Source: Nitrosomonadales bacterium (lineage in GTDB: Bacteria; Pseudomonadota; Gammaproteobacteria; Burkholderiales; Gallionellaceae). From it: a DNA stretch of 64,000 bases. Position 1 is the first letter of the stretch; every line of letters begins with the position of its first letter. The position numbers were made by a program, and so were the translations under genes. The stretch covers positions 1-64,000 of the forward strand of contig JACRME010000019.1 of assembly GCA_016235045.1 (NCBI GenBank). The letters run 5' to 3'. The notes under the pieces are model-generated. The model saw only the letters and a program-made list of their open reading frames with translations. It was not told the DNA's origin and made no database searches. Below are positions 1 through 64,000 of the stretch, in pieces.

Positions 1-47
1 CACCCATCCTACGTTTGCTGAGAGCCGCTCGGTAAAGGAGGTGCATG

Positions 48-824
48 ATGTCCGTACGCGCCATGTGGAAAGGTGTGATCCATTTCAATTCGGTCCGGGT
101 GCCGGTGAAGCTGTACGGCGCCATCGAGGATCGCAACGTGCATTTCCGGCTGCTGAGCCGCCAGGATCTCGAACCGGTGCATCAGTCGTATATCAATCCG
201 GAGACGGACGAAGTCGTCCCCCATGAAGAAATCCGCCGCGCCTATATCACCGAATCGGGCGACCGGGTGCTGCTGGAGCCGTCCGAACTGGAGGGGCTGG
301 AACCGGAACCCTCGCGCGATATCGAGATCCTCGGCTTCCTTCCGCTGCATGTGATCGATCATCGCTGGTATAACCGCCCCTATTACCTGGGCCCGGATGA
401 AGGCAACACGGAATTCTTCGCGCTGGTCGACGCGCTGGAGGCGATGCAGGTGGAAGGGCTGGCGCGCTGGGTGATGCGCAACAAGTCCTATGTCGGTGCA
501 CTGCAGTTGTACCGGGGCTACCCGATGCTGATGTCGCTGCACCACACCGAAGAGGTCATCCCCGCGGATTCGCTGGCGCCCCCGCAGGGACCGGCGCTGG
601 ACAAACGCGAACTGGAACTGGCGCGGCAACTGATCGAGATGCTGGAGTCGGAGTTCCAGCCGCAGGAGTATCACGACGAGTTCCGCGAACGCGTGCTCGA
701 AATGCTGGAGGCCAAGGCGCACGGCAAGAAGGTTCGCAAGCTGGCGCCGAAGCCGCGCGAGCGCAGCATCGATATCAGTCATGCGCTGGAGGCCAGCATC
801 CAGCAAATGCGCAAACGTGCGTGA
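48..824 (+). CDS. ku: Ku protein (non-homologous end joining), first of a tandem pair
   Basis: Bacterial Ku: a homodimeric ring that binds DNA ends and recruits the ligase LigD. The protein opens with MSVRAMWKGVIHFNSVRVPV, the usual start of bacterial Ku (VRAxWKGxIxFxxVxxPV), and continues with the beta-barrel core, including the MRNKSYVGAL stretch near residue 145. It is about 258 residues, normal for the family. ATG codons occur at 45 and 48. The AAAGGAGGT ribosome site at 34-42 sits six bases before 48 but only three before 45, so 48 is preferred. The next Ku gene begins nine bases after the stop. LigD is not in the window; it may lie to the left of base 1. Confidence 0.93.
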   Translation: MSVRAMWKGVIHFNSVRVPVKLYGAIEDRNVHFRLLSRQDLEPVHQSYINPETDEVVPHEEIRRAYITESGDRVLLEPSELEGLEPEPSRDIEILGFLPLHVIDHRWYNRPYYLGPDEGNTEFFALVDALEAMQVEGLARWVMRNKSYVGALQLYRGYPMLMSLHHTEEVIPADSLAPPQGPALDKRELELARQLIEMLESEFQPQEYHDEFRERVLEMLEAKAHGKKVRKLAPKPRERSIDISHALEASIQQMRKRA

Positions 825-832
825 GGTGCAAC

Positions 833-1735
833 ATGAAAAAAGACGACACCGATCAAGTGCAGGTGGAAGAAGAGGAAGAGCAACGGCCGGAGGCCATCTG
901 GTCGGGGATCATTGCCTTCGGCTTGGTAAGTCTTCCGGTCAGCCTGTTTTCGGCGCATGGCGGAAAAGTCGCGCTGAAGATGGTCGACGCGAACGGCACG
1001 CTGCTCAAGCGCCAGTTCTTCAGCGAAGAGGGCAACCGGCCGCTGGAGCGCGACGATGTCGTGCGCAGTTACGAGATCGAGAAGTACCACTATGTGGTGG
1101 TCGAAGACGAGGAACTGGAGGCGCTGGAGCCGAAGCGATCGAGGGAGATCGACCTGAAACGGTTCGTGCCCCTGAGCTCGATCAATCCGGTGTATTTCGA
1201 ACGCGCCTATTATCTGGTGCCCGACAGCGACACCACCAAGGCCTACCGCCTGCTGGCCAGGAGCATGGAGGACGAACAGAAGGCCGGCATCGCCACGTTC
1301 GTGATGCGCGGCAAGGATTATCTGGTGGCGATCATCGCCGAGGGCGGCATCCTGCGCGCGGAGACGCTGCGCTTTCACGATGAACTGCGCACGCCCGAGC
1401 AGGTCGGCCTCCCCCCGCGACAGCACGCCGACAAGAAGCAGATCGAACTGATGCGCGCTGCCATCGCCAAGGCGATGCGCAAACGCTTCGACAGCGAACT
1501 GCTGAGCGACCAGCAAACCCGGAACCTGATGCAGCGCATCGAGAAGAAACTCAAATCCGGCACCGATGTGCTGAAAGCCCCGGAGGAACCGCCGGCCGAA
1601 GCCGCAGGCAACGTGATCGATCTGATGCAGGTGCTCAAGGAACGCCTGCAAGGACGCCAGTCCCACGCACACGACGACCATGCATCGACCAAGCCCAGGC
1701 CAGCTCCGCAACGGGGAAAACCGCGCAGCCGCTAG
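833..1735 (+). CDS. ku: Ku protein, second tandem copy with acidic N-terminal extension
   Basis: A second Ku-domain protein of about 300 residues. It starts with a charged tail of roughly 20 residues rich in Asp and Glu, then the Ku opening EAIWSGIIAFGLVSLPVSLF and the barrel core (for example FVMRGKDYLVAI). The Lys/Arg-rich C-terminus (KPRPAPQRGKPRSR) resembles the DNA-binding tails of some bacterial Ku proteins. An in-frame GTG exists at 821, but ATG 833 follows a GAGGTG ribosome site and removes overlap with the first Ku. The two copies differ clearly, so this is an old duplication or a heterodimer pair rather than a recent repeat. It is probably co-transcribed with the first copy. Confidence 0.92.
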   Translation: MKKDDTDQVQVEEEEEQRPEAIWSGIIAFGLVSLPVSLFSAHGGKVALKMVDANGTLLKRQFFSEEGNRPLERDDVVRSYEIEKYHYVVVEDEELEALEPKRSREIDLKRFVPLSSINPVYFERAYYLVPDSDTTKAYRLLARSMEDEQKAGIATFVMRGKDYLVAIIAEGGILRAETLRFHDELRTPEQVGLPPRQHADKKQIELMRAAIAKAMRKRFDSELLSDQQTRNLMQRIEKKLKSGTDVLKAPEEPPAEAAGNVIDLMQVLKERLQGRQSHAHDDHASTKPRPAPQRGKPRSR

Positions 1736-1760
1736 CCGGATATTTCACCAACTTCCTCCC

Positions 1761-1825
1761 GTAGGAGCGCAACTTGTTGCGCGATAAGGTTTATGCGGAA
1801 ATCGCCCGGCAAGCCGGGCTCCTAC
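1761..1825. repeat. REP-like palindromic pair, copy 1 of 3
   Basis: Begins GTAGGAGCGCAACTTGTTGC, contains GCGAT, and ends GCCCGGCAAGCCGGGCTCCTAC. The outer GTAGGAG/CTCCTAC ends are inverted repeats, and each half holds its own short palindrome (GCGCAACTTGTTGCGC and GCCCGGCAAGCCGGGC). The other copies are at 12805-12871 and 53534-53599. The layout resembles REP pairs known from Pseudomonas. It lies between convergent genes (ku and the FAH-family gene), where it could also help end transcription from both sides. Confidence 0.8.
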
Positions 1826-1856
1826 AAAAACTGCCCAGCGCCCTGGGTGATCAGCG

Positions 1857-2558
1857 CTACGGCGAATCTGCCGCGCCGATGTTCAGCGCGATCCCGCCCA
1901 CGCCTTCGATCATCCCTTCGATGCGGTCGCCGGGGATCACGGGGCCGACGCCTTCCGGCGTGCCGGTGAAGATCAGGTCGCCGGGCTGCAGGTGGTAAAA
2001 GCGCGATAGGTGGGCAATGAGGGCCGGGATGGGATGGATCATCATGCCGATGTCGGAGGACTGCCGGATGTCGCCGTTGACCCTGAGTTCCATCCTGCCT
2101 GTGACCGGATGCCCGATTGCGGAAGCGGGCGCCAGCGCCGCGACCACGGCCGCATTCTCGAAATCCTTGGCCAGGTCCCAGGACAGCTTCTTCTCGCGCA
2201 GCGACGCTTGCAGGTCGCGGCGGGTCATGTCGAGCCCGCAGGCATAGCCGAACACATGCGCCAGTGCCTGCGCCTCGGCAATGTTGAAGCCGCCCTTGCC
2301 GATCGCCACCACCAGCTCCAACTCGTGATGATAGTTGGCGGTGCCCGGCGGATAGGGAACGGTTGCGCCGGATGGCACATAGTGCGCCGCTGCCTTGGTG
2401 AAATAGAATGGCGTTTCCCGATCCACTGCATTCCCCAGTTCTTTGGCATGCGCCTCGTAATTGCGGCCGACGCAGAAGATGCGCCGGATCGGAAAATATT
2501 CATCGCTGCCCAGAATCGGCACCGATGCGACTGCGGGCGGAGCGAACAGGTATTTCAT
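1857..2558 (-). CDS. Fumarylacetoacetate hydrolase (FAH) family protein
   Basis: A 233-residue FAH-fold protein. This family cleaves or decarboxylates 2-oxo acids such as fumarylpyruvate, acylpyruvate or oxaloacetate using a divalent metal. The FCVGRNYEAHAKELGN segment (residues 28-43), the HHELELVVAIGKGG metal-binding part (about residues 77-90) with its E-x-E pair, and the C-terminal GDLIFTGTPEGVGP are standard family motifs. The length matches the short single-domain FAH proteins (FahD1/NagK-like). The exact substrate cannot be read from the sequence. It is transcribed alone, convergent with the Ku genes. Confidence 0.9.
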   Translation of the reverse strand: MKYLFAPPAVASVPILGSDEYFPIRRIFCVGRNYEAHAKELGNAVDRETPFYFTKAAAHYVPSGATVPYPPGTANYHHELELVVAIGKGGFNIAEAQALAHVFGYACGLDMTRRDLQASLREKKLSWDLAKDFENAAVVAALAPASAIGHPVTGRMELRVNGDIRQSSDIGMMIHPIPALIAHLSRFYHLQPGDLIFTGTPEGVGPVIPGDRIEGMIEGVGGIALNIGAADSP

Positions 2559-2618
2559 CGCGATGGTCTTAGCGGGAAATGATGAGGGCAGATTCTAATC
2601 CCAAAACTACACCCATTC

Positions 2619-2703
2619 GTCATTCCCGCGCAGGCGGGAATCCAGCAAGACAATAATGTATTTTGCTTCAACCCCACTGGATTCCCGCCTGCGCGGGAAT
2701 GAC
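2619..2703. repeat. dRS3-like inverted repeat pair (ATTCCCGC type)
   Basis: Two facing copies of a short palindrome: GTCATTCCCGCGCAGGCGGG at the left end and ATTCCCGCCTGCGCGGGAAT at the right end, separated by an AT-rich spacer containing TCCAGC and CTGGATT. ATTCCC-N8-GGGAAT is the shape of the dRS3 repeat of Neisseria. Related units occur at 4814-4881, 7591-7700 and 25866-26030. It lies in the 163 bp gap between the FAH-family gene and the small gene at 2722-2949. Confidence 0.75.
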
Positions 2704-2721
2704 GTTCCGGCCGGTACAAGA

Positions 2722-2949
2722 CTATCTGGATCGGAATATCAGATACTCCCTTTCGACATCCGCCCGATCAAGATAGAAACCCTCCGGGCCTTCGATTTTC
2801 CAGACAATGGCCCCGCTGAAGATGAGCTTGAACGCCTTGGCCAGTGCCTCATCCCTGGACACGAAATCAAGCGGCATCACATAGGTGAAGTCGGGCTTGG
2901 TGTCCGCGGGAAGCGGCGTATCGGTGTAGAAAACTTTGTAGACTGGCAT
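2722..2949 (-). CDS. Small hypothetical protein
   Basis: 75 residues starting MPVYKVFYTD. The reading frame extends six codons further upstream, but the GGAGG ribosome site lies five bases before the ATG at 2949, which fixes that start. No signal peptide or membrane segment is visible. It is a mixed alpha/beta-looking small protein with a YLDRADVEREYLIF end. I do not recognise the family. It is transcribed alone; the 249 bp on its start side, up to 3198, holds no further gene. Confidence 0.6.
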   Translation of the reverse strand: MPVYKVFYTDTPLPADTKPDFTYVMPLDFVSRDEALAKAFKLIFSGAIVWKIEGPEGFYLDRADVEREYLIFRSR

Positions 2950-3198
2950 GGCTTCCTCCACGAGCAAGAACCCACTGGAGAAACCCGCTTGCTTGAACTG
3001 TCTTTCGAAGCAATTGGCTTCCTATTTAAGAGCAGGATTTGGGCGGAACAGTTCCCCATATCGCACCATCGGGGACGCAAACACAAATGCTGCAATGCCG
3101 GGATAGGTATCGCAATCGGCATGATTGAGGTCGCCCGAATCTCATCCGCCCCCAAGCCTGGGTTAGAATTGACAGGCGCGCCGCGCAATTAATTTCGA

Positions 3199-4281
3199 AT
3201 GTACTTTACCCCTCCGATGCGCATCTCCCTCCTCCGCCAACGCCTGCATGACCTCGGTGCCAAACCCTGCCATGAAGACCGGTTTATGCGCGGCTGGAGC
3301 CAGGTGTGTTCGTACGACCGGAAAAGCAGCCCGGCCGCGACTTTCTTTCCGCTTGCGCTGCGCAACGAGTTGCCCGCCATCGAGGCAGAATTGAACGGGC
3401 TGGCGCGGTTGCGCAGCGAGCACCCCGCCAACGGTCGTGAAAATCATGACCGTTCCCCCGCCGACGCGCTACGCGCAACTTCCAATAACGAAGGAGTGGC
3501 ACGGCTGCTGGTGGAGTTGCATGACGGCCAGATGGTGGAGAGCGTGTTGCTGCCGCGCGGCGGGCTGTGCGTTTCGACGCAGGTGGGTTGCGCCGTGGGC
3601 TGCGTCTTCTGCATGAGCGGCCGCGACGGCTTGCTGCGCCAGCTCGGCAGCGCCGAGATCGTCGCCCAGGTGGTGCTCGCGCGCAAACGCCGCGCGGTGA
3701 GCAAGGTGGTGTTCATGGGCATGGGCGAACCGGCGCACAATCTGGACAATGTGCTGGAAGCGATCGAGGTGCTGGGGATGCAGGGGAATATCGGGCACAA
3801 GAATCTGGTCTTCTCCACTGTCGGCGATTTGCGCGTGTTCGAGCGCCTGCCGGAGGAAAAGGTGAAACCGGCACTCGCGCTTTCGCTGCACACCACCAAT
3901 GCGGAGTTGCGCGCCAGGCTGCTGCCCAATGCACCGAAGATTCCCGTGGAAGAACTGGTGGAACGCGCCGAGGCGTATGCGCGCGCTACGGGCTATCCGG
4001 TCCAGTATCAATGGACGTTGATCGATGGGGTGAACGACAGCGATGCCGAGCTGGAACGCATCGCCCAACTGCTCTCCGGCAAATACGCCATCATGAATTT
4101 CATCCCCTTCAATCCGGTGGACGGCCTGCCCTATCGCCGCCCTTCGGCGGAACGGATTGCGGCGATGGCGTACGCGCTCAATCGGCAAGGCATCTACTCC
4201 CGCATACGCGATTCGGCCGGGCAGGAGGTGGAGGGGGCTTGCGGGCAGTTGCGGGCGCGGGCGGCAAAGGCAAGGTGCTGA
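3199..4281 (+). CDS. RlmN/Cfr-family radical SAM RNA methyltransferase
   Basis: 360 residues. It has the radical-SAM cluster motif CAVGCVFC (C-x3-C-x2-C) preceded by GGLCVSTQVG, then FMGMGEPAHNLDNV, both hallmarks of RlmN, which adds a methyl group to C2 of A2503 in 23S rRNA and to A37 of some tRNAs. A C-terminal Cys in the segment GACGQL corresponds to the methyl-carrying Cys of the family. The N-terminus (LRQRLHDLGAKPCHEDRFMRGW) differs from E. coli RlmN, so this may be a paralogue rather than the main housekeeping enzyme. ATG 3217 is an alternative start; neither start has a clear ribosome site. Confidence 0.82.
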   Translation: MYFTPPMRISLLRQRLHDLGAKPCHEDRFMRGWSQVCSYDRKSSPAATFFPLALRNELPAIEAELNGLARLRSEHPANGRENHDRSPADALRATSNNEGVARLLVELHDGQMVESVLLPRGGLCVSTQVGCAVGCVFCMSGRDGLLRQLGSAEIVAQVVLARKRRAVSKVVFMGMGEPAHNLDNVLEAIEVLGMQGNIGHKNLVFSTVGDLRVFERLPEEKVKPALALSLHTTNAELRARLLPNAPKIPVEELVERAEAYARATGYPVQYQWTLIDGVNDSDAELERIAQLLSGKYAIMNFIPFNPVDGLPYRRPSAERIAAMAYALNRQGIYSRIRDSAGQEVEGACGQLRARAAKARC

Positions 4282-4399
4282 ACCAGTACTTCGCCCTGCG
4301 GGGGGAAGGCCGGGATGGGGTAAAAACGATCACCCGCTCCCGTATTCGACTTCTACCCCCACCCTCTCGCAACGGGGAGAGAAGCTACAGGGCCTGCGC

Positions 4400-4702
4400 T
4401 CATTCCTCTTTTTGCGGATCGACCACGCGGATCACTTCGCCCTCAAACACGCCGTCATTGCTCGCCACTTCCGCCTGCGCCCTTGCCCGCGCCTGAAACT
4501 CGCGCATCTGCTTGCGCACTTCACGCGTTTTCCACCACAGCCAGGCCGCGGCCATCGAGCCGACGATCGCAACGACCACCAGCAACACCGCGGAAAACAT
4601 CAGCACGAGACCCAGGATCGCCACCGTCAGGATCAACGCCACCAGCTTGCGCAATAGACCGGGAGGATTGGAGGGAGAATTGAGTTGGAATTTCATCTGC
4701 AT
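4400..4702 (-). CDS. Small membrane protein of unknown function
   Basis: 100 residues from the ATG at 4702. The open frame continues 79 codons upstream, but that part runs through a palindromic repeat and is unlikely to be coding. Residues about 18-53 form a long hydrophobic stretch, one or two membrane helices (LVALILTVAILGLVLMFSAV then VVVAIVGSMAAAWLWW). A basic, charged cytoplasmic-looking helix follows, ending GEVIRVVDPQKEE. Such small proteins are common beside envelope genes, but no family is recognised. The stop lies 118 bp from the end of the convergent RlmN-like gene, a gap containing a short GGGAGAGAAG-type palindrome remnant. Confidence 0.6.
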   Translation of the reverse strand: MQMKFQLNSPSNPPGLLRKLVALILTVAILGLVLMFSAVLLVVVAIVGSMAAAWLWWKTREVRKQMREFQARARAQAEVASNDGVFEGEVIRVVDPQKEE

Positions 4703-4813
4703 TTTGTTTTCCCGCGTTGGCTGGTTCCGAAATACGAAGTATTCATTATAAGTAGGGTGCGCTTGCGCACCAATGCCAATATGGCTGGTGCGCAAAGCGC
4801 GCCCTGCGGGCTC

Positions 4814-4881
4814 GTCACACCGGCAAAGGCCGGTGTCCAGTTGAACGAATACACTGGATTCCGGCCTGCGCCGGAATGACG
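4814..4881. repeat. dRS3-like inverted repeat pair (ATTCCGGC variant)
   Basis: Left unit GTCACACCGGCAAAGGCCGG and right unit GGATTCCGGCCTGCGCCGGA followed by ATGACG, with CCAG/CTGG around the short spacer. It is the same design as the unit at 2619-2703 with a different stem sequence. It sits between the small membrane protein gene and the 3' end of clpB. Confidence 0.65.
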
Positions 4882-4905
4882 AATCCGGGAATGCCGCGCG
4901 ATCGC

Positions 4906-7491
<2,586 letters not shown>

Positions 7492-7528
7492 GTTGGCTCC
7501 TTGGATGGAATATCTGTCTGCCGGGTAG

Positions 7529-7554
7529 GTGGGGGAGGCTTCTGCAATTTCAAG
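7529..7554 (-). promoter_or_regulatory. Sigma-32-type heat-shock promoter of clpB
   Basis: On the minus strand CTTGAAA is followed after 13 bases by CCCCAC. This closely matches the RpoH consensus CTTGAAA-N11-16-CCCCAT. It lies about 35-60 bases upstream of the clpB start, the expected place for a heat-shock promoter. Confidence 0.65.
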
Positions 7555-7590
7555 CCCGTGTTCTCCCGTTTACAGCTCCCGTCTACATCA

Positions 7591-7700
7591 TCATTCCCGC
7601 GCAGGCTGGAATCCAGTGGGTCTTTCAATATGCATTTGGGTTTTGTTCTTGCTGCGCAAGAGCTTTTTCCATCACTGAATTCCCGCCTGCGCGGGAATGA
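7591..7700. repeat. dRS3-like inverted repeat pair with long spacer
   Basis: Left unit TCATTCCCGCGCAGGCTGGA and right unit ATTCCCGCCTGCGCGGGAAT followed by GAC, about 65 bp apart. The spacer carries CTTGCTGCGCAAGAG, a further small palindrome, as does the related element at 25866. It fills the gap between the divergent clpB and nadC genes. Confidence 0.7.
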
Positions 7701-7761
7701 CGGAGCATTACGGAGCATTGGCGCTTCCCTTATACTACGCCCCCAACAAAGGATATGCCCC

Positions 7762-8607
7762 ATGCCCCATACCACGCTTGCCCACCACATTCGCGCCAAT
7801 GTCGCCGCCGCGCTGGCTGAAGACGGTTGCGACCGCGATCTCACCGCCCAACTGATTGCGGAATCTGCGCAGGCACATGCCACGGTCATCACGCGCGAGG
7901 CGGCTGTGCTGTGCGGGACGCTGTGGTTCGAGGATTGTTTCCTCACGCTGGATCCGAACTGCCGGATCGCCTGGAAACTGAATGAGGGCGACATGGCCGA
8001 GGCGGGCCAGACACTGTGCGAGGTGCGGGGCAACGCGCGCGCACTGCTTTCGGCAGAGCGTCCCGCACTGAACTTTTTGCAGACGCTCTCGGCCGTGGCC
8101 ACGCAGACGCGGCGTTACGTCGAGGCGACCCGCGGCACCTCCGCCAGGATCATGGATACGCGCAAGACGCTGCCCGGCCTGCGCGTGGCACAGAAGCATG
8201 CGGTGAAGGTGGGCGGCGGGCACAACCAGCGCATCGGCCTTTTCGACGGCGTGCTGATCAAGGAAAACCATATCGCAGCGGCGGGCGGCATCGGCAAGGT
8301 GCTGGAGCACGCGTTCCAGATCATTCCGCCCGGTGTATCCATCCAGATCGAGGTGGAGACGCTGGCCGAATTGGAAGAGGCGCTGAACGCGGGCGCGCAA
8401 CTGATCCTGCTCGACAACTTTTCGCTGGCGGACATGCGCCTCGCCGTCGGGCATGCCGCAAAGCGCGCCGAGCTGGAAGCCTCCGGCGGCATCACGCTGG
8501 AGAATGTGCGCCTGGTGGCGGAGACCGGCGTGGATCGCATCTCGATTGGCGCATTGACCAAGGACGTGAAGGCGGTCGACCTGTCGATGCGCATCGCGCT
8601 TCCCTGA
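7762..8607 (+). CDS. nadC: Nicotinate-nucleotide pyrophosphorylase (quinolinate phosphoribosyltransferase)
   Basis: 281 residues. Converts quinolinate and PRPP to nicotinate mononucleotide, CO2 and pyrophosphate in de novo NAD synthesis. Visible family features are EDGCDRDLTAQ near residue 20, SAERPALNFLQTLSAVAT, and the substrate-binding RKTLPGLRVAQKHAVKVGGG. The C-terminal LEASGGITLENVRLVAETGV and DRISIGALTKDVKAVDLSM close the barrel. The frame is open for more than 2 kb upstream through the antisense of clpB, but homology begins only at MPHTTLAHHI. ATG 7762 has an AAAGGA site about ten bases upstream. Confidence 0.97.
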   Translation: MPHTTLAHHIRANVAAALAEDGCDRDLTAQLIAESAQAHATVITREAAVLCGTLWFEDCFLTLDPNCRIAWKLNEGDMAEAGQTLCEVRGNARALLSAERPALNFLQTLSAVATQTRRYVEATRGTSARIMDTRKTLPGLRVAQKHAVKVGGGHNQRIGLFDGVLIKENHIAAAGGIGKVLEHAFQIIPPGVSIQIEVETLAELEEALNAGAQLILLDNFSLADMRLAVGHAAKRAELEASGGITLENVRLVAETGVDRISIGALTKDVKAVDLSMRIALP

Positions 8608-8746
8608 CATCCGAGCTGTCTTCGGGTCATTCGCGGCGATGCTTCGGCAGCCGCGGCGGGAGGTTCCGGGACAAGCGAAATTTCGGGTTGAATTCTTCAT
8701 GCGCAACCTCTATATTAGAATCTCCTAATTCTCTGAGATTGATGCC

Positions 8747-9181
8747 ATGAGCGACTCCAAACATATCGTCTGCCCGCATTGCGACGCGGTGAACCGCGTT
8801 CCGGCCGCAAAACTCACGGCGCAACCCGCTTGCGGCAAGTGCAGGCAGCCGCTGTTCACGGCGCATCCGGTGGAGTTGAACGAGGGCAATTTCATGCGCC
8901 ACATCGGCAACAGCGACATCCCGGTGCTGGTGGATTTCTGGGCGCCGTGGTGCGGGCCGTGCCGCATGATGGCACCGGCGTTCGAGAAGGCGGCGCAACG
9001 CCTGGAACCCGAAATGCGCGTGGTCAAGCTGAATACGGAAGAGGCGCAGCAGATCGCCATGCAATACAACATCCAGAGCATCCCGACGCTGGCGATATTC
9101 AAGGGCGGAAAAGAAGTGTCGCGCAAGCTTGGCGCGATGGATGCGCCCCTGATCGAGGCGTGGGTGAAGACCATTCCCTGA
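8747..9181 (+). CDS. trxC: Thioredoxin 2 (TrxC) with N-terminal zinc finger
   Basis: 144 residues. A cytoplasmic thiol-disulfide reductase with the active site WCGPC (in DFWAPWCGPCRMMAP). The TrxC-specific N-terminal zinc site is present as two CxxC pairs, CPHC (residues 9-12) and CGKC (about 29-32). Length and layout match E. coli TrxC, which responds to oxidative stress. No clear OxyR site can be claimed from the 139 bp upstream. A methyltransferase gene follows after 14 bases and may be co-transcribed. Confidence 0.96.
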   Translation: MSDSKHIVCPHCDAVNRVPAAKLTAQPACGKCRQPLFTAHPVELNEGNFMRHIGNSDIPVLVDFWAPWCGPCRMMAPAFEKAAQRLEPEMRVVKLNTEEAQQIAMQYNIQSIPTLAIFKGGKEVSRKLGAMDAPLIEAWVKTIP

Positions 9182-9195
9182 CCGGGATTCCCCCG

Positions 9196-9939
9196 ATGAA
9201 CCCGGATCATTTCTCGCCGCTTGCCAGTCAGTACGCAGCGTTCCGGCCATCCTATCCGGACGAATTGTTCGATTGGCTGGCGGGCATTGCGCCGCAGCGG
9301 AAGCGGGCATGGGATTGCGGTGCGGGCAACGGGCAGGCGACCGTGGCATTGGCGGCACGCTTCGAGCAGGTGCTGGGGACGGACATCAGCGCCGCGCAAC
9401 TGGCATCCGCCCCGGCGCTGCCGAACATCGAATACCGCGTGACGCCTGCCGAATCCAGCGGACTGCCCGATGGCTCGGTCGATCTCGTCACCGTCGCGCA
9501 GGCCATGCACTGGTTCGACCTGGCCAGTTTCCATGCCGAAGTGCGGCGCGTGCTGAAACCGCAGGGCGTCATCGCGGCGTGGGGCTATAACCGCCTTGCG
9601 GTCGACCATGCCGGGGTACAGCGGATTCTGGATCGCTTCTACGACGAGACCATCGGCGCCTACTGGCCGCCCGAACGCATGCACGTCGAGAACGGCTACC
9701 GCGACCTGCCCTTCCCGTTTCCGCGCATCGCCGCCCCGCAATTTTTCCTGCGCAAGGAATGGACGCGCGAGCACTTGCTCGGTTACTTGCGCAGTTGGTC
9801 GGCGGTGGGCAGGTTCCAGGCGGCGAACGGTTTCAACCCGGTCGATGCCCTGGCCGAAGAGATCGCCATTCACTGGCCCGAAGGAAAAACTCGCCGGGTC
9901 GAGTGGCCGCTGTTCATGCATGTCGGCAAGAAAGATTGA
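9196..9939 (+). CDS. Class I SAM-dependent methyltransferase
   Basis: 247 residues. Opens with FSPLASQYAAFRPSYPDELF, then motif I WDCGAGNGQATVALA (residues about 38-52), motif II VLGTDIS, and VDLVTVAQAMHWFD typical of the trans-aconitate/UbiE-like Methyltransf_11 group. The long C-terminal part (REHLLGYLRSWSAVGRFQ) is shared with YafE/Tam-like enzymes. The substrate is unknown. The start ATG lies 14 bases after trxC. Confidence 0.85.
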   Translation: MNPDHFSPLASQYAAFRPSYPDELFDWLAGIAPQRKRAWDCGAGNGQATVALAARFEQVLGTDISAAQLASAPALPNIEYRVTPAESSGLPDGSVDLVTVAQAMHWFDLASFHAEVRRVLKPQGVIAAWGYNRLAVDHAGVQRILDRFYDETIGAYWPPERMHVENGYRDLPFPFPRIAAPQFFLRKEWTREHLLGYLRSWSAVGRFQAANGFNPVDALAEEIAIHWPEGKTRRVEWPLFMHVGKKD

Positions 9940-10086
9940 GCATTACGCCATTTTTGGATGGCAACTTCCTCCATAACAATATTGCAACATCGGGCGGTAA
10001 ACGCCTTTACTTGCATCGGTGCCATATATAGAGTGCCCCCAAGGAAAATGCCCTGCAATAAAAAAGGCATGCCGTGAGGAGAGCCT

Positions 10087-11115
10087 ATGAAATACCCACA
10101 TGAAACCGCCGCAAGCGGCGAAATACTGCGCCTGATTCTCCAGAAGATGGTACTTCACCCCGCCGCATTCACCCCGCCCAATTACGCGGTGTGGTACGAA
10201 TATCTGGCCGGCATCAATCCCGCGCTGATCAGGGCGATGGGGCCGCTGCTGGAAGGCGATGCCAGACTCGACGACGACACCGTCGAAAAACTCTATTCTC
10301 AATATGTTTCCGAATGCAGTTCCGACATCCAGAAATTCCTGCGCGGCGGAATCAGGCAATTGCTGGGCAAGCTGGTCGAATCGACCGCGGAGGCAACGCG
10401 GGAAGCGGTTCATTTCGGCAGCCGCTTGCAAACACACGGGGACGCATTGAAGGGCGACATCGATTCCGCGAAATTGCGCTCCCTGATCGAAAATCTGGCG
10501 GGCGATACCGGCAAGATGCAAGGCTCAATGCAGACGCTGGAAGCGCAGTTGGAGGCCAGCAAGCAGGAAGTGGAAACCCTGAACAAGGAGATCGAATCGG
10601 CCAGGGCCGAGGCGTTGACCGATCCGCTGACTCAAGTCCTCAACCGGCGCGGGCTTGAAGCCGCCGCCCAACCCATCTTTGACGACCCGGCTTCGAGCGG
10701 CAATGGCTTCTGCCTGCTGATGCTCGACATCGATCACTTCAAGAAGGTCAACGACACCTATGGCCATTTGTTCGGGGACAAAGTCATCTGCGCCATCGCC
10801 AACACCCTCAAATCCAAGGTCAAAGGTCAGGATGCGGTGGCAAGAATAGGCGGCGAGGAGTTTGTCGTGCTGTTACCGGATACAAATATAAACGGCGCTT
10901 TTATCGTTGCCGAACATATCCGTCAGGCCATCGAGAGCGGCAAGATACGCCGTCTCGATTCCAGCGAACACATCGGCGGCATTTCCATATCCGTGGGCAT
11001 TGCTTCGCACACCACGGGAGCCACCTTGCTTGAACTACTGGATCGTGCCGACAAGGCGCTGTATGCGGCCAAACAGGGCGGAAGAAACCGGACTTCCGTC
11101 TTTACGCTGCACTAG
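10087..11115 (+). CDS. Diguanylate cyclase, soluble, GGEEF type
   Basis: 342 residues. No membrane segment is visible. The N-terminal about 170 residues are helical with a coiled coil (QTLEAQLEASKQEVETLNKE). The C-terminal GGDEF domain has DPLTQVLNRRG, LMLDIDHFKKVNDTYGHLFGD and the catalytic RIGGEEF. Active GGEEF proteins make cyclic di-GMP from two GTP. The I-site position holds KGQD rather than RxxD, so product inhibition may be weak. A GGAG ribosome site precedes the start, and the 147 bp upstream contain a small ATGCC/GGCAT hairpin. It is transcribed alone. Confidence 0.92.
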   Translation: MKYPHETAASGEILRLILQKMVLHPAAFTPPNYAVWYEYLAGINPALIRAMGPLLEGDARLDDDTVEKLYSQYVSECSSDIQKFLRGGIRQLLGKLVESTAEATREAVHFGSRLQTHGDALKGDIDSAKLRSLIENLAGDTGKMQGSMQTLEAQLEASKQEVETLNKEIESARAEALTDPLTQVLNRRGLEAAAQPIFDDPASSGNGFCLLMLDIDHFKKVNDTYGHLFGDKVICAIANTLKSKVKGQDAVARIGGEEFVVLLPDTNINGAFIVAEHIRQAIESGKIRRLDSSEHIGGISISVGIASHTTGATLLELLDRADKALYAAKQGGRNRTSVFTLH

Positions 11116-11174
11116 TGTCTTGAGGTGTCCAAAGCCAAAGCAGGTTGGGTTAGCAGTTTCACCGCGTAACCGCA

Positions 11175-11777
11175 TCAAGCCGGTTTGCGCGCGACCAGAT
11201 CGATGAGCGCCGACATGCCGCTGTGACCGGCACCTTCGCGGATGACGCTGTCGTGCTCGTGCAGTTGCAGGATTTCCATGTCGGCGAAAGCATTGGCCAG
11301 CATGGCTTCGGTGTAGAGGTTCTCGGCCTGCGACGGCCCGCCGGTCTTGTATTCGAGCTGGCGCGGCGTATAGCCTTGCAGCAACAGCAGCCCGCCCGGT
11401 TTGAGGCAGCGCTTGATGGCGGCGAACATCCGCTCGCGTTCGGGCGAGGTGACGAACTGGATGAAGATCGCCGCGACCACGTCGAAGTCGTTCTCGCCCC
11501 AATCCCATTGCAACAGGTCGACCTGCTCGAACAGCATCGCCACGCCGCGCTGCTGCGCCAGTTTCTTTGCCTTGGCCTGCGCGACATGCGACCCGTCCAC
11601 CGACAGCACTTCCAGCCCCTGCTCCGCCAGCCACACACCGTTGCGTCCCTCGCCATCGGCCACCGCCAGGCATCTCATACCCGGCGTGAGCAGCGCCTTG
11701 TGCGAAACGAGGAATGCGTTCGGCTCAGTACCGTAGAAGAAGTCCTCGCCGGCATAACGTTCGTTCCAGATGCTCAT
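11175..11777 (-). CDS. Class I SAM-dependent methyltransferase (TehB-like)
   Basis: 200 residues starting MSIWNERYAGEDFFYGTEPN, typical of a family of small methyltransferases often annotated TehB-like or thiopurine-like. The SAM site is CLAVADGEGRNGVWLAEQG, followed by VLSVDGS and a post-motif KRCLKPGGLLLLQGY. The substrate is unknown. The ATG overlaps the stop of the upstream transporter gene by four bases (ATGA), so the two are translationally coupled. A separate frameshift reading of the same DNA is a shadow. Confidence 0.86.
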   Translation of the reverse strand: MSIWNERYAGEDFFYGTEPNAFLVSHKALLTPGMRCLAVADGEGRNGVWLAEQGLEVLSVDGSHVAQAKAKKLAQQRGVAMLFEQVDLLQWDWGENDFDVVAAIFIQFVTSPERERMFAAIKRCLKPGGLLLLQGYTPRQLEYKTGGPSQAENLYTEAMLANAFADMEILQLHEHDSVIREGAGHSGMSALIDLVARKPA

Positions 11778-12679
11778 AGGGTCCTCAACAGCAGCCACCA
11801 CGCGCTGAGCGTGATGAAGGAGAGTATCAATCCCACCGCCACCATCAGGTTGGCCAGCGGCGGGTCGAGGTCGTGTTCGCTCGCCACGATGGAGGCGGTG
11901 ATCATCGAGGGCATCGCCGCTTCGAAAATGGTGACCTGGATCGCCAGTCCGTGCGCGCCGAGCAGTTGCACATACAAGAGGTAGATCGCGAGCGGCGCGA
12001 GTATGAGCTTGAAACCCAGACCGAGCGCGAGATTGCGTTTGTGTTCGGCGACATGGCCCAGCCGCAACTGCATGCCGACCGACAGCAGCGCCAGCGGCGC
12101 GAGCGTGTCGCCCAGACGTTTGAGCAGCACGCTGAACCAGTCCGCATATTCGACCGGGATCAGCAGCAGCGCGATGGCGAGCGAGATGAACGGCGGGAAC
12201 AGCGCGATGCGTTTGACGATCTCCGCTGCTGTCGGCCGGCCGGAAGAATAGATGCCCGCGACGGTGATGCCGAGCACGGAGAGCGCGAAGAACGAGCCGA
12301 GCTGGTCCGCGACGATGGCGGTGGCCAGCCCCGCAGTGCCGAAATAGGCCTCGACCATGGGCAGGCCGAAGAACGAGGTGTTGCCGAGGCCGCCCACCAG
12401 CATCAATGCGCCGACCGTGACGCGCGGCAGGCGCAGCCACCGGCCCATCATCCAGAAGAACCCGGCCGACAGGCCGAACACGATCCACGCCATCGCCGCA
12501 ATCAGGATCACGTCGCCGGAGATATGCAGTTCGTGGATGTACAGCAGCGTCAGCGCTGGCAACGAGACATGGATGATGAAGCTGTTGAGGGTGGCGGGGG
12601 CGTTGTCCGGCATGCGCTTGTAGCGACGCAGCAGCATGCCGGCAATAAAGCAGAGGACGAGCAGAAGAAGATTGTTCAT
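11774..12679 (-). CDS. AEC (auxin efflux carrier) family transporter
   Basis: 301 residues with about ten hydrophobic segments spread along the chain, two five-helix halves as in the AEC/bile-acid-transporter fold. The N-terminus MNNLLLLVLCFIAGMLLRRY and the NTSFFGLPMVEAYFG segment near residue 100 are family-typical. AEC members in bacteria export or take up organic acids such as malate; the substrate here is unknown. It forms a two-gene operon with the coupled methyltransferase. Confidence 0.88.
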   Translation of the reverse strand: MNNLLLLVLCFIAGMLLRRYKRMPDNAPATLNSFIIHVSLPALTLLYIHELHISGDVILIAAMAWIVFGLSAGFFWMMGRWLRLPRVTVGALMLVGGLGNTSFFGLPMVEAYFGTAGLATAIVADQLGSFFALSVLGITVAGIYSSGRPTAAEIVKRIALFPPFISLAIALLLIPVEYADWFSVLLKRLGDTLAPLALLSVGMQLRLGHVAEHKRNLALGLGFKLILAPLAIYLLYVQLLGAHGLAIQVTIFEAAMPSMITASIVASEHDLDPPLANLMVAVGLILSFITLSAWWLLLRTL

Positions 12680-12804
12680 GTGATTCCGTGAGTGCGGGAA
12701 CTACTGCGAAACGGCTGTCCATCTTACTATTGATCAGACCGCCTGCGCACCAGTTGTAAGGTGCGCGAGTGCACCCTGCGTGCTTCATAATTACCAGCCT
12801 GCCC

Positions 12805-12871
12805 GTAGGAGCGCAACTTGTTGCGCGATAAGGTTTTTGTCGGAAAATCGCCCGGCAAGCCGGGCTCCTAC
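12805..12871. repeat. REP-like palindromic pair, copy 2 of 3
   Basis: Same element as 1761-1825: GTAGGAGCGCAACTTGTTGC at the left, then GCGATAAGG and the palindrome GCCCGGCAAGCCGGGC before CTCCTAC. The rest of the 309 bp gap between the AEC transporter and the FecR-domain gene (12680-12988) holds only this repeat, a short GCGCACC stretch and the terminator-like hairpin at 12945-12968. Confidence 0.8.
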
Positions 12872-12944
12872 AAAAATTGCCTCATAAAATAACCGGGGTT
12901 GGAAGGTGACTCGGCGAAGGTACCACGTTTCTACCCCCACCCTA

Positions 12945-12968
12945 CCCTCCCCCTGCAAGGGGGAGGGG
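12945..12968 (-). terminator. Strong hairpin downstream of the TPS operon
   Basis: CCCTCCCCC, a TGCA centre and GGGGGAGGG form a near-perfect palindrome 20 bases past the stop of the FecR-domain gene. There is no T-run, so it may act as a Rho-dependent end or RNA stabiliser rather than an intrinsic terminator. The stem belongs to the CCCTCTCCC repeat family also seen at 24430-24519 and inside mfd. Confidence 0.45.
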
Positions 12969-12988
12969 ATGTTGCGAGTGCAGGAGAG

Positions 12989-14326
12989 TCAGGGAGCAAC
13001 TACGCAGCCATTCGGATTCGCGCCCGGATTCGGGTCGCTGTTTTGGTCCGGGACTCCCATGAAATTCGGCATGCTCGACAGGCGCATCAATTCCTCGTCG
13101 CTGGCAAATCCGCTTTCGCCCGCGCCCAGATTCAAAACTTTGCCATCCAGGGTCACGATGATTTTCCCGTCGTGCACCGTGACATACACCCCGGCACCTT
13201 CCCCGGAGGCGCCGAATTCCTTTTCGAAATCCACCGGTATGCTGTCCGGACGCGGCGCTCCATTTTCGAGAACGGCTTTCGGCACCACCATGATCTGCAC
13301 CGGCTTGCCGGTGTCGCGCGCAATCATGGCAGCCTGTTGCAGCGCGACATCGAACGAGCCGTTGGGCGTGATCAGCACCACGGAGCCGGCCCACACGTAA
13401 ACGCCCGCCCCGTCCAGCGGTTTGTCCTGGGTCGCGCCGGAATTGCCGCTGCCGCTTGCACAACCGGCATTGCACCAGGCGTCGAAGCCGGTACCGCGGA
13501 TACCGATGGTCGCGCCGGCCACGCCGAATCTGTAATTGTCGTGATTCGCGCGCCCGATCCACCCGGTGACCACGCGCACGCTGCCCTTGAGCAGGCGCAA
13601 CACGGCGCTCTCCTGTGCGGTGGCCTTGTTGTACTTGAATTTCTCGACGTAGAACGAGCTGCTTTCCTGCAAGGTGATGCGGCTCTCGTCGCGGAACGCG
13701 ACCACCGACTGCGACTTGGGATCGGTGTTCAGGGTATCGCCCTCATATACCGGCGAACCCAGCGACAGCTTGCGCACGTCTCCGGAGATTTCCTTCGCAA
13801 CCATGGCACCCTGCAGCAGCATGACGCGCCCCACCACTTTGGGCGCAGGCCCTGCCGGCCTGGACGAGTCGTCGCTGCAATCCTTGTCGTTGCACAGGCG
13901 CGTGGTGAAATTGGTGCCGCGAATCCCGATGGTCGCGGAGGCCGCGCGCAATTTGTAGGCGTCCGGATTGCCGCGTTTGCCGATCAGGCCGGTCAGGGTG
14001 CGGAATCCGCCGCGGAGCAAACGGAATACCGCGTTGTCGGCCTGCGGCGCATCTTTCCTGAACTGGAAAGCCTCGATCTTCAGGTTGGAATCCGGGCGCA
14101 GCGTCATCTGCGTGCCGTCGTTCATCTTCACCTGGGCATAACCGTTGCCGGAGGTGACCAGCGTGTCGCCTTCCACCACTTGCGACTTGGGCGCCAGCAC
14201 CTTGACCGTGCCGTCCGCGCGTTGCGCCACCAGCACGCCGCTCATGAAGCCGACCTGCCCCGCCACTTCCGCCGCCATCAGGGGAGAAGCGCTCATCAGC
14301 ACCGCCAGACAAAGTATTTTTTTCAT
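12989..14326 (-). CDS. Secreted protein with two FecR domains, TPS-operon partner
   Basis: 445 residues with a clear signal peptide (MKKILCLAVLMSASPLMA, cleavage near residue 18). Two FecR-like beta domains follow, about residues 45-150 and 190-290. Each starts VxEGDTL and ends with the same motif, ATIGIRGT, near residues 131-138 and 272-279. Each is followed by a close pair of cysteines (C145/C150 and C285/C289), suggesting disulfides in the periplasm. The C-terminal part contains VYVWAGSVVLITPNG and VTVHDGKIIVTLDGK. Stand-alone FecR-domain proteins are often found with surface proteins. It is the last gene of the TpsA-TpsB-FecR operon, 16 bases after tpsB. Confidence 0.83.
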   Translation of the reverse strand: MKKILCLAVLMSASPLMAAEVAGQVGFMSGVLVAQRADGTVKVLAPKSQVVEGDTLVTSGNGYAQVKMNDGTQMTLRPDSNLKIEAFQFRKDAPQADNAVFRLLRGGFRTLTGLIGKRGNPDAYKLRAASATIGIRGTNFTTRLCNDKDCSDDSSRPAGPAPKVVGRVMLLQGAMVAKEISGDVRKLSLGSPVYEGDTLNTDPKSQSVVAFRDESRITLQESSSFYVEKFKYNKATAQESAVLRLLKGSVRVVTGWIGRANHDNYRFGVAGATIGIRGTGFDAWCNAGCASGSGNSGATQDKPLDGAGVYVWAGSVVLITPNGSFDVALQQAAMIARDTGKPVQIMVVPKAVLENGAPRPDSIPVDFEKEFGASGEGAGVYVTVHDGKIIVTLDGKVLNLGAGESGFASDEELMRLSSMPNFMGVPDQNSDPNPGANPNGCVVAP

Positions 14327-14342
14327 ATCACCGCCTGCTCAA

Positions 14343-15956
14343 TCAAAATGTTGCCGACACGGCGGCATGAATGCGCCAATCGCCCTTCTTCTGCAGCGGA
14401 TCCGTTCCGGCCTTGCCGATGCGTCCGGCGTCCATCCTGAACGAAAGCTGCTCGCGCGTCGCACGCAAACCGAAACCCGCGCTGGTGATCGATGCCTTCA
14501 GCCCGCTGGCCGAACGCACGCTGCCGCCATCGAAAAACATGAGTGCGCGCCCCTTGATGCCCAGATAACTCGTTTCCGGGGTATAGGCTTCCAGCGTTCC
14601 GCGCGTTCCTCTTTCGCCCGCTTCGCTGCCTTCCGAAAAACCGCGCACGCCGTCCATCCCGCCCAGGCGCATCTGCTCGCCCAGGATCAGCACATTACGG
14701 CTCCATTGTCCGGACAACGCACCCCGCACCTGCCAGTCGTCGCCCAGCGATTGCACATGGCTCGCGCCGTATTTCAGGATTCGATAGTTGGCGTCCGGCA
14801 ACAGTATCCCCAGCGGGTCATAGCTGGCAAAGCGCTCCTTTTTGCCCTTGCCGGTCACCGGAATATTGGCGGACAAGCCAAGGTCGAAACTGGTCATGGC
14901 GCGTTCGGTTTTATCCTGCGCGACCAAGCCGATGCTCAGCGGCGTCACGACGATCTCGTTGTACAACACCACCGAGCTTGGCACGGTCTGCTCGATGCGC
15001 TTGAAGTCGCGCCAGTCGATGCCGAATGTCAGCCGCGGATCAAATCCGGCCACTCTCTCCAACATTTGGTTGTAACGGGCATTGAGCAGTACACCGCCGC
15101 CCTGGAAATTCGAGAGGCCGCCAACCACCGAATTGACGTTGGAATAGCCGCCGAAAAACTCCACGCTGTCGCCGGAGGCGTAGCGCGGTATCTTGTAGCC
15201 GCCGCCGAATACGCGCACGCGGTTCATGTGTTGCGGCGACACTTGCAGTTGCAGCGTACCCACATGGTCGGCGTTCAGCAGATTGGCGTGGCGGTAGAAC
15301 AGCCCCAGGCGTGTGCGTCCCGTTTCGGTCGTGCCGGAATTATCGAAGCTCAAGCCGAAGGTCGTCGGCTTCTGATCGGTCACTTGCACTTCGGCGTCGA
15401 CCTGGTCGTCCTGCTTGCCCGATTTCAGCACCACATTCAACTGCCGCGACGGATTTTCGTTGGACAGCTTGAGTTCGCGCGCTATCAGTTTCGTGCGCGG
15501 GACATTGCCCTGGCGCAGCGAAGGCAGCGAGTTGCGCACGCTCTCCTCGCTGAAGTACTTTTGCCCCTTCACCACCACCTGGCCGAAGCGGCTTTCCACC
15601 ACGCGCAAACGCACCCGGCCATTGGCCAGTTCCTGCTCGGGCAGCAACACCTGCACGGCCGTATAGCCGCGCTTGGCGTATGCCGCTTCCACCGCTTCCA
15701 GCGCGTGCTGCACATCCGAGAAGTCCTTGTTCTTGCCGACATACGGCGCAACGGCGGCATTGAGCTCTTCCTTGCTCAACAAAGTCACGCCTTCCACGAC
15801 ATAGGTACTGATCTCGAAACGCAACGCAGACGCCCCGTCATCGGCGCTTGAGGCTTCGGCAAGCACAGCCGTCGAGAACAGCAGAAGGAAAAGCAATGGC
15901 AAACACCGTATCGCGTTCAAGGCTCTGGTCTTAAACAATCCTGTTCTCCTCAGCAT
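14343..15956 (-). CDS. TpsB outer-membrane transporter (ShlB/FhaC/HecB family)
   Basis: About 537 residues. A POTRA-plus-beta-barrel transporter that exports its TpsA partner across the outer membrane. Signal peptide (LPLLFLLLFSTAVLAEA), POTRA region at about 45-125 (FEISTYVVEGVTLLSKEEL, then YAKRGYTAVQVLLPEQELANG), then the barrel. The lid-loop motif VRGF is present in GGMDGVRGFSEGSEAGERG, and the chain ends in Phe as outer-membrane proteins do. The ATG overlaps the tpsA stop (TAATG), implying coupled translation. A TTG start eight codons later (at AGGAGA plus seven bases) is a serious alternative. Confidence 0.93.
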   Translation of the reverse strand: MLRRTGLFKTRALNAIRCLPLLFLLLFSTAVLAEASSADDGASALRFEISTYVVEGVTLLSKEELNAAVAPYVGKNKDFSDVQHALEAVEAAYAKRGYTAVQVLLPEQELANGRVRLRVVESRFGQVVVKGQKYFSEESVRNSLPSLRQGNVPRTKLIARELKLSNENPSRQLNVVLKSGKQDDQVDAEVQVTDQKPTTFGLSFDNSGTTETGRTRLGLFYRHANLLNADHVGTLQLQVSPQHMNRVRVFGGGYKIPRYASGDSVEFFGGYSNVNSVVGGLSNFQGGGVLLNARYNQMLERVAGFDPRLTFGIDWRDFKRIEQTVPSSVVLYNEIVVTPLSIGLVAQDKTERAMTSFDLGLSANIPVTGKGKKERFASYDPLGILLPDANYRILKYGASHVQSLGDDWQVRGALSGQWSRNVLILGEQMRLGGMDGVRGFSEGSEAGERGTRGTLEAYTPETSYLGIKGRALMFFDGGSVRSASGLKASITSAGFGLRATREQLSFRMDAGRIGKAGTDPLQKKGDWRIHAAVSATF

Positions 15957-18900
15957 TATTGGCACACCGTTTTCGGAATATCGGACTGAGCCTCGGCGAT
16001 TCTGGACTGTATGCCGTCTTTTCCCGAGTGGCGCCGGCCTGAGCCGGGCTTTCCTTCTTTGCTTTCCACGTCGAGTATCAGCGTCGAATCCACCAGCGCG
16101 GACAGGATAGGAGGGGTGATCAGGATGGGCGTGATCGTTCCGGGACCGCTCGCCGTAAACTGATAACCGTAAACCGTTACCAGTCCATTGGTGCCGGTAG
16201 CCGTTCCGCTGGCCGTCACGGTGGTCGCATCCGTATAGGCGGAATCGTAGGCGCCTATGGCACTGGCGGGGGCGTTGACCGTATCCCCGTCTATCGCGCC
16301 AACGGCAGGCAGGAAATTCCCTGCCGTCAACCATGCGGTGGTCGTCCCATCGTAAGGCTTGCCAATGGTTCCGGTCAGCCCAAACGTCACGGTCGGCGCC
16401 AGGGTATAGACGAAACCATTGCCGGTGCCAAGAATGGTTCCCCCAAACGCCGTGTTGTACTGCTTGAAGTTGTAAACCAGCCCGCTGCGGGTATCCAGCA
16501 AAGGACTGTTGGAATAGACCAGCCAGTTGCCGCCCCCGGTCAGATTCATCACGGCTGCACCCGAATTGTTGACGAAGTTGCCTGCCCCGGCATTCAGCAC
16601 AATCGCATTCCCGATGCCGCTGGCATTCAGCGTTACCGATGGATCCAAAACAAGTCCGGTCCCGCCGAAAGCAGTGATTGTTGGCGCCGTAACGGAACTG
16701 TTGATGGTCAACACGCCGGTTGTGGCGGCCAAATGGAGAGAATTGGTCGCACTCAAGCCGCCGATAGCCAAATTCCCAACTGCCTGAGTAATGCTGAGAT
16801 CGGTAAAGGTGTTGCCCAGGCTTCCCACAAGGCTGTTGGTTATGGTGAGGTTACCGGTTCCGCCTACCGGGCCGATCAAGTCGGCGACTGTGTTCGGCGA
16901 ACCTGCCACATTGCTGTTCAAATTCATAACGCCAAAGGCCGATGTCAGCGTACCAACGTTGATCACACCATTCAGGTCAAAAGTGGGCGCGGTGCAGTCG
17001 CAGTTGAAACTGGACAAGCTGTTTGCCGTAATCGCCCCGGTAAGCGTTATTGTGTTGCCATTTCCGGTTAAGAATACATCCCCCGTACCAACCACATTTA
17101 TCGAGTAGGTGGCAGCGGCATTGGAGAAACCAGTGTCAAAATAGAGTCCAGCCCCGGTGGCCAAATTAATGGCGGTGGTGCTTGTCGCTCCGCCCGTTAG
17201 CGTCAGCGCCCCCGTGGAGGCTACATTAACGGCCCCAGTGTTGGTGAAAAGTGCATTGATACGCCCATTACCCGTAACATTCATCGTGCCCGCATTAACA
17301 AACGTCGAACCGCTCGCTCCGCTCCCCGAAATCGAAGAACTGACGCCCAACGTTGCGGTACCGTTGCTGGTCAGGGTTTTGCCGATTAGTGTCAGGTCGG
17401 AAAAGCCCGAATTCATGTTCAGCGCAGTGCTCACGTTGACCGCACCGGCACCACCCAAGGTGCCGTAGCCCGCAACATTCAGCGTTGCCAAATTCAGCAC
17501 TTGGGCATTGTTCAACTGACCGGCAGTCATATTCAGCGTGTTGATGGATAAAGCGCCATTCAACGTGGTGCTGTCCAGATAGCTGGCCAGGTTGTTGGTC
17601 AGACTGTTTGCCGCGATTGAGCCCGCAAACACCGACGAACCGCCATTGAATGCAATATCGCCCGACCCGGCGATGGCGGTCGCCCCTGTGGAGGTGTAGG
17701 TGGCAGTGAAATTCAGCCCGGTTCCGGCGAGCAGTGAAAATTGCCCGCTGCCCTTGCCGCCCTGATTCAACGTCATCGCTCCGGACTGGATGTTGACCAA
17801 GCCGTTATTGTCAAAAACGTTGTTGACCACAAACGGCGAGATCAGTGTGGAATTGACATTGACTGTCCCCTGATTGGTGAATCTTCCCGCCCCGGACATG
17901 GCAGTGCCGCCGGCCACATTGATGGTGCCGTAATTGGTACCGCCCGCACCGATATTGAGTGCGCCCAACGCATTCAGGTTGGTGGTGCCGGTCGCACTGT
18001 TGGTGAACGTGCCGAGGATAGTGGCCGTGCCATTGGTGACATTGAAGGTATTGTTGTTCACCACGTTGCCGTTGACCGTACCGTTGCCGCCCGACACCTG
18101 GAGCGTGCCATTGTTAATGATTGAAGTAGTCAGCACGGTTCCCGTGATATCCAGGAGACCGGCATTGGTTAATGTCCCGGTCGTCCAGGTTCCGGCAACG
18201 CTCAATGTGCCCGCATTGTTAAACGCGGTGCCGAATACCGTGCCGCTGTCGCCCAGCGCCACACTGACTGTACCGAACGTCAAATTGTTGAAGAATGAGG
18301 TCGATGCGGACAGGTCCTGAATCACACCGTTGATGGCAAAACCCATATCGTTGTTGATAATTGCGCCGTTTTGCATATTCAGCACGGCGGGCGAACCGCC
18401 GAATCCCAAACTGGCCGAACCTGCTCCCTGTTGCAGATTCAGGGTCGCGTTATCCAGTGCGCTGGTTCCCGTCAAGGTCAGCGCGCCGGTCACAAAGAAC
18501 TGATTCGTACCCGCTGTCCCGCCCACGCCCTGCAACACGCCGTTCGATTGGGAATAATTCACCAGCGATTGCGTACCGGAGTAAGTGAGCGTTCCCTGGT
18601 TATCCACCGCACCGCCGACGCCAAAAGTGATCCCGCTGATATCCAGCGTACCCTGGTTGATCAACACCCCGTTGACGGTCACCAGATTGCTGTTGGCGAA
18701 CGCAAGATGGGTATTGGTGGAAACCGGATTCAAAATACCACCGGCAGTCACTGTTAAGCCGGTTCCTCCGTTATTGGACAGGAGAACCACGCCCCCACCC
18801 GTCCCCATTTGGGTGGTGGAATTTAACGAAACGGCCCCGCCCAGCACCTGCAAAGTACTGCCGGTAGCCACGTTCAAGAGGCCGCTGCCGGTTGTGTCGA

Positions 18901-21900
18901 AGAGCGTGGGGGTAACGACATGCAATCCGCCGCTGAGTACGTTCAGACTGCCGTAATTGTAAAAAGTACCGCCCGAAATCTGGTTGAAGGTCGGTGAGCT
19001 GGAATTGATCGTGCCTGTACCGGTATTGCTGAGCGTACCCGCGCCAAGGATATCGATTCCGCCGGTAGTCGCCCCGTTACCCAATGCAATGGTGCCCGAA
19101 TTGGTCAGAAAGGCGGTCGACGCGATGGTCAAAGTCCCGCCCGTCACATTCAACTGTGCGAGATTGTTGTTGTAGGCGAATGTGCCGCCAAAGGCGCCGC
19201 CGCTCGCATTCACAATATTGTTGTTTCTGAAGATGCCGTTCAGCGAACCGCCTGTTGTCAGGTTGACTGTGCCGTTGTTGATCGTGTCCTTTCCGGCCAG
19301 CAGCGAACCTGCGACATTCAGCGTTCCGGTCGCCGTGTTGGTGAACAAACCGTTGACGCTCAGATTGCCGCCCGTTTGAATATCCAATAGACCATTGTTT
19401 GTCACATTGCCGTAGATGCTGGTCGTGCCTGCCACCGTAGCGGTGCCGTTGTTGATCAACGATTGCGCAACGATCGGACCAAGAATGATCGTTGAATTGT
19501 TGATCAGCGTACCCACCGCCAACTGTCCGGATATAGAACCGCCGTTTACAAAAGTCGCCCCGTCGATCAATCCGAACCCGCCTGTATTGACGGCAACCGA
19601 TCCACCCGCGTTGTTGTTAAACACGCTGGTCGGTGTCAAATCGGAATCCAGAATTTGCGCATTGTTCATCGACCACGCGCCGGTATTGTTGATGACGGCA
19701 CCGTTGGTCATTTGCAGCGTCGACATGGTAGCCAACGCCCCCTGGGTGGTTGCCCCGGAAACGTTCAGGGTCTTGGCATTCAATATCGCCGCGTTATTCG
19801 GGCTCAGGTTGAGCGCGGCCGTCACGTTCAATGCACCCGCCCCGCCTACTTCACCGTTTGACCAGTTCATGGTTGGCACCGTGATGGCGGATGCGACGTT
19901 GGTCACACCGCTGCCCACATCGAACGTCGTGAGCGTCATCGGAGACGACGCATTGGTCAGGTTGATCGTGCCGCCGCTGTTGGTCAGCGAAGTGAGGGTT
20001 GAGGTGGTGCCCGCTATGCTTAGCGTGCCCGTCGACGAGGAGGATATGCTGGTTATCCCGGTCGCTCCGGTACCGGTCAGATTGATGGCGGCCCCGCTAT
20101 TGGCGATGCTGCCAACCGTGGTTGCTCCATTGATGGTCGCACTGGCAAAAGTGCTGGTGCCGGACAAACTTGCCGCCACAACCGAGCCGGTGATATTTGT
20201 TGTGCCGTTGGCAAATTGGATGTTGCCCGTTCCCGTGACCGCAGTCGGACCGGTCAGAGTGTGTGTACCCATGCCAAAGATAAGCGTGCTGCCCGTCGCC
20301 AGATTGAACGACCCGCTGCTGCTGCCGCCCCACCCCAGATTCAGTGTGGAGCCGGCGGCAATGTCCACTCCGTTAAGTGCAGAAGAGTTGTTGTTGAAAG
20401 CGACACCGTAAAACACTCCCCCTGCGCCAGATACATTCACCACGCCCGTGCCGCTGTTGGCAAAACTATTCACCCCGGAAAATTGCAAGAACTGAAAACC
20501 GTTCATCGCCCATGCGCCGGAGTTGTTGATGATGCTGTCCCACATGTAAATATACTGAGTATTCGCGCTGAGCTTGCTCACTCCGCCTTGGGTATTTAAC
20601 GTACCGCCGTTCAAATTGAACCAGTTTGAAAAACCTGAGGCGGAGAAAGTCGTCGCTCCGGTCACAGTCTTGTTGCCGACACCACTTAAAGTTACCGTAG
20701 TACCTGTCACATTCAGCGAACCAATCGTCAGTGCTCCCGCGCTACTCAACTCACCGCCAGCCAAAGTCACGGAATTCAGGGTCGTCGGGCCGGTACCTGC
20801 CAAAGTTAAGTACCCACTGACATTCAAGTTGGCCGCGGAAAATGTGCCGGTCAGCGTGGTGGTAGGCCCGCCTGACGTTACGTTGAACGTCCCGGTTCCC
20901 GTAACCCCCGCACTCTGCACATCCAGATTGCCGCCCGCCAGACTCAGCGTACTTATCGCGCCCAACGTGGCACTGCCTCCTGCACCGTGATTCAACACGA
21001 GGTTGAGCGCGGTCGGGGCGGCATTGGTGGAACTGATGTTCTGGTTGATGAGAATGCTGCCGGCTGCATTTAGCGTAAGGGAAGTTGCAGTGGCACCGGT
21101 CATGGTGATTGAAGCATTGACGGTGATATTGCCCGCCTCTGTCCCCCCCCCTCCTGTGGTATTAATTGTGACCGCCGTACCGGCATTCAATGCTGCTTCA
21201 ATTGTCGTATTCAGTATGGAAGAACCAGAGGCACCGGGTGTCCATGTTCCTGATGCAAAAGCGCCGCCAACCTCTGTGGAGGGCGCACCAACAATCGTCA
21301 CATTCCAGGGGTCGAGCAGCCAGCTCCCGGCCGTACCGTGGGATGCTTGCGCACTTACTTTGATACCTGCCACATCCAGATAATGACCTGACGTTTCAAT
21401 GAAGCCGCCATCCCCACCATTCACCCCGCCCTGAGCGGAAAGGTTGCCATAAGCGCGCGTGATGTTATCGGCCCATACGATGATCTTGCCGCCGTCGCCG
21501 TTCTGGGTGGCATCTGCCTTGATGCTGGCTGTGGCGTCGACATAGGTGTTCTGCGCATTGACGACATTCGGGTTGGCGCCTTGTTTATCCCCGCCGACCA
21601 GCACCGTGCCGCCGCCGTTGGTTCCGGAAGCATCCAGCGACGCTCCGGCAGTGACTTGCACTTCATTGCCCAGGACCTCGATGCTGCCGCCCGTGGTGCC
21701 GGTCGCACTGACTGTGCCGCCCACTTCTGCAGTCTGGCTGGCCTTGAACACGATCTTGCCGCCCTGCATCACGGCGCTGTCGGCGCTCACGATGCCGCTG
21801 TTCTTCACCATCGTGCCGAACAAGCCGAGGTTGCCGGATCCGACGATGAGTTGGCCGAGGTTGGTGGCGTCGCCTGCGGGCGCGGTGATCTTGACGCGCA

Positions 21901-22660
21901 GGTTGGGATCGTTGCTGTTGACGAGTTCGACGCTGTTGCCCGCCGCCAGCAATATCTCGCCATTGGGCGCCTTGATGATGCCGTTGTTCTCGACGTTGGG
22001 CGCGATCAGGTAGATTTGCCCGCCTTGCTGCGCGTTGATGTTGCCCGCGTTGACGATGTTCTGCGCGCCCGGTGCCGCCGTATAGTTGTGGCGTCCCGCA
22101 AGGAAATCGGCATCGCTCAGATTGAGCGTGGTGGCGACCAGCCCGGCCACGTCCACGGTGGAACCCGCGCCGAACATGATGCCGTTGGCATTGAGCAGAT
22201 AGACCTGCCCGTTGGAACTCAACGTCCCGAGGATGACGGAAGGATTATTGGTAACGACGTGGTTGAGGACCGTGGAGGATGCGCTTTGCTGCGCAAAGTG
22301 GGTGACCTCATTCGCGTTGATGGAAAAGCCTTGCCAATTGATGATGGTGCCGGGGGTGTTGGTGACGGTGAGGGTGTTGCCGGTTGTGTTGAAACTGGCC
22401 TGGCCGTTGACCACGGTGCCGCCCAAGGGGTTGGCCTGGGCATTGAATGCAAAACAGCAAGCGATGGCGAGCGAGATCGGCTTGAGTCGCATCCCGGAAA
22501 CCGGGCTATCGATAACGGAACACAATCGCCCAACCCGGATCGCGCGAAGGCAACTCGATAATGATCGCTTGCCGCCGGATTTGGTAATTTCGGATACAGC
22601 AACCCAAACCCCTAGCGCTTCGGACCAGATGGTCCGAAAAATATGATTCAGTGACTTCAT
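15956..22660 (-). CDS. TpsA exoprotein, filamentous haemagglutinin-like adhesin
   Basis: About 2234 residues. The chosen start gives MKSLNHIFRTIWSEALGVWV, an extended signal peptide region (ESPR) as in large TpsA proteins, then a hydrophobic core ending AFNAQA near residue 75. The TPS secretion domain follows, with NWQGFSINANEVTHFAQQ and VYLLNANGIMFG (NPNG-like motif, NANG here). Most of the chain is Asn/Gly/Thr-rich beta-helix repeats (many copies of NNGTL or NNSGT-like turns). Near the C-terminus is a YDG-type domain (KPYDGTTTAW). The open frame extends 122 codons upstream of this start, but only from MKSLNH does it look like protein. A GGGCGGG ribosome-site-like stretch precedes it. Likely role: surface adhesion or biofilm. 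Confidence 0.93.
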   Translation of the reverse strand: MKSLNHIFRTIWSEALGVWVAVSEITKSGGKRSLSSCLRAIRVGRLCSVIDSPVSGMRLKPISLAIACCFAFNAQANPLGGTVVNGQASFNTTGNTLTVTNTPGTIINWQGFSINANEVTHFAQQSASSTVLNHVVTNNPSVILGTLSSNGQVYLLNANGIMFGAGSTVDVAGLVATTLNLSDADFLAGRHNYTAAPGAQNIVNAGNINAQQGGQIYLIAPNVENNGIIKAPNGEILLAAGNSVELVNSNDPNLRVKITAPAGDATNLGQLIVGSGNLGLFGTMVKNSGIVSADSAVMQGGKIVFKASQTAEVGGTVSATGTTGGSIEVLGNEVQVTAGASLDASGTNGGGTVLVGGDKQGANPNVVNAQNTYVDATASIKADATQNGDGGKIIVWADNITRAYGNLSAQGGVNGGDGGFIETSGHYLDVAGIKVSAQASHGTAGSWLLDPWNVTIVGAPSTEVGGAFASGTWTPGASGSSILNTTIEAALNAGTAVTINTTGGGGTEAGNITVNASITMTGATATSLTLNAAGSILINQNISSTNAAPTALNLVLNHGAGGSATLGAISTLSLAGGNLDVQSAGVTGTGTFNVTSGGPTTTLTGTFSAANLNVSGYLTLAGTGPTTLNSVTLAGGELSSAGALTIGSLNVTGTTVTLSGVGNKTVTGATTFSASGFSNWFNLNGGTLNTQGGVSKLSANTQYIYMWDSIINNSGAWAMNGFQFLQFSGVNSFANSGTGVVNVSGAGGVFYGVAFNNNSSALNGVDIAAGSTLNLGWGGSSSGSFNLATGSTLIFGMGTHTLTGPTAVTGTGNIQFANGTTNITGSVVAASLSGTSTFASATINGATTVGSIANSGAAINLTGTGATGITSISSSSTGTLSIAGTTSTLTSLTNSGGTINLTNASSPMTLTTFDVGSGVTNVASAITVPTMNWSNGEVGGAGALNVTAALNLSPNNAAILNAKTLNVSGATTQGALATMSTLQMTNGAVINNTGAWSMNNAQILDSDLTPTSVFNNNAGGSVAVNTGGFGLIDGATFVNGGSISGQLAVGTLINNSTIILGPIVAQSLINNGTATVAGTTSIYGNVTNNGLLDIQTGGNLSVNGLFTNTATGTLNVAGSLLAGKDTINNGTVNLTTGGSLNGIFRNNNIVNASGGAFGGTFAYNNNLAQLNVTGGTLTIASTAFLTNSGTIALGNGATTGGIDILGAGTLSNTGTGTINSSSPTFNQISGGTFYNYGSLNVLSGGLHVVTPTLFDTTGSGLLNVATGSTLQVLGGAVSLNSTTQMGTGGGVVLLSNNGGTGLTVTAGGILNPVSTNTHLAFANSNLVTVNGVLINQGTLDISGITFGVGGAVDNQGTLTYSGTQSLVNYSQSNGVLQGVGGTAGTNQFFVTGALTLTGTSALDNATLNLQQGAGSASLGFGGSPAVLNMQNGAIINNDMGFAINGVIQDLSASTSFFNNLTFGTVSVALGDSGTVFGTAFNNAGTLSVAGTWTTGTLTNAGLLDITGTVLTTSIINNGTLQVSGGNGTVNGNVVNNNTFNVTNGTATILGTFTNSATGTTNLNALGALNIGAGGTNYGTINVAGGTAMSGAGRFTNQGTVNVNSTLISPFVVNNVFDNNGLVNIQSGAMTLNQGGKGSGQFSLLAGTGLNFTATYTSTGATAIAGSGDIAFNGGSSVFAGSIAANSLTNNLASYLDSTTLNGALSINTLNMTAGQLNNAQVLNLATLNVAGYGTLGGAGAVNVSTALNMNSGFSDLTLIGKTLTSNGTATLGVSSSISGSGASGSTFVNAGTMNVTGNGRINALFTNTGAVNVASTGALTLTGGATSTTAINLATGAGLYFDTGFSNAAATYSINVVGTGDVFLTGNGNTITLTGAITANSLSSFNCDCTAPTFDLNGVINVGTLTSAFGVMNLNSNVAGSPNTVADLIGPVGGTGNLTITNSLVGSLGNTFTDLSITQAVGNLAIGGLSATNSLHLAATTGVLTINSSVTAPTITAFGGTGLVLDPSVTLNASGIGNAIVLNAGAGNFVNNSGAAVMNLTGGGNWLVYSNSPLLDTRSGLVYNFKQYNTAFGGTILGTGNGFVYTLAPTVTFGLTGTIGKPYDGTTTAWLTAGNFLPAVGAIDGDTVNAPASAIGAYDSAYTDATTVTASGTATGTNGLVTVYGYQFTASGPGTITPILITPPILSALVDSTLILDVESKEGKPGSGRRHSGKDGIQSRIAEAQSDIPKTVCQ

Positions 22661-22973
22661 GATTTGCCCGCCCTTTTTTACCGGCTGCGTCGAATGCGAC
22701 GTGCCGAACTCCCCGACCTTGTAGGTAAAAATCCTACACGGATAAGCAAAGTAACACCATAGTCCAAAAAGCCTAGTTTCAGACTTGTACTTTGGTCGTA
22801 CCCAAGGTGTTCCGCGAATGTTGAAAATGGCTTTGGAAGCTGGTTTTATGCGCCTTCCGGCGATACACCACAGGCGAATCCAGTCCCATTCCGGCAAAGC
22901 CGGGAGGATGTATCGCCATACCATGCAAGTGGATATTCGGGGCTGTTTGCAGACTGATGCTACAAAAGCGAAG
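22661..22973 (-). other. Intergenic region with tpsA leader and promoter
   Basis: 313 bp between thrC and tpsA, both on the minus strand. It holds the palindrome at 22720-22738 and a GGCAAAGCC-type mini-palindrome near 22890-22905. No RNA gene or further coding sequence is seen. Base composition is lower in GC than the neighbours. The tpsA promoter must lie here, but no -10/-35 pair is convincing. Confidence 0.5.
22720..22738. promoter_or_regulatory. Inverted repeat TGTAGG-N7-CCTACA upstream of tpsA
   Basis: A perfect six-base inverted repeat with an AT-rich seven-base centre, 60-80 bases upstream of the tpsA start. Size and symmetry suit a dimeric regulator, for example of the LuxR or TetR type. 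The binding protein is not known, and a role is inferred only from position. Confidence 0.4.
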
Positions 22974-24407
22974 TTACAGAAATGTGTTCCCTGCGATAAA
23001 AGCCTTGAGCTTCGCCACGTCCGCATCCATCACTTCGCAGCGCTGCGGCAAGTTTTCGATGCCTTCCATCGAAGCAGGGCGTTCCGGCTGGCGACCGAGC
23101 GCTTCCTGGATGGTCTCGGCGAACTTGGCAGGCAGTGCAGTTTCCAGGCAGATCAGCGGCAGGCTGGGGCGGCGCTGTTCCAGGCCGACTTTCAAGCCAT
23201 CGGCAGTGTGCGTGTCTATCATCACGCCATATTCCTGCCACACCTCGCGGATCGTCTTGAGGCGATCCTGGTGCGTGCTCTTGCCGGAAGCGAAGTCGAA
23301 CTTCGGCAGGTCGTTCCAGTAGGCGGTGCCCTTGATGTCGAACGAACCGCCCGCATCCACCTTGCTCCAGAATTCGCGCACGCGGGCAGAGTCGCGGCCC
23401 ACCAGATCGAACACGAAGCGCTCGAAGTTGGAGGCCTTGGAAATATCCATCGACGGACTGCTGGTCTCGTAGGTGTGGTCGGTGCCGCGCGGACGATAGA
23501 CGCCGGTGCGGAAGAACTCGTCCAGCACGTCGTTCTCGTTGGTGGCAAGGATGAGCTGGCCGATGGGCAGCCCCATCATGCGCGCGATGTGACCGGCGCA
23601 GATGTTGCCGAAATTGCCGGACGGTACCGCGAACGCCACCTGCTCGTCGTTGGATTTCGTGGCGGCGAAGTAACCCTTGAAGTAATACACCACCTGCGCC
23701 GACACGCGCGCCCAGTTGATCGAGTTGACCGTGCCGATCTTGTATTTGGCCTTGAACGCGTGGTCGTTGGACACCGCCTTCACCATATCCTGCGCGTCGT
23801 CGAACATGCCGTTGATGGCAATGTTGAAGATGTTGGGGTCTTGCAGCGAATACATCTGCGCGCGCTGGAACGCCGACATTTTTCCGTTCGGCGACAGCAT
23901 GAATACGCGGATGCCCTTCTTGCCGCGCATCGCGTATTCGGCAGCGGAGCCGGTGTCGCCGGAAGTCGCACCGAGAATGTTCAGTTCTTCGTTCTGTTTC
24001 GCCAAGGCATACTCGAACAGGTTGCCGAGCAACTGCATCGCCATGTCCTTGAAGGCAAGCGTCGGGCCGTTGGAAAGCTCCTGGATGAACACACCCTCGC
24101 TCAGCTTGCGTAGCGGCGTGATCTGTGTGGCATCGCTATCGCTGCGGCCGTTGCTGTAGACCTGAGCGGTGTAGGTCTTGCCGATGATGGCCTTCAGGTC
24201 GGCTGCCGGAATGTCGGTGACGAACTTGGACAGGACTGCATAGGCCAGGTCGGCGTAGGACAACTTGCGCCAGGCATCCAGTTCGGCGCGCGTCACCCTG
24301 GGATACTGCTCCGGCAGGTACAGTCCGCCATCGGGCGCGAGACCGCCCAGCAGGATTTCGGTGAAGGTCTTGGCGGGCGCATTGCCGCGGGTGGAGATGT
24401 ATTTCAT
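22974..24407 (-). CDS. thrC: Threonine synthase
   Basis: About 477 residues. A PLP enzyme converting O-phosphohomoserine to threonine. The start MKYISTRGNAPAKTFTEILL is the classic ThrC opening. The PLP-lysine region is QELSNGPTLAFKDMAMQLLG (residues about 105-125), and the phosphate-binding GATSGDTGSAAEYAM follows. The long class (about 480 residues) matches E. coli-like group enzymes. A GTG at 24416 also opens the frame, but the GAGG site is too close to it, so ATG 24407 is used. Hom lies 120 bp upstream on the same strand, making a threonine pathway pair. Confidence 0.97.
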   Translation of the reverse strand: MKYISTRGNAPAKTFTEILLGGLAPDGGLYLPEQYPRVTRAELDAWRKLSYADLAYAVLSKFVTDIPAADLKAIIGKTYTAQVYSNGRSDSDATQITPLRKLSEGVFIQELSNGPTLAFKDMAMQLLGNLFEYALAKQNEELNILGATSGDTGSAAEYAMRGKKGIRVFMLSPNGKMSAFQRAQMYSLQDPNIFNIAINGMFDDAQDMVKAVSNDHAFKAKYKIGTVNSINWARVSAQVVYYFKGYFAATKSNDEQVAFAVPSGNFGNICAGHIARMMGLPIGQLILATNENDVLDEFFRTGVYRPRGTDHTYETSSPSMDISKASNFERFVFDLVGRDSARVREFWSKVDAGGSFDIKGTAYWNDLPKFDFASGKSTHQDRLKTIREVWQEYGVMIDTHTADGLKVGLEQRRPSLPLICLETALPAKFAETIQEALGRQPERPASMEGIENLPQRCEVMDADVAKLKAFIAGNTFL

Positions 24408-24429
24408 TTCGATCACTACCTCATCAGTT

Positions 24430-24519
24430 CCCTCTCCCTTGCAGGGAGAGGGCTAGGGAGAGGGTAGAAGTTCCGAACCCCTCTCCCCCAGCCCCTCTCC
24501 CGCTTGCGGGCGAGGGGAG
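24430..24519. repeat. CCCTCTCCC palindromic repeat cluster
   Basis: A CCCTCTCCCTTGCAGGGAGA unit followed by CCCTCTCCCCCAGCCCCTCT and CCCGCTTGCGGGCGAGGGGA. The two units face each other between hom and thrC. The right-hand unit read on the minus strand (CTCCCCTCGCCCGCAAGCGG then GAGAGGGGCTGGGGGAGAGG) is the uninterrupted form of the sequence found interrupted inside mfd at 41280-41430. Confidence 0.75.
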
Positions 24520-24527
24520 TAAGAAAT

Positions 24528-25841
24528 TTACTTGCCCAGTTCTTCCAGTCGCAGTTTCGTCACCTTCCCCGCCACCACGCCCAGCTTCTCGATCTTGGCG
24601 ATGGCCGCATTGATGCGCTTTTCGCGCGTCTGGTGCGTGAGCATGATGAGGTCGGTCTGCTCTTCGCCTTCTTCCGGTTCCTTCTGGATCACGGCGTCGA
24701 TGGATATCTGCTCGTCGGCGAGGATGCGGGTGATGTCGGCCAGCACGCCCGGTTTATCGACGACGCGCAGGCGCAGGTAGTAGCTGGTGATGACCTCGTC
24801 CATCGGCAATATCTTCAGGTCGGCCATCGCGTTCGGCTGGAACGCGAGGTGCGGCACGCGGTTCTGCGGGTCGGCTGTCGCCGTACGCGTCACATCCACC
24901 AGATCGGCGATCACCGCGCTGGCGGTCGGCTCGGCACCGGCGCCCTTGCCGTAATACAGCGTGGAGCCCACCGCATCGCCCTGCACCAGCACGGCGTTCA
25001 TCGCGCCTTCGACATTGGCGATCAGGCGTTTGCTCGGGATCAGCGTGGGATGCACGCGCAGTTCGACGCCTTCGTCGGTGCGCTTGGTGATGCCCAGCAG
25101 CTTGATGCGATAACCGAGTTGTTCGGCGTATTTGATATCGACCGCGTCCAGTTTGGATATGCCCTCGATGTACGCCTTGTCGAACTGCATCGGGATGCCG
25201 AACGCGAGCGACGAGAGGATGGTGATCTTGTGCGCCGCGTCCACGCCCTCGATGTCGAAGGTCGGGTCGGCCTCGGCATAGCCCAGACGCTGCGCTTCCT
25301 TCAGCACGGTGTCGAAGCTCAAGCCTTTGTCGCGCATCTCGGACAGGATGAAGTTGGTGGTGCCGTTAATGATCCCCGCGATCCATTCGATGCGGTTGGC
25401 GGAGAGGCCCTCGCGCAATGCCTTGATGATGGGAATGCCCCCCGCGACCGCGGCCTCGAACGCGACCATCACGCCCTTGTCCTGCGCGGCCTTGAAGATT
25501 TCGTTGCCATGCACGGCCAGCAGCGCCTTGTTGGCGGTGACCACGTGCTTGCCGTTGGCGATGGCTTTCAGCACCAGTTCCTTCGCCACACCGTAGCCGC
25601 CGATGAGCTCGATCACAATATCGACTTCCGGGTCGGTCACCACGGAGAACGCATCATCGGTCACGCGGCATTTGCCGCCGGTGACGTTCCGGGCCAGCGC
25701 CAGGTTCTTGTCCGCCACTGCGACGATGCGGATGGGACGGCCGGCACGGCGGGTGATTTCTTCCGCGTTGCGCTGCAATACGGTGAAGGTGCCGCCGCCG
25801 ACAGTACCGATGCCGAGGAGGCCTACATTGATTGGTTTCAT
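24528..25841 (-). CDS. hom: Homoserine dehydrogenase
   Basis: 437 residues. Reduces aspartate semialdehyde to homoserine with NAD(P)H in the threonine/methionine branch. It starts MKPINVGLLGIGTVGGGTFT, a Rossmann GxGxxG. The catalytic domain has AAVAGGIPIIKALREGLSAN and the homoserine-DH signature ADPTFDIEGVDAAHKITIL. The last about 85 residues form an ACT domain (DKPGVLADITRILADEQISI), the usual threonine-feedback site of this class. It lies upstream of thrC and downstream of the broken aminotransferase gene. Confidence 0.97.
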   Translation of the reverse strand: MKPINVGLLGIGTVGGGTFTVLQRNAEEITRRAGRPIRIVAVADKNLALARNVTGGKCRVTDDAFSVVTDPEVDIVIELIGGYGVAKELVLKAIANGKHVVTANKALLAVHGNEIFKAAQDKGVMVAFEAAVAGGIPIIKALREGLSANRIEWIAGIINGTTNFILSEMRDKGLSFDTVLKEAQRLGYAEADPTFDIEGVDAAHKITILSSLAFGIPMQFDKAYIEGISKLDAVDIKYAEQLGYRIKLLGITKRTDEGVELRVHPTLIPSKRLIANVEGAMNAVLVQGDAVGSTLYYGKGAGAEPTASAVIADLVDVTRTATADPQNRVPHLAFQPNAMADLKILPMDEVITSYYLRLRVVDKPGVLADITRILADEQISIDAVIQKEPEEGEEQTDLIMLTHQTREKRINAAIAKIEKLGVVAGKVTKLRLEELGK

Positions 25842-25865
25842 TACTTTTGCCTTTGGTTGTATGCC

Positions 25866-26030
25866 GTCATTCCGGCGCAGGCCGGAATCCAGCGGTTTTA
25901 TTCAATATGCCTTTTGCTTTGTCCCGCTGCGCGGGGACTTTTTCATTAACTGGATTCCGGCCTGCGCCGGATAACCAGCGACTTGCCCGCTTGTGGGCTT
26001 AGTCGAATGGCTAGTAGTTCTATCAATGAC
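25866..26030. repeat. dRS3-like inverted repeat pair, right unit interrupted
   Basis: Left unit GTCATTCCGGCGCAGGCCGG; spacer with CCCGCTGCGCGGGGACTTTT as a second small palindrome; right unit GGATTCCGGCCTGCGCCGG, which should continue into AATGACG. In this copy 54 foreign bases (25971-26024) separate CCGG from AATGACG. The element lies between hom and the aminotransferase pseudogene. Confidence 0.75.
25971..26024. mobile_element. 54 bp hairpin insertion, copy A (in a palindromic repeat)
   Basis: Starts ATAACCAGCGACTTG and ends AGTCGAATGGCTAGTAGTTC followed by TATC. The middle (CCCGCTTGTGGGC) forms a small stem enclosed by GACT...AGTC. The same ends occur at 41300-41359 in mfd with a different middle. 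In both places removing it restores an intact host palindrome. No target duplication longer than one base is visible and there is no room for a gene. Mobility is inferred from the two clean insertions. Confidence 0.6.
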
Positions 26031-26032
26031 GT

Positions 26033-27122
26033 TTAATTCGTTCCATGCTGCTTGCGATAGTGTTCGAGGAAGCGCGCAATGCGTCCGATGGCCTCGGTGA
26101 GATCGTCCGCATTGGGCAGGAACACCACGCGGAAGTGATCGGGATGCTTCCAGTTGAAGCCGCTGCCCTGCACGATCAGCACCTTTTCCGCTTCCAGCAA
26201 TTCGAGGATGAACTTCTGGTCGTCCTTGATCGGGTACATCTTGTGGTCGAGCTTGGGGAACAGGTACAGCGCCGCCTTGGGCTTGACGCAGGTCACGCCG
26301 GGAATGGCGGTGAGCAGGTTGTAGGCCAACTCGCGCTGCTTGTACAGGCGTCCGCCGGGCGCGACCAGGTCGTTGATGCTCTGGTAGCCGCCGAGTGCGG
26401 TCTGGATGGCATATTGTCCCGGCACGTTGGAACAAAGACGCATCGATGCAAGGATGTTCAGGCCGTCCAGATAATCCTGCGCGTTCTTCTTCGCGCCCGA
26501 CACCACCATCCAGCCCGAGCGGTAGCCGCAGGCGCGGTAGTTCTTGGACAGGCCGTTGAGGGTGACGAACAGTACGTCGTCCGCCAGCGAGGCCATGGAA
26601 GTGTGCGTCGCGCCGTCGTACAGCACCTTGTCGTAGATCTCGTCGGCAAAGATGATGAGATTGTGCTCGCGCGCGAGCTGGATGATCTCTTTCAGTATCT
26701 CGTCGGAATAGCGGATAGTCGGGCGCGGGCACCAGCACCTCGTCGCCGGGATTGAGCAGGCCCTGCATGCACATGACGATGAGCTCGGAAGCGCCGTTGC
26801 CGAGGAAGATGTCGTCGATGGTGACGCCGGCGATCTTCTTCAACTGGGTGTAGTGCATGATCGCCTTGCGCGCGGCGAACAGGCCCTTGGAATCGGAATA
26901 GCCGGACGAGTTCGGCAGGTTCAGGATCACGTCCTGCTGCACCTCTTCCGGCGCGTCGAAGCCGAACGGCGCCAGGTTGCCGATGTTCAGCTTGATGATG
27001 CGCTGCCCCTCTTCCTCCATCTGCTTCGCTCGCGCCATGACCGGTCCGCGAATGTCATAGCAGACGTTCGCCAGCTTGGCGGATTTCAGCACGGGCTTGG
27101 GGGAATCTTTTTCGGGTTTCAC
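26033..27122 (-). pseudogene. alaA: AlaA-type alanine/aspartate aminotransferase, broken by deletion and frameshift
   Basis: Class I PLP aminotransferase related to E. coli AlaA (glutamate-pyruvate transaminase). The first frame, from GTG 27122, gives the normal N-terminus (KLANVCYDIRGPVMARAKQM, then LGNGASELIVMC) as far as VLVPAPDYPL. The C-terminal half (VLYDGATHTSMASLADDVLF, PLP-lysine segment NGLSKNYRACGYRSG, to YRKQHGTN) is in another frame. By comparison with AlaA about 53 codons, including the NPNNPTG motif, are missing at about 26705-26725 and the frame shifts there. It could be a true pseudogene or an assembly error, because both halves look otherwise intact. Confidence 0.85.
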
Positions 27123-27242
27123 TTGGGGCTTCCTGGTTTGCCGGGCCGATGCCGATGGTAGAATCCATGACATACGAGCTTGGCGTTGCAAAGGCCGCGA
27201 TTCTACCGCGCCGCCGCCAACTGCCGCAAATGGAGAAGCGCT

Positions 27243-27611
27243 TTGTCACTGCATCTGAATACCAATACCGGGCTGCATTTGTTCACCGGACACGGCGAGG
27301 GCTATGTCTCGGTCAACACGCATCGCTACCGGCAGCCCATCGTGGTGATGGCCGGGGAAGTGCGTACCGACTGGCCCGCCACGGATTTTGACGCGCTGAC
27401 CGCCGCACATTTCGAGTATTTCCTTGAGTTGAAACCGGAAGTGCTGCTGCTCGGCACAGGCGCAAAACAGCAGTTTGCCCGCCCGGAACTGTACCGCGAC
27501 CTGATCCGGGCCGGCATAGCCGTCGAATTCATGAACACTCCCGCCGCCTGCCGTACCTATAACATCCTCGCGGCCGAAGACCGTAAAGTGGTCGCCGCCG
27601 TCTTGATATAA
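27243..27611 (+). CDS. Mth938-like domain protein (DUF498)
   Basis: 122 residues: SLHLNTNTGLHLFTGHGEGY at the start, then RQPIVVMAGEVRTDWP, FLELKPEVLLLGTGAKQQF and MNTPAACRTYNILAAEDRKV. These are typical of the Mth938/Xcc1710-like family, small alpha/beta proteins of unclear role (related to the assembly factor NDUFAF3). The start is TTG at 27243: a GGAG site lies eight bases upstream and the family N-terminus begins there. It is divergent from the aminotransferase pseudogene and nine bases before the MoxR gene. Confidence 0.8.
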   Translation: MSLHLNTNTGLHLFTGHGEGYVSVNTHRYRQPIVVMAGEVRTDWPATDFDALTAAHFEYFLELKPEVLLLGTGAKQQFARPELYRDLIRAGIAVEFMNTPAACRTYNILAAEDRKVVAAVLI

Positions 27612-27620
27612 GGAAATCGA

Positions 27621-28538
27621 ATGACCCATCCGCTGCACGCCGTCATCGCCCAGACCGAACAAGTCATCCTCGGCAAACCCCGCCAGATCAGGCTCGCGCT
27701 CACCTGCCTGCTTGCGCGCGGGCACCTGCTGATAGAAGACCTGCCCGGCGTGGGCAAGACCACGCTGGCGCATGTGCTGGCGAAGACGCTCGGCCTGCAG
27801 TTCCAGCGCATCCAGTTCACCAGCGACATGCTGCCCGCCGACATCCTCGGCGTCTCCATCTACCAGCGCGACAGCGGCGAGTTCAAGTTCCACGCCGGGC
27901 CGATCTTCGCGCAGATGATCCTCGCCGATGAAGTGAACCGCGCCACGCCCAAGACGCAGAGCGCGCTGCTGGAAGCGATGGAAGAGCACCAGGTCACCAG
28001 CGAGGGTGAGACACGCCCGCTGCCAACGCCGTTCTTCGTCATCGCCACGCAGAATCCGACCAACCAGATCGGCACCTTCCCGCTGCCGGAGTCGCAGCTC
28101 GACCGCTTCCTGATGCGCATCCAGTTGGGCTACCCCGATGCGCAGGCAGAGCGCGGCCTGCTCTCCGGCGTGGACCGGCGCGACCTGATCGCCAATCTCG
28201 CGCCGCAAATGGAGACTGCCGAGTTGATGGCGCTGCAGCAACTGGTCCGGCAGGTTTTCGTCTCCCCCGCCCTGCTCGACTACGTGCAAGCCATCCTGCG
28301 TCACACGCGCGAATCGGCGCGCTATGTACACGGCCTCAGCCCGCGCGCCGGACTGTCGCTGCTCGCCGCCGCCCGCGCCTGGGCCTTGCTCGACGGCCGC
28401 CATGCCGCCATCCCGGAAGACATCCAGGCCGTATTGCCGGGCGTCGCCAGCCACCGCCTGCAAAGCGTGCAGGACGTGCAGATTTCCGACGGCGACAAAC
28501 TGGCGCGCGAGTTGATCGAGGCGGTCGCCATTCCGTAA
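27621..28538 (+). CDS. MoxR-family AAA+ ATPase
   Basis: 305 residues. Walker A EDLPGVGKTTLAHVLAK (residues about 40-56), the MoxR segment RIQFTSDMLPADILG, Walker B ILADEVNRATPKTQSALLEAMEE, and sensor FFVIATQNPTNQIGTFPLPE. MoxR proteins act as chaperones for partner complexes. The following DUF58 and transglutaminase genes are the common partners. An AAGGAAAT site precedes the ATG. The HicBA-like remnant lies between it and the DUF58 gene. Confidence 0.94.
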   Translation: MTHPLHAVIAQTEQVILGKPRQIRLALTCLLARGHLLIEDLPGVGKTTLAHVLAKTLGLQFQRIQFTSDMLPADILGVSIYQRDSGEFKFHAGPIFAQMILADEVNRATPKTQSALLEAMEEHQVTSEGETRPLPTPFFVIATQNPTNQIGTFPLPESQLDRFLMRIQLGYPDAQAERGLLSGVDRRDLIANLAPQMETAELMALQQLVRQVFVSPALLDYVQAILRHTRESARYVHGLSPRAGLSLLAAARAWALLDGRHAAIPEDIQAVLPGVASHRLQSVQDVQISDGDKLARELIEAVAIP

Positions 28539-28587
28539 AGCCGGGCAGTGCTAGAATGACGGCACAACCTCATTGAAAGGGCTGACC

Positions 28588-28794
28588 ATGAATGAGATCA
28601 TGTTTGAAGTGGAAGAAGCACCGGAAGGCGGATTGATTGCACGTGCCCTTGGCGAATCCATTTTTACCGAAGCGGATGATATTGAAAGCCTGCATCGGCA
28701 AGTTCGCAATGCAGTACATTGCCATTTCGACGAAGGCAAGGCGCCTAAGATCATCCGGTTGCATTTCACCCGCGAGGAAGTACTGGCAGTATGA
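28588..28794 (+). CDS. HicB-like small protein
   Basis: 68 residues starting MNEIMFEVEEAPEGGLIARA, then GESIFTEADDIESLHRQVRN and FDEGKAPKIIRLHFTREEVL. This is the small partner usually found just before a HicA-type toxin; related proteins are sometimes mislabelled as 2-oxoisovalerate dehydrogenase. It looks like a HicB/DUF1902-type antitoxin fold without the extra DNA-binding domain. The stop overlaps the next start by four bases (ATGA). Confidence 0.7.
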   Translation: MNEIMFEVEEAPEGGLIARALGESIFTEADDIESLHRQVRNAVHCHFDEGKAPKIIRLHFTREEVLAV

Positions 28795-28985
28795 AGCTGC
28801 CGCGCAATTTGACTGGCGCCCAACTCATCAAAGCCCTGGAGCAACTCGGCTATCAAGCCACTCGCCAAGCAGGCAGCCATGCTGACCCGCTGCGCATCGG
28901 CACCCTGGCCTCCATCCTCGCCGACGTTGCCGCTCATCACGGCATGGCAAGGGATGATTTGATCCAGAAACTATTCGGAAAGTAG
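28791..28985 (+). CDS. HicA-like toxin with internal deletion
   Basis: 64 residues. The start MKLPRNLTGAQLIKALEQLG and the end DPLRIGTLASILADVAAHHG are those of HicA mRNA interferases of this subgroup. Family members have about 18 more residues between the catalytic GSH and DPLR (two beta-strands). Here GSHADPLR runs directly on, with the frame kept. The catalytic His is present but the beta-sheet core is largely gone, so the toxin is probably inactive. It is translationally coupled to the HicB-like gene. Confidence 0.7.
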   Translation: MKLPRNLTGAQLIKALEQLGYQATRQAGSHADPLRIGTLASILADVAAHHGMARDDLIQKLFGK

Positions 28986-28997
28986 CAGACCCTGTCT

Positions 28998-29951
28998 GTG
29001 CTCGCCGCTCTCAAACATAAATTCCGCAATTGGGCATTCCGCCGCGCAGTCGAGTCCGGAACCCTGGTGCTCAACCAGCGCCGCATCTATATCCTCCCCT
29101 CCCGGCAAGGCTTCGCGTTCGCGTTCATCCTGCTGCTGATGCTGCTGGGCGACATCAATTACAACCTGAGCCTGGGTTATGTGCTCACTTTCCTGCTCAC
29201 CACCACGGCAGGCATGACGATGTTGCATGCCTTCCGCAACATGGCGCAACTGGAGATACGTGCGGGTTACGTCGAACCGGTGTTCGCCGGAGAGCAGGCC
29301 AAGTTCATTTTCCATTTCAACAATCCCGGTACCCTGGATCGTTACCAGATCCATCTGCACGATGACGACGGGCATGAGACGGTATTCGATTTACCCGCGC
29401 AGCGTTCAACGCCGGTTGAATTCGCCATCCCTGCCAGGCAGCGTGGCTGGTTGGATAGCGGACGACTGACGCTCTACACCCGTTTCCCCCTCGGGTTGTT
29501 TTATGCGTGGACTTACCTCCATTTCGACGTGCGTTGCCTGGTTTACCCCAAACCCGCTGCGCCGCAGCCCTTGCCTGCCGCGTCGGTACAGGATGGCAGC
29601 GGCAAACTGACGGCGGCAGGCGACGAGGACTTCTCCGGCTTGCGCAACTATGTGGCAGGCGATGCCATGCCGCGCATCGCGTGGAAAGCCCTGGCACGCG
29701 AGCAGGGTTTGCAGGTGAAGCAGTTCTCGGCCCAGCAGGGGCGTTGGCTGTGGCTGGACTGGTCGCAACTGCCCAACATCGCGCAGGAACGCAAACTGGA
29801 GCTGCTCACGCGCTGGGTGCTGGATGCCGAGGCCTTGGGTTTGCTGTACGGCCTGCGCCTGCCGAACGGCGAGGTTGCGCCGCAGAACAATCGGGCGCAT
29901 CGGGCAGAGTGCCTGCGCAGGCTGGCGTTGTTTGGCGGAGAAGAATCATGA
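28998..29951 (+). CDS. DUF58 domain membrane protein
   Basis: 317 residues, GTG start at 28998. Two membrane helices near residues 38-75 (FAFAFILLLMLLGDI and LSLGYVLTFLLTTTAGM) follow a basic N-terminus. The cytoplasmic DUF58 part has the family core GDEDFSGLRNYVAGDAMPRIAWKALAR (about 212-238). With MoxR and a transglutaminase-like protein it makes the usual three-gene set. Its TGA overlaps the next ATG. Confidence 0.88.
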   Translation: MLAALKHKFRNWAFRRAVESGTLVLNQRRIYILPSRQGFAFAFILLLMLLGDINYNLSLGYVLTFLLTTTAGMTMLHAFRNMAQLEIRAGYVEPVFAGEQAKFIFHFNNPGTLDRYQIHLHDDDGHETVFDLPAQRSTPVEFAIPARQRGWLDSGRLTLYTRFPLGLFYAWTYLHFDVRCLVYPKPAAPQPLPAASVQDGSGKLTAAGDEDFSGLRNYVAGDAMPRIAWKALAREQGLQVKQFSAQQGRWLWLDWSQLPNIAQERKLELLTRWVLDAEALGLLYGLRLPNGEVAPQNNRAHRAECLRRLALFGGEES

Positions 29952-31894
29952 GACTCTCCGCCCCGCTCACCCCCCCGCTTGTTTTTGGCCTGATCGCCTG
30001 CATCCTGCTGGTGAGCGCACCCCATGCCGAGCACCTGCCAATATGGGTGAGCATAATCTGCGTGGCCTTGCTTGCCTGGCGCGCCTACCTCACCTGGGGC
30101 GGTTATCCCTTGCCAGCGCGCTGGCTCCTGCTCGGGGTCACCATCGCCTGCGTGCTGGCCATTGCCATCACTTTCCGCACCTTGTTCGGACGCGAAGTCG
30201 GCGTCACGCTCTTGATCCTGCTCGTTACGCTCAAATTGCTCGAACTGCGCTCGGTACGCGATGCCACAGTGCTGATCTATTTATCCTGCTTTATCGTCAT
30301 CACCAATTTCTTTTATTCGCAAAGCATCCCCACGGCGCTGTACATGCTGCTCACGTTGCTGGTCATCATGGCAACCTGGGTGCACATGCAGACAGGCGCG
30401 CTCGCGTTCAAACCGCGCCTGCGCATTACCGGTGTCTTGCTGCTGCAGGCCATCCCGCTGTCGCTCGTCATCTTCGTGCTGTTCCCGCGCGTGCAGGGAC
30501 CGCTGTGGGGATTGCCGCAGGATGCTTATGCCAGCAGCGGCCTTTCCGACACCATGGCGCCGGGCACCATGAGCAGACTGTCGCTATCCGATGCAGTGGC
30601 GTTCCGCGTCGTATTCGACGACAAGGTTCCCCAGCGCCAGCAGATGTACTGGCGCGGACCGGTGCTGTGGGATTTCGACGGCACGACCTGGACGCGCGGA
30701 CGCAATGCCACCATACAACCTCCCACGCTCGCCGACGCCAACTCGCCGGTGGACTATACGGTCACGCTGGAGCCGCACAACAAACCCTGGCTGTTTGCGC
30801 TGGACCTGCCCAGCAGGCTATCCATCCCCGCCGATCTCGCCCCCGACTTCCAGTTGCTCAGCAAAACGCCGGTGAATGCGCGCATCCGCTATCACGCCAC
30901 TTCGCTGCTCGCGTATCGCGCCAACCTTGACGAACCGCCTCAGCAATTGCAGCGCGCGCTCGCCTTGCCGCAAATCTACAACCCGCAAGCCCGGCGGCTG
31001 GCTGCGGAATGGCGCGCGCAAAGCGGCAGCCCGGAAACGGTGATACGCACCGCATTCGAGTATTTCAACCGGAACGGCTTCGAATACACGCTGGAGCCGC
31101 CGTTGCTCGGAATAAACAGCGTGGACGATTTCCTGTTCTCGACCAAGAAAGGGTTCTGCGAACACTTCGCCGGAAGTTTTGTCGTGCTGATGCGGGCTGC
31201 CGGCATTCCGGCACGCGTGGTGACCGGCTATCAGGGCGGAGAGCTGAACGATCTCGGCGATTACTACGTCCTGCGCCAGTACGATGCGCATGCCTGGGCG
31301 GAAGTGTGGCTGCAGGATCGCGGCTGGATACGGGTCGACCCCACTGCCTCCATCTCGCCAGAGCGAATACAAAGCGGCCTGAATGCCGCCCTGCCGGACA
31401 ATATCGTCCTGCCCTTCTTCGCCCGCACGCAATCGCCGCTCCTGCTCAAGCTGCGCTACAACCTCGACGCACTGACCAACCAGTGGAACCAATGGGTGCT
31501 GGGCTACAACGCCGAGCGCCAGTTCGCCTTCCTCACCCGCATGGGCATGGAAGACATCACGTGGCAGAAGCTGGCGATGAACATGCTGGCGGGCGTTTCC
31601 CTGCTGGTCGGCATTTTCACGCTCGTCATGCTGCGCCGTCTGGTGGTGCGCCAAACCGATGCGGTTCAGGCCACCTGGCTGAAAGTCTGCCGCAAACTGG
31701 CCAAGGCCGGACTTCCGCGCGCGGCGCATGAGGGCGCCATGGATTATGCGGACCGCATCGCCGCCGTCCGGCCCGACCTGGCCGAGGACCTCTACGACAT
31801 CGCCGCGCGCTATGCGTCCCTGCGCTACGGCGGCGAAACCGAAACAGAAGGGCTGGCCGATTTCAAAAATGCGGTGCGCGCCTTCAAGCTATAA
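29948..31894 (+). CDS. TgpA-like membrane transglutaminase
   Basis: 648 residues. Six or so membrane helices in the first 190 residues, a periplasmic domain, and one more helix near 550 (LAMNMLAGVSLLVGIFTLVM). The transglutaminase core contains KKGFCEHFAGSFVVLMRAAG (Cys), QYDAHAWAEVWL (His) and WIRVDPTA (Asp), a complete catalytic triad. Its C-terminal DUF4129-like part ends with ASLRYGG. In Pseudomonas, TgpA is essential and acts at the envelope. ATGA overlap with the DUF58 gene shows an operon. Confidence 0.93.
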   Translation: MRLSAPLTPPLVFGLIACILLVSAPHAEHLPIWVSIICVALLAWRAYLTWGGYPLPARWLLLGVTIACVLAIAITFRTLFGREVGVTLLILLVTLKLLELRSVRDATVLIYLSCFIVITNFFYSQSIPTALYMLLTLLVIMATWVHMQTGALAFKPRLRITGVLLLQAIPLSLVIFVLFPRVQGPLWGLPQDAYASSGLSDTMAPGTMSRLSLSDAVAFRVVFDDKVPQRQQMYWRGPVLWDFDGTTWTRGRNATIQPPTLADANSPVDYTVTLEPHNKPWLFALDLPSRLSIPADLAPDFQLLSKTPVNARIRYHATSLLAYRANLDEPPQQLQRALALPQIYNPQARRLAAEWRAQSGSPETVIRTAFEYFNRNGFEYTLEPPLLGINSVDDFLFSTKKGFCEHFAGSFVVLMRAAGIPARVVTGYQGGELNDLGDYYVLRQYDAHAWAEVWLQDRGWIRVDPTASISPERIQSGLNAALPDNIVLPFFARTQSPLLLKLRYNLDALTNQWNQWVLGYNAERQFAFLTRMGMEDITWQKLAMNMLAGVSLLVGIFTLVMLRRLVVRQTDAVQATWLKVCRKLAKAGLPRAAHEGAMDYADRIAAVRPDLAEDLYDIAARYASLRYGGETETEGLADFKNAVRAFKL

Positions 31895-31915
31895 TCCGAA
31901 AACTTAAATTCTTTT

Positions 31916-32042
31916 TAGCCACAGAGTTCACAGAGAACACAGAGAGGTCGGCATAACGACGTCTCCTTGAGGGTTCAACTTTAAAGCGCAACTTTGGTTC
32001 AACCAAAGGCTTTCTCTGTGATCTCTGTGTTCTCTGTGGCTA
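31916..32042. repeat. CACAGAG inverted repeat, long copy
   Basis: TAGCCACAGAGTTCACAGAG at the left and its inverted match CTCTGTGTTCTCTGTGGCTA at the right, around an about 60 bp core that itself contains GGTTCAAC twice. A shorter copy lies at 38826-38896. Read either way it forms a long hairpin. It lies between the transglutaminase gene and queD, and could end transcription of the former. Confidence 0.75.
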
Positions 32043-32087
32043 AATGTTTTTCCGCGTTATACGCGCCACTTTCTAGCCCATACAACC

Positions 32088-32528
32088 ATGCAAATCACCC
32101 GCCGCCTGGAATTCGATGCCGGACACCGCATTCCCAACCACAACAGCCAGTGCAAACATCTGCACGGCCATCGCTACATCATGGAGATCACGCTGTCGGG
32201 CGAGGTCATCACCACCGAGGGCGTTTCGGAACAGGGCATGGTGATGGATTTTTCGGACGTGAAGCACATCGCCAAGGCGCGCGTGGTCGATGCCTGGGAT
32301 CATGCATTTCTGGTTTATCGCGGCGACAAGGCGGTGCTCGATTTCCTGAACTCCCTGCCCGGCCACAAAACGGTGGTGCTGGAAGTCATCCCCACCGCGG
32401 AAAACCTGGCGAAGGTCGCGTTCGATTTGCTGCTGGATGCCTACCGCGACACCTACGGCAACCACCTGCGGCTGGAGCGAGTGCGCTTGTACGAGACGCC
32501 CAACAACTGGGCCGATCACTCGCGCTAG
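32088..32528 (+). CDS. queD: 6-carboxy-5,6,7,8-tetrahydropterin synthase
   Basis: 146 residues. Second step of queuosine/preQ0 synthesis, from dihydroneopterin triphosphate. The zinc-binding histidines are in FDAGHRIPNHNSQCKHLHGH (residues about 9-28), with the catalytic Cys in SQCKHLHGH. The VMDFSDVKHI and TAENLAKVAF segments are family standard. The length fits the short QueD class. It is transcribed alone; the other que genes are not in the window. Confidence 0.94.
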   Translation: MQITRRLEFDAGHRIPNHNSQCKHLHGHRYIMEITLSGEVITTEGVSEQGMVMDFSDVKHIAKARVVDAWDHAFLVYRGDKAVLDFLNSLPGHKTVVLEVIPTAENLAKVAFDLLLDAYRDTYGNHLRLERVRLYETPNNWADHSR

Positions 32529-32569
32529 CAGACTGTCGAGAAACGTCGCGGCCGGGACGAAAAGACCTG

Positions 32570-33538
32570 CTAGGTATTTCCGTACTTGCCCACGATCACC
32601 TGATCGCGGCCTGCAGCCTTGGCTTCATACAAGGCATGGTCGGCCGTTCTCAACAATACCTCCAGCGAGAGGTTGCTGCGGGGCATGACGGACGCAACCC
32701 CGCAACTGATGGTAACGCGCCGCGACGGCGTGGCATGCGGGATGCCGAGTTCATTGATATGCTGGCGCACATTTTCCGCCACCCAGCGCGCGCCGTCCGC
32801 ATCGGTCTCGCCCAGCACCAGCACGAATTCTTCGCCGCCATAGCGTGCCGCCAGATCGGAGGCCCGCGGCGCCGCGCGCACCACTTGGCCCGCCACGGCA
32901 CGCAGGCAGTCGTCCCCGGCCTGATGTCCGTATTGATCGTTGAACAGCTTGAAATTGTCGATATCCAGCATGACCAGCGCGATGGGTTTTTTCATGCGTT
33001 CGCAGCGCCGCCACTCGCGTATCGACAACTCATCGAACATGCGGCGATTGGGAATGCCGGTCAGCCCGTCGGTGGTGGAAAGGCGTTGCAGTTCCTTGTT
33101 GGCGGCATTCAGTTGATGCGAGACATCCACCAGCGCGCGCTGCATCTCGATCAGCCGGCTCATGGCCCTCACCTTGGCGCGCAACACCACTTCGCTCACC
33201 GGTTTCAGCAGATAGTCGTCGCCGCCGACGTCGATGCCGCGCGCCAGGTCTTCATCCTTGGTCATGCTGGTCAGGAAGATGATCGCGGTCCAGTCATCGT
33301 TGTGCTCTGTCGCGCGGACCTGCTTGGCGATCTCGAAGCCGTCGATGTCGGGCAACTGTGCGTCCAGCAAAATAATGTCAGGACGTTCCTTGCGGTACAG
33401 TTCGATGGCGGCGGCGCCGGTCTCCGCGGTCAGCGGCTGCTTGATGTCCATGCGCTCGAGGAAATTGCACAAGACTTTCAGCGTGACCTTGCTGTCTTCC
33501 ACCACCAGCACTTTGATTGCGTCTGTTCTTTTTTTCAT
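32570..33538 (-). CDS. Response regulator with GGDEF output (REC-GGDEF)
   Basis: 322 residues. Receiver domain at residues 9-125 with the acid pair VVEDSK, phospho-Asp in IILLDAQLPDIDGFE and the conserved Lys in DYLLKPVS. The GGDEF domain is at about 155-318 with DGLTGIPNRR, DIDNFKLFNDQYGHQAGDD and RYGGEEF. The I-site RASD (RxxD) is present five residues before GGEEF, so feedback inhibition is expected. It makes cyclic di-GMP when phosphorylated. No kinase gene is adjacent; the large sensor-GGDEF gene lies 78 bp upstream on the same strand. Confidence 0.93.
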   Translation of the reverse strand: MKKRTDAIKVLVVEDSKVTLKVLCNFLERMDIKQPLTAETGAAAIELYRKERPDIILLDAQLPDIDGFEIAKQVRATEHNDDWTAIIFLTSMTKDEDLARGIDVGGDDYLLKPVSEVVLRAKVRAMSRLIEMQRALVDVSHQLNAANKELQRLSTTDGLTGIPNRRMFDELSIREWRRCERMKKPIALVMLDIDNFKLFNDQYGHQAGDDCLRAVAGQVVRAAPRASDLAARYGGEEFVLVLGETDADGARWVAENVRQHINELGIPHATPSRRVTISCGVASVMPRSNLSLEVLLRTADHALYEAKAAGRDQVIVGKYGNT

Positions 33539-33616
33539 TTTTGGCAGTTCGGGAATTTCGGGCCATTATATGTCCTAAACACATCCAGCCTGCAATATCA
33601 GCCACTTATCCCGGAA

Positions 33617-36484
33617 TTACCGGGATGGCTTCAGGGTTCCAGTCTGCCATTTTTCCTGCAATTCAGCATCGTAAAAACGCGCCATATTCCCCCCTTCCTC
33701 CTTGGATCGGTACATGGCGGCATCGGCATGCTTGAGCAGCACATCCATGGGCAGGTCGTTCGCGTGATACAGGCTGATACCGATGCTGGGCGAGCTCAGG
33801 TGTTCATGCTCCCTGAGTTGATACGGGTACGACAGTATCTCGCGTATCTTTTCCGCCACCATGCCCGCATTGTGCGCGGCGTCTTCGCGCTCGCTGCTGG
33901 TGCTCTCCAGCAACACCACGAATTCGTCGCCGCCCATACGGGCCACCGTGTCGATCTCGCGCACGCAGGATTTGATGCGCTCCGCCAATTCCACCAGCAG
34001 CAGATCGCCATAGTCGTGCCCAAACGTGTCGTTAAGCTGCTTGAAGCGATCCAGGTCGATAAACAGGATCGCGCCAAAATCGTTGTAACGCTCCGACGCC
34101 GCCAGCGCCGCTTGCAATCGCTCAAGGAACAAACGCCGATTGGGCAACTGGGTCAGCGCGTCGTAAAACGCCATGCTGCGTATCAGTTCTTCTTCCTGTT
34201 TGCGGGCAGTGATATCGCTGAAGATGGCCACGTACTGGGTGGTGTCGCCGCGCTCGTTCTTGACGGCGGTGATGGTCAGCCACTTCGGGTAGATCTCGCC
34301 GTCCTTGCGCCTGTCCCAGATTTCCCCCGACCAGGAACCCGTCGCCAGCAGTTGTTGCCACATTGCCACGTAGAAAGCTTTGTCCTGCCGCCCGGAACTC
34401 ATGATGCGCGGGTTCTTGCCGATCACCTCGCCGGCGGTATAGCCGGTAATCTCGCTGAACGCGCGATTGACGCGAACGATGTTGGCCTGGGCGTCGGTGA
34501 TGAGGATGGCATCGTGCGTCTCGAATACGGCAGCCGCCACGCGCAATGCCTCTTCGCTGCGCTTGCGGGCCGAAATGTCGCGGCAAAACGCGACCAGTTG
34601 CTGCGTATCGCGCATCAGGGTGACGGTCACTTCGATGTCGATTGCATGACCGTCCTTGTGGCGATGCTGCGTTTCAAAGACGTCGAATCCCTGTTCGACG
34701 ATCTTTGCGATATGCGCATGCACCTCTTCCGGCGATTTCTCTTTCGCCTCCAACTGGCTGATGTGCATCCCCACCAGTTCCTCCACCGAATAGCCGGAAA
34801 TGTCGGCATAGGCCTGGTTGGCCTCCAGCAGGCGGCCCTGAATATCCGCCAGCCAGTACCCGTCATGCGCGATCTGAACCATCGCCTTGTGCCGCTTTTG
34901 CACCGATTCGGCCAGCACGTGCGAAGAGATATCCAGCCCCACGCCGACCAGCACCGGTTTTCCATCGTACTGGATGCGCTTGCCGCCGAAACGATAAAAG
35001 GTTTTGCTCCCGTCCTTCGCCAGCAGCCACGCATCAAGTTCCGCCTGGCCCGTTTCGAATACCCGGCGGATCGCGTTGTCGATATTGGCTTTGTTCTCGC
35101 CCTCGAAGAAATCCAGCGGGTGGCTGGAAGCCATCTCTCCTTTTTTGCGCTGCAGCACCTGCTCCAGGTTGCGGTTCCACATCAGGAAATGTCCCTGCGC
35201 GTCGATCATGCAAAAAATCCCGGGCAGCGATTCGATCAATTCCTTGCGGAACGCGTTTTCCTTCCCGGTCAGTTCGCTGTCGGACAGCTTGTCCAGCATG
35301 ATATTGAACGCGCCGGTGATCTCGCCGACTTCCCCACCCTGTTTCTCCTTCAGGCGAATCTGCCGGTTTCCCGCCGCAATTTCACGCGCTTCGGCGGTGA
35401 CGCGCCTGAGCGGGGAGAAGGTGTAGCGCAGCATCAGCATGAACGCCGCGCCAACCAGCGCCATCGCCAGCACCATATCGAAGAAACCCGGCAGCGGAAT
35501 GCCGGATGCCTGTTTGTCCACCATGTGCGCGGGTATAAAATAGGCCAGCAGCAAAAAACGCGACGGGTCGCCGACATCGAAAAACACCCGTTCCGCAGCC
35601 AGGTATCCCTTTACCCCGTCATTCACCGCATGGAAGGGCAGTTCGTTATACATGGACTGCGCTTCGAACATCGGTTTAAGCGAAGGAAAATCGTCGGTGA
35701 TTTCTTCCTTGTTCCCGAATTCGAAAGTGAACGCGTGCCCGTCATCCGGATGGGACAGATAATGTCCGCGCTGATCGGCGATATAACCCAGCACGCCGTG
35801 CGGCAGTCCCGCCAGCGAAGAGGAGAACAGCGGGCGCACGTCCTTGTTGATCACCACCATGCCGAATACGCGACCGCCCGCATCGAACACCGTGGTGACC
35901 GCGCGCAGTGTGGGACGGTGCGGCGCTTCGGGCTGGCCGCGTTCCCGATTGAGCGCGAATTCGGAAAGATGCACGCGGCCCACCGTCAGCGTAAGACCGG
36001 CCCTGAAGTACTCCTGGTCCCCTGCCGGCTGCAGCGCTTCGCGCGGAATCGCCTCGATGCGGCCATCGCGGTTGTCGACCCGCACCAGTTCAAGGCCCTC
36101 GCCGGCCGCGCCGATAAAACTCGCCTGGTAATAATCCGGATGGGCGCGCAGGAAAGCCGCAAAGATTTCCTGCAGTTGCGTTTCCAGCACGGCATTGGGA
36201 ATCCTGTCGCGCGGGTCGATTCCGTTGTTCGCGGCGGCGCGCACAATGGCCGAGACGGGCGGGGTGGCGGCGAGGAACAACGCGTCCTTGCGCAACGTTT
36301 CGATATTCTGGCTCAGGCGCAGTTGATCGACATGCAGCGCCGCCTCCAGGTCGAGACTGCGCTCGCTCATGTAAGAATCGCGCAACCGGTTATTTTGGTA
36401 ATCGACCCACAGCAATACGCCGGCCACCAGCAACAGCAACACCCCGAAGGCGATGCGCGTGGAGAAGCCGATGCCATACTTCAT
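33617..36484 (-). CDS. Membrane sensor diguanylate cyclase (dCACHE-HAMP-PAS-GGDEF)
   Basis: 955 residues. A first membrane helix at about 10-27 (IAFGVLLLLVAGVLLWV), a periplasmic double-CACHE-like sensing region to about 300, a second helix at about 310-330 (MVLAMALVGAAFMLMLRY), a HAMP linker, three PAS domains (about 400-510, 530-650 and 655-775), then GGDEF with DALTQLPNRRLF, DLDRFKQLNDTFGHDYGD and RMGGDEF. The I-site REID is intact. There is no EAL domain. The ATG at 36484 overlaps the stop of the uracil-DNA glycosylase gene (ATGA), so it is translationally coupled to a DNA-repair gene. Confidence 0.93.
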   Translation of the reverse strand: MKYGIGFSTRIAFGVLLLLVAGVLLWVDYQNNRLRDSYMSERSLDLEAALHVDQLRLSQNIETLRKDALFLAATPPVSAIVRAAANNGIDPRDRIPNAVLETQLQEIFAAFLRAHPDYYQASFIGAAGEGLELVRVDNRDGRIEAIPREALQPAGDQEYFRAGLTLTVGRVHLSEFALNRERGQPEAPHRPTLRAVTTVFDAGGRVFGMVVINKDVRPLFSSSLAGLPHGVLGYIADQRGHYLSHPDDGHAFTFEFGNKEEITDDFPSLKPMFEAQSMYNELPFHAVNDGVKGYLAAERVFFDVGDPSRFLLLAYFIPAHMVDKQASGIPLPGFFDMVLAMALVGAAFMLMLRYTFSPLRRVTAEAREIAAGNRQIRLKEKQGGEVGEITGAFNIMLDKLSDSELTGKENAFRKELIESLPGIFCMIDAQGHFLMWNRNLEQVLQRKKGEMASSHPLDFFEGENKANIDNAIRRVFETGQAELDAWLLAKDGSKTFYRFGGKRIQYDGKPVLVGVGLDISSHVLAESVQKRHKAMVQIAHDGYWLADIQGRLLEANQAYADISGYSVEELVGMHISQLEAKEKSPEEVHAHIAKIVEQGFDVFETQHRHKDGHAIDIEVTVTLMRDTQQLVAFCRDISARKRSEEALRVAAAVFETHDAILITDAQANIVRVNRAFSEITGYTAGEVIGKNPRIMSSGRQDKAFYVAMWQQLLATGSWSGEIWDRRKDGEIYPKWLTITAVKNERGDTTQYVAIFSDITARKQEEELIRSMAFYDALTQLPNRRLFLERLQAALAASERYNDFGAILFIDLDRFKQLNDTFGHDYGDLLLVELAERIKSCVREIDTVARMGGDEFVVLLESTSSEREDAAHNAGMVAEKIREILSYPYQLREHEHLSSPSIGISLYHANDLPMDVLLKHADAAMYRSKEEGGNMARFYDAELQEKWQTGTLKPSR

Positions 36485-37215
36485 TCGGACATCCTCTGCA
36501 CGGCGAAACACAAGTCCTGCCACGCCTTGGCTTTCTCTGCCGGACTGCGCAACAGGTACGCGGGGTGATAGGTGACGATCAGAGGTACCCCCTGGTATTC
36601 ATGCACCGTGCCGCGCAACGAGCCCAGCGTGGCATCGCGCCCTAGCAGGGCCGTCGCGGCAGTCTTGCCGAGGGCGACGATGAGTTTGGGCTTGATCAGC
36701 GCAACCTGCCGCTGCAGATACGGCAGGCAGGTGGCGATCTCGTCCGGTTCCGGCGTGCGGTTGTCGGGCGGACGGCACTTGACGATGTTGGCGATATAGA
36801 CGTTGTCGCCGCGTTTCAGCCTGATCGCGGCCAGCATGCTGTCGAGCAGCTTGCCCGCCTGACCCACAAACGGCTCGCCCTGCGCATCTTCGTCCGCTCC
36901 CGGCCCTTCGCCGACGAACAGCCAGTCGCCCTTCTCGTCGCCCACGCCGAACACGGTCTGGGTGCACCCCGCGCGCAGCTTGCAGGCGGTGCAGTCGTGT
37001 ACCTGCCGTTTGAGTTCAGGCCAATCCAGCGAGGCGATCGGGGAGGATTCCGTCTGGCGCAATGCAGACCCGTCGGCAATCGCGGCGTCTGCTTGTGCCT
37101 GATCCGCCGCGACTGGCGCAGCGGCTGCAGCTTCGCCGGGCACGGGCGTGCCGCGCCGCACCCACAGGGGAAAAAGATTGAGTTCGCGCAAGACATTTTC
37201 ATCCCGGATATTCAC
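36481..37215 (-). CDS. udg: Uracil-DNA glycosylase, family 4 (iron-sulfur)
   Basis: 244 residues. Removes uracil from DNA. The iron-sulfur cysteines start in DCTACKLRAGC (about 74-84) and continue with the Cys in KCRPP and the Cys in ATCLPY. Active-site motif GEGPGADEDAQGEPFVGQAG (about 102-121), and the C-terminal HPAYLLRSP loop. A poorly conserved Ala-rich linker (residues 28-60) joins an N-terminal peptide, as in bacterial family-4 enzymes fused to the DNA-polymerase-related extension. ATGA overlap with rimI upstream and with the GGDEF gene downstream. Confidence 0.92.
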   Translation of the reverse strand: MNIRDENVLRELNLFPLWVRRGTPVPGEAAAAAPVAADQAQADAAIADGSALRQTESSPIASLDWPELKRQVHDCTACKLRAGCTQTVFGVGDEKGDWLFVGEGPGADEDAQGEPFVGQAGKLLDSMLAAIRLKRGDNVYIANIVKCRPPDNRTPEPDEIATCLPYLQRQVALIKPKLIVALGKTAATALLGRDATLGSLRGTVHEYQGVPLIVTYHPAYLLRSPAEKAKAWQDLCFAVQRMSE

Positions 37216-37652
37216 AGTTCACGTCCCATCAGAATTGCATCTTCGCGCCCATTTTCCGCCGGATAATAATCCCGGCGCAATCCAATATCGGTAAATCCTG
37301 CATTGCGGTAAAGGATAATCGCCGCCGCATTGGAGGCGCGCACTTCCAGCACTGCGCGGCGCATGCCATGACGGCGTGCCAGCGCCATCATCTCTTCCAG
37401 CAGCCTGCCCCCCCAGCCCCGGCGTTGATACCGGGCTGCGATGGCGATATCGAGCAGTTCGGCCTCGTCCACCGCCAGCATCAGCACCGCATAGCCGAGC
37501 ATGCCGTCCGCCTCGGATTCGTAGACCTTGCACAGATATTTGCTGCGCAACGCATCGCTGAAATTCCCCTGCGTCCAGGGATGGGCATGCACCTCGCGCT
37601 CGATGCGCAACACGGCATCCAGATCGGCCTCGGTCATGTCGCGCAGGATCAT
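37212..37652 (-). CDS. rimI: Ribosomal protein S18 alanine N-acetyltransferase
   Basis: 146-residue GNAT protein. EREVHAHPWTQGNFSDALRS is the RimI N-terminus, and the acetyl-CoA loop is RYQRRGWGGRLLEEMMALAR (about 80-99), then LEVRASNAAAIILYRNAGFT and ending RRDYYPAENGREDAILMGRE. Acetylates the N-terminal Ala of S18. It sits directly after tsaB with a four-base overlap, the standard tsaB-rimI order. Confidence 0.95.
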   Translation of the reverse strand: MILRDMTEADLDAVLRIEREVHAHPWTQGNFSDALRSKYLCKVYESEADGMLGYAVLMLAVDEAELLDIAIAARYQRRGWGGRLLEEMMALARRHGMRRAVLEVRASNAAAIILYRNAGFTDIGLRRDYYPAENGREDAILMGREL

Positions 37653-38326
37653 GCTGCCCGTTCGCTGGTCTTGAGCGCCACCTTGTCGCGCAGGTAAAGC
37701 GGCAAGGCCAGTGCCGCATCCACCGCATTGCCGCTGGCAAACTCGATGGCTGCAAGCTGCGCAACTGCGCCGGCTTGCGGGACGGCCTGTGCATTCGCAC
37801 CGGCAAGTTGCCGGCCATAACGCTGCGACAGCGCCGCGTCATTCAGCGCAAATCCGCTGCCTGCACCGAACCAGTCGTCTCCCGCCACTTGGGGTGCTGC
37901 GCCGGGTTTGCACAGGCACGGCTCGATCACCGTCAACCACTCGCCGTTTCGTTTCTCGTAAGCCGCAAGATAAAGCTCGCCCATGCGCGCATCCAGCGCC
38001 GCGATGACTTTGTTTTTGCCGGAAGCTTCGGCCAGCGCCTGCAGCGTGCACACGCCCACCACTTCGACATCGGCACCCAGCGCCAGCCCCTGCGCCACGC
38101 CGCAGGCGATACGCACCCCGGTGAAGGAGCCGGGGCCCTTGCCGAAGGCGATACCATCCATGTCCCGAATCCCGAGTCCCGAATCCTGAAGTACCCCATC
38201 CAGCATTGCCATCAGCACTTCGGAATGCTTCTGCCCGACCAGTTCGGAAATTTCGTTTACCGCGCCGTCCTGCCACAGCGCGACGGAGCAGTACTCGGTG
38301 GAGGTTTCGAGGGCGAGGATGCGCAT
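37649..38326 (-). CDS. tsaB: tRNA threonylcarbamoyladenosine biosynthesis protein TsaB
   Basis: 225 residues. Partner of TsaD in making t6A37 of tRNA; an inactive ASKHA-fold scaffold. Starts [32 protein letters not shown] and AFGKGPGSFTGVRIACGVAQ are standard. The upstream frame is open farther, but family homology and overlap with ispF put the start at 38326. It shares one base with the ispF stop (TGATG). Confidence 0.95.
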   Translation of the reverse strand: MRILALETSTEYCSVALWQDGAVNEISELVGQKHSEVLMAMLDGVLQDSGLGIRDMDGIAFGKGPGSFTGVRIACGVAQGLALGADVEVVGVCTLQALAEASGKNKVIAALDARMGELYLAAYEKRNGEWLTVIEPCLCKPGAAPQVAGDDWFGAGSGFALNDAALSQRYGRQLAGANAQAVPQAGAVAQLAAIEFASGNAVDAALALPLYLRDKVALKTSERAA

Positions 38327-38796
38327 CAGACCAGCAGCAATGCCACCGCCTGCGCGGCGATGCCTTCGCCGCGTCCGGTGTAACCGAGCTGTTCGGTGGT
38401 AGTCGCCTTGACGTTCACGGCGTTGCGCGCGATGCCGAGATCGTCGGCAATGTTGGCAATCATCTGCGGGATGTGCGGCGCCATTTTCGGCGCCTGGGCG
38501 ATGATGGTGGCGTCGACGTTGCCGACATGGAAGCCGGCCACCTCGATCTTGCGTGCGACATCGCGCAACAGCAAGCGGCTGTCGATATCCTTGTATTGGG
38601 TATCGGTGTCGGCGAAATGCCGGCCGATGTCGCCCAGCGCCGCCGCGCCCAGCAGCGCATCGCAAATCGCATGCAGCAGCACGTCGGCATCGGAATGGCC
38701 GAGCAGGCCTTTGTCATGCGGGATATCCACGCCGCCGATGACAAGCTTGCGGCCTGCGACCAACTGGTGAACGTCGAAACCTTGTCCGATACGCAT
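38326..38796 (-). CDS. ispF: 2-C-methyl-D-erythritol 2,4-cyclodiphosphate synthase
   Basis: 156 residues. Zinc enzyme of the MEP isoprenoid pathway, forming the cyclic diphosphate. [13 protein letters not shown] has the DxH metal site, then [22 protein letters not shown], and [20 protein letters not shown] near the end. The 17 codons upstream of MRIGQG are in frame but not part of the family. It follows ispD on the same strand, with a CACAGAG repeat in the 98 bp between them. Confidence 0.97.
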
Positions 38797-38825
38797 ATAA
38801 CCCCTCAATCCAAATCTTAAGATCA

Positions 38826-38896
38826 AGCCACAGAGTTCACAGAGCACACAGAGAGGTACGGCAGACTTCTCTGTGATCTCTTTGCACTCTGCGGCT
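38826..38896. repeat. CACAGAG inverted repeat, short copy
   Basis: AGCCACAGAGTTCACAGAGC at the left and an inverted match (TCTCTGTGATCTCTTTGCAC, then TCTGCGGCT) at the right, around an AGAGGTACGGCAGACT spacer. It is a shorter, more diverged copy of 31916-32042. The ispD stop codon TAG lies in its right end. Confidence 0.7.
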
Positions 38897-39578
38897 ATTT
38901 TTGTTTTTGCTTCAAAAGTAACTCCGCCAGCACGATGTCCTGCGGATAAGTAACCTTGAAATTGCTCGAATCGCTCGCCACCAGCTTCGGCTGCAGCCCC
39001 AATGCCTCGATGGCCGAGGCCTCGTCGGTAACGTTGCTGCCGCGGGCCAACCCTTCAGCCAGCAATCCGGCACGGAACATCTGCGGCGTCTGCGCCTGCC
39101 ACAGGCCTTCGCGCGGCTCGGTGCAGGCGATGCGTTGCTGCGCATCGGCGCGCTTCAAGGTGTCCGCCACCGGCACCGCGAGGATGCCGCCCACCGCATC
39201 GTCGCGCAGCTCGGCGATCATGCGCGACAGCAGATGCTGGGTCAGGCAGGGCCGCGCCGCATCATGCACCAGCACCCAGTCGTCCGCGTCCAGTTCCGAT
39301 GCGAGCAATCCGTTGGCCACACTTGCGGCGCGTGTCGTGCCGCCGCAATACAGCGGGGCCAGCTTGCTCCCGCAATGCGACCAGTCGTAGCGCACGAAAT
39401 ATTCGTCCCCTGGCGCCAGCACCACGAAAACGGTTTTGATATCGGGACAGGCGCACAAAGTTGAAATCGCGTGCCAGATCATCGGCTGGCCCGCCAGATC
39501 GAGATATTGCTTGGGCAATTCGATGCCCATGCGTGCGCCGAAACCGGCGGCGGGAACCAGGGCGTGAAATTCAGCCAT
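38895..39578 (-). CDS. ispD: 2-C-methyl-D-erythritol 4-phosphate cytidylyltransferase
   Basis: 227 residues. Third step of the MEP pathway, CTP-dependent. [20 protein letters not shown] holds the nucleotide-binding loop, and [20 protein letters not shown] and [11 protein letters not shown] are family motifs. The stop codon falls in the end of the CACAGAG repeat. The ATG overlaps the toxin stop upstream (TAATG), so ispD is read directly after a toxin-antitoxin pair. Confidence 0.97.
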
Positions 39579-39976
39579 TACCAGATCACCTTCGAAAAAT
39601 ACTTGCGAATGAGTTGATCTTTACTCACCAGTTCCGCATCGGCAACCGTGCAGTGCGCCACAATCATGCGGTCGAAAGGATCGCGCGTCCAGGTCAAGGT
39701 TTCCGCCGCCTTGGTCACATGGGCGAAAGAAATATCCGCCACGCCCAGCCCGATGTCTTTTTCCAACGCATCCAGCACCGACGTACCGCCGCGATTGATG
39801 CGCCCGATTTCATGCAGATATGTCAGTTCCAGTTGCACCATGGGTGAAACTTGCAGCAATCCGGCTTCGATGGCGCTCATCGCGGCGGGTGTGAGCAACT
39901 CGGTACGGCCTTCATACAGCCAGCACACGATATGCGTATCGAGATGGACTACGCCAGATTTTGCGGTTCGCGCCAT
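39578..39976 (-). CDS. PIN-domain toxin (VapC-like)
   Basis: 132 residues. VVHLDTHIVCWLYEGRTELL is the PIN opening with its first Asp, then a conserved acid in VQLELTYLHEIG, and TWTRDPFDRMIVAHCTVADA near residue 96 with the last Asp. These acids hold the Mg2+ of the ribonuclease. The start overlaps the antitoxin gene by 28 bases, and the stop overlaps ispD by one. Related pairs are classed as type II VapBC. Confidence 0.88.
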   Translation of the reverse strand: MARTAKSGVVHLDTHIVCWLYEGRTELLTPAAMSAIEAGLLQVSPMVQLELTYLHEIGRINRGGTSVLDALEKDIGLGVADISFAHVTKAAETLTWTRDPFDRMIVAHCTVADAELVSKDQLIRKYFSKVIW

Positions 39977-40191
39977 TCGCCGACCTTTTCCGTTACCAGT
40001 GCCTCGGCATCGCCATTGATGAGCTTCCTGCGTTTCAGCTTCAAGTGTTTCGACTGTTTTGCCGGCGTAGCCGGACTCAACAGCAGTGTCTTGCCGTTGC
40101 GTTCGATGCTCACAGGCACCCCGGTTATCAGCACCTCATCGGCGATCTGGAATATCTGTTGACGCAATGTTGTCAGGGTCAGTTTCTTCAT
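39949..40191 (-). CDS. Antitoxin of the PIN toxin (Phd/VapB-like)
   Basis: 80 residues. MKKLTLTTLRQQIFQIADEV has the look of Phd/YefM-type antitoxins (N-terminal DNA-binding and dimer fold), then VPVSIERNGKTLLLSPAT, followed by a basic stretch (KHLKLKRRK) and a C-terminal toxin-binding tail. The start is set by the GGAGG site four bases before ATG 40191. The frame goes on seven codons upstream but without a site. It is divergent from mfd across 94 bp, where its own autoregulatory operator should lie. Confidence 0.82.
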   Translation of the reverse strand: MKKLTLTTLRQQIFQIADEVLITGVPVSIERNGKTLLLSPATPAKQSKHLKLKRRKLINGDAEALVTEKVGEWREPQNLA

Positions 40192-40285
40192 GGCGCCTCC
40201 ACTCATGTACATAACGAATGCTACCTGTACATGTAGCGCAAGTCAAAGAGGTATAATGCCTGCCCTTTGTTGAAATACTTGCCGC

Positions 40286-43200
40286 ATGCTGTTTCTCTCC
40301 ACTCATTCCCGACCCCGTTACACCAACCTGACCGGTTCGTCCGACGCCCTCGCACTCGCGCAATATGCCGCCGGGCATACCCCTCTGGTCGTCATCGCCG
40401 CCAATGCGCTGGAAGCGCAGCGGCTGGTGGAGGAGATCCCGTTCTTCGATCCGAAACTGCGCGTGCACCTGCTGCCGGACTGGGAAACCCTGCCCTACGA
40501 CCACTTTTCGCCGCACCAGGACCTGATCTCGGAGCGGCTGGCCACGCTGCACCATATCCGCAGCAATGCGACAGACGTCATCGTGGTGCCGATCACCACC
40601 GCCCTGTACCCGCTGCCGCCGGTGTCCTATCTGGCCGCTTACACTTTCTTCCTGAAGAAGGGCGAACGGCTCGACCTCGACGCCTTCCGCCAGCAAATGA
40701 CACTGGCCGGCTACACCCATGTGCAGCAGGTGCTCACCCCCGGCGAATACTGCGTGCGCGGCGGCATCGTGGACCTGTTCGCCATGGGCAGCGTGCTGCC
40801 CTACCGTCTCGATTTGTTCGACGACGAGATCGAGTCCATTGCCACCTTCGACGTGGACAGCCAGCGCACGCTGTACCCGGTGCCGGAGGTCCGCCTGCTG
40901 CCGGCGCGCGAATTCCCCATGGACGAAAAAGGCCAGGCCACCTTCCGTCAAAATTTCAGGGACCGGTTCGAAGGCGACCCGTCAAAATCGCGCATCTATA
41001 AGGACGTGAGCAAAGGCATCGCCCCGGCGGGCATCGAATATTACCTGCCGCTGTTCTTCGAGCAGACTGCGACGCTGTTCGACTATCTGCCCAAGCACGC
41101 CACGCTGTGCCTGCACCACGATGTGGACGCGGCCATCGCCACCTTCGGCAAGGATGCCGCCTCGCGCTACAACCTGTTGCGCGGCGATCCGCAGCGGCCG
41201 TTGCTGGAAACAAAAGAGTTGTTTCTGGACGGGGAGCAGTTTTTTATCCGGGCGAAGGAGTTTGCTCGCCTGGACATACTCCCCTCGCCCGCAAGCGGGA
41301 TAACCAGCGACTTGGCTGGGGCAGTTTCCCAACCTAGTCGAATGGCTAGTAGTTCTACCAGAGGGGCTGGGGGAGAGGGTTCGTCCGATGAAGCCCTCTC
41401 CCTAACCCTCTCCCGCGAGCGGGAGAGGGAACCGAGAACGGTGTCCCCCTGTTCGACCGCCGCCATCCCCCCCATCGCCGTAGACCGCAAAGCCGAAATC
41501 CCCACCCACGCCTTCCAGAACTTCCTGGAAATCTACACCGGTCGCGTGCTGCTGCTCGCCGACAGTTTGGGCCGCCGCGAGATCATATCCGGTTACCTGA
41601 AGGAATACGGCTTCACGCCCGCCGTGTGCGAAGACTACGCATCCTTTCTCGCCAGCAAAGACAAGTTCATGCTCGGTGTCGGCCCCGTCCAGATCGGCTT
41701 CGCCCTGCCGGACGAGAAGCTCGCCATCGTCACCGAAACCGAGCTGTATGCCGCCCAACCCAGAAGCCGCGCCGCGCGCGCCGCGAAGAAGAGCAACGTG
41801 GAAGGCATGCTGCGCGACCTATCCGAGCTCAAGCCGGGCGATCCGGTGGTACACGAGCAGCACGGCATCGCGCGCTATCAGGGGTTGGTGAACCTCGACC
41901 TCGGCGAAGGCGAGAACGAATTCCTGCTGCTGGAATACGCGGGCAGCGACAAATTGTATGTGCCGGTTTCGCAACTGCACGTCATCAGCCGCTACAGCGG
42001 CGGCGCACCGGAAGCAGCACCTTTGCACAAACTGGGCAGCGGCGCGTGGGACAAGGCCAAGCGCCGCGCCATGCAGCAGGTGCGCGACACCGCCGCCGAA
42101 CTGCTCAATATTTACGCCCAGCGCGCCACGCGCAAAGGCCATGCCTTCAAGCTCACCTATCACGACTACGAAGCCTTCGCCGCAGGATTCGGTTTTGAGG
42201 AAACTGCCGATCAGGCCGCTGCCATCGAGGCCGTGCTGCTCGACCTGCAATCCGGCAAGCCGATGGATCGACTCATCTGCGGCGACGTGGGCTTCGGCAA
42301 AACCGAAGTGGCGTTGCGCGCCGCCTTCGTCGCGGTGATGGACGGCAAACAGGTCGCGGTACTGGTACCCACCACGCTGCTGGCCGAACAACACTTCCAG
42401 AATTTTTCCGACCGCTTCGCCGATTGGCCGATCAAGATCGCCGAGTTGTCGCGTTTCCGCTCCGCCAAGGAAGTGACGCAGGCGCTGAAGGATTTGGCGG
42501 ACGGCAAACTGGACATCGTCATCGGCACCCACAAGTTGATCCAGAAGGATGTGAAGTTCCACAACCTCGGCTTGGTCATCCTCGACGAAGAGCATCGCTT
42601 CGGCGTACAGCAGAAGGAACGCCTCAAGGCTTTGCGCGCCGAAGTGGACGTGCTCACGCTCACCGCCACACCCATCCCGCGCACGCTGGCGATGTCGCTG
42701 GAAGGCCTGCGCGATTTCTCGGTGATTGCCACCGCTCCGCAGCGCCGCTTGTCGATCAAGACCTTCGTCAGCGGTTTCAGCCAGGGCATCATCCGCGAAG
42801 CCGTGCTGCGCGAGCTCAAGCGCGGCGGGCAGGTGTACTTCCTGCACAACGAGGTCGACACCATCAACAATATGCTGGAGAAACTGGAGACACTGCTGCC
42901 GGAAGCGCGCATCCGCGTGGCACACGGCCAGATGGGCGAACGCGATCTGGAAGCGGTGATGCGCGACTTCCACCACCAGCGCTTCAACGTACTGCTGTGC
43001 TCCACGATCATCGAGACCGGCATCGACGTTCCGACGGCCAACACCATCATCATGAACCGCGCCGACCGCTTCGGCCTCGCGCAACTTCACCAGTTGCGCG
43101 GCCGCGTCGGCCGTTCGCACCACCAGGCTTATGCCTACCTGCTGGTGGACAGCATGGACGGCCTCACCGCGCAGGCAAAGAAACGCCTGGAAGCAATTCA

Positions 43201-43828
43201 GGCGATGGAGCAACTGGGCAGCGGCTTCTTCCTCGCCATGCACGACCTGGAGATACGCGGCGCGGGCGAAGTATTGGGCGAATCGCAGAGCGGCGAGATG
43301 CAGGAGATCGGCTTCAGTCTGTACAACGACATGCTGAGCGCCGCCATTTCCTCGCTCAGGCAAGGCCACGAACCGGATATGGCGCACCCGCTGGGCGTGA
43401 CCACCGAGATCAACCTGCACACCCCCGCGCTGCTGCCCAACGACTACTGCGGCGACATCCACCAGCGCCTGGTCATCTACAAGCGCCTCGCGCACTGCAA
43501 CACGCAACAGGATCTGGACGACATGCATCAGGAGTTGATCGACCGCTTCGGTCTGCTGCCCGAACCCGCACAGACCCTGCTCGACAGCCACCGCCTGCGC
43601 ATACTCGCCAAGCCGTTGGGTATCAGCAAGGTGGATGCGTCAAGCGAAGCCATCGTGATTCAATTCGTTCCGAACCCGCCCATTGACCCGATGAGGGTCA
43701 TCACCATGATCCAGAGCAAACGGCACATCAAGATGGCGGGACAGGACAAGCTGAGGATCGAGTTGAAGTACGGGGATTTGCAGCAGAGGGTAATGGCGGT
43801 TAAAAACTTCTTCGGGGAGTTGAGATAA
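40286..43828 (+). CDS. mfd: Transcription-repair coupling factor Mfd with extra internal segment
   Basis: 1180 residues. Removes RNA polymerase stalled at lesions and recruits UvrA. UvrB-like N-terminal part (VIAANALEAQRLVEEIPFFD, LLPDWETLPYDHFSPHQDLI), RNA-polymerase-interaction region (GDPVVHEQHGIARYQGL near 530), helicase Walker A CGDVGFGKTEVALRAAF, DEEH box LDEEHRFGV, and the C-terminal regulatory domain. Residues about 332-389 (LPSPASGITSDLA to VSPCSTAA) have no counterpart in Mfd; this stretch is encoded by a palindromic repeat (41280-41430) with an added 60 bp insertion. The frame is kept, and the site is a linker between domains, so the protein may still work. Confidence 0.95.
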   Translation: MLFLSTHSRPRYTNLTGSSDALALAQYAAGHTPLVVIAANALEAQRLVEEIPFFDPKLRVHLLPDWETLPYDHFSPHQDLISERLATLHHIRSNATDVIVVPITTALYPLPPVSYLAAYTFFLKKGERLDLDAFRQQMTLAGYTHVQQVLTPGEYCVRGGIVDLFAMGSVLPYRLDLFDDEIESIATFDVDSQRTLYPVPEVRLLPAREFPMDEKGQATFRQNFRDRFEGDPSKSRIYKDVSKGIAPAGIEYYLPLFFEQTATLFDYLPKHATLCLHHDVDAAIATFGKDAASRYNLLRGDPQRPLLETKELFLDGEQFFIRAKEFARLDILPSPASGITSDLAGAVSQPSRMASSSTRGAGGEGSSDEALSLTLSREREREPRTVSPCSTAAIPPIAVDRKAEIPTHAFQNFLEIYTGRVLLLADSLGRREIISGYLKEYGFTPAVCEDYASFLASKDKFMLGVGPVQIGFALPDEKLAIVTETELYAAQPRSRAARAAKKSNVEGMLRDLSELKPGDPVVHEQHGIARYQGLVNLDLGEGENEFLLLEYAGSDKLYVPVSQLHVISRYSGGAPEAAPLHKLGSGAWDKAKRRAMQQVRDTAAELLNIYAQRATRKGHAFKLTYHDYEAFAAGFGFEETADQAAAIEAVLLDLQSGKPMDRLICGDVGFGKTEVALRAAFVAVMDGKQVAVLVPTTLLAEQHFQNFSDRFADWPIKIAELSRFRSAKEVTQALKDLADGKLDIVIGTHKLIQKDVKFHNLGLVILDEEHRFGVQQKERLKALRAEVDVLTLTATPIPRTLAMSLEGLRDFSVIATAPQRRLSIKTFVSGFSQGIIREAVLRELKRGGQVYFLHNEVDTINNMLEKLETLLPEARIRVAHGQMGERDLEAVMRDFHHQRFNVLLCSTIIETGIDVPTANTIIMNRADRFGLAQLHQLRGRVGRSHHQAYAYLLVDSMDGLTAQAKKRLEAIQAMEQLGSGFFLAMHDLEIRGAGEVLGESQSGEMQEIGFSLYNDMLSAAISSLRQGHEPDMAHPLGVTTEINLHTPALLPNDYCGDIHQRLVIYKRLAHCNTQQDLDDMHQELIDRFGLLPEPAQTLLDSHRLRILAKPLGISKVDASSEAIVIQFVPNPPIDPMRVITMIQSKRHIKMAGQDKLRIELKYGDLQQRVMAVKNFFGELR
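41280..41430. repeat. CCCTCTCCC palindromic repeat inside mfd
   Basis: Left part CCCCTCGCCCGCAAGCGGG, right part GAGGGGCTGGGGGAGAGGGT and then CCCTCTCCCTAACCCTCTCC with CGCGAGCGGGAGAGGG. The right half and the left half match the intergenic unit at 24430-24519 (opposite orientation), which has no insertion. The coding frame passes through without a stop. Confidence 0.8.
41300..41359. mobile_element. 60 bp hairpin insertion, copy B (in frame in mfd)
   Basis: Starts ATAACCAGCGACTTG and ends AGTCGAATGGCTAGTAGTTC followed by TACC, like copy A at 25971-26024. The middle differs (GCTGGGG...TTTCCCAAC) but again pairs with itself inside GACT...AGTC, so the stem is kept while its bases change. It splits the host repeat exactly between GCGGG and AGAGGGG. 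At 60 bases it is a multiple of three. Confidence 0.65.
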
Positions 43829-43918
43829 TTTTCACTCAAACCGGCGATTCCGGCGTCATTGCGCTCGTAATGCCTATGGCACATAATTCCCGCGAGACCA
43901 AGCCCAAAGGAAGTGCCT

Positions 43919-44188
43919 GTGCCTATCCTGTCCGTGTTTTTCGGCATCATCGTTCGCATGTGGCACGACGATCACCCACCGCCCCACATACATGTCGAGT
44001 ACCAAGGATTCGAGGCACTTGTCAACATTCAGACAGGCGAGGTCAGCGAAGGACGACTCCCCAAAAAAGCCGCCTCCATCGTCAAGGAGTGGTGCTTGCG
44101 CCATCAACAGGAATTGCTGGCTAATTGGGAAAGAGGCCAGCACTTTGAACCCTTGGAACGTATCCCGGGAGCAGATCAAGATGATTAA
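43919..44188 (+). CDS. DUF4160 domain protein
   Basis: 89 residues from GTG 43919, chosen because AAAGGAA lies seven bases upstream (GTG 43913 is too close). PILSVFFGIIVRMWHDDHPPPHIHVEY is the DUF4160 opening, with a run of His and Asp residues that may bind metal. Such genes sit almost always before a DUF2442 gene, as here, and the pair is often suspected to be a toxin-antitoxin or regulatory unit. The start of the DUF2442 gene overlaps its end by eight bases. Confidence 0.85.
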   Translation: MPILSVFFGIIVRMWHDDHPPPHIHVEYQGFEALVNIQTGEVSEGRLPKKAASIVKEWCLRHQQELLANWERGQHFEPLERIPGADQDD

Positions 44189-44429
44189 AGTGATTGAAAC
44201 ACGTTATTTGGGCGATTTTCAGATTGCGGTCATTTTTTCGGACGGCAAGGAGGGTGCGTTCGACGGCAAAATCCTATTGCAACGGACAGGCTCCCTGCTT
44301 GAACCATTGCGTGATGAAAAGTACTTCCGTCGTTTTTTCATTGATGCCGGTGCGCTGTGCTGGCCGAATGGATTGGAACTTTCACCGGCTCGACTTTATG
44401 AAACCTGCCGCGCTTTAGAAATAGTTTGA
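44181..44429 (+). CDS. DUF2442 domain protein
   Basis: 82 residues: MIKVIETRYLGDFQIAVIFS, then FDGKILLQRTGSLLEPLRDE and WPNGLELSPARLYE, the DUF2442 pattern. Many family members carry a DNA-binding or NadS-like relation, but the function is unproven. It overlaps the DUF4160 gene, so the two are co-translated. The 252 bp that follow hold no gene; they contain short direct repeats of ATTGATTTGCTCA at about 44493-44516. Confidence 0.83.
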   Translation: MIKVIETRYLGDFQIAVIFSDGKEGAFDGKILLQRTGSLLEPLRDEKYFRRFFIDAGALCWPNGLELSPARLYETCRALEIV

Positions 44430-44681
44430 GGATTCGCATCGATAGCCCCCTCGTTTCAATCGAGTACGACCCCATTGATTTCATTGATTTGCTCACATTG
44501 ATTTGCTCATTGGATGTTCAACATGCGCGGCTGCCTGATCCAACAGTTGCCGGTCTGCACTGCCTCCCAACCAAGGGAATGGAGCGTAGCGCCAAAGGCG
44601 CCCACCGAATATGCCGGCAAGCTCCCCCCACTCTGCGAATTTGGTAACATGCACCCGGTTTGACCTCCCAAAGGAGCCCGC

Positions 44682-45818
44682 ATGGAACCGCATCCTCCGC
44701 ACAATCCAAGCGCAACTTGGAGCATTGACACCCAGGTCAAATCGGACAAGCTTCGCCTGCTGGTTCAGCAGTCCTATCTTGGACTGTTCGTCAGCCTCGC
44801 GGTCTCGCTCCTGCTGTGCTGGGCGCTGTGGGACTATACCGACACCACCATCCTGCTGGTCTGGTTCGGCGTCATGTTTCTCAGCACCTTGACCAGGGCG
44901 TATCTATACCTCGTCCATTTTCGACCCCAGCGGAATACGCAAGAAACATTGCAGCATGCACGCCCCTACGTCGCCGCTCTCATCGTTTCAACGCTGATCT
45001 GGGGGGTAGGCGCTCTGTTCATCATGCCGAAAGATTCCCTGCTGGGACAGGCATTCACCATGTTCATCCTGATCGGCATGGCCGGCGGCGTTCTTGCCAC
45101 CTACTCTGCGCACCGATCTACTGCGATTACAGGCATGCTATCCATTCTGCTGCCAGTCACACTCTGGCTGTATTTTCAGCCCAGCAAACTTCACCTGGGC
45201 ATGGCTATCGGCGCCACCATTTTCATCGTTGTGACACTGCGCGGCGCCAAAATTCTATCCGACGCAATGCACCGCAATTTCCATCTTGGATACGAATTGC
45301 AGCATGCCTATGAAGAAGCCAACACGCTATCCAAGATGGACGCGCTTACCGGCATCAACAATCGCCGCTCCTTTTTCGAATGCGGCGAGCAGATCAGCAG
45401 CTATTGCGAGCGCAACAACTTGCCGCTAAGTGCCATCGTGATGGATGTCGATCATTTCAAGCGCATCAACGACACCCACGGCCACCATTTCGGCGACATC
45501 ACGTTGAGTCAGATCGGCAGGATACTCGAAGCCGAATTTCGCAAATCGGATGTACTCGGCAGATTGGGCGGCGAGGAGTTTGCCATCCTGCTGCCGGACA
45601 CGACCCTGAACCAGGCGCAGGAACTGGCCGAGAAACTGCGTCAAACCATCGCAGCGACCCCCATTACCATCAAGGACAAGCAACTTTCCATCACAATCAG
45701 CATCGGCGTCGCATCCGGCCATTACGATATCGAAACCCTGCTTCCACATGCCGATGCCGCCATGTATCAAGCCAAATCCGGCGGCAGAAACCGCACCGTG
45801 ATTGCCTCAGCGACGTGA
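44682..45818 (+). CDS. Membrane-bound diguanylate cyclase
   Basis: 378 residues. Five or six hydrophobic segments in the first 190 residues (for example SYLGLFVSLAVSLLLCWALW, then AFTMFILIGMAGGVLATYSA) form a MASE-like sensing module. The GGDEF domain begins near 212 with DALTGINNRRSFFE, MDVDHFKRINDTHGHHFGD and RLGGEEF. RKSD five residues before GGEEF is an intact I-site. It is transcribed alone; a CCCAAAGGAGCC ribosome site precedes the start. Confidence 0.92.
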   Translation: MEPHPPHNPSATWSIDTQVKSDKLRLLVQQSYLGLFVSLAVSLLLCWALWDYTDTTILLVWFGVMFLSTLTRAYLYLVHFRPQRNTQETLQHARPYVAALIVSTLIWGVGALFIMPKDSLLGQAFTMFILIGMAGGVLATYSAHRSTAITGMLSILLPVTLWLYFQPSKLHLGMAIGATIFIVVTLRGAKILSDAMHRNFHLGYELQHAYEEANTLSKMDALTGINNRRSFFECGEQISSYCERNNLPLSAIVMDVDHFKRINDTHGHHFGDITLSQIGRILEAEFRKSDVLGRLGGEEFAILLPDTTLNQAQELAEKLRQTIAATPITIKDKQLSITISIGVASGHYDIETLLPHADAAMYQAKSGGRNRTVIASAT

Positions 45819-45917
45819 CGACCACCACGTAAGTGGCCAGGAAGAGGGCAGCAAATGGTGCGCAGGCGTACCCCACTGGGCTACAATCGAATCAATCTAA
45901 ATTAGAGGCCGATTACC

Positions 45918-46892
45918 ATGTCCATATCCCGATGCAACAAATGCGGCACGATCACGGAGCATGCACAAGAAATGATCGGAACGCACTTCAGTTGTGTTCG
46001 ATGTGAGATGTCAAATCCGATCTACGACACAGTCCTATTCGTGAACAAGCTGCTGGAACAATACTTCGCCCAGCGTAGCGAACTGAATGCGCTTCGCACA
46101 TCCTCACCTCAGTCACAAGAAGCGGAAAAACACGGCGATACCGTCGACATACACAATTCCGATTGGTTGAGCCTGGAGACACAACACCGCCCTATCGTTG
46201 ACTGGTTCAATGCCAAGACCATTACCGCCACGATCAACTCGAATGCTGTCGATACGACAGGCTTCTTTGACGAAGCCGCCGTTGCAATTGGCTCTGATTA
46301 CGAACTGCTGGGTGAGATTTGCGAACGAATTCGTTACGCACAGCAAAAGGAATACAACAGCGCCTTGATCCATCTTGACAAGAAATCAGCGGAAGATGCC
46401 AAGGCACTTGAAACCTTCGCTCGAAAACTTCACGAGTACTCACTAGTTGCCCGCTGTTTCAACAACAAGGAAGAAAAGAACCTTCGCCTTGTTCTGCAAA
46501 ACGCCCCCAACGTCCGGCGGTTTTTTGCTGGAGAATGGCTCGAGTGGTTCGCGCTGATGACTGGCCTGAGGATATGTCATGAGCGGAAGGCTGAATACGC
46601 CTGTGCCCGCAATCTCATACTTTCATACCCGCCGAATGAGAAAAGAGAGCTGGATGTCTTCTTCCTGATCAACAAAACCCGGCCGCTCTACATCGAGTGC
46701 AAGACCGGCGAATTCAGGCAGGACCTCGACAAATACATTTCCCTCAAGAAAAAACTGAACATCGAACAGAAGTATTTCATACTCTGTGTGCTGGACCTTG
46801 ACCCCGAGCAGTGCAAGGGGCTCAGTGCGATGCATGGCATAACTTTCGTCAATGTTCAGACACTGGGCCAGCATCTCTCGACGCTGGTCTGA
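45918..46892 (+). CDS. Zinc-ribbon protein with Card1-like PD-(D/E)XK nuclease domain
   Basis: 324 residues. Four cysteines as two CxxC pairs (C6, C9, C26, C29) make an N-terminal zinc ribbon. A helical middle follows to about residue 200. The C-terminal part has GEWLEW (205-210), RELDVFFL (Asp 246) and PLYIECKTG (Glu 260, Lys 262), the E...D...ExK layout of PD-(D/E)XK nucleases. The GxWLE...ELDV...YxIECKTG order is that of the nuclease half of DUF1887/Card1 proteins, where a CARF sensor takes the N-terminal place. No CARF domain is seen, so the trigger is unknown. Lower GC and an isolated setting suggest an accessory, perhaps defence, gene. Function is inferred. Confidence 0.62.
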   Translation: MSISRCNKCGTITEHAQEMIGTHFSCVRCEMSNPIYDTVLFVNKLLEQYFAQRSELNALRTSSPQSQEAEKHGDTVDIHNSDWLSLETQHRPIVDWFNAKTITATINSNAVDTTGFFDEAAVAIGSDYELLGEICERIRYAQQKEYNSALIHLDKKSAEDAKALETFARKLHEYSLVARCFNNKEEKNLRLVLQNAPNVRRFFAGEWLEWFALMTGLRICHERKAEYACARNLILSYPPNEKRELDVFFLINKTRPLYIECKTGEFRQDLDKYISLKKKLNIEQKYFILCVLDLDPEQCKGLSAMHGITFVNVQTLGQHLSTLV

Positions 46893-46925
46893 TTCAAAGG
46901 GCAGGCAGCAGCCTGCCCTCCTTCA

Positions 46926-47774
46926 TTACAATACCGCCTTCACCACCGTCGCCAACGCCGTCGTCGGCCTGCCGATGAGCTTGCTCAGTTGATGGCCATC
47001 ATCGAACAGCCCACCCCTGGAAACACCGGTGTCCGAATCGGAGAGCAAGGCGGCGACCGGTTCCGGCAATCCTGCTTTGATCAGCACGTTCTTGTACTCC
47101 TCTTCGGGCAGGTTGACGTAGCCGATGTTCTTGCCGGATTGGCGCGAGATTTCTGCCGCCAACTCGGTCAGCGTGTACGCGGTATCGCCTGCCAGTTCAT
47201 AGACTTTCCCTGCCTGGTTGTCTGCGATCAGTGCGGCGACATCGGCTTCGGCGTAGTCGGCGCGTGTGGCCGAGGAGATGCGGCCATTGCCGGCGCAGCC
47301 GTACACTGCGCCATGCGCCAGTGCGCCGGGGATGCCCATCGTGTAGTTCTCGGTGTACCAGCCGTGGCGCAGCAATAAGGCCGGCACGCCGGAGGCGCGG
47401 ATATAGGCTTCGGTCTCCTTGTGTTCGGCGGCAAGGCCCAGCGGCGAAGTGTCGGCACGCAGTACGCTGGTGTAAGCCAGCAGTTTCACGCCTGCACGCT
47501 TGGCGGCGTCGATGACGGAACGGTGTTGCCTTGCTCGTTGCCCGATCTCGCTGGACGAGATCAGCAGCACCTTGTCTGCGCCTTTCAGCGCGGCGTCCCA
47601 GCTTGTGGGCTGGTTGTAATCGCCAAAGCGCACCTGCACGCCCAGTGCGGCGAGGTCCTTGGCTTTTTCCACGTTGCGCACGGCGACGGCGATGCTTGTT
47701 GCGGGGACTTTCTTCAGCAAGGCCTTGACGACCAGGTGGCCCAGTTGGCCGGTAGCTCCAGTGACGATGATCAT
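46926..47774 (-). CDS. qorB: NAD(P)H:quinone oxidoreductase QorB (YtfG-like)
   Basis: 282 residues of the NmrA-like SDR group. MIIVTGATGQLGHLVVKALL holds the nucleotide loop GATGQLG; LLISSSEIGQRARQHRSVID, AYTSVLRADTSPLGLAAEHK and RHGWYTENY follow E. coli QorB closely. The end GGLFDDGHQLSKLIGRPTT is also conserved. The start is at 47774, with an AAAGGA site; the open frame goes 16 codons upstream without a site. It is divergent from the HxlR regulator, as ytfG/ytfH in E. coli. Confidence 0.93.
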   Translation of the reverse strand: MIIVTGATGQLGHLVVKALLKKVPATSIAVAVRNVEKAKDLAALGVQVRFGDYNQPTSWDAALKGADKVLLISSSEIGQRARQHRSVIDAAKRAGVKLLAYTSVLRADTSPLGLAAEHKETEAYIRASGVPALLLRHGWYTENYTMGIPGALAHGAVYGCAGNGRISSATRADYAEADVAALIADNQAGKVYELAGDTAYTLTELAAEISRQSGKNIGYVNLPEEEYKNVLIKAGLPEPVAALLSDSDTGVSRGGLFDDGHQLSKLIGRPTTALATVVKAVL

Positions 47775-47831
47775 GATCTTTTCCTTTCTTGTTGTGGTTG
47801 TTGGGTTGGTAAACAGAAGCATATCCGTTAC

Positions 47832-47848
47832 ACTTACTTTCCGTAAGT
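47832..47848. promoter_or_regulatory. Inverted repeat ACTTAC-N5-GTAAGT between qorB and its regulator
   Basis: Perfect six-base inverted repeat, 22 bases before the HxlR-family start and 58 before the qorB start. A further GTAAGTGT lies at 47861-47868. HxlR/QorR-type proteins bind such palindromes in the shared intergenic region and repress both genes. Binding is inferred. Confidence 0.55.
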
Positions 47849-47869
47849 ACGCACAAAAAGGTAAGTGTC

Positions 47870-48259
47870 ATGCCCCAGACAACCAACGGCAAACTCTCCA
47901 CCCGCATGCGGCGCGGAGATCTGTTCGCGACCGAATGCCCGTCGCGCGAAGTGCTCAATCACGTCACCAGCCGCTGGGGCGTACTGGTGCTGGTCGCGCT
48001 GATGGAAGGCACGCACCGCTTCAGCGAACTGCGCCGCAGGATCGGCGGGGTGAGCGAGAAGATGCTGGCGCAGACGCTGCAATACCTGGAGAAGGATGGT
48101 TTCATCGACCGCGTCTCCCACCCGGTCGTGCCGCCGCATGTCGAATATTCGCTGACGCCCCTGGGCAGGGATGTCGCCGGCCAGGTCGGTGCCCTGGCCG
48201 AATGGATAGAGATCAATCTGCCGAAGATCATGACGGCGCAACAGAAGCGTTCGGCCTGA
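47870..48259 (+). CDS. HxlR-family transcriptional regulator (YtfH/QorR-like)
   Basis: 129 residues. SREVLNHVTSRWGVLVLVAL with the winged-helix core MEGTHRFSELRRRIGGVSEKMLAQTLQYLE, then DGFIDRVSHPVVPPHVEYSL. One Cys (Cys 22 in ATECPS) is near the place of the redox Cys of HxlR-type sensors. It probably controls divergent qorB in response to electrophiles or quinones. Confidence 0.92.
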   Translation: MPQTTNGKLSTRMRRGDLFATECPSREVLNHVTSRWGVLVLVALMEGTHRFSELRRRIGGVSEKMLAQTLQYLEKDGFIDRVSHPVVPPHVEYSLTPLGRDVAGQVGALAEWIEINLPKIMTAQQKRSA

Positions 48260-48394
48260 AGACGATGGCAACAGGTGCAACCTTGTCGATGGCATGGCTG
48301 CCCTCGCAAATTATTTTATGAACCGGGCAGCGCCGGAACGGTAAAATGCGCGTCCTGTGCGTTTTGTCACCCCGATCATCCTGAGGAGTTGCAG

Positions 48395-49636
48395 TTGAGT
48401 CTGATCCGCCCGTTTGCCGGTTTGCGTCCGGCGCCATCCCGTGCCGCCGAAGTCGCCGCCCCACCCTATGATGTGCTTTCCACCGAAGAGGCAAGAGCGC
48501 GGGCGAAAGACAAGCCGTGGAGTTTCCTGCACATCTCCAAGCCGGAGATCGACCTGCCGGTAGGCACCGATCCTTATGCGGCCGAGGTGTATGCCAAGGC
48601 GGCGGAGAATCTGGACAAGATGCTGGCGGCCGGCGTGCTGACCCGCGATGCCGCGCCCTGCTATTACGCCTACCGCCTGATCATGGGCGGCCACAGCCAG
48701 ACCGGGCTGGTCGCGGCAGCCTCGGTGGCGGATTACGACACCAACCGCATCCGCAAACACGAATTTACCCGCCCCGATAAAGAAGACGATCGCGTGCGCC
48801 AGATCGACGCGCTCAATGCGCAGACCGGCCCGGTGCTGCTGGCCTATCCGACCGCGCCGCAGGTGGATGGGATCCTTGCCAAGGCTTCCGGCGGCACGCC
48901 CGATGCCGATGTGACGGCAGCAGACGGCATCCGCCATACAATCTGGGTGATCCGCGATGCGGCAGTGCTCAGCCAGCTGACCGCCGCTTTCGACGCCATG
49001 CATGCGCTGTATATCGCCGACGGCCACCACCGTTCCGCCGCCGCTTCGCGCGTGGCCGCCGCACGCAAGGCCGCCAACCCGAAACACAGCGGCGCAGAGA
49101 GCTACAACTATTTCCTCTCGGTCATCTTCCCGCACCACCAGATGAAGATCATGGATTACAACCGCGTGATGTCCGACCTCAACGGCATGGATGCGGAAGG
49201 ATTCCTGAAGCGCATCGGCGAGAAGTTCTCGGTGCAGCCCAGCGCGGCACCGGTCAAGCCGACCAAGCCGGGCGAGTTCGGTCTTTACCTGCCGGGGCAG
49301 TGGTATCGCCTGAACATCCGCGCCGACCTGATCCCGACCAACGATCCGGTGGCGCGCCTGGACGTGAGCCTGCTGCAGAACCACCTGATCGCGCCGGTGC
49401 TCGGCATCGCCGATCCGCGCCGCGACAAGCGTATAGATTTCGTCGGCGGCATCCGCGGCCTGCCGGAACTGGAAAAGCGCGTGAACAGCGGCGAGATGGC
49501 GGCGGCCTTCGCGCTGTTCGCCACGCGCATGGAAGACCTGATGGCGGTGGCGGACGCCAACGAGGTGATGCCGCCCAAGTCAACCTGGTTCGAGCCCAAG
49601 CTGGCGGATGGACTGGTGTCGCACGTGCTGGATTGA
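48395..49636 (+). CDS. DUF1015 family protein
   Basis: 413 residues, TTG start with GAGGAG six bases upstream and the family N-terminus MSLIRPFAGLRPAPSRAAEV. PPYDVLSTEEARARAKD, FTRPDKEDDRVRQIDALN, YIADGHHRSAAASRVAA and the end EVMPPKSTWFEPKL are strongly conserved. This family is widespread and is often near phosphoglycerate dehydrogenase or serC; it is thought to be a metal- or nucleotide-binding enzyme but is not characterised. It is transcribed alone. Confidence 0.9.
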   Translation: MSLIRPFAGLRPAPSRAAEVAAPPYDVLSTEEARARAKDKPWSFLHISKPEIDLPVGTDPYAAEVYAKAAENLDKMLAAGVLTRDAAPCYYAYRLIMGGHSQTGLVAAASVADYDTNRIRKHEFTRPDKEDDRVRQIDALNAQTGPVLLAYPTAPQVDGILAKASGGTPDADVTAADGIRHTIWVIRDAAVLSQLTAAFDAMHALYIADGHHRSAAASRVAAARKAANPKHSGAESYNYFLSVIFPHHQMKIMDYNRVMSDLNGMDAEGFLKRIGEKFSVQPSAAPVKPTKPGEFGLYLPGQWYRLNIRADLIPTNDPVARLDVSLLQNHLIAPVLGIADPRRDKRIDFVGGIRGLPELEKRVNSGEMAAAFALFATRMEDLMAVADANEVMPPKSTWFEPKLADGLVSHVLD

Positions 49637-49696
49637 TACCGTATTACGGTGTGCTAGAGTACAAACAATGTTGCGAACTGGTGAGAAAGGATAGTC

Positions 49697-50260
49697 ATGA
49701 AAGACATCATGCTGAGGCTGGTCGATGTACCCATGGTGCGCATGTTCGTGCTCGCGGGCATCATCTTTTTGATGATCGCAGTGCTGGGCAAGATCGAGGG
49801 CAAGATCGAGCCCGGTCGAATCGGCCGCATCGGCGCGGCCATCCTGGGCGCAGTGCTGATTGTGATCGGCCTGGTCATGCAGTACGGCGAGACGCCCGAG
49901 ATGTACTCCAGGCTGCCGCCCAACCTGATCGCCACTTTCCCGCAAAACGCGGTCGCCATCGCACCTGCCAGCACCGTTCCGGCCGCTCCGGCGATTCCCA
50001 TCAAGGTCGTCTCCGGTACCTATGGCCGCAACTGCAATGCCAAGGCGGGCAATGCGACAGCACAACTGGCCAAGGCCTGCGACGGCCAAGGCAGTTGCGA
50101 TTTCGCGATCGACCCGGCCGCGCTGGAGGATCCAGCGCCGAATTGCAGCAAGGATTTCGCCGCCGAGTGGAAATGCGGCGACAGCAACGCGGTCTATTCT
50201 GCCGCCCTGTCCAGCCTCAGCGGCAAGAACGACAAGCTGCGTTTGGGTTGCTCCAGCTAA
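49697..50260 (+). CDS. Membrane-anchored Cys-rich protein, SUEL-lectin-like domain
   Basis: 187 residues. Two membrane helices (about 14-31 and 45-62), a Pro/Ala linker (about 80-101) and an outer domain of about 85 residues with six cysteines (about C113, C128, C134, C150, C160, C185). The order SGTYGRNCNA ... ACDGQGSCDFAID ... CSKDFAAEWKCG resembles the galactose-binding (SUEL) lectin repeat, so carbohydrate binding at the cell surface is possible. No functional evidence is in the context. An AAGGA site precedes the ATG. Confidence 0.65.
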   Translation: MKDIMLRLVDVPMVRMFVLAGIIFLMIAVLGKIEGKIEPGRIGRIGAAILGAVLIVIGLVMQYGETPEMYSRLPPNLIATFPQNAVAIAPASTVPAAPAIPIKVVSGTYGRNCNAKAGNATAQLAKACDGQGSCDFAIDPAALEDPAPNCSKDFAAEWKCGDSNAVYSAALSSLSGKNDKLRLGCSS

Positions 50261-50672
50261 AAACAGCCGGTTTTCTACGCGAAATTCTCTAACGCTTCTC
50301 GCCCGCCAAGTCAATTTTCGGCCGCCAATTTATCGCTTGAAAAAACCTGTCCCACCCCTACAATTAGTCGAACTCAAGTGAAAGACCACTATATATAGTG
50401 GTTTTTGCTTTCCCGGCTGAAGTGGCCCATGCAATCAAGGGGGTAGCGACGTGTTCGATTCCGAAACTGTTTCAACCTTCACCAGTGACGATTCCGGGGC
50501 CGGCAATTCGCAAATAACTTCTCCCGGGCGACACCCAATACCCCGCTCGGGAGATCAAGTAAAACAACCCGTGAAAGAGGATATTTCCAAATCCCCCGTC
50601 TCCGGGAAGCAAATACCGGACGAACTCGCAAAGAATCTGGCGGACAAACCTGCAAATAAAGGAACCCGGGAA
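50261..50672 (+). promoter_or_regulatory. nrdJ promoter and leader region
   Basis: 412 bp without an assured gene. It contains the NrdR-type boxes (50355-50402), a possible GTG start at 50451 in frame with nrdJ, and a perfect stem TCTCCCG/CGGGAGA at 50520-50554. Codons between 50451 and 50672 use many A/T third positions, unlike nrdJ itself, so I read it as an untranslated leader, though a 74-codon N-terminal extension is not excluded. No B12-box (GCCACTG) of a cobalamin riboswitch is seen. Confidence 0.5.
50355..50402. promoter_or_regulatory. Tandem NrdR boxes upstream of nrdJ
   Basis: A perfect 18-base palindrome ACCACTATATATAGTGGT at 50385-50402 matches the NrdR consensus ACACWATATATWGTGT at its core. 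A weaker half-match CTACAATTAG is centred at about 50362, 31 bp away. Three helical turns is the usual spacing of paired NrdR boxes. The gene behind is a ribonucleotide reductase, the classic NrdR target. Confidence 0.78.
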
Positions 50673-53495
50673 ATGACACAAGAGATCAGCACCGAAGTGC
50701 TGCTGGAAAAATACGCAGAAGCGGACGAAAAAACGGTGCAGGATGTGCGCCGCCGCGTCGCGCGCGGTTTGGCGCAAGCAGAGAAACCGGAACAACGCGC
50801 CCAATGGGAAGAGGCGTTCTTCCTGGCGCAAGAAAACGGTTTCGTCCCTGCCGGCCGCATCAACTCAGCCGCCGGCCTGAAAATACAGGCAACACTGATC
50901 AACTGCTTCGTGCAGCCGGTCGGCGATGCCATTTCCGGCACCAACGACGGCAAGCCCGGCATCTACGACGCCTTGCAGCAGGCGGCCGAAACGATGCGGC
51001 GCGGCGGCGGCGTCGGCTACGACTTCTCTTCCATCCGCCCCGAGGGCGCGCACGTCAAAGGCACCAACTCGCGCGCCAGCGGCCCCATCTCGTATATGCG
51101 CGTGTTCGACCGCTCCTGCGAGACGGTCGAATCCGCCGGCGCGCGGCGCGGCGCGCAGATGGGTGTGCTGCGCTGCGATCACCCCGATATCGAGAAATTC
51201 ATCGGCGCCAAGGACCAGGGCGACTTGCGCAACTTCAACATCTCCGTCGGCGTGACCGATGCGTTGATGCAGGCAGTGGAAAAAGACGAGGAGTTCGAAC
51301 TGGTGCATGCCGCCGAACCTTCAGTTGCGCTCAAGGCCGCGGGCGCCACGCGCCGCCAAGACGGCAAATGGATCTACCGCAAGGTGCGCGCCACCGACCT
51401 GTGGAAACAGATCATCGCCAGCACCTACGACCATGCCGAACCGGGCGTACTGTTCATCGACCTGATGAACCGCGACAACAACCTCTCGTATTGCGAAATT
51501 ATCGAAGCCACCAATCCCTGTGCAGAGCAACCCCTGCCCCCGTACGGCTGCTGCTGCCTCGGCTCCATCGACATGACGCGCATGGTGAAGAATCCGTTCT
51601 CCAAGCATGCCGGTTTCGATCATGAACCCTTCAAGCAACTGGTGCGCACTGCGGTGCGCATGCTGGACAACGTGCTCGACGTGACGGCCTGGCCGCTGCC
51701 GGAACAGCAGCAGGAAGCGCAGAACAAACGCCGCGTCGGCCTGGGTTTCACCGGGCTGGGCGATGCGCTGGTGATGCTGGGACTGCGTTACGACACCGAC
51801 GAGGCGCGCGCTTTTGCCGCCGACATCACGCGTATCATGCGCGACGAGGCCTATCTCGCCTCGGTCGACCTGGCGATCGAGCGCGGCAAGTTCCCGCTGC
51901 TGGATACCGATAAATACCTGTCCGCGCCGCGCTTCGCTTCGCGCCTGCCGGACGAAATCAAGGACAAGATACGCAAGCACGGCCTGCGCAACAGCCACCT
52001 GCTTTCCATCGCCCCCACCGGCACCATCTCGCTGGCCTTCGCCGACAACGCTTCCAACGGCATCGAACCGGCCTTCTCGTGGTTCTACACACGCAAGAAA
52101 CGCATGATGGATGGCACGACCAAGGACTATCCGGTTGAGGATCACGCCTGGCGCGTGTACAAACAGCAAGGCGGCGATATGGATCACCTGCCGCCCGCGT
52201 TCGTCACCGCGCTGGAAATCACCGCCATCGATCACATGAAGATGGTCGCCGCCGTCGCGCCGTTTATCGACACTTCGATCAGCAAAACCGTCAACGTGCC
52301 CGCCGATTATCCGTATGAGGATTTCAAGGATCTCTACACCGAAGCCTGGAAGGCCGGACTGAAAGGCCTGGCGACCTATCGCCCGAACAGCGTGCTGGGC
52401 TCGGTGTTGTCGGTGACGCCGGAGAAGAAGGAAGAACAACCGCAGGATTTCGTGTTCGACCAGGACCGTCGCATCGTGCTGGAAGCTACGCCCAATCCCG
52501 CCCTCGCCTCGTTGCGCTGGCCGGGTCGCCCCAAACTCACGGCCGGCAGTGCCGGCTGGGTGTCGCAGGTGGTGAAGCATCCGCTCGGCAGCTTTGTGAC
52601 CTTCGTGTCGCACACCACCAACGGGCGCAATCATCCGTTCGAGGTCTGGGTAAACGGTTCGGAACAGCCGCGCGGATTGGGGGCGCTGGCCAAGTCGCTG
52701 TCGATGGATATGCGCACCAGCGATCCGGTTTGGGTGCGCATGAAGCTGGAAATGCTGATGAAGACGGCGGGCGACGACGCGTTCGACATGCCCATGCCGC
52801 CCGACGGCGAAATAAAGCGCATGCCCAGCCTGGTGGCCGCGTTCGCTCACCTGCTGAAATACCGCATCGAGGAATTGGGCGCGCTGGAAGTCTCTGACGG
52901 CGTCACCACGCCGATGATGGACGCGCTGTTCGCCAAGAAAGAACCGAAGACCGGCACCGACGGCACCATGAGTTGGACGGTGGACATTTCCAACGCGGGC
53001 ACCGGCGACGATTTCGTGCTGGGCCTGAAAGAACTGGTGCTGCCCGACGGCCAGCGCCGCCCCTACTCGATGTGGCTTTCCGGCGTGTATCCACGCGCGC
53101 TCGACGGGCTGTGCAAAGTGCTGAGCCTGGACATGCGCGTGATCGACCCGGCCTGGATCGGCATGAAGCTGCGCAAGTTGCTCAACTTCGGGGAACCGCT
53201 GGGCGATTTCATGGCGCGCGTGCCGGGCGGCAACAAGATGGAAAGCTACCCTTCGACCGTCTCCTATGTCGCCAAGCTCATCATCCACCGCTACGCCATG
53301 CTCGGTATCCTCGACGAGCACGGCTACCCGGTGCGGCAGATGGGCGTGCTGGAGATTCCCGAAGGTCAGATCAAACCGACCAGCACCAAGCCCATCGTCG
53401 GCAAACTGTGCAAGGAATGCGGAAACGCAACGTTGATCAAGAAAGACGGCTGTGAATTTTGTACAAGTTGCGGCGCGATCGGGGCGTGCGGCTAG
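50673..53495 (+). CDS. nrdJ: Adenosylcobalamin-dependent (class II) ribonucleoside-diphosphate reductase
   Basis: About 940 residues from ATG 50673. Makes deoxynucleotides with coenzyme B12, without needing oxygen. Catalytic-barrel features: [20 protein letters not shown] (Cys), [40 protein letters not shown] and [19 protein letters not shown]. After residue about 600 come two TSCPD-like repeats (about 52490-52900 and 52960-53330), and the chain ends in a zinc-ribbon-like [20 protein letters not shown] with [11 protein letters not shown] 50673 has AAAGGAA about nine bases before it; GTG 50451 is an alternative. Confidence 0.94.
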
Positions 53496-53533
53496 CCCGG
53501 ATAATTCACCAACTTCCTCCGGGGAGCCTGCCC

Positions 53534-53599
53534 GTAGAAGCGAAACTTGTTGCGCGATAGGGTTTATGCGGAAAATCGCCCGGCAAGCCGGGCTCCTAC
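53534..53599. repeat. REP-like palindromic pair, copy 3 of 3
   Basis: GTAGAAGCGAAACTTGTTGC at the left with two substitutions that weaken the first stem, then GCGATAGGG and the perfect GCCCGGCAAGCCGGGC before CTCCTAC. The sequence just left of it (ATAATTCACCAACTTCCTCC) matches the flank of copy 1 (ATATTTCACCAACTTCCTCC), so the repeat unit is larger than the stems. It lies between convergent nrdJ and the AMP-ligase gene. Confidence 0.75.
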
Positions 53600-53705
53600 C
53601 AAAACTTCCTCCTGAAATATGGAAGCTTGTCGGGTAATTCCGCAAATCAGGAAGACAAACGGCTCCCAAGCTCCCCAGGCATGGAGATTTCAACTGGCGG
53701 TCTGG

Positions 53706-55271
53706 TTACGACAGCCCCGTCTTTTTGATTTTGCCGTTATCTGTTTTAGGCAAGCTGGGTACGGCGACGATATATTTTGGAACCATGACGCTTTCGAGCC
53801 GGCTCTGGCACTCCCGGTGCAGTTGCTTTTCGCTCAACGCGATGCCCTCCTCGAACACGACGAAAGCCTTCACCGCCTGACCGAGCATGTCGTCCGGCAC
53901 GCCGATGACGGCAGCTTCCTTCACGCCCGGAATGTTCATGAGCGTGTGCTCCACTTCCTTCGGCGCTACTTTCTCCCCGCGCGACTTGATGATGTCATCC
54001 ATGCGCGCGACGAAATACAGATAGCCTTTGTCGTCCATTTTGCAGTAGTCGCCCGTGTAAAAAACTCTTTCTCCGGGAAGCGGTCCGGGCCTGAGCGCCT
54101 TGGCTGTGGCCTCGGGCTTCTCCCAATAGCCCTGCATGACATTGGCGCCGCGAATGACGAGTTGCCCGACAACGCCCGGAGCCACTTTGTTGTCGTTCTC
54201 ATCCACGATCCACATTTCCGTGTTCGGGATGGCAATGCCGATGCTCTGCGGCAGGCGGTCGATATCCTTCGGCGGGAGATAGCTGCATCGATTGCATTCG
54301 GTAAGCCCGTACATCGAGTAAATGCGCGCAGCAGGAAAGACATCCCTGAGCATTTGGATGTGCTTGACCGGAAGCGCCGCAGCTGCATTGGTCACGTAAC
54401 GTATCCTGGACAGGTCGTAGTCCTTGATCGATTTGAACTCGGTGAGAACCGCAAACATGGTGGGAACGCCGGGAAACGCAGTTACCCCCTCATCGACCAT
54501 CAGATTGAGTATCTGCGCCGGGAAAGCGAAAGAGCGTTCCAGCACCAGTCGCGCGCCCTCCCGGAACGCCATGATCATCTGGTAAAGACCATAGCTGTAT
54601 GCCAGCGAGAGAACGCCCAGAATCACTTCGTCTGCTTGCACCTCAAGATACGAGACGATGGACGCACATGCAGTCAGCATGTTGCGATGCGTCATCATTA
54701 CCCCCTTCGGGTCGCCGGTGGAACCGGAGGTATAGATGATGGCGGCAAGATCCATATCGATGCAGGATCGTGCAGGTGGCGCCGAGCCATCTCCGTCTGC
54801 AAGCGCGTCGTTCCAGCGCCGGGCATAAGGAAGTGCGGCGAGTATTGCATCGTCGATTGCACCGGAGACGATAACGCTGCGCAAATGCGAGCACTCTTGT
54901 GCCGGTCCTGAAAACACGGAATGCAGGTGAACGTCCGTAATGAGCGCCGCTGGCCGGCAATCCTGCAATAGATAGCTCAGCTTGTCGCTCCTGGTCATCG
55001 GGTTGACGATGGAGACAACCGCATTCGCCTTGAGAACCGCCCAAAATGCGATCACCGTTTCGGCCGTGTTGTCGGCAAAGACCACGACCCGGTCGCCGCG
55101 CTTGACGCCCGAAGCCACCAGTACGTGCGCAAGCGAATTCGAGCGGGCATCGATCTCGCCGTAGCTGATCCGTTGCTTGTTGCATACAAGCGCTATCCTG
55201 TCGGTACACTCCCGTGCGGTTTGAAGCAGGTAGTCGTGCAGGAGCGGCACCGGGCCGTGGCTGATTCCCAT
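53706..55271 (-). CDS. AMP-forming acyl-CoA/acyl-ACP ligase
   Basis: 521 residues, ANL superfamily. Activates a carboxylic acid as acyl-AMP and passes it to CoA or a carrier protein. AMP-loop IIYTSGSTGDPKGVMMTHRN (near 170), YGLTECNR, YTGDYCKMDDKGYLYFVARM and the C-terminal catalytic Lys in KTDNGKIKK are intact. The open frame extends 116 codons upstream through the asnB end, but homology and a GAGG site set ATG 55271. One base follows the asnB stop. An acyl carrier protein gene lies 5 kb away in the same locus, a plausible acceptor. Confidence 0.9.
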   Translation of the reverse strand: MGISHGPVPLLHDYLLQTARECTDRIALVCNKQRISYGEIDARSNSLAHVLVASGVKRGDRVVVFADNTAETVIAFWAVLKANAVVSIVNPMTRSDKLSYLLQDCRPAALITDVHLHSVFSGPAQECSHLRSVIVSGAIDDAILAALPYARRWNDALADGDGSAPPARSCIDMDLAAIIYTSGSTGDPKGVMMTHRNMLTACASIVSYLEVQADEVILGVLSLAYSYGLYQMIMAFREGARLVLERSFAFPAQILNLMVDEGVTAFPGVPTMFAVLTEFKSIKDYDLSRIRYVTNAAAALPVKHIQMLRDVFPAARIYSMYGLTECNRCSYLPPKDIDRLPQSIGIAIPNTEMWIVDENDNKVAPGVVGQLVIRGANVMQGYWEKPEATAKALRPGPLPGERVFYTGDYCKMDDKGYLYFVARMDDIIKSRGEKVAPKEVEHTLMNIPGVKEAAVIGVPDDMLGQAVKAFVVFEEGIALSEKQLHRECQSRLESVMVPKYIVAVPSLPKTDNGKIKKTGLS

Positions 55272-55272
55272 T

Positions 55273-57288
55273 TCATGACCTCGCTGGATTGGATGACTTG
55301 TCGATATCGGTAAGCACCTCGATGGCCCTGCTCCCCTCGGGACGGCTCGCAATAAATTGCCGGTGCAGGAGTTGCGTCGACAGGGCGCCCACCAGCGCCA
55401 TATTGTCCGTATTCGAAAACTGTCCATCGCCGCCCCGTGTGCGGCATTTGTGCAGCAGTTGTGCGACAGCCTGCGGATCGAAGACATTGGCCTCGCGCAC
55501 TGCCGGTTCCGACAGCACCTCGTCGATATAATCCGGCGCATTCCCAGCCACGAACGAGAGGGCATCCGGCGCGCGATACGGCTGCTTTTTTCTCGCGATG
55601 ATTTTGTGCGGCACGACATCGGCAGCGGCGCGCTTCAGCACATGCTTTTCATCCAGCACCCGCAACTTGTAGGACGCCGGAAGCGAGTCCGCCAGCGCGA
55701 TAACATCCTTGTCGAGAAACGGAAATCTCCCTTCAACGGAGTTGCCCAGAAGCATTCTGTCGCCCTGCGACGAGAGGAGATATCCCGATAGCAGCGTGCG
55801 TATTTCGAGATGCTGATCCTGCGCGAGCGATCCCCATTGCGCAAAATCGACATGCAGATTTCCGAGCAACTCGCCGATTACATCGCGCCCCGCATTGGCT
55901 GCCTGCATATCCCTGGAAAAAAGCCGTTTGAGCGCATTCGTGCTGTGCCAGCGCGTGTCGTGGGCAAAACCCGGAGCCCGATGCGCCGCAATGTTGCGCC
56001 CGAAAAACTGCCGCGCCATCGCCTGCTGCGAAACCGGCGAACGCGCAAGATAGGGATATAACCGCTCAAGAAGTCGCGGTCTCCACTCGGACGCCGGCTG
56101 TCGCCCCCAGAACCGGCGCACCTTGCCTTCCCGGAAAATGTCGTAGCCGGCAAACATCTCGTCCGCGCCCTCGCCCGTGAGCACGACTTTGACGCCGTGA
56201 TTGCGGACGAGTTTTGACAGCAGGAAAAGCGGTGCCGGCGCGGTGCGCAGAACCGGGCGCTCGGCATGGTAGATCACTTCCGGAAACACATTCGCGATAT
56301 CGCTGCGCGAAACGACAACCTCGTGATGTTCGCTGTCCAGCCCGTTCGCCATCAGGCGCTGATACTCCGTCTCGTCGTATTCGGCGTCTTCGAACCGGAG
56401 CGAAAAAGTCTGAAAGCGGTTACCCGCAAATCGCCGCCCCAGGGCCGCAACCAGAGAGCTATCCAGTCCGCCGGAAAGGTAGCTTCCAACCGCCACATCG
56501 GAACGGAGCATGCGTAACGAGGTGGCGTTCTCCAGTGCTGCGCGCACTTCGTTGACTGCGTCCTCGAGCGATCCCTGGAACAGGCTGCGAGCATCTGAGT
56601 CAACCGGATAGGCGGGCGTCCAGTAGGCACGGTCGCGCACGGTGCCGTTTTCATAGGTTCTGACATGGCCGGGCTCGAGTTCGGTCACGCCCTGGAAAAC
56701 GCCCTGCGGAGGCACGACGGTCCAGAAGGTGAAGGTCTGCGAGATGCCGATTGGATCGAATGCTCTTGGAATGTCCGGGTTTGCCGCAAAAATGGCTTTG
56801 ACTTCGCTGGCGAAATATAGCTGGCCGGCATGCTCGCAAATATGCAGCGGACAAATTCCGACCCTGTCCCGCGACAGTACTAGGCGTTTTGCCACCGAAT
56901 CCCAGATCGCAACGGCCCACTGTCCGTTCATGCGCTCAAAAGCGGCATCGCCCCAGGCGCGATAGGCATGCAGGATAACCTCGGTATCGCTCTGGGTACG
57001 AAAACGGTGACCGAGCGCGACCAGTTCTTCGCGCAATTCCACATAATTGAAAACTTCGCCGTTGAATACGATCCAGATCGTTCCGTTCTCGTCCGCCATG
57101 GGTTGCTGGCCGGTCGAGAGATCGATGATGGACAAGCGCGAGTGCGCCAGTCCGGCCCTGTCATCGCGATACACGCCGAACTCGTCGGGACCGCGATGAA
57201 AGAGCGCGCTGGCCATGTGAACCAGTGCTTCGCGGCCCGGGGAAGTTGCGCCTTCTCTAAGCCCAACTATTCCGGCGATTCCGCACAT
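55273..57288 (-). CDS. asnB: Asparagine-synthase-like glutamine amidotransferase
   Basis: 671 residues. Starts MCGIAGIVGL: Cys 2 is the glutaminase nucleophile. The N-domain has FHRGPDEFGVY, SRLSIIDLSTGQQPMADENG and FNGEVFNYVELREELVALGH; the ATP-pyrophosphatase loop is SYLSGGLDSSLVAAL (about 260-274), and EGADEMFAGYDIF follows. It resembles AsnB-type enzymes found in polysaccharide and natural-product clusters that amidate a carboxyl group, rather than housekeeping asparagine synthase; the setting between nadE-like and ligase genes supports this. Six bases separate it from the nadE-like stop. Confidence 0.88.
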   Translation of the reverse strand: MCGIAGIVGLREGATSPGREALVHMASALFHRGPDEFGVYRDDRAGLAHSRLSIIDLSTGQQPMADENGTIWIVFNGEVFNYVELREELVALGHRFRTQSDTEVILHAYRAWGDAAFERMNGQWAVAIWDSVAKRLVLSRDRVGICPLHICEHAGQLYFASEVKAIFAANPDIPRAFDPIGISQTFTFWTVVPPQGVFQGVTELEPGHVRTYENGTVRDRAYWTPAYPVDSDARSLFQGSLEDAVNEVRAALENATSLRMLRSDVAVGSYLSGGLDSSLVAALGRRFAGNRFQTFSLRFEDAEYDETEYQRLMANGLDSEHHEVVVSRSDIANVFPEVIYHAERPVLRTAPAPLFLLSKLVRNHGVKVVLTGEGADEMFAGYDIFREGKVRRFWGRQPASEWRPRLLERLYPYLARSPVSQQAMARQFFGRNIAAHRAPGFAHDTRWHSTNALKRLFSRDMQAANAGRDVIGELLGNLHVDFAQWGSLAQDQHLEIRTLLSGYLLSSQGDRMLLGNSVEGRFPFLDKDVIALADSLPASYKLRVLDEKHVLKRAAADVVPHKIIARKKQPYRAPDALSFVAGNAPDYIDEVLSEPAVREANVFDPQAVAQLLHKCRTRGGDGQFSNTDNMALVGALSTQLLHRQFIASRPEGSRAIEVLTDIDKSSNPARS

Positions 57289-57294
57289 GCGCCG

Positions 57295-58269
57295 TCAAAC
57301 CTCCGGTACGGGAGCGACGAGCAAGGGGCGCGCATGAAGATACCGGGCAACGCGGCGTTTGGCCTCGATATCCCTGAAGACTCGCCCGACTTGTACCGGC
57401 GTGATGCCGACCACAGGCGCAGCCTCTTCGGCAGAAACTCCGTTGTTCATTGCATAGAGACAGAGATCCATGCGGTCGTACGGCAGCGCGAAGTAGAACT
57501 CCTCCTGCGTCTGCGGCATGGAAAAAGTATCGGTGGTGGGGGGGCGGCGGCGGATTTCCTCCGGCACGCCCAGATGCTCGGCAAGCTGATAAACCTGTGT
57601 TTTGTAGAGATGGGCAATGGGCTTGAAATCGGCGCTGCCATCGCCCTGTTTTACAAAAAAGCCCTGGTCGTACTCCAAGCGGTTTGGGGTACCCGCGACG
57701 GCGTAATTCAGGCGATCCGCGTGGTAATACTCGGTCATCTTGCGCACGCGTTGCTTGTAGTTGGTCGCAGCCACAATTTGCAGATAAGCGCTGAGCGAAA
57801 GCTGAACGGTGTTCACTTCGCCCGATGGGCTTTGGACGGTAAGCCGGGTGATATTCAGGCGGTCACTGTCGAGAATGGACGGCAACACAAGCTTGCACTT
57901 CCAGTCATCGCCATACTCGGGAACGATGGTCCGGATAGCCTCTGTTTGCCGACGGTAGCAACCAAGCCCCTCAAGGGCGGGCGCGATATCCTCAACGATG
58001 GCGTCGATGCCGAAATGGCCTGCGAGCTTCCGCCCGAGCATGAGCGCATCGTCGGAAGTGTGGTGTTCGGGCATGAAAAGGCCCTGCACCTTCTCCTTGC
58101 CAAACGCGCGCACGCACAAGGCAGTTACAACCGAACTGTCGATGCCGCCCGAGATGCCGACGACCGCTCCGCGGCGGCGCAGTTGACCGAGAACCTGTTC
58201 GCGCAATGATTCGGCGATGCGTTCCACTTCCGAAGCGGGATCCAGCTTGAGTACGTCTTTGTCGAACAT
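57295..58269 (-). CDS. nadE: NAD synthase-like (NadE-family) amidating enzyme
   Basis: 324 residues from ATG 58269 (AAGGA four bases upstream; the open frame starts 44 codons earlier without homology). ATP-pyrophosphatase loop VVGISGGIDSSVVTAL, NYKQRVRKMTEYYHADRLNY, VAGTPNRLEYDQGFFVKQGDGSADFKPIAHLYKT split as two family motifs, then LGVPEEIRRRPPTTD. There is no glutaminase domain, so it would use ammonia. It could be the cell's NAD synthetase or an enzyme of the neighbouring pathway that amidates a carboxylate. It is the first gene of the nadE-asnB-ligase operon. Confidence 0.85.
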   Translation of the reverse strand: MFDKDVLKLDPASEVERIAESLREQVLGQLRRRGAVVGISGGIDSSVVTALCVRAFGKEKVQGLFMPEHHTSDDALMLGRKLAGHFGIDAIVEDIAPALEGLGCYRRQTEAIRTIVPEYGDDWKCKLVLPSILDSDRLNITRLTVQSPSGEVNTVQLSLSAYLQIVAATNYKQRVRKMTEYYHADRLNYAVAGTPNRLEYDQGFFVKQGDGSADFKPIAHLYKTQVYQLAEHLGVPEEIRRRPPTTDTFSMPQTQEEFYFALPYDRMDLCLYAMNNGVSAEEAAPVVGITPVQVGRVFRDIEAKRRVARYLHARPLLVAPVPEV

Positions 58270-58477
58270 GATTTCCTTACTTCCGGCAAAGCCGGGAACG
58301 TTGACCGCAGTTAAACCGATTCCGCCCTCTGCAAACCGCCAGAGACCCTGCTGCTGCGAAAGTTTGGAATGGCGCTCTTGCCCGCCGAAGAATCCCGCCA
58401 TGGCAAATTAACGCGGTACCTGCTTCAGCAGAAAAAATCCCAAGAAATCCATGAATGGAATTTAACCAATCCAAATA

Positions 58478-58975
58478 TCAATTCAGCACACGATCCATGA
58501 TGCTACCCAGCATTTTGCGCGGCACCCACGATTCGCCGCGACCGACTACTTGCACTGCTTTTGAGAGATGAAGGCCAACAGTATCGTTTCTCAGGTAGCC
58601 ACGCGCGCCCACCTCCAACGCCTGAAGAATCTTGCTTTCTTGAACTGTGTCGTCCGCCAGCAATACTATCCGCGACTCCGGACAGACACATCGCAGCGAC
58701 AGCAACAAAGCATGATTCTCGTCCGCACATACGTCCAGGTTCACCAGCATGACAGCCGGCCTGAGCCGCTTGATTCTGGCCACCTCGTTTTCGCATGCAG
58801 AAATATCCGTGCGTTGCTCTCTTCTGCGGTTTGCGAATGTGTGGTCATTCCTCTCTCCGTTATTCGGCCCCACATTCGAGAGCAACGTGATGCCGTCCTC
58901 GCCATGCAACAGGCGCTCATATTCGGCACGCCGATGACGATCAACATCTGCAACGGCAACGGTTACAGTTTGCAT
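58478..58975 (-). CDS. Receiver-only response-regulator-like protein, truncated LuxR type
   Basis: 165 residues. Receiver-like fold: AVADVDRHRRAEYERLL, MLVNLDVCADENHALLL, IVLLADDTVQESKILQALEV and GARGYLRND, as in NarL/LuxR regulators. The chain ends at MDRVLN where the linker to the HTH domain should begin, and no HTH is encoded downstream. The usual Lys after GYL is replaced (RND). An insertion of about 35 charged residues (NNGERNDHTFANRRREQRTD) lies between strands one and two. Possible roles are a phosphate sink, an antagonist or a decayed gene. Confidence 0.75.
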   Translation of the reverse strand: MQTVTVAVADVDRHRRAEYERLLHGEDGITLLSNVGPNNGERNDHTFANRRREQRTDISACENEVARIKRLRPAVMLVNLDVCADENHALLLSLRCVCPESRIVLLADDTVQESKILQALEVGARGYLRNDTVGLHLSKAVQVVGRGESWVPRKMLGSIMDRVLN

Positions 58976-59158
58976 AAAATCCAACTCCCCTCGGTGCAAC
59001 TATTATTTTGCTTCCACGTCCTGGAGTGAACCAGGCATGTCAGTCGATTGTATTCAATTTTGTGACTGGAACCAGTGTACTTTAGTACATGATTATGCAA
59101 GCCAATCATCCTGCAATTGACTCAATTTGAACCTGCCGGATTAGTGTGACGTACTAAT

Positions 59159-59887
59159 CTAGAGACTGGTGTGACTGGAAATTAAAGAGCGATTCATTTC
59201 CAGCTTGCCAATTACAGGACTGCTCGGACTCTTGCGAAGACTGGCTCTTTCATCTGCCGAGAGGACCAATGCCAGATTGAGCCGGTCCGTTACTCCCAGC
59301 TTTTGGAACACTTCGGTCAAGTGTGCTTTCACCGTACGCTCGGTAATTCCGCACGCCTTTGCAATCAACTTATTGCTTTCCCCGTTCCCGACACGCACAG
59401 CAATGTCATATTCGCGCTGTGTGAGCTTGTTCAGCAGGCCAAGCGATACGCGATATGCTTTGTTTTTTGCCGTCGTCCTGCCCAATTCATCGATCAGGCG
59501 GCATGTGAGTGTTCGCCTTATCCATAATTCACCATCGCGAACAGCCATCACAACTTGCTTGAGGAATTTTGTATCTGCGTCGTTTCGGTAGCAACCGCGC
59601 ACCCCCGCCTTCAACAATTTCCATTCCATCTCTTCAGAAATATCGCCGCCAATGATTACTATTCTTGTCTGCGTGCTTATTCTGCTTAGACTGACCACAT
59701 CGTCCGCCCCCAGTAGCCCGTAGTCCAACAGCACCACCTCCGGCTTGATCTGCTCAACTTCTGCCCTGAGCGCGCCCATACTGTCGGCTATTAAAGTTGT
59801 ACTTACAAAGCCATCAAGTTCCAGCTTCCAGGAAGCGGCCTTGTTTTGGCATGTGCTTGCAATCATCAAGTTGTTCGTCATAGTCAT
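59159..59887 (-). CDS. LuxR-family response regulator with atypical receiver
   Basis: 242 residues. A receiver-like part (about 1-130) with a candidate phospho-Asp in EVVLLDYGLLG, but the acidic pair at the N-terminus is missing (IASTCQNK), and the conserved Lys is replaced in the GCYRND segment. The LuxR HTH is intact: LTQREYDIAVRVGNGESNKL, then GITERTVKAHLTEVFQKLGV. It may bind DNA without phosphorylation. It lies between the two arms of the biosynthetic locus, so it probably controls them. Confidence 0.85.
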   Translation of the reverse strand: MTMTNNLMIASTCQNKAASWKLELDGFVSTTLIADSMGALRAEVEQIKPEVVLLDYGLLGADDVVSLSRISTQTRIVIIGGDISEEMEWKLLKAGVRGCYRNDADTKFLKQVVMAVRDGELWIRRTLTCRLIDELGRTTAKNKAYRVSLGLLNKLTQREYDIAVRVGNGESNKLIAKACGITERTVKAHLTEVFQKLGVTDRLNLALVLSADERASLRKSPSSPVIGKLEMNRSLISSHTSL

Positions 59888-60486
59888 TTGGTTGATATAA
59901 ACCGAGCCCCTAGGAATTGAAATAATTCAACACTGATAATCCCATCTTGCATATATGGTTAAGCAATACTTGTGCCAGTAAGAAAATTTACTCGCTACCT
60001 CCATAAGAACTAAGGATTAATACTTTTCCAGTAGCCTGGAATGGTATTGTAAGCTGGAATCTTCACGTAATTTTGACGAATTTTTGACACTCGCTTGACG
60101 TTGCAATGACCGAATATCGACTTGAGTTGGAATCAGCAGAAGCCGGAAATCAGGCTTTATATATTTAGCCTCAATGTGTTACGCATCACCTCCCTGCCGT
60201 CTTGGACTTTGTCGGCAATCGGCAGGCCCCGCCGCAGATGACTTCATGCAGAACAGCGCTGGCAATCCAGAAGCTTTCCTGCGAGCGGCGCATTGGGTAC
60301 TTTGGCTGGCAACCAAAAATCTCGGAATGAGTCGCGCGGGGGAAAGTAGTAATCCGCAAAATCAGGTTCTAAAGAAATGCCTCAAGCCCGTAGCCTTGCT
60401 GTTTTCTTAGTACCTTTGGGGGGGTATCTTTCACAATATTGCGCAAGTAGAATCAAAACGAAATAAATTTCATGGAAGTATTTGAT
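59888..60486. other. Intergenic control region of the biosynthetic locus
   Basis: About 600 bp between the divergent LuxR gene and the carrier-protein gene, rich in A/T. Visible: GAATTGAAATAATTC palindrome at about 59914-59928, CCAGTAGCCTGG near 60030, and the TACC...GGTA palindrome at 60411-60426. A 78-codon open frame at 60174-60410 has no ribosome site and unlikely composition, so I leave it out. No RNA gene is recognised. Confidence 0.45.
60411..60426. promoter_or_regulatory. TACC-N8-GGTA palindrome upstream of the carrier-protein gene
   Basis: TACCTTTGGGGGGGTA, with inverted ends TACC/GGTA, 60 bases before the acyl-carrier-protein start. The position suits an operator or activator site. 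The binding protein is unknown; the neighbouring LuxR-type regulator is the first candidate. Confidence 0.35.
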
Positions 60487-60729
60487 ATGGATATTAAAGA
60501 GCAGGTTCGTGAATTCGTTACGTCAAATTTCTACGTCGCCGATCCAAAAATGCTTACTGCCGAAACGTCACTACTCGGTCAGGGCGTCATCGACTCGACG
60601 GGAGTATTGGAAATCATTTCCTTCATTGGCGATACCTTTGGAATCAAAGTCGAGGACAGCGAGATGTTGCCCGACAATCTCGACTCCATTGAAAAAATCG
60701 CGGGTTTTGTCAGCCGAAAAATGAGTTGA
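60487..60729 (+). CDS. Acyl carrier protein
   Basis: 80 residues from ATG 60487 (GGAAG eight bases upstream; ATG 60472 is an alternative). MDIKEQVREFVTSNF, then LLGQGVIDSTGVLEIISFIG with the phosphopantetheine Ser in the DS motif, and IKVEDSEMLPDNLDSIEKIA. The spacing and the DxxxxxS-type helix are those of ACP/PCP proteins. It is not the fatty-acid AcpP (which has DSLD). Together with the AMP-ligase it forms a candidate loading pair. First gene of the plus-strand arm. Confidence 0.88.
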   Translation: MDIKEQVREFVTSNFYVADPKMLTAETSLLGQGVIDSTGVLEIISFIGDTFGIKVEDSEMLPDNLDSIEKIAGFVSRKMS

Positions 60730-60776
60730 CCTATGCGCAAGGCAATCTTGTTATTCCTGTTCACTGGGGAACTCCT

Positions 60777-61595
60777 ATGTACTTTGTGACGAGTGCCATC
60801 CTCGCTGTCGTCGCCATAGGCACAACATCCATTGCCCACGCCGCCAATGTCGATACCAGCCTTCGCGCCGATTTGGAGCGCATTGCGCAGCGACGAATAT
60901 TTTTCGGCCACCAATCGGTCGGCATAAATCTCCTCGACGGGATCGCCCAACTCTCCAAAGCAGCGGGGGTTCCTGTGCGCATCGCAGAAGTGTCGACTGC
61001 GAGCGCAACACCGCCGGCAACCATAGGGCACGCATTCGTTGCCGAAAACAGGGATCCACTTCGAAAACTCAAAAGCTTTGAACAAGCGATGGGGTCTCAA
61101 CCTTCGAAGCTCGACATCGCATTTGTAAAATTATGTTATATCGATTTCGGCACAGAGACTAACGTAAAGGAACTCTTCACCCGCTACCAGGCCACCCTTG
61201 AAAAACTGCATGCGCAAAATCCCGGAACAACTTTTGTGCACGTTACCGCCGCGCTCACCACAGTGGAGAGCGGGTTCAAAATTCGCCTTAAACAATTGCT
61301 GGGAAAAGCCCCGCCGGGAACGGCCGAGAATCTGCGCCGCGAAGAGTACAACACCCTCCTGCGTCAAACGTATCAAGGAAAGCAACCAATCTTTGACTTG
61401 GCCCGCGTCGAATCCACGGCGCCAGATGGGAAATCGGAAACTGTAAAATTGAATGGCATAGCCGTACCCGTCCTGGTACCTGGGTATTCTGACGACGGCG
61501 GTCATCTGAACGACAGCGGCAAACTGCGCGCGGCACGTGAACTCATCTCTGTTCTTGCAGCCATTCCGGATCGTCCTGCGGTGCGATTACATTGA
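60777..61595 (+). CDS. Secreted SGNH/GDSL-hydrolase-like protein
   Basis: 272 residues from ATG 60777. MYFVTSAILAVVAIGTTSIA followed by HAANVD is a signal peptide. IFFGHQSVGINLLDGIAQLS carries a Ser in the GHQS segment, and the end YSDDGGHLNDSGKLRAAREL has the DxxH pair of the last SGNH block. Such proteins act in the periplasm as esterases, or O-acetyl-transfer enzymes (AlgX/AlgJ-like). The frame also opens from TTG 60726, but that would lose the signal peptide. Exact function is unknown. Confidence 0.65.
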   Translation: MYFVTSAILAVVAIGTTSIAHAANVDTSLRADLERIAQRRIFFGHQSVGINLLDGIAQLSKAAGVPVRIAEVSTASATPPATIGHAFVAENRDPLRKLKSFEQAMGSQPSKLDIAFVKLCYIDFGTETNVKELFTRYQATLEKLHAQNPGTTFVHVTAALTTVESGFKIRLKQLLGKAPPGTAENLRREEYNTLLRQTYQGKQPIFDLARVESTAPDGKSETVKLNGIAVPVLVPGYSDDGGHLNDSGKLRAARELISVLAAIPDRPAVRLH

Positions 61596-61672
61596 AGTTC
61601 ATCTCGGGACCAGCTTCTGCTGCTGCACAGATTGCAGAACGAGTTGATTCATAATCAATACCGCTTTCTGTC

Positions 61673-62533
61673 ATGACAAACAGCCCCTCACGTGACAACA
61701 ATATAAAATTGTCCGGCTCAGAACACCTCGAACAGGCTGACTACCTATCTATAGATCGCGAACAACTCTATTTCGTGCTTCACCCGACCATCCTTCCACT
61801 GCGCGGGCGGGTATTGCTGGCCGGCCCCTTCGCTTCGGAGCGTCCACATCGCTACATTCCCTGGGTAGGATGGGCTCGGCATCTTGCGAATAACGGGTTC
61901 GAAGTCATGCGCTTCGACTATCGCGGAGTCGGAGAAAGCACTGGCCGCTTTGAAGACTTCGGATTCCAATCCTGGTCAGACGACATCAGCCACTGCGCAA
62001 ATTGGCTGCACAGCCGGTCACCGGCAGTACCGCTCATTATTCATGGACTCGGAATGGGCGCGTTGCTTGGAGATCGCCTATTTGCACAAGGCGTTGGCGA
62101 TATCCTGCTTGCATGGCTGCCCCCAAAGTCAGCACGGGAGATGCTGTACGAACAACTCAAGCTAAAGCTGTCCAATAACTACTCGCTACCTTCAAGTGAG
62201 CACAAGACCCGCGATCAGTACATTGCCTGCCTGGAAAGCGGCGCAACCCTCGAAGTCGAAGGGCATAACTGGACACCCGGACTCTGGGCGGAAGCTGCGG
62301 AGTTTGTTTTTGGAATTAGCGAGCCAACGACTTCCACTGGCTGTGAACGCCCCAGATGTGTTGCCGAACTTGATGCATTGACAGCGCACTCGTTCGGTGG
62401 CGTCGGTCCCAATCCGCTGCGGAAACCTGGGGGAGGTCAACCCATGCGCCTGGTCAATCCCGACCTGTCGGCCAGCTTCAATGCCACAAGCGTCTGGCTG
62501 GAAGAGACGTTGGCCAAGGCGGAGGTATCCTGA
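61673..62533 (+). CDS. Alpha/beta-hydrolase-fold protein without catalytic Ser
   Basis: 286 residues. GRVLLAGPFASERPHRYIPW, then HLANNGFEVMRFDYRGVGES and LIIHGLGMGALLG are the strand-3/4/5 segments of an alpha/beta hydrolase. The nucleophile elbow, normally GxSxG, reads G-L-G-M-G (residues 125-129), so the Ser is Gly 127. Catalysis by the usual route is unlikely unless another residue serves. It resembles the paired hydrolase genes found next to exosortase-type polysaccharide loci. The stop and the next start are one base apart. Confidence 0.75.
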   Translation: MTNSPSRDNNIKLSGSEHLEQADYLSIDREQLYFVLHPTILPLRGRVLLAGPFASERPHRYIPWVGWARHLANNGFEVMRFDYRGVGESTGRFEDFGFQSWSDDISHCANWLHSRSPAVPLIIHGLGMGALLGDRLFAQGVGDILLAWLPPKSAREMLYEQLKLKLSNNYSLPSSEHKTRDQYIACLESGATLEVEGHNWTPGLWAEAAEFVFGISEPTTSTGCERPRCVAELDALTAHSFGGVGPNPLRKPGGGQPMRLVNPDLSASFNATSVWLEETLAKAEVS

Positions 62534-62534
62534 G

Positions 62535-63491
62535 ATGCGGAAAGCCCTTCAATTGGAGATTGCCGGACACCGCCTTTTCGGCACCCTGCACGACCGCGCC
62601 CTGTTATCACCAATGCAAAACAACTCGGCTTCTCCACGAATCGGAGTTTTGCTGCTGAGTTTCGGACAGCAACCCCGATCATGGGTGGGCGACCTGGGCA
62701 GTTCGATAGCAGACCGCCTCGAAGGATTCGGATACCCCACTTTCCGATTTGACATGCCGGGACTCGGTGACTCCCCGGGCGATATTCCGGTTCACCTCGA
62801 GGAACTGTGGCGCGATATTCTGGATGGAGCACATGAGGCTCCACTCCATGCACTCTGCGAGGATCTCGTCCGGCGATATTCGCTGAAGGGGCTCGTCGTC
62901 GGCGGATTCTGCGGTGGCGCAGTAACCGCACTGTACGCTGTAAACCTGCGCTCCCCCCTGATACTCGGCCTGGTCTTGCTCGAACCCGAGATAGCGCTGG
63001 TACGAACCAACTCACCGACAACTGCGATAGCCGCTGCACCATTGACCGTCGATTCCCTCCAGGAAAGAATCGATCTCCTGTGGCTCCGAATATCTTCACC
63101 GAACTCGTGGCGCCGACTTCTAAGCGGCAAGTCCGACTTCAAGTTCTGGCTCAACCTCTGGTATGGCTTGCTCGACTTCACCGCGCGCAAGCTGTCGAAT
63201 GTTGGCCGCCGCACCAAATTGCTGCCCCCTGAAACCAACCATCGCATGCTCAACTCGTGGTTGCTCGCAAGACGTCGGCGCCTTCCCACATTAGTCATCA
63301 GCGTCGGTTCACCCAACCGAAGCAAATACTACCGGGCCTATGGACTTCAGCCCGGCGTTCCTGATCCTAAAACGGCCCTTGAATGGTTTGAAATCCCCAA
63401 CACGACCCATGCAATGTTGACGGGGGGAGGCAAGGAGGCGGTTGGTATGCATATTGAAAATTGGGTCAGTGAAAACTTCCACCATGAATAA
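62535..63491 (+). CDS. Alpha/beta hydrolase with Cys nucleophile
   Basis: 318 residues. IGVLLLSFGQQPRSWVGDLG, FGYPTFRFDMPGLGDSPGDI and the nucleophile elbow VVGGFCGGAV: G-F-C-G-G places Cys 126 where Ser is usual. A C-terminal IPNTTHAML supplies the His. Cys-type elbows are frequent in hydrolases of polysaccharide loci. GGAGG lies nine bases before ATG 62535. It is translated just after the preceding hydrolase. Confidence 0.8.
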   Translation: MRKALQLEIAGHRLFGTLHDRALLSPMQNNSASPRIGVLLLSFGQQPRSWVGDLGSSIADRLEGFGYPTFRFDMPGLGDSPGDIPVHLEELWRDILDGAHEAPLHALCEDLVRRYSLKGLVVGGFCGGAVTALYAVNLRSPLILGLVLLEPEIALVRTNSPTTAIAAAPLTVDSLQERIDLLWLRISSPNSWRRLLSGKSDFKFWLNLWYGLLDFTARKLSNVGRRTKLLPPETNHRMLNSWLLARRRRLPTLVISVGSPNRSKYYRAYGLQPGVPDPKTALEWFEIPNTTHAMLTGGGKEAVGMHIENWVSENFHHE

Positions 63492-63596
63492 TCCCACATG
63501 ATGAATACCGTCAATCAGAATCAACCTATTCTGATAATGGCCGTCCGTTGGTTAACACATGAAGGTAGCAGCACCAGAAGATAATGAAAGAATTGC

Positions 63597-64000
63597 ATGC
63601 CAGAAAACCGAATTGAGACAATTCGCAGCAGCACAAAATGGAGTCTTGCTGCAATCCGATACGCCTTAAAAGGGAGACTTAGCCAGGCGTCCCCGCGCAC
63701 GCTGGAAAGTTTGGCAGTCAAAACGTGGGAAATCGCACCAAGCGAAACGTCCATCTCCCCGCCAGCCTACTTCCTTCCCAATCAGCTTGAGCGCGTGACA
63801 GGCTGGGAATTCTCTGACGAACATCCCCGTCTGGCGATGGCGGGCGAGCGCACCCTTCACAAGGCGACGCGTGGATTTCTGCTCAAGGATGTCTGGCTGA
63901 TCGATGGCGCACTTTACAAGGGTGATGCCAAGTCCTGGCTAACACCCAGGCAAAGCCGGTTACCTCGAGTCCGCGTGGAATGTGAAATCGATCGCGGCGC
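63597..64000 (+). CDS. N-terminal fragment of an unrecognised protein (possibly glycosyltransferase 61)
   Basis: Only the first about 134 residues are in the window; the gene runs off the right edge. MPENRIETIRSSTKWSLAAI, then AYFLPNQLERVTGWEFSDEH and KATRGFLLKDVWLIDGALYK. The GFLLKDVWLIDGALYKG part is reminiscent of the start of family-61 glycosyltransferases, which would fit a polysaccharide locus, but this is a weak guess. It begins 105 bp after the Cys-type hydrolase, with GAAAG before the ATG. Confidence 0.5.
   Translation, partial: MPENRIETIRSSTKWSLAAIRYALKGRLSQASPRTLESLAVKTWEIAPSETSISPPAYFLPNQLERVTGWEFSDEHPRLAMAGERTLHKATRGFLLKDVWLIDGALYKGDAKSWLTPRQSRLPRVRVECEIDRG

Follow-up and report, generated by a model that had tools for sequence, protein, structure and literature searches.

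Two short stretches of the 64,000-nucleotide window (the whole stretch of Gallionellaceae DNA that was analysed) share their ends, and each interrupts a repeat. This raises the question of whether so small a sequence can be a mobile element and, if so, what moves it. As judged from sequence comparison, the family to which both belong is almost certainly a non-autonomous mobile hairpin element, reduced to a single structured hairpin.

Two copies and the repeats that they interrupt

Both sequences lie where the initial annotation had placed them (Table 1), and they are the only two of the window, by a pattern search (two matches, none in 100 shuffles) as well as by a covariance model run with filters off, in which they score 77.7 and 63.3 bits and the next best hit 12.4. 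Common to both are ATAACCAGCGACTTG and TAGTCGAATGGCTAGTAGTTCTA, followed by TC or CC. An Rfam scan of the window at gathering score gave no family match, and 140 bases around copy 1 found none in the plasmid collection searched. Removal of each insert had been said to rejoin a known repeat exactly, and both rejoined hosts do occur uninterrupted elsewhere in the window: deletion of copy 1 in silico restores a 27-base repeat with exact copies at two other places, and deletion of copy 2 gives CCCGCAAGCGGGAGAGGG, also present exactly once more, where shuffled sequences average 0.16 matches at up to three mismatches.

Table 1. Positions in the window of the two element copies, their host repeats and mfd
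Feature	Positions	Strand	Remark
Element copy 1, 54 bp form	25971..26024	+	inside a GTCATTCC...GGAATCCAG repeat; rejoined host exists uninterrupted
Host repeat of copy 1, left of insertion (CTGGATTCCGGCCTGCGCCGG on +)	25950..25970	-	
Host repeat of copy 1, right of insertion (AATGAC on +)	26025..26030	-	rejoined-host match
Host 1, uninterrupted, exact 27/27	25866..25892	+	inverted partner 57 bp upstream
Host 1, another uninterrupted exact copy	4854..4880	-	
Element copy 2, 60 bp form	41300..41359	+	in frame in mfd, encodes ITSDLAGAVSQPSRMASSST; orthologous empty site in G023
Host repeat of copy 2, left part (CCCTCGCCCGCAAGCGGG)	41282..41299	+	
Host repeat of copy 2, right part (AGAGGGG)	41360..41366	+	
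Rejoined core of host 2, uninterrupted exact copy	24493..24510	-	
mfd (transcription-repair coupling factor)	40286..43828	+	host repeat and element between UvrB-interaction and D3 domains

In mfd, the conserved flanks enclose 169 bp in the window's genome and 109 bp in the relative G023, exactly 60 bp less, and the same kind of host repeat is uninterrupted there (GCGGGCGGG^AGAGGGG). In G007, G014 and G026, three more relatives, the stretch is also shorter and starts with the same kind of uninterrupted repeat. The comparison with G023 is the best single proof of insertion. The element lengths of 54 and 60 are divisible by 3, frame 1 is open, and the mfd frame is kept; the claim that the insert has no gene holds, although the copy in mfd lies in frame and lengthens the product by 20 residues. 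Over 30 loci including the window's own (L365-L394), the Mfd linker (window 41282-41440) carries different repeat families or none among relatives, and has the look of a coding-region hotspot at which repeats insert.

Around copy 1, an aminotransferase on the minus strand (window 25902-27191) is split over two frames, covering profile positions 3-107 and 202-361; since the second frame ends at 26033, the gene end abuts the repeat that holds the element. In the 54 bp form the inner stem, commonly CCCGCTTGCGGG but CCCGCTTGTGGG at window 25986-25997, is identical to the core of a very common host repeat, and it is possible that a host hairpin was captured or exchanged.

Fold, distribution and variants of the family

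The anatomy of the family was derived from 146 distinct elements, each with 60 bases of flank on either side, taken from the fetched loci and the window; 90 are 60 bases long, 41 are 54 and 15 have other lengths. The consensus reads ATAACCA, GCGACT, T, a stem, a loop of the GTNNTTT type, the returning stem, T, AGTCG, AA, TGGCTAG and TNGTTYCATC. The element runs from ATAACCA to TGGCTAGTNGTTYCATC; its lower stem is conserved and its upper stem free, the T.T mismatch is nearly invariant, and the loop is rich in T. The constancy of GCGACT and AGTCGAATGGCTAG arises by construction, since the strict fetching pattern fixes both; among 174 cores selected on these two alone, ATAACCA precedes 157, and tail positions 1, 3, 4, 5, 8 and 10 after the core hold a single base in 93-98%. 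In a sister variant described below, the base ahead of TAACCA is variable, so that the main form may in truth start at TAACCA and its first A may be part of the host. Terminal inverted repeats were not found, the ends ATAACCA and YCATC not matching as such.

The claim of a conserved, covarying fold is borne out. When a 15-pair hairpin is fitted to 42 distinct 60-mers, 95.6% of 630 cells are paired, nine of the 15 pairs are changed on both sides, and 80 cells are compensatory; none of 500 shuffles scored as high, and slid structures score far lower. Seven of the nine pairs belong to the upper stem, which is free of any pattern constraint. The outer pairs proposed earlier (AGC/GCT and AAC/GTT) gave way to CCA/TGG in the predicted fold. 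Among 89 distinct 60-mers, 87 keep T14.T36; at positions 8 and 42, 85 have G.A and the other four A.G. G.T pairs number 43 when read on the top strand and nine on the bottom; 25 of the 43 fall in pair 15-35, and with this pair set aside the counts are 18 and 7 (p 0.04). This asymmetry weakly suggests that the top strand may be the folded one.

That only the two copies of the window exist, a possibility the initial annotation had raised against itself, is contradicted by the distribution. The window's own genome has at least 33 copies by the covariance model (21 by a pattern with free middle), and the model finds the element in 142 of 158 genomes of the Gallionellaceae, the family of iron bacteria to which the window belongs, as well as in four of 368 other genomes of the class at E 1e-6, with one copy each; model counts near 34 per genome in the family set, or 14 in the class set, are lower bounds. 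The strict pattern matched 51 of the 120 genomes searched (own included), all Gallionellaceae, and none of 48 genomes from other families of the order. A pattern search of named genomes gave at least 118 stretches with matches; among the matches listed, most titles are Gallionella, Gallionellaceae, Gallionellales, Sideroxydans or Nitrosomonadales, some are broader (Proteobacteria, Betaproteobacteria, Gammaproteobacteria), and a few are others, such as Sulfuricella, Thiobacillus and Sulfuricaulis. Five GGCCGTTGT stems in genome G071 exemplify a recent subfamily.

Several side observations concern single loci. Elements outside the family (L102, from a Gammaproteobacteria MAG, and L361-L363, from G336, G481 and G503) also lie in CCC/GGG-type repeats, and that of G336 keeps its lower stem through a compensatory change (GCGCCT...AGGCG). 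Two of three viral-classed contigs (L151-L153) carry complete elements; the match in L152, which has no ATAACCA end, is probably due to chance. In a subfamily seen in L115 and L142 the stem is one base shorter, and in five of 12 thinned 59-mers this goes with a tail one base longer (ending CACCC), which keeps the total at 60.

The element also inserts into its own kind. In five loci one element lies inside another at TGGC(T/C)^AG, which produces adjacent hairpins followed by two or three tails, and in a sixth (L269) it sits in the lower stem of another element. The inner element belongs to a rarer class, of ATGACT...AGTCAG or ATGGCT...AGCCAG form, in L233, L043, L123 and L182, and to an ACC class in L057; in a looser set these rarer and ACC classes make up seven of 190 elements, including four of the five nested inner ones. 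At L033:3178-3261 a single hairpin precedes three tail units, the pattern that a collapse of tandem hairpins with retention of the tails would give. The sister variant shares TAACCA, the hairpin and TGGCT but ends in ATGCANNGC; it is represented by eight rows (two in L227, and one each in L214, L250, L267, L068, L057 and L359). Those of L227, L214, L250 and L359 adjoin RAYT genes, and the L227 pair sits within REPs of the form GTAGG(G)CGGGT...ACCCGCC.

Precision and target of insertion

When 10 bases from each side are joined across the insert, the resulting 20-mer occurs uninterrupted elsewhere (at most one mismatch) for 62 of the 146 elements. Unequally shifted joins give 0-3, and joins shifted by one on both sides give 59, since A is the first base of the element and of the right flank alike, which leaves the boundary ambiguous by one position. 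In a slightly smaller database the rejoined 20-mer was found for 61 of 146, and control 20-mers 41-60 bases away had a second copy in 19 and 23 of 146 (random 20-mers, 37 of 600), so that repeats are more frequent at the insertion points than in the surrounding sequence. With sites thinned to one per host family (71 families at 65% identity), an empty copy was found for 27 of the 71, and for 11 of the 54 seen once; for the remaining families the repeat status of the host is not established by this comparison. The earlier worry that the flanking palindromes never occur without the insertion is thus removed, the host repeats being found empty as well, and the clean rejoining and the filled and empty sites uphold the statement that there is no target duplication beyond one base.

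The cut (^) falls mostly at S^AG. Of the 146 sites, collected with a pattern that demanded A at the right flank, 115 are S^AG, 13 are T^AG or A^AG, and 16 are S^AA; with a single site taken for each host family, the counts are C^AG 28, G^AG 23, T^AG 8, C^AA 5 and others 7. Among the 174 cores selected without the required A, the expected right flank is AG in 130, AA in 17 and CA in 16, the last corresponding to a tail one base longer. The AG target, present at the right flank of 128 of the 146, reads CT on the opposite strand. Bases 8-10 of the element may be linked with the base that precedes the cut, as hinted by a guide-target association in which, among 240 tests, position 10 versus base -1 was reached by none of 400 shuffles, on rows too few for a claim.

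A hairpin-seeking enzyme had also been proposed. Between 36 and 49 of the 146 raw insertions lie in or at the 3' arm of a stem of at least 5, at offsets 0 to +4, and 3-15 do so outside offsets 0 to +6; this strong signal is due largely to a few abundant palindromic host families. After thinning to the 71 families, the outcome is mixed: location inside a hairpin of at least 7 bp applies to 9/71, against 6-9 for displaced positions and 5/72 other S^AG sites (p 0.27), for hairpins of at least 5 bp the counts are 21/71, 10-24 and 14/72 (p 0.18), and the looser stem-arm measure gives 14/71, against 3-13 displaced and 6/97 other S^AG sites (p 0.014). A preference of insertion for hairpins in general would therefore be modest, and support for the earlier proposal is weak at best. 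Of 130 placed elements, 81 lie between open frames and 46 inside open frames of at least 200 codons, some of these probably spurious; no orientation bias to flanking genes was seen (19 same, 28 opposite, p 0.24).

Candidate enzymes, rival readings and known systems

No autonomous partner appeared among 127 model hits in 94 sources (770 kb), of which 126 span positions 1-60 and one spans 5-47. Half elements at up to two mismatches (33 unpaired left-like, nine unpaired right-like) framed no gene by eye, and the 30 largest protein clusters beside elements were, by eye, common genes, the largest occurring in 11 of 173 loci. Three profiles were each counted over 53-55 genomes, picked mostly for completeness and high or low copy number. 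Y1_Tnp (PF01797) occurs in 38 of 53 genomes, does not track the element and has no match in G004 and G071. DUF559, in 40 of 55, is not required, being absent from the element-rich G071, G157 and G160 and having 14 matches in G171, where one element was counted. RVT_1, in 23 of 55, is likewise not required, with no match in the window's own genome (95% complete) or in G071, G189, G157, G169 and G173, each of which has at least 31-35 copies.

In three genomes (G028:C1:450293, G128:C104:8926, G050:C33:12130) a DUF559 gene is no more than about 100 bases away from an element, and at L102:180-520 a gene that is DUF559-like by eye lies between two element-bearing CCC/GGG-type repeats; a DUF559 gene with adjoining elements is possibly a mobile unit of its own.

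The RAYT family gave a mixed answer to the suggestion that a transposase would track copy number. Counted at E 1e-30 in 75 of the 158 family genomes, picked as for the other profiles, RAYTs are present outside genus g8 in 29 of the 35 genomes that have 10 or more copies and in four of the 25 that have fewer (Fisher p 2.6e-7), but inside g8 the relation is reversed (none of two element-rich genomes, 11 of 13 element-poor ones); the pooled p is 9e-4, and these p values ignore phylogeny and genome choice. At E 1e-8 no RAYT was found in G028 (24 copies) or G004 (11), both single-contig genomes, and G071 has a partial match only. The link to copy number may be indirect, since RAYTs probably also spread REPs, which are common targets. 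In a tree of 34 RAYT proteins the element-rich rows cluster (6 changes, 9.6 in shuffles, 7 of 500 as low), and no clade contains all of them. A single clade, of the L206 type (at least 76% identity, one partial), is found in 10 of the 75 genomes, nine of them element-rich, and is not required. Relative to replication, the elements show a weak orientation bias in three single-contig genomes (22 of 31 in G071, 15 of 24 in G028 and 19 of 39 in G023; pooled 56 of 94), as counted by hand with origin and terminus taken from GC skew at 20 samples each, the G071 terminus element and the eleven of G004 being excluded.

Taken together, these data describe insertion without loss, mainly between S and AG, often in interspersed repeats and sometimes in the element's own kind. 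We read the element as a small non-autonomous palindromic mobile element that is probably moved in trans as single-stranded DNA, and the best overall explanation, to which we give a probability of about 0.5, adds that an HUH enzyme moves this hairpin. The folded hairpin would be read by an HUH (Y1) nuclease, either of the REP-transposase type (RAYT/TnpA_REP) or related to it, which would cut at a CT dinucleotide on the other strand and join the single-stranded element in trans. Taken separately, this HUH step is tentative, its odds falling somewhat short of even. It would account for the CT target and the lack of a target duplication, for ends that are constant around a stem that is free, for CTAG at the hairpin foot, and for the sister variant in REPs beside RAYT genes. 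TnpA_REP is reported to cut REPs at CT, and GTAG bases help to select the site in one system (PMC8266576). The bottom strand of the element, CTAG and then the hairpin, is comparable to published REP cutting; the CTAG is set by the pattern that fetched most loci, which weakens its use for the HUH model. Against the model, the G.T pairs point to folding of the top strand while the CT is read on the bottom one, and the other element end (TTAT^S, bottom strand) is not CT.

The next candidate is another structure-specific recombinase in place of a Y1 nuclease, namely a tyrosine recombinase acting on a folded strand, as the integron integrase does on attC. The constant ends and lower stem with a variable, paired upper stem resemble attC, there is no target duplication, and some element-rich genomes have no Y1 or RAYT match; Xer enzymes are expected in every genome. 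The attC core boxes RYYYAAC and GTTRRRY are unmet, however, the 3' part of the element reading GTTYCAT, and what inserts is single elements, not gene-bearing cassettes, which leaves this alternative unlikely.

Less probable again is a mobile element retained for a useful inserted peptide or hairpin RNA, as debated for the Rickettsia palindromic elements. The lengths in multiples of three, the open frame 1, the intact mfd frame and the 46 copies in long open frames (with the reservation made above) agree with it, whereas 81 of the 130 placed elements lie between open frames and spread requires no benefit. Sense copies in long open frames are hardly visible except in frame 1, since the consensus has stops in the other two sense frames.

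RNA-mediated spread, in which a short structured RNA would be reverse-spliced or reverse-transcribed into DNA beside hairpins, ranks slightly lower still and is improbable. Class C group II introns insert next to hairpins, many raw insertions lie 3' of or within a stem, and G.U-type pairs favour one strand; yet RVT_1 is missing from the window's own genome and from five others with more than 30 copies, orientation to flanking genes is unbiased, and Rfam matched nothing in the window at gathering score. Very improbable is an insert with no mobility of its own, an old part of some host repeats that spreads along with them, for while similar inserts do recur at a single position in some host families (as in nine GTCATTCC-type hosts, eight of which hold 54-mers), there are 71 host clusters, 54 of them single, the two largest hold diverse inner stems (15 in 26 and 19 in 20), and nested copies and exact empty sites occur, of which the mfd site of G023, with the host-cluster diversity, refutes passive spread as a full account.

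A single-stranded hairpin moved in trans by an HUH enzyme remains the preferred reading. It is also conceivable, if doubtful, that the family represents a minimal class of transposable element, a 54-60 nt hairpin with a 12-base tail that would be donor and target of its own kind, moved by a structure-reading enzyme whose target choice is read from the element, with other repeats as safe havens. How REPs and comparable tiny palindromic repeats move has long been an open question, in part since a palindrome of 20-40 bp makes it difficult to tell an empty site from a filled one; here the near-exact boundaries, hundreds of copies, orthologous empty site, nesting and covarying fold make donor, target and enzyme directly testable. 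Repeats nested in repeats are, moreover, a route for the growth of mobile DNA within compact genomes, and mfd is a gene that keeps taking in repeats.

A full-text literature search brought up no description in which such an element was recognised, as far as the available parts of the articles go. With MITEs the element shares its small size, many copies and lack of autonomy, but terminal inverted repeats are absent and any target duplication is limited to one base. Single-stranded DNA elements of the IS200/IS605 type also make no target duplication; they carry a subterminal hairpin at each end and have a fixed 5' target of 4-5 bases, whereas the present element has one hairpin and a flank fixed only as AG or AA on one side. 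A strong lagging-strand template bias is also typical of that type; the replichore counts of the element are those given above. Integron attC sites differ in the core boxes discussed above. The cyanobacterial short dispersed repeats SDR5 are likewise very small mobile repeats inside other repeats, but are shorter than 30 bp, the comparison being by description only. The yeast mitochondrial GC clusters (e.g. the 42-nt GC42) are also hairpins with copy number variation, merged units and an unsettled mechanism; these are described as flanked by AG or ACT direct repeats (PMC4478555), whereas the element has no direct repeats at its flanks and a bacterial, not a mitochondrial, setting. The Rickettsia palindromic elements are palindromic too and lie in frame within genes (PMC3733652); most placed copies of the present element lie between open frames, and the likeness is one of description, not of sequence.

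REPs and REPtrons (RAYT/TnpA_REP) resemble the element in being short, gene-less palindromic repeats in many copies with an assumed enzyme in trans. A GTAG or CGTC tag at one end of the stem-loop defines the REP superfamilies (PMC3733652), and the element lacks such a tag at its hairpin foot: on the bottom strand CTAG precedes the outer stem in 42 of 42 sequences, bases that the fetching pattern fixes. It differs as well in its 54-60 bp with a 12-base tail, in occurring as single units that also nest in one another, and in being tied to no one RAYT clade. Nor does it form REPINs, since the mfd insert is one hairpin and inverted neighbour pairs within 200 bases number three (L038, L107) among 195 loose matches. 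The same account places T. roseum GTAG-23 elements inside small palindromes with hundreds of copies, and some REPs inside DNA repair genes (PMC3733652), so that the lifestyle of the element, within palindromes and within a repair gene, has a precedent.
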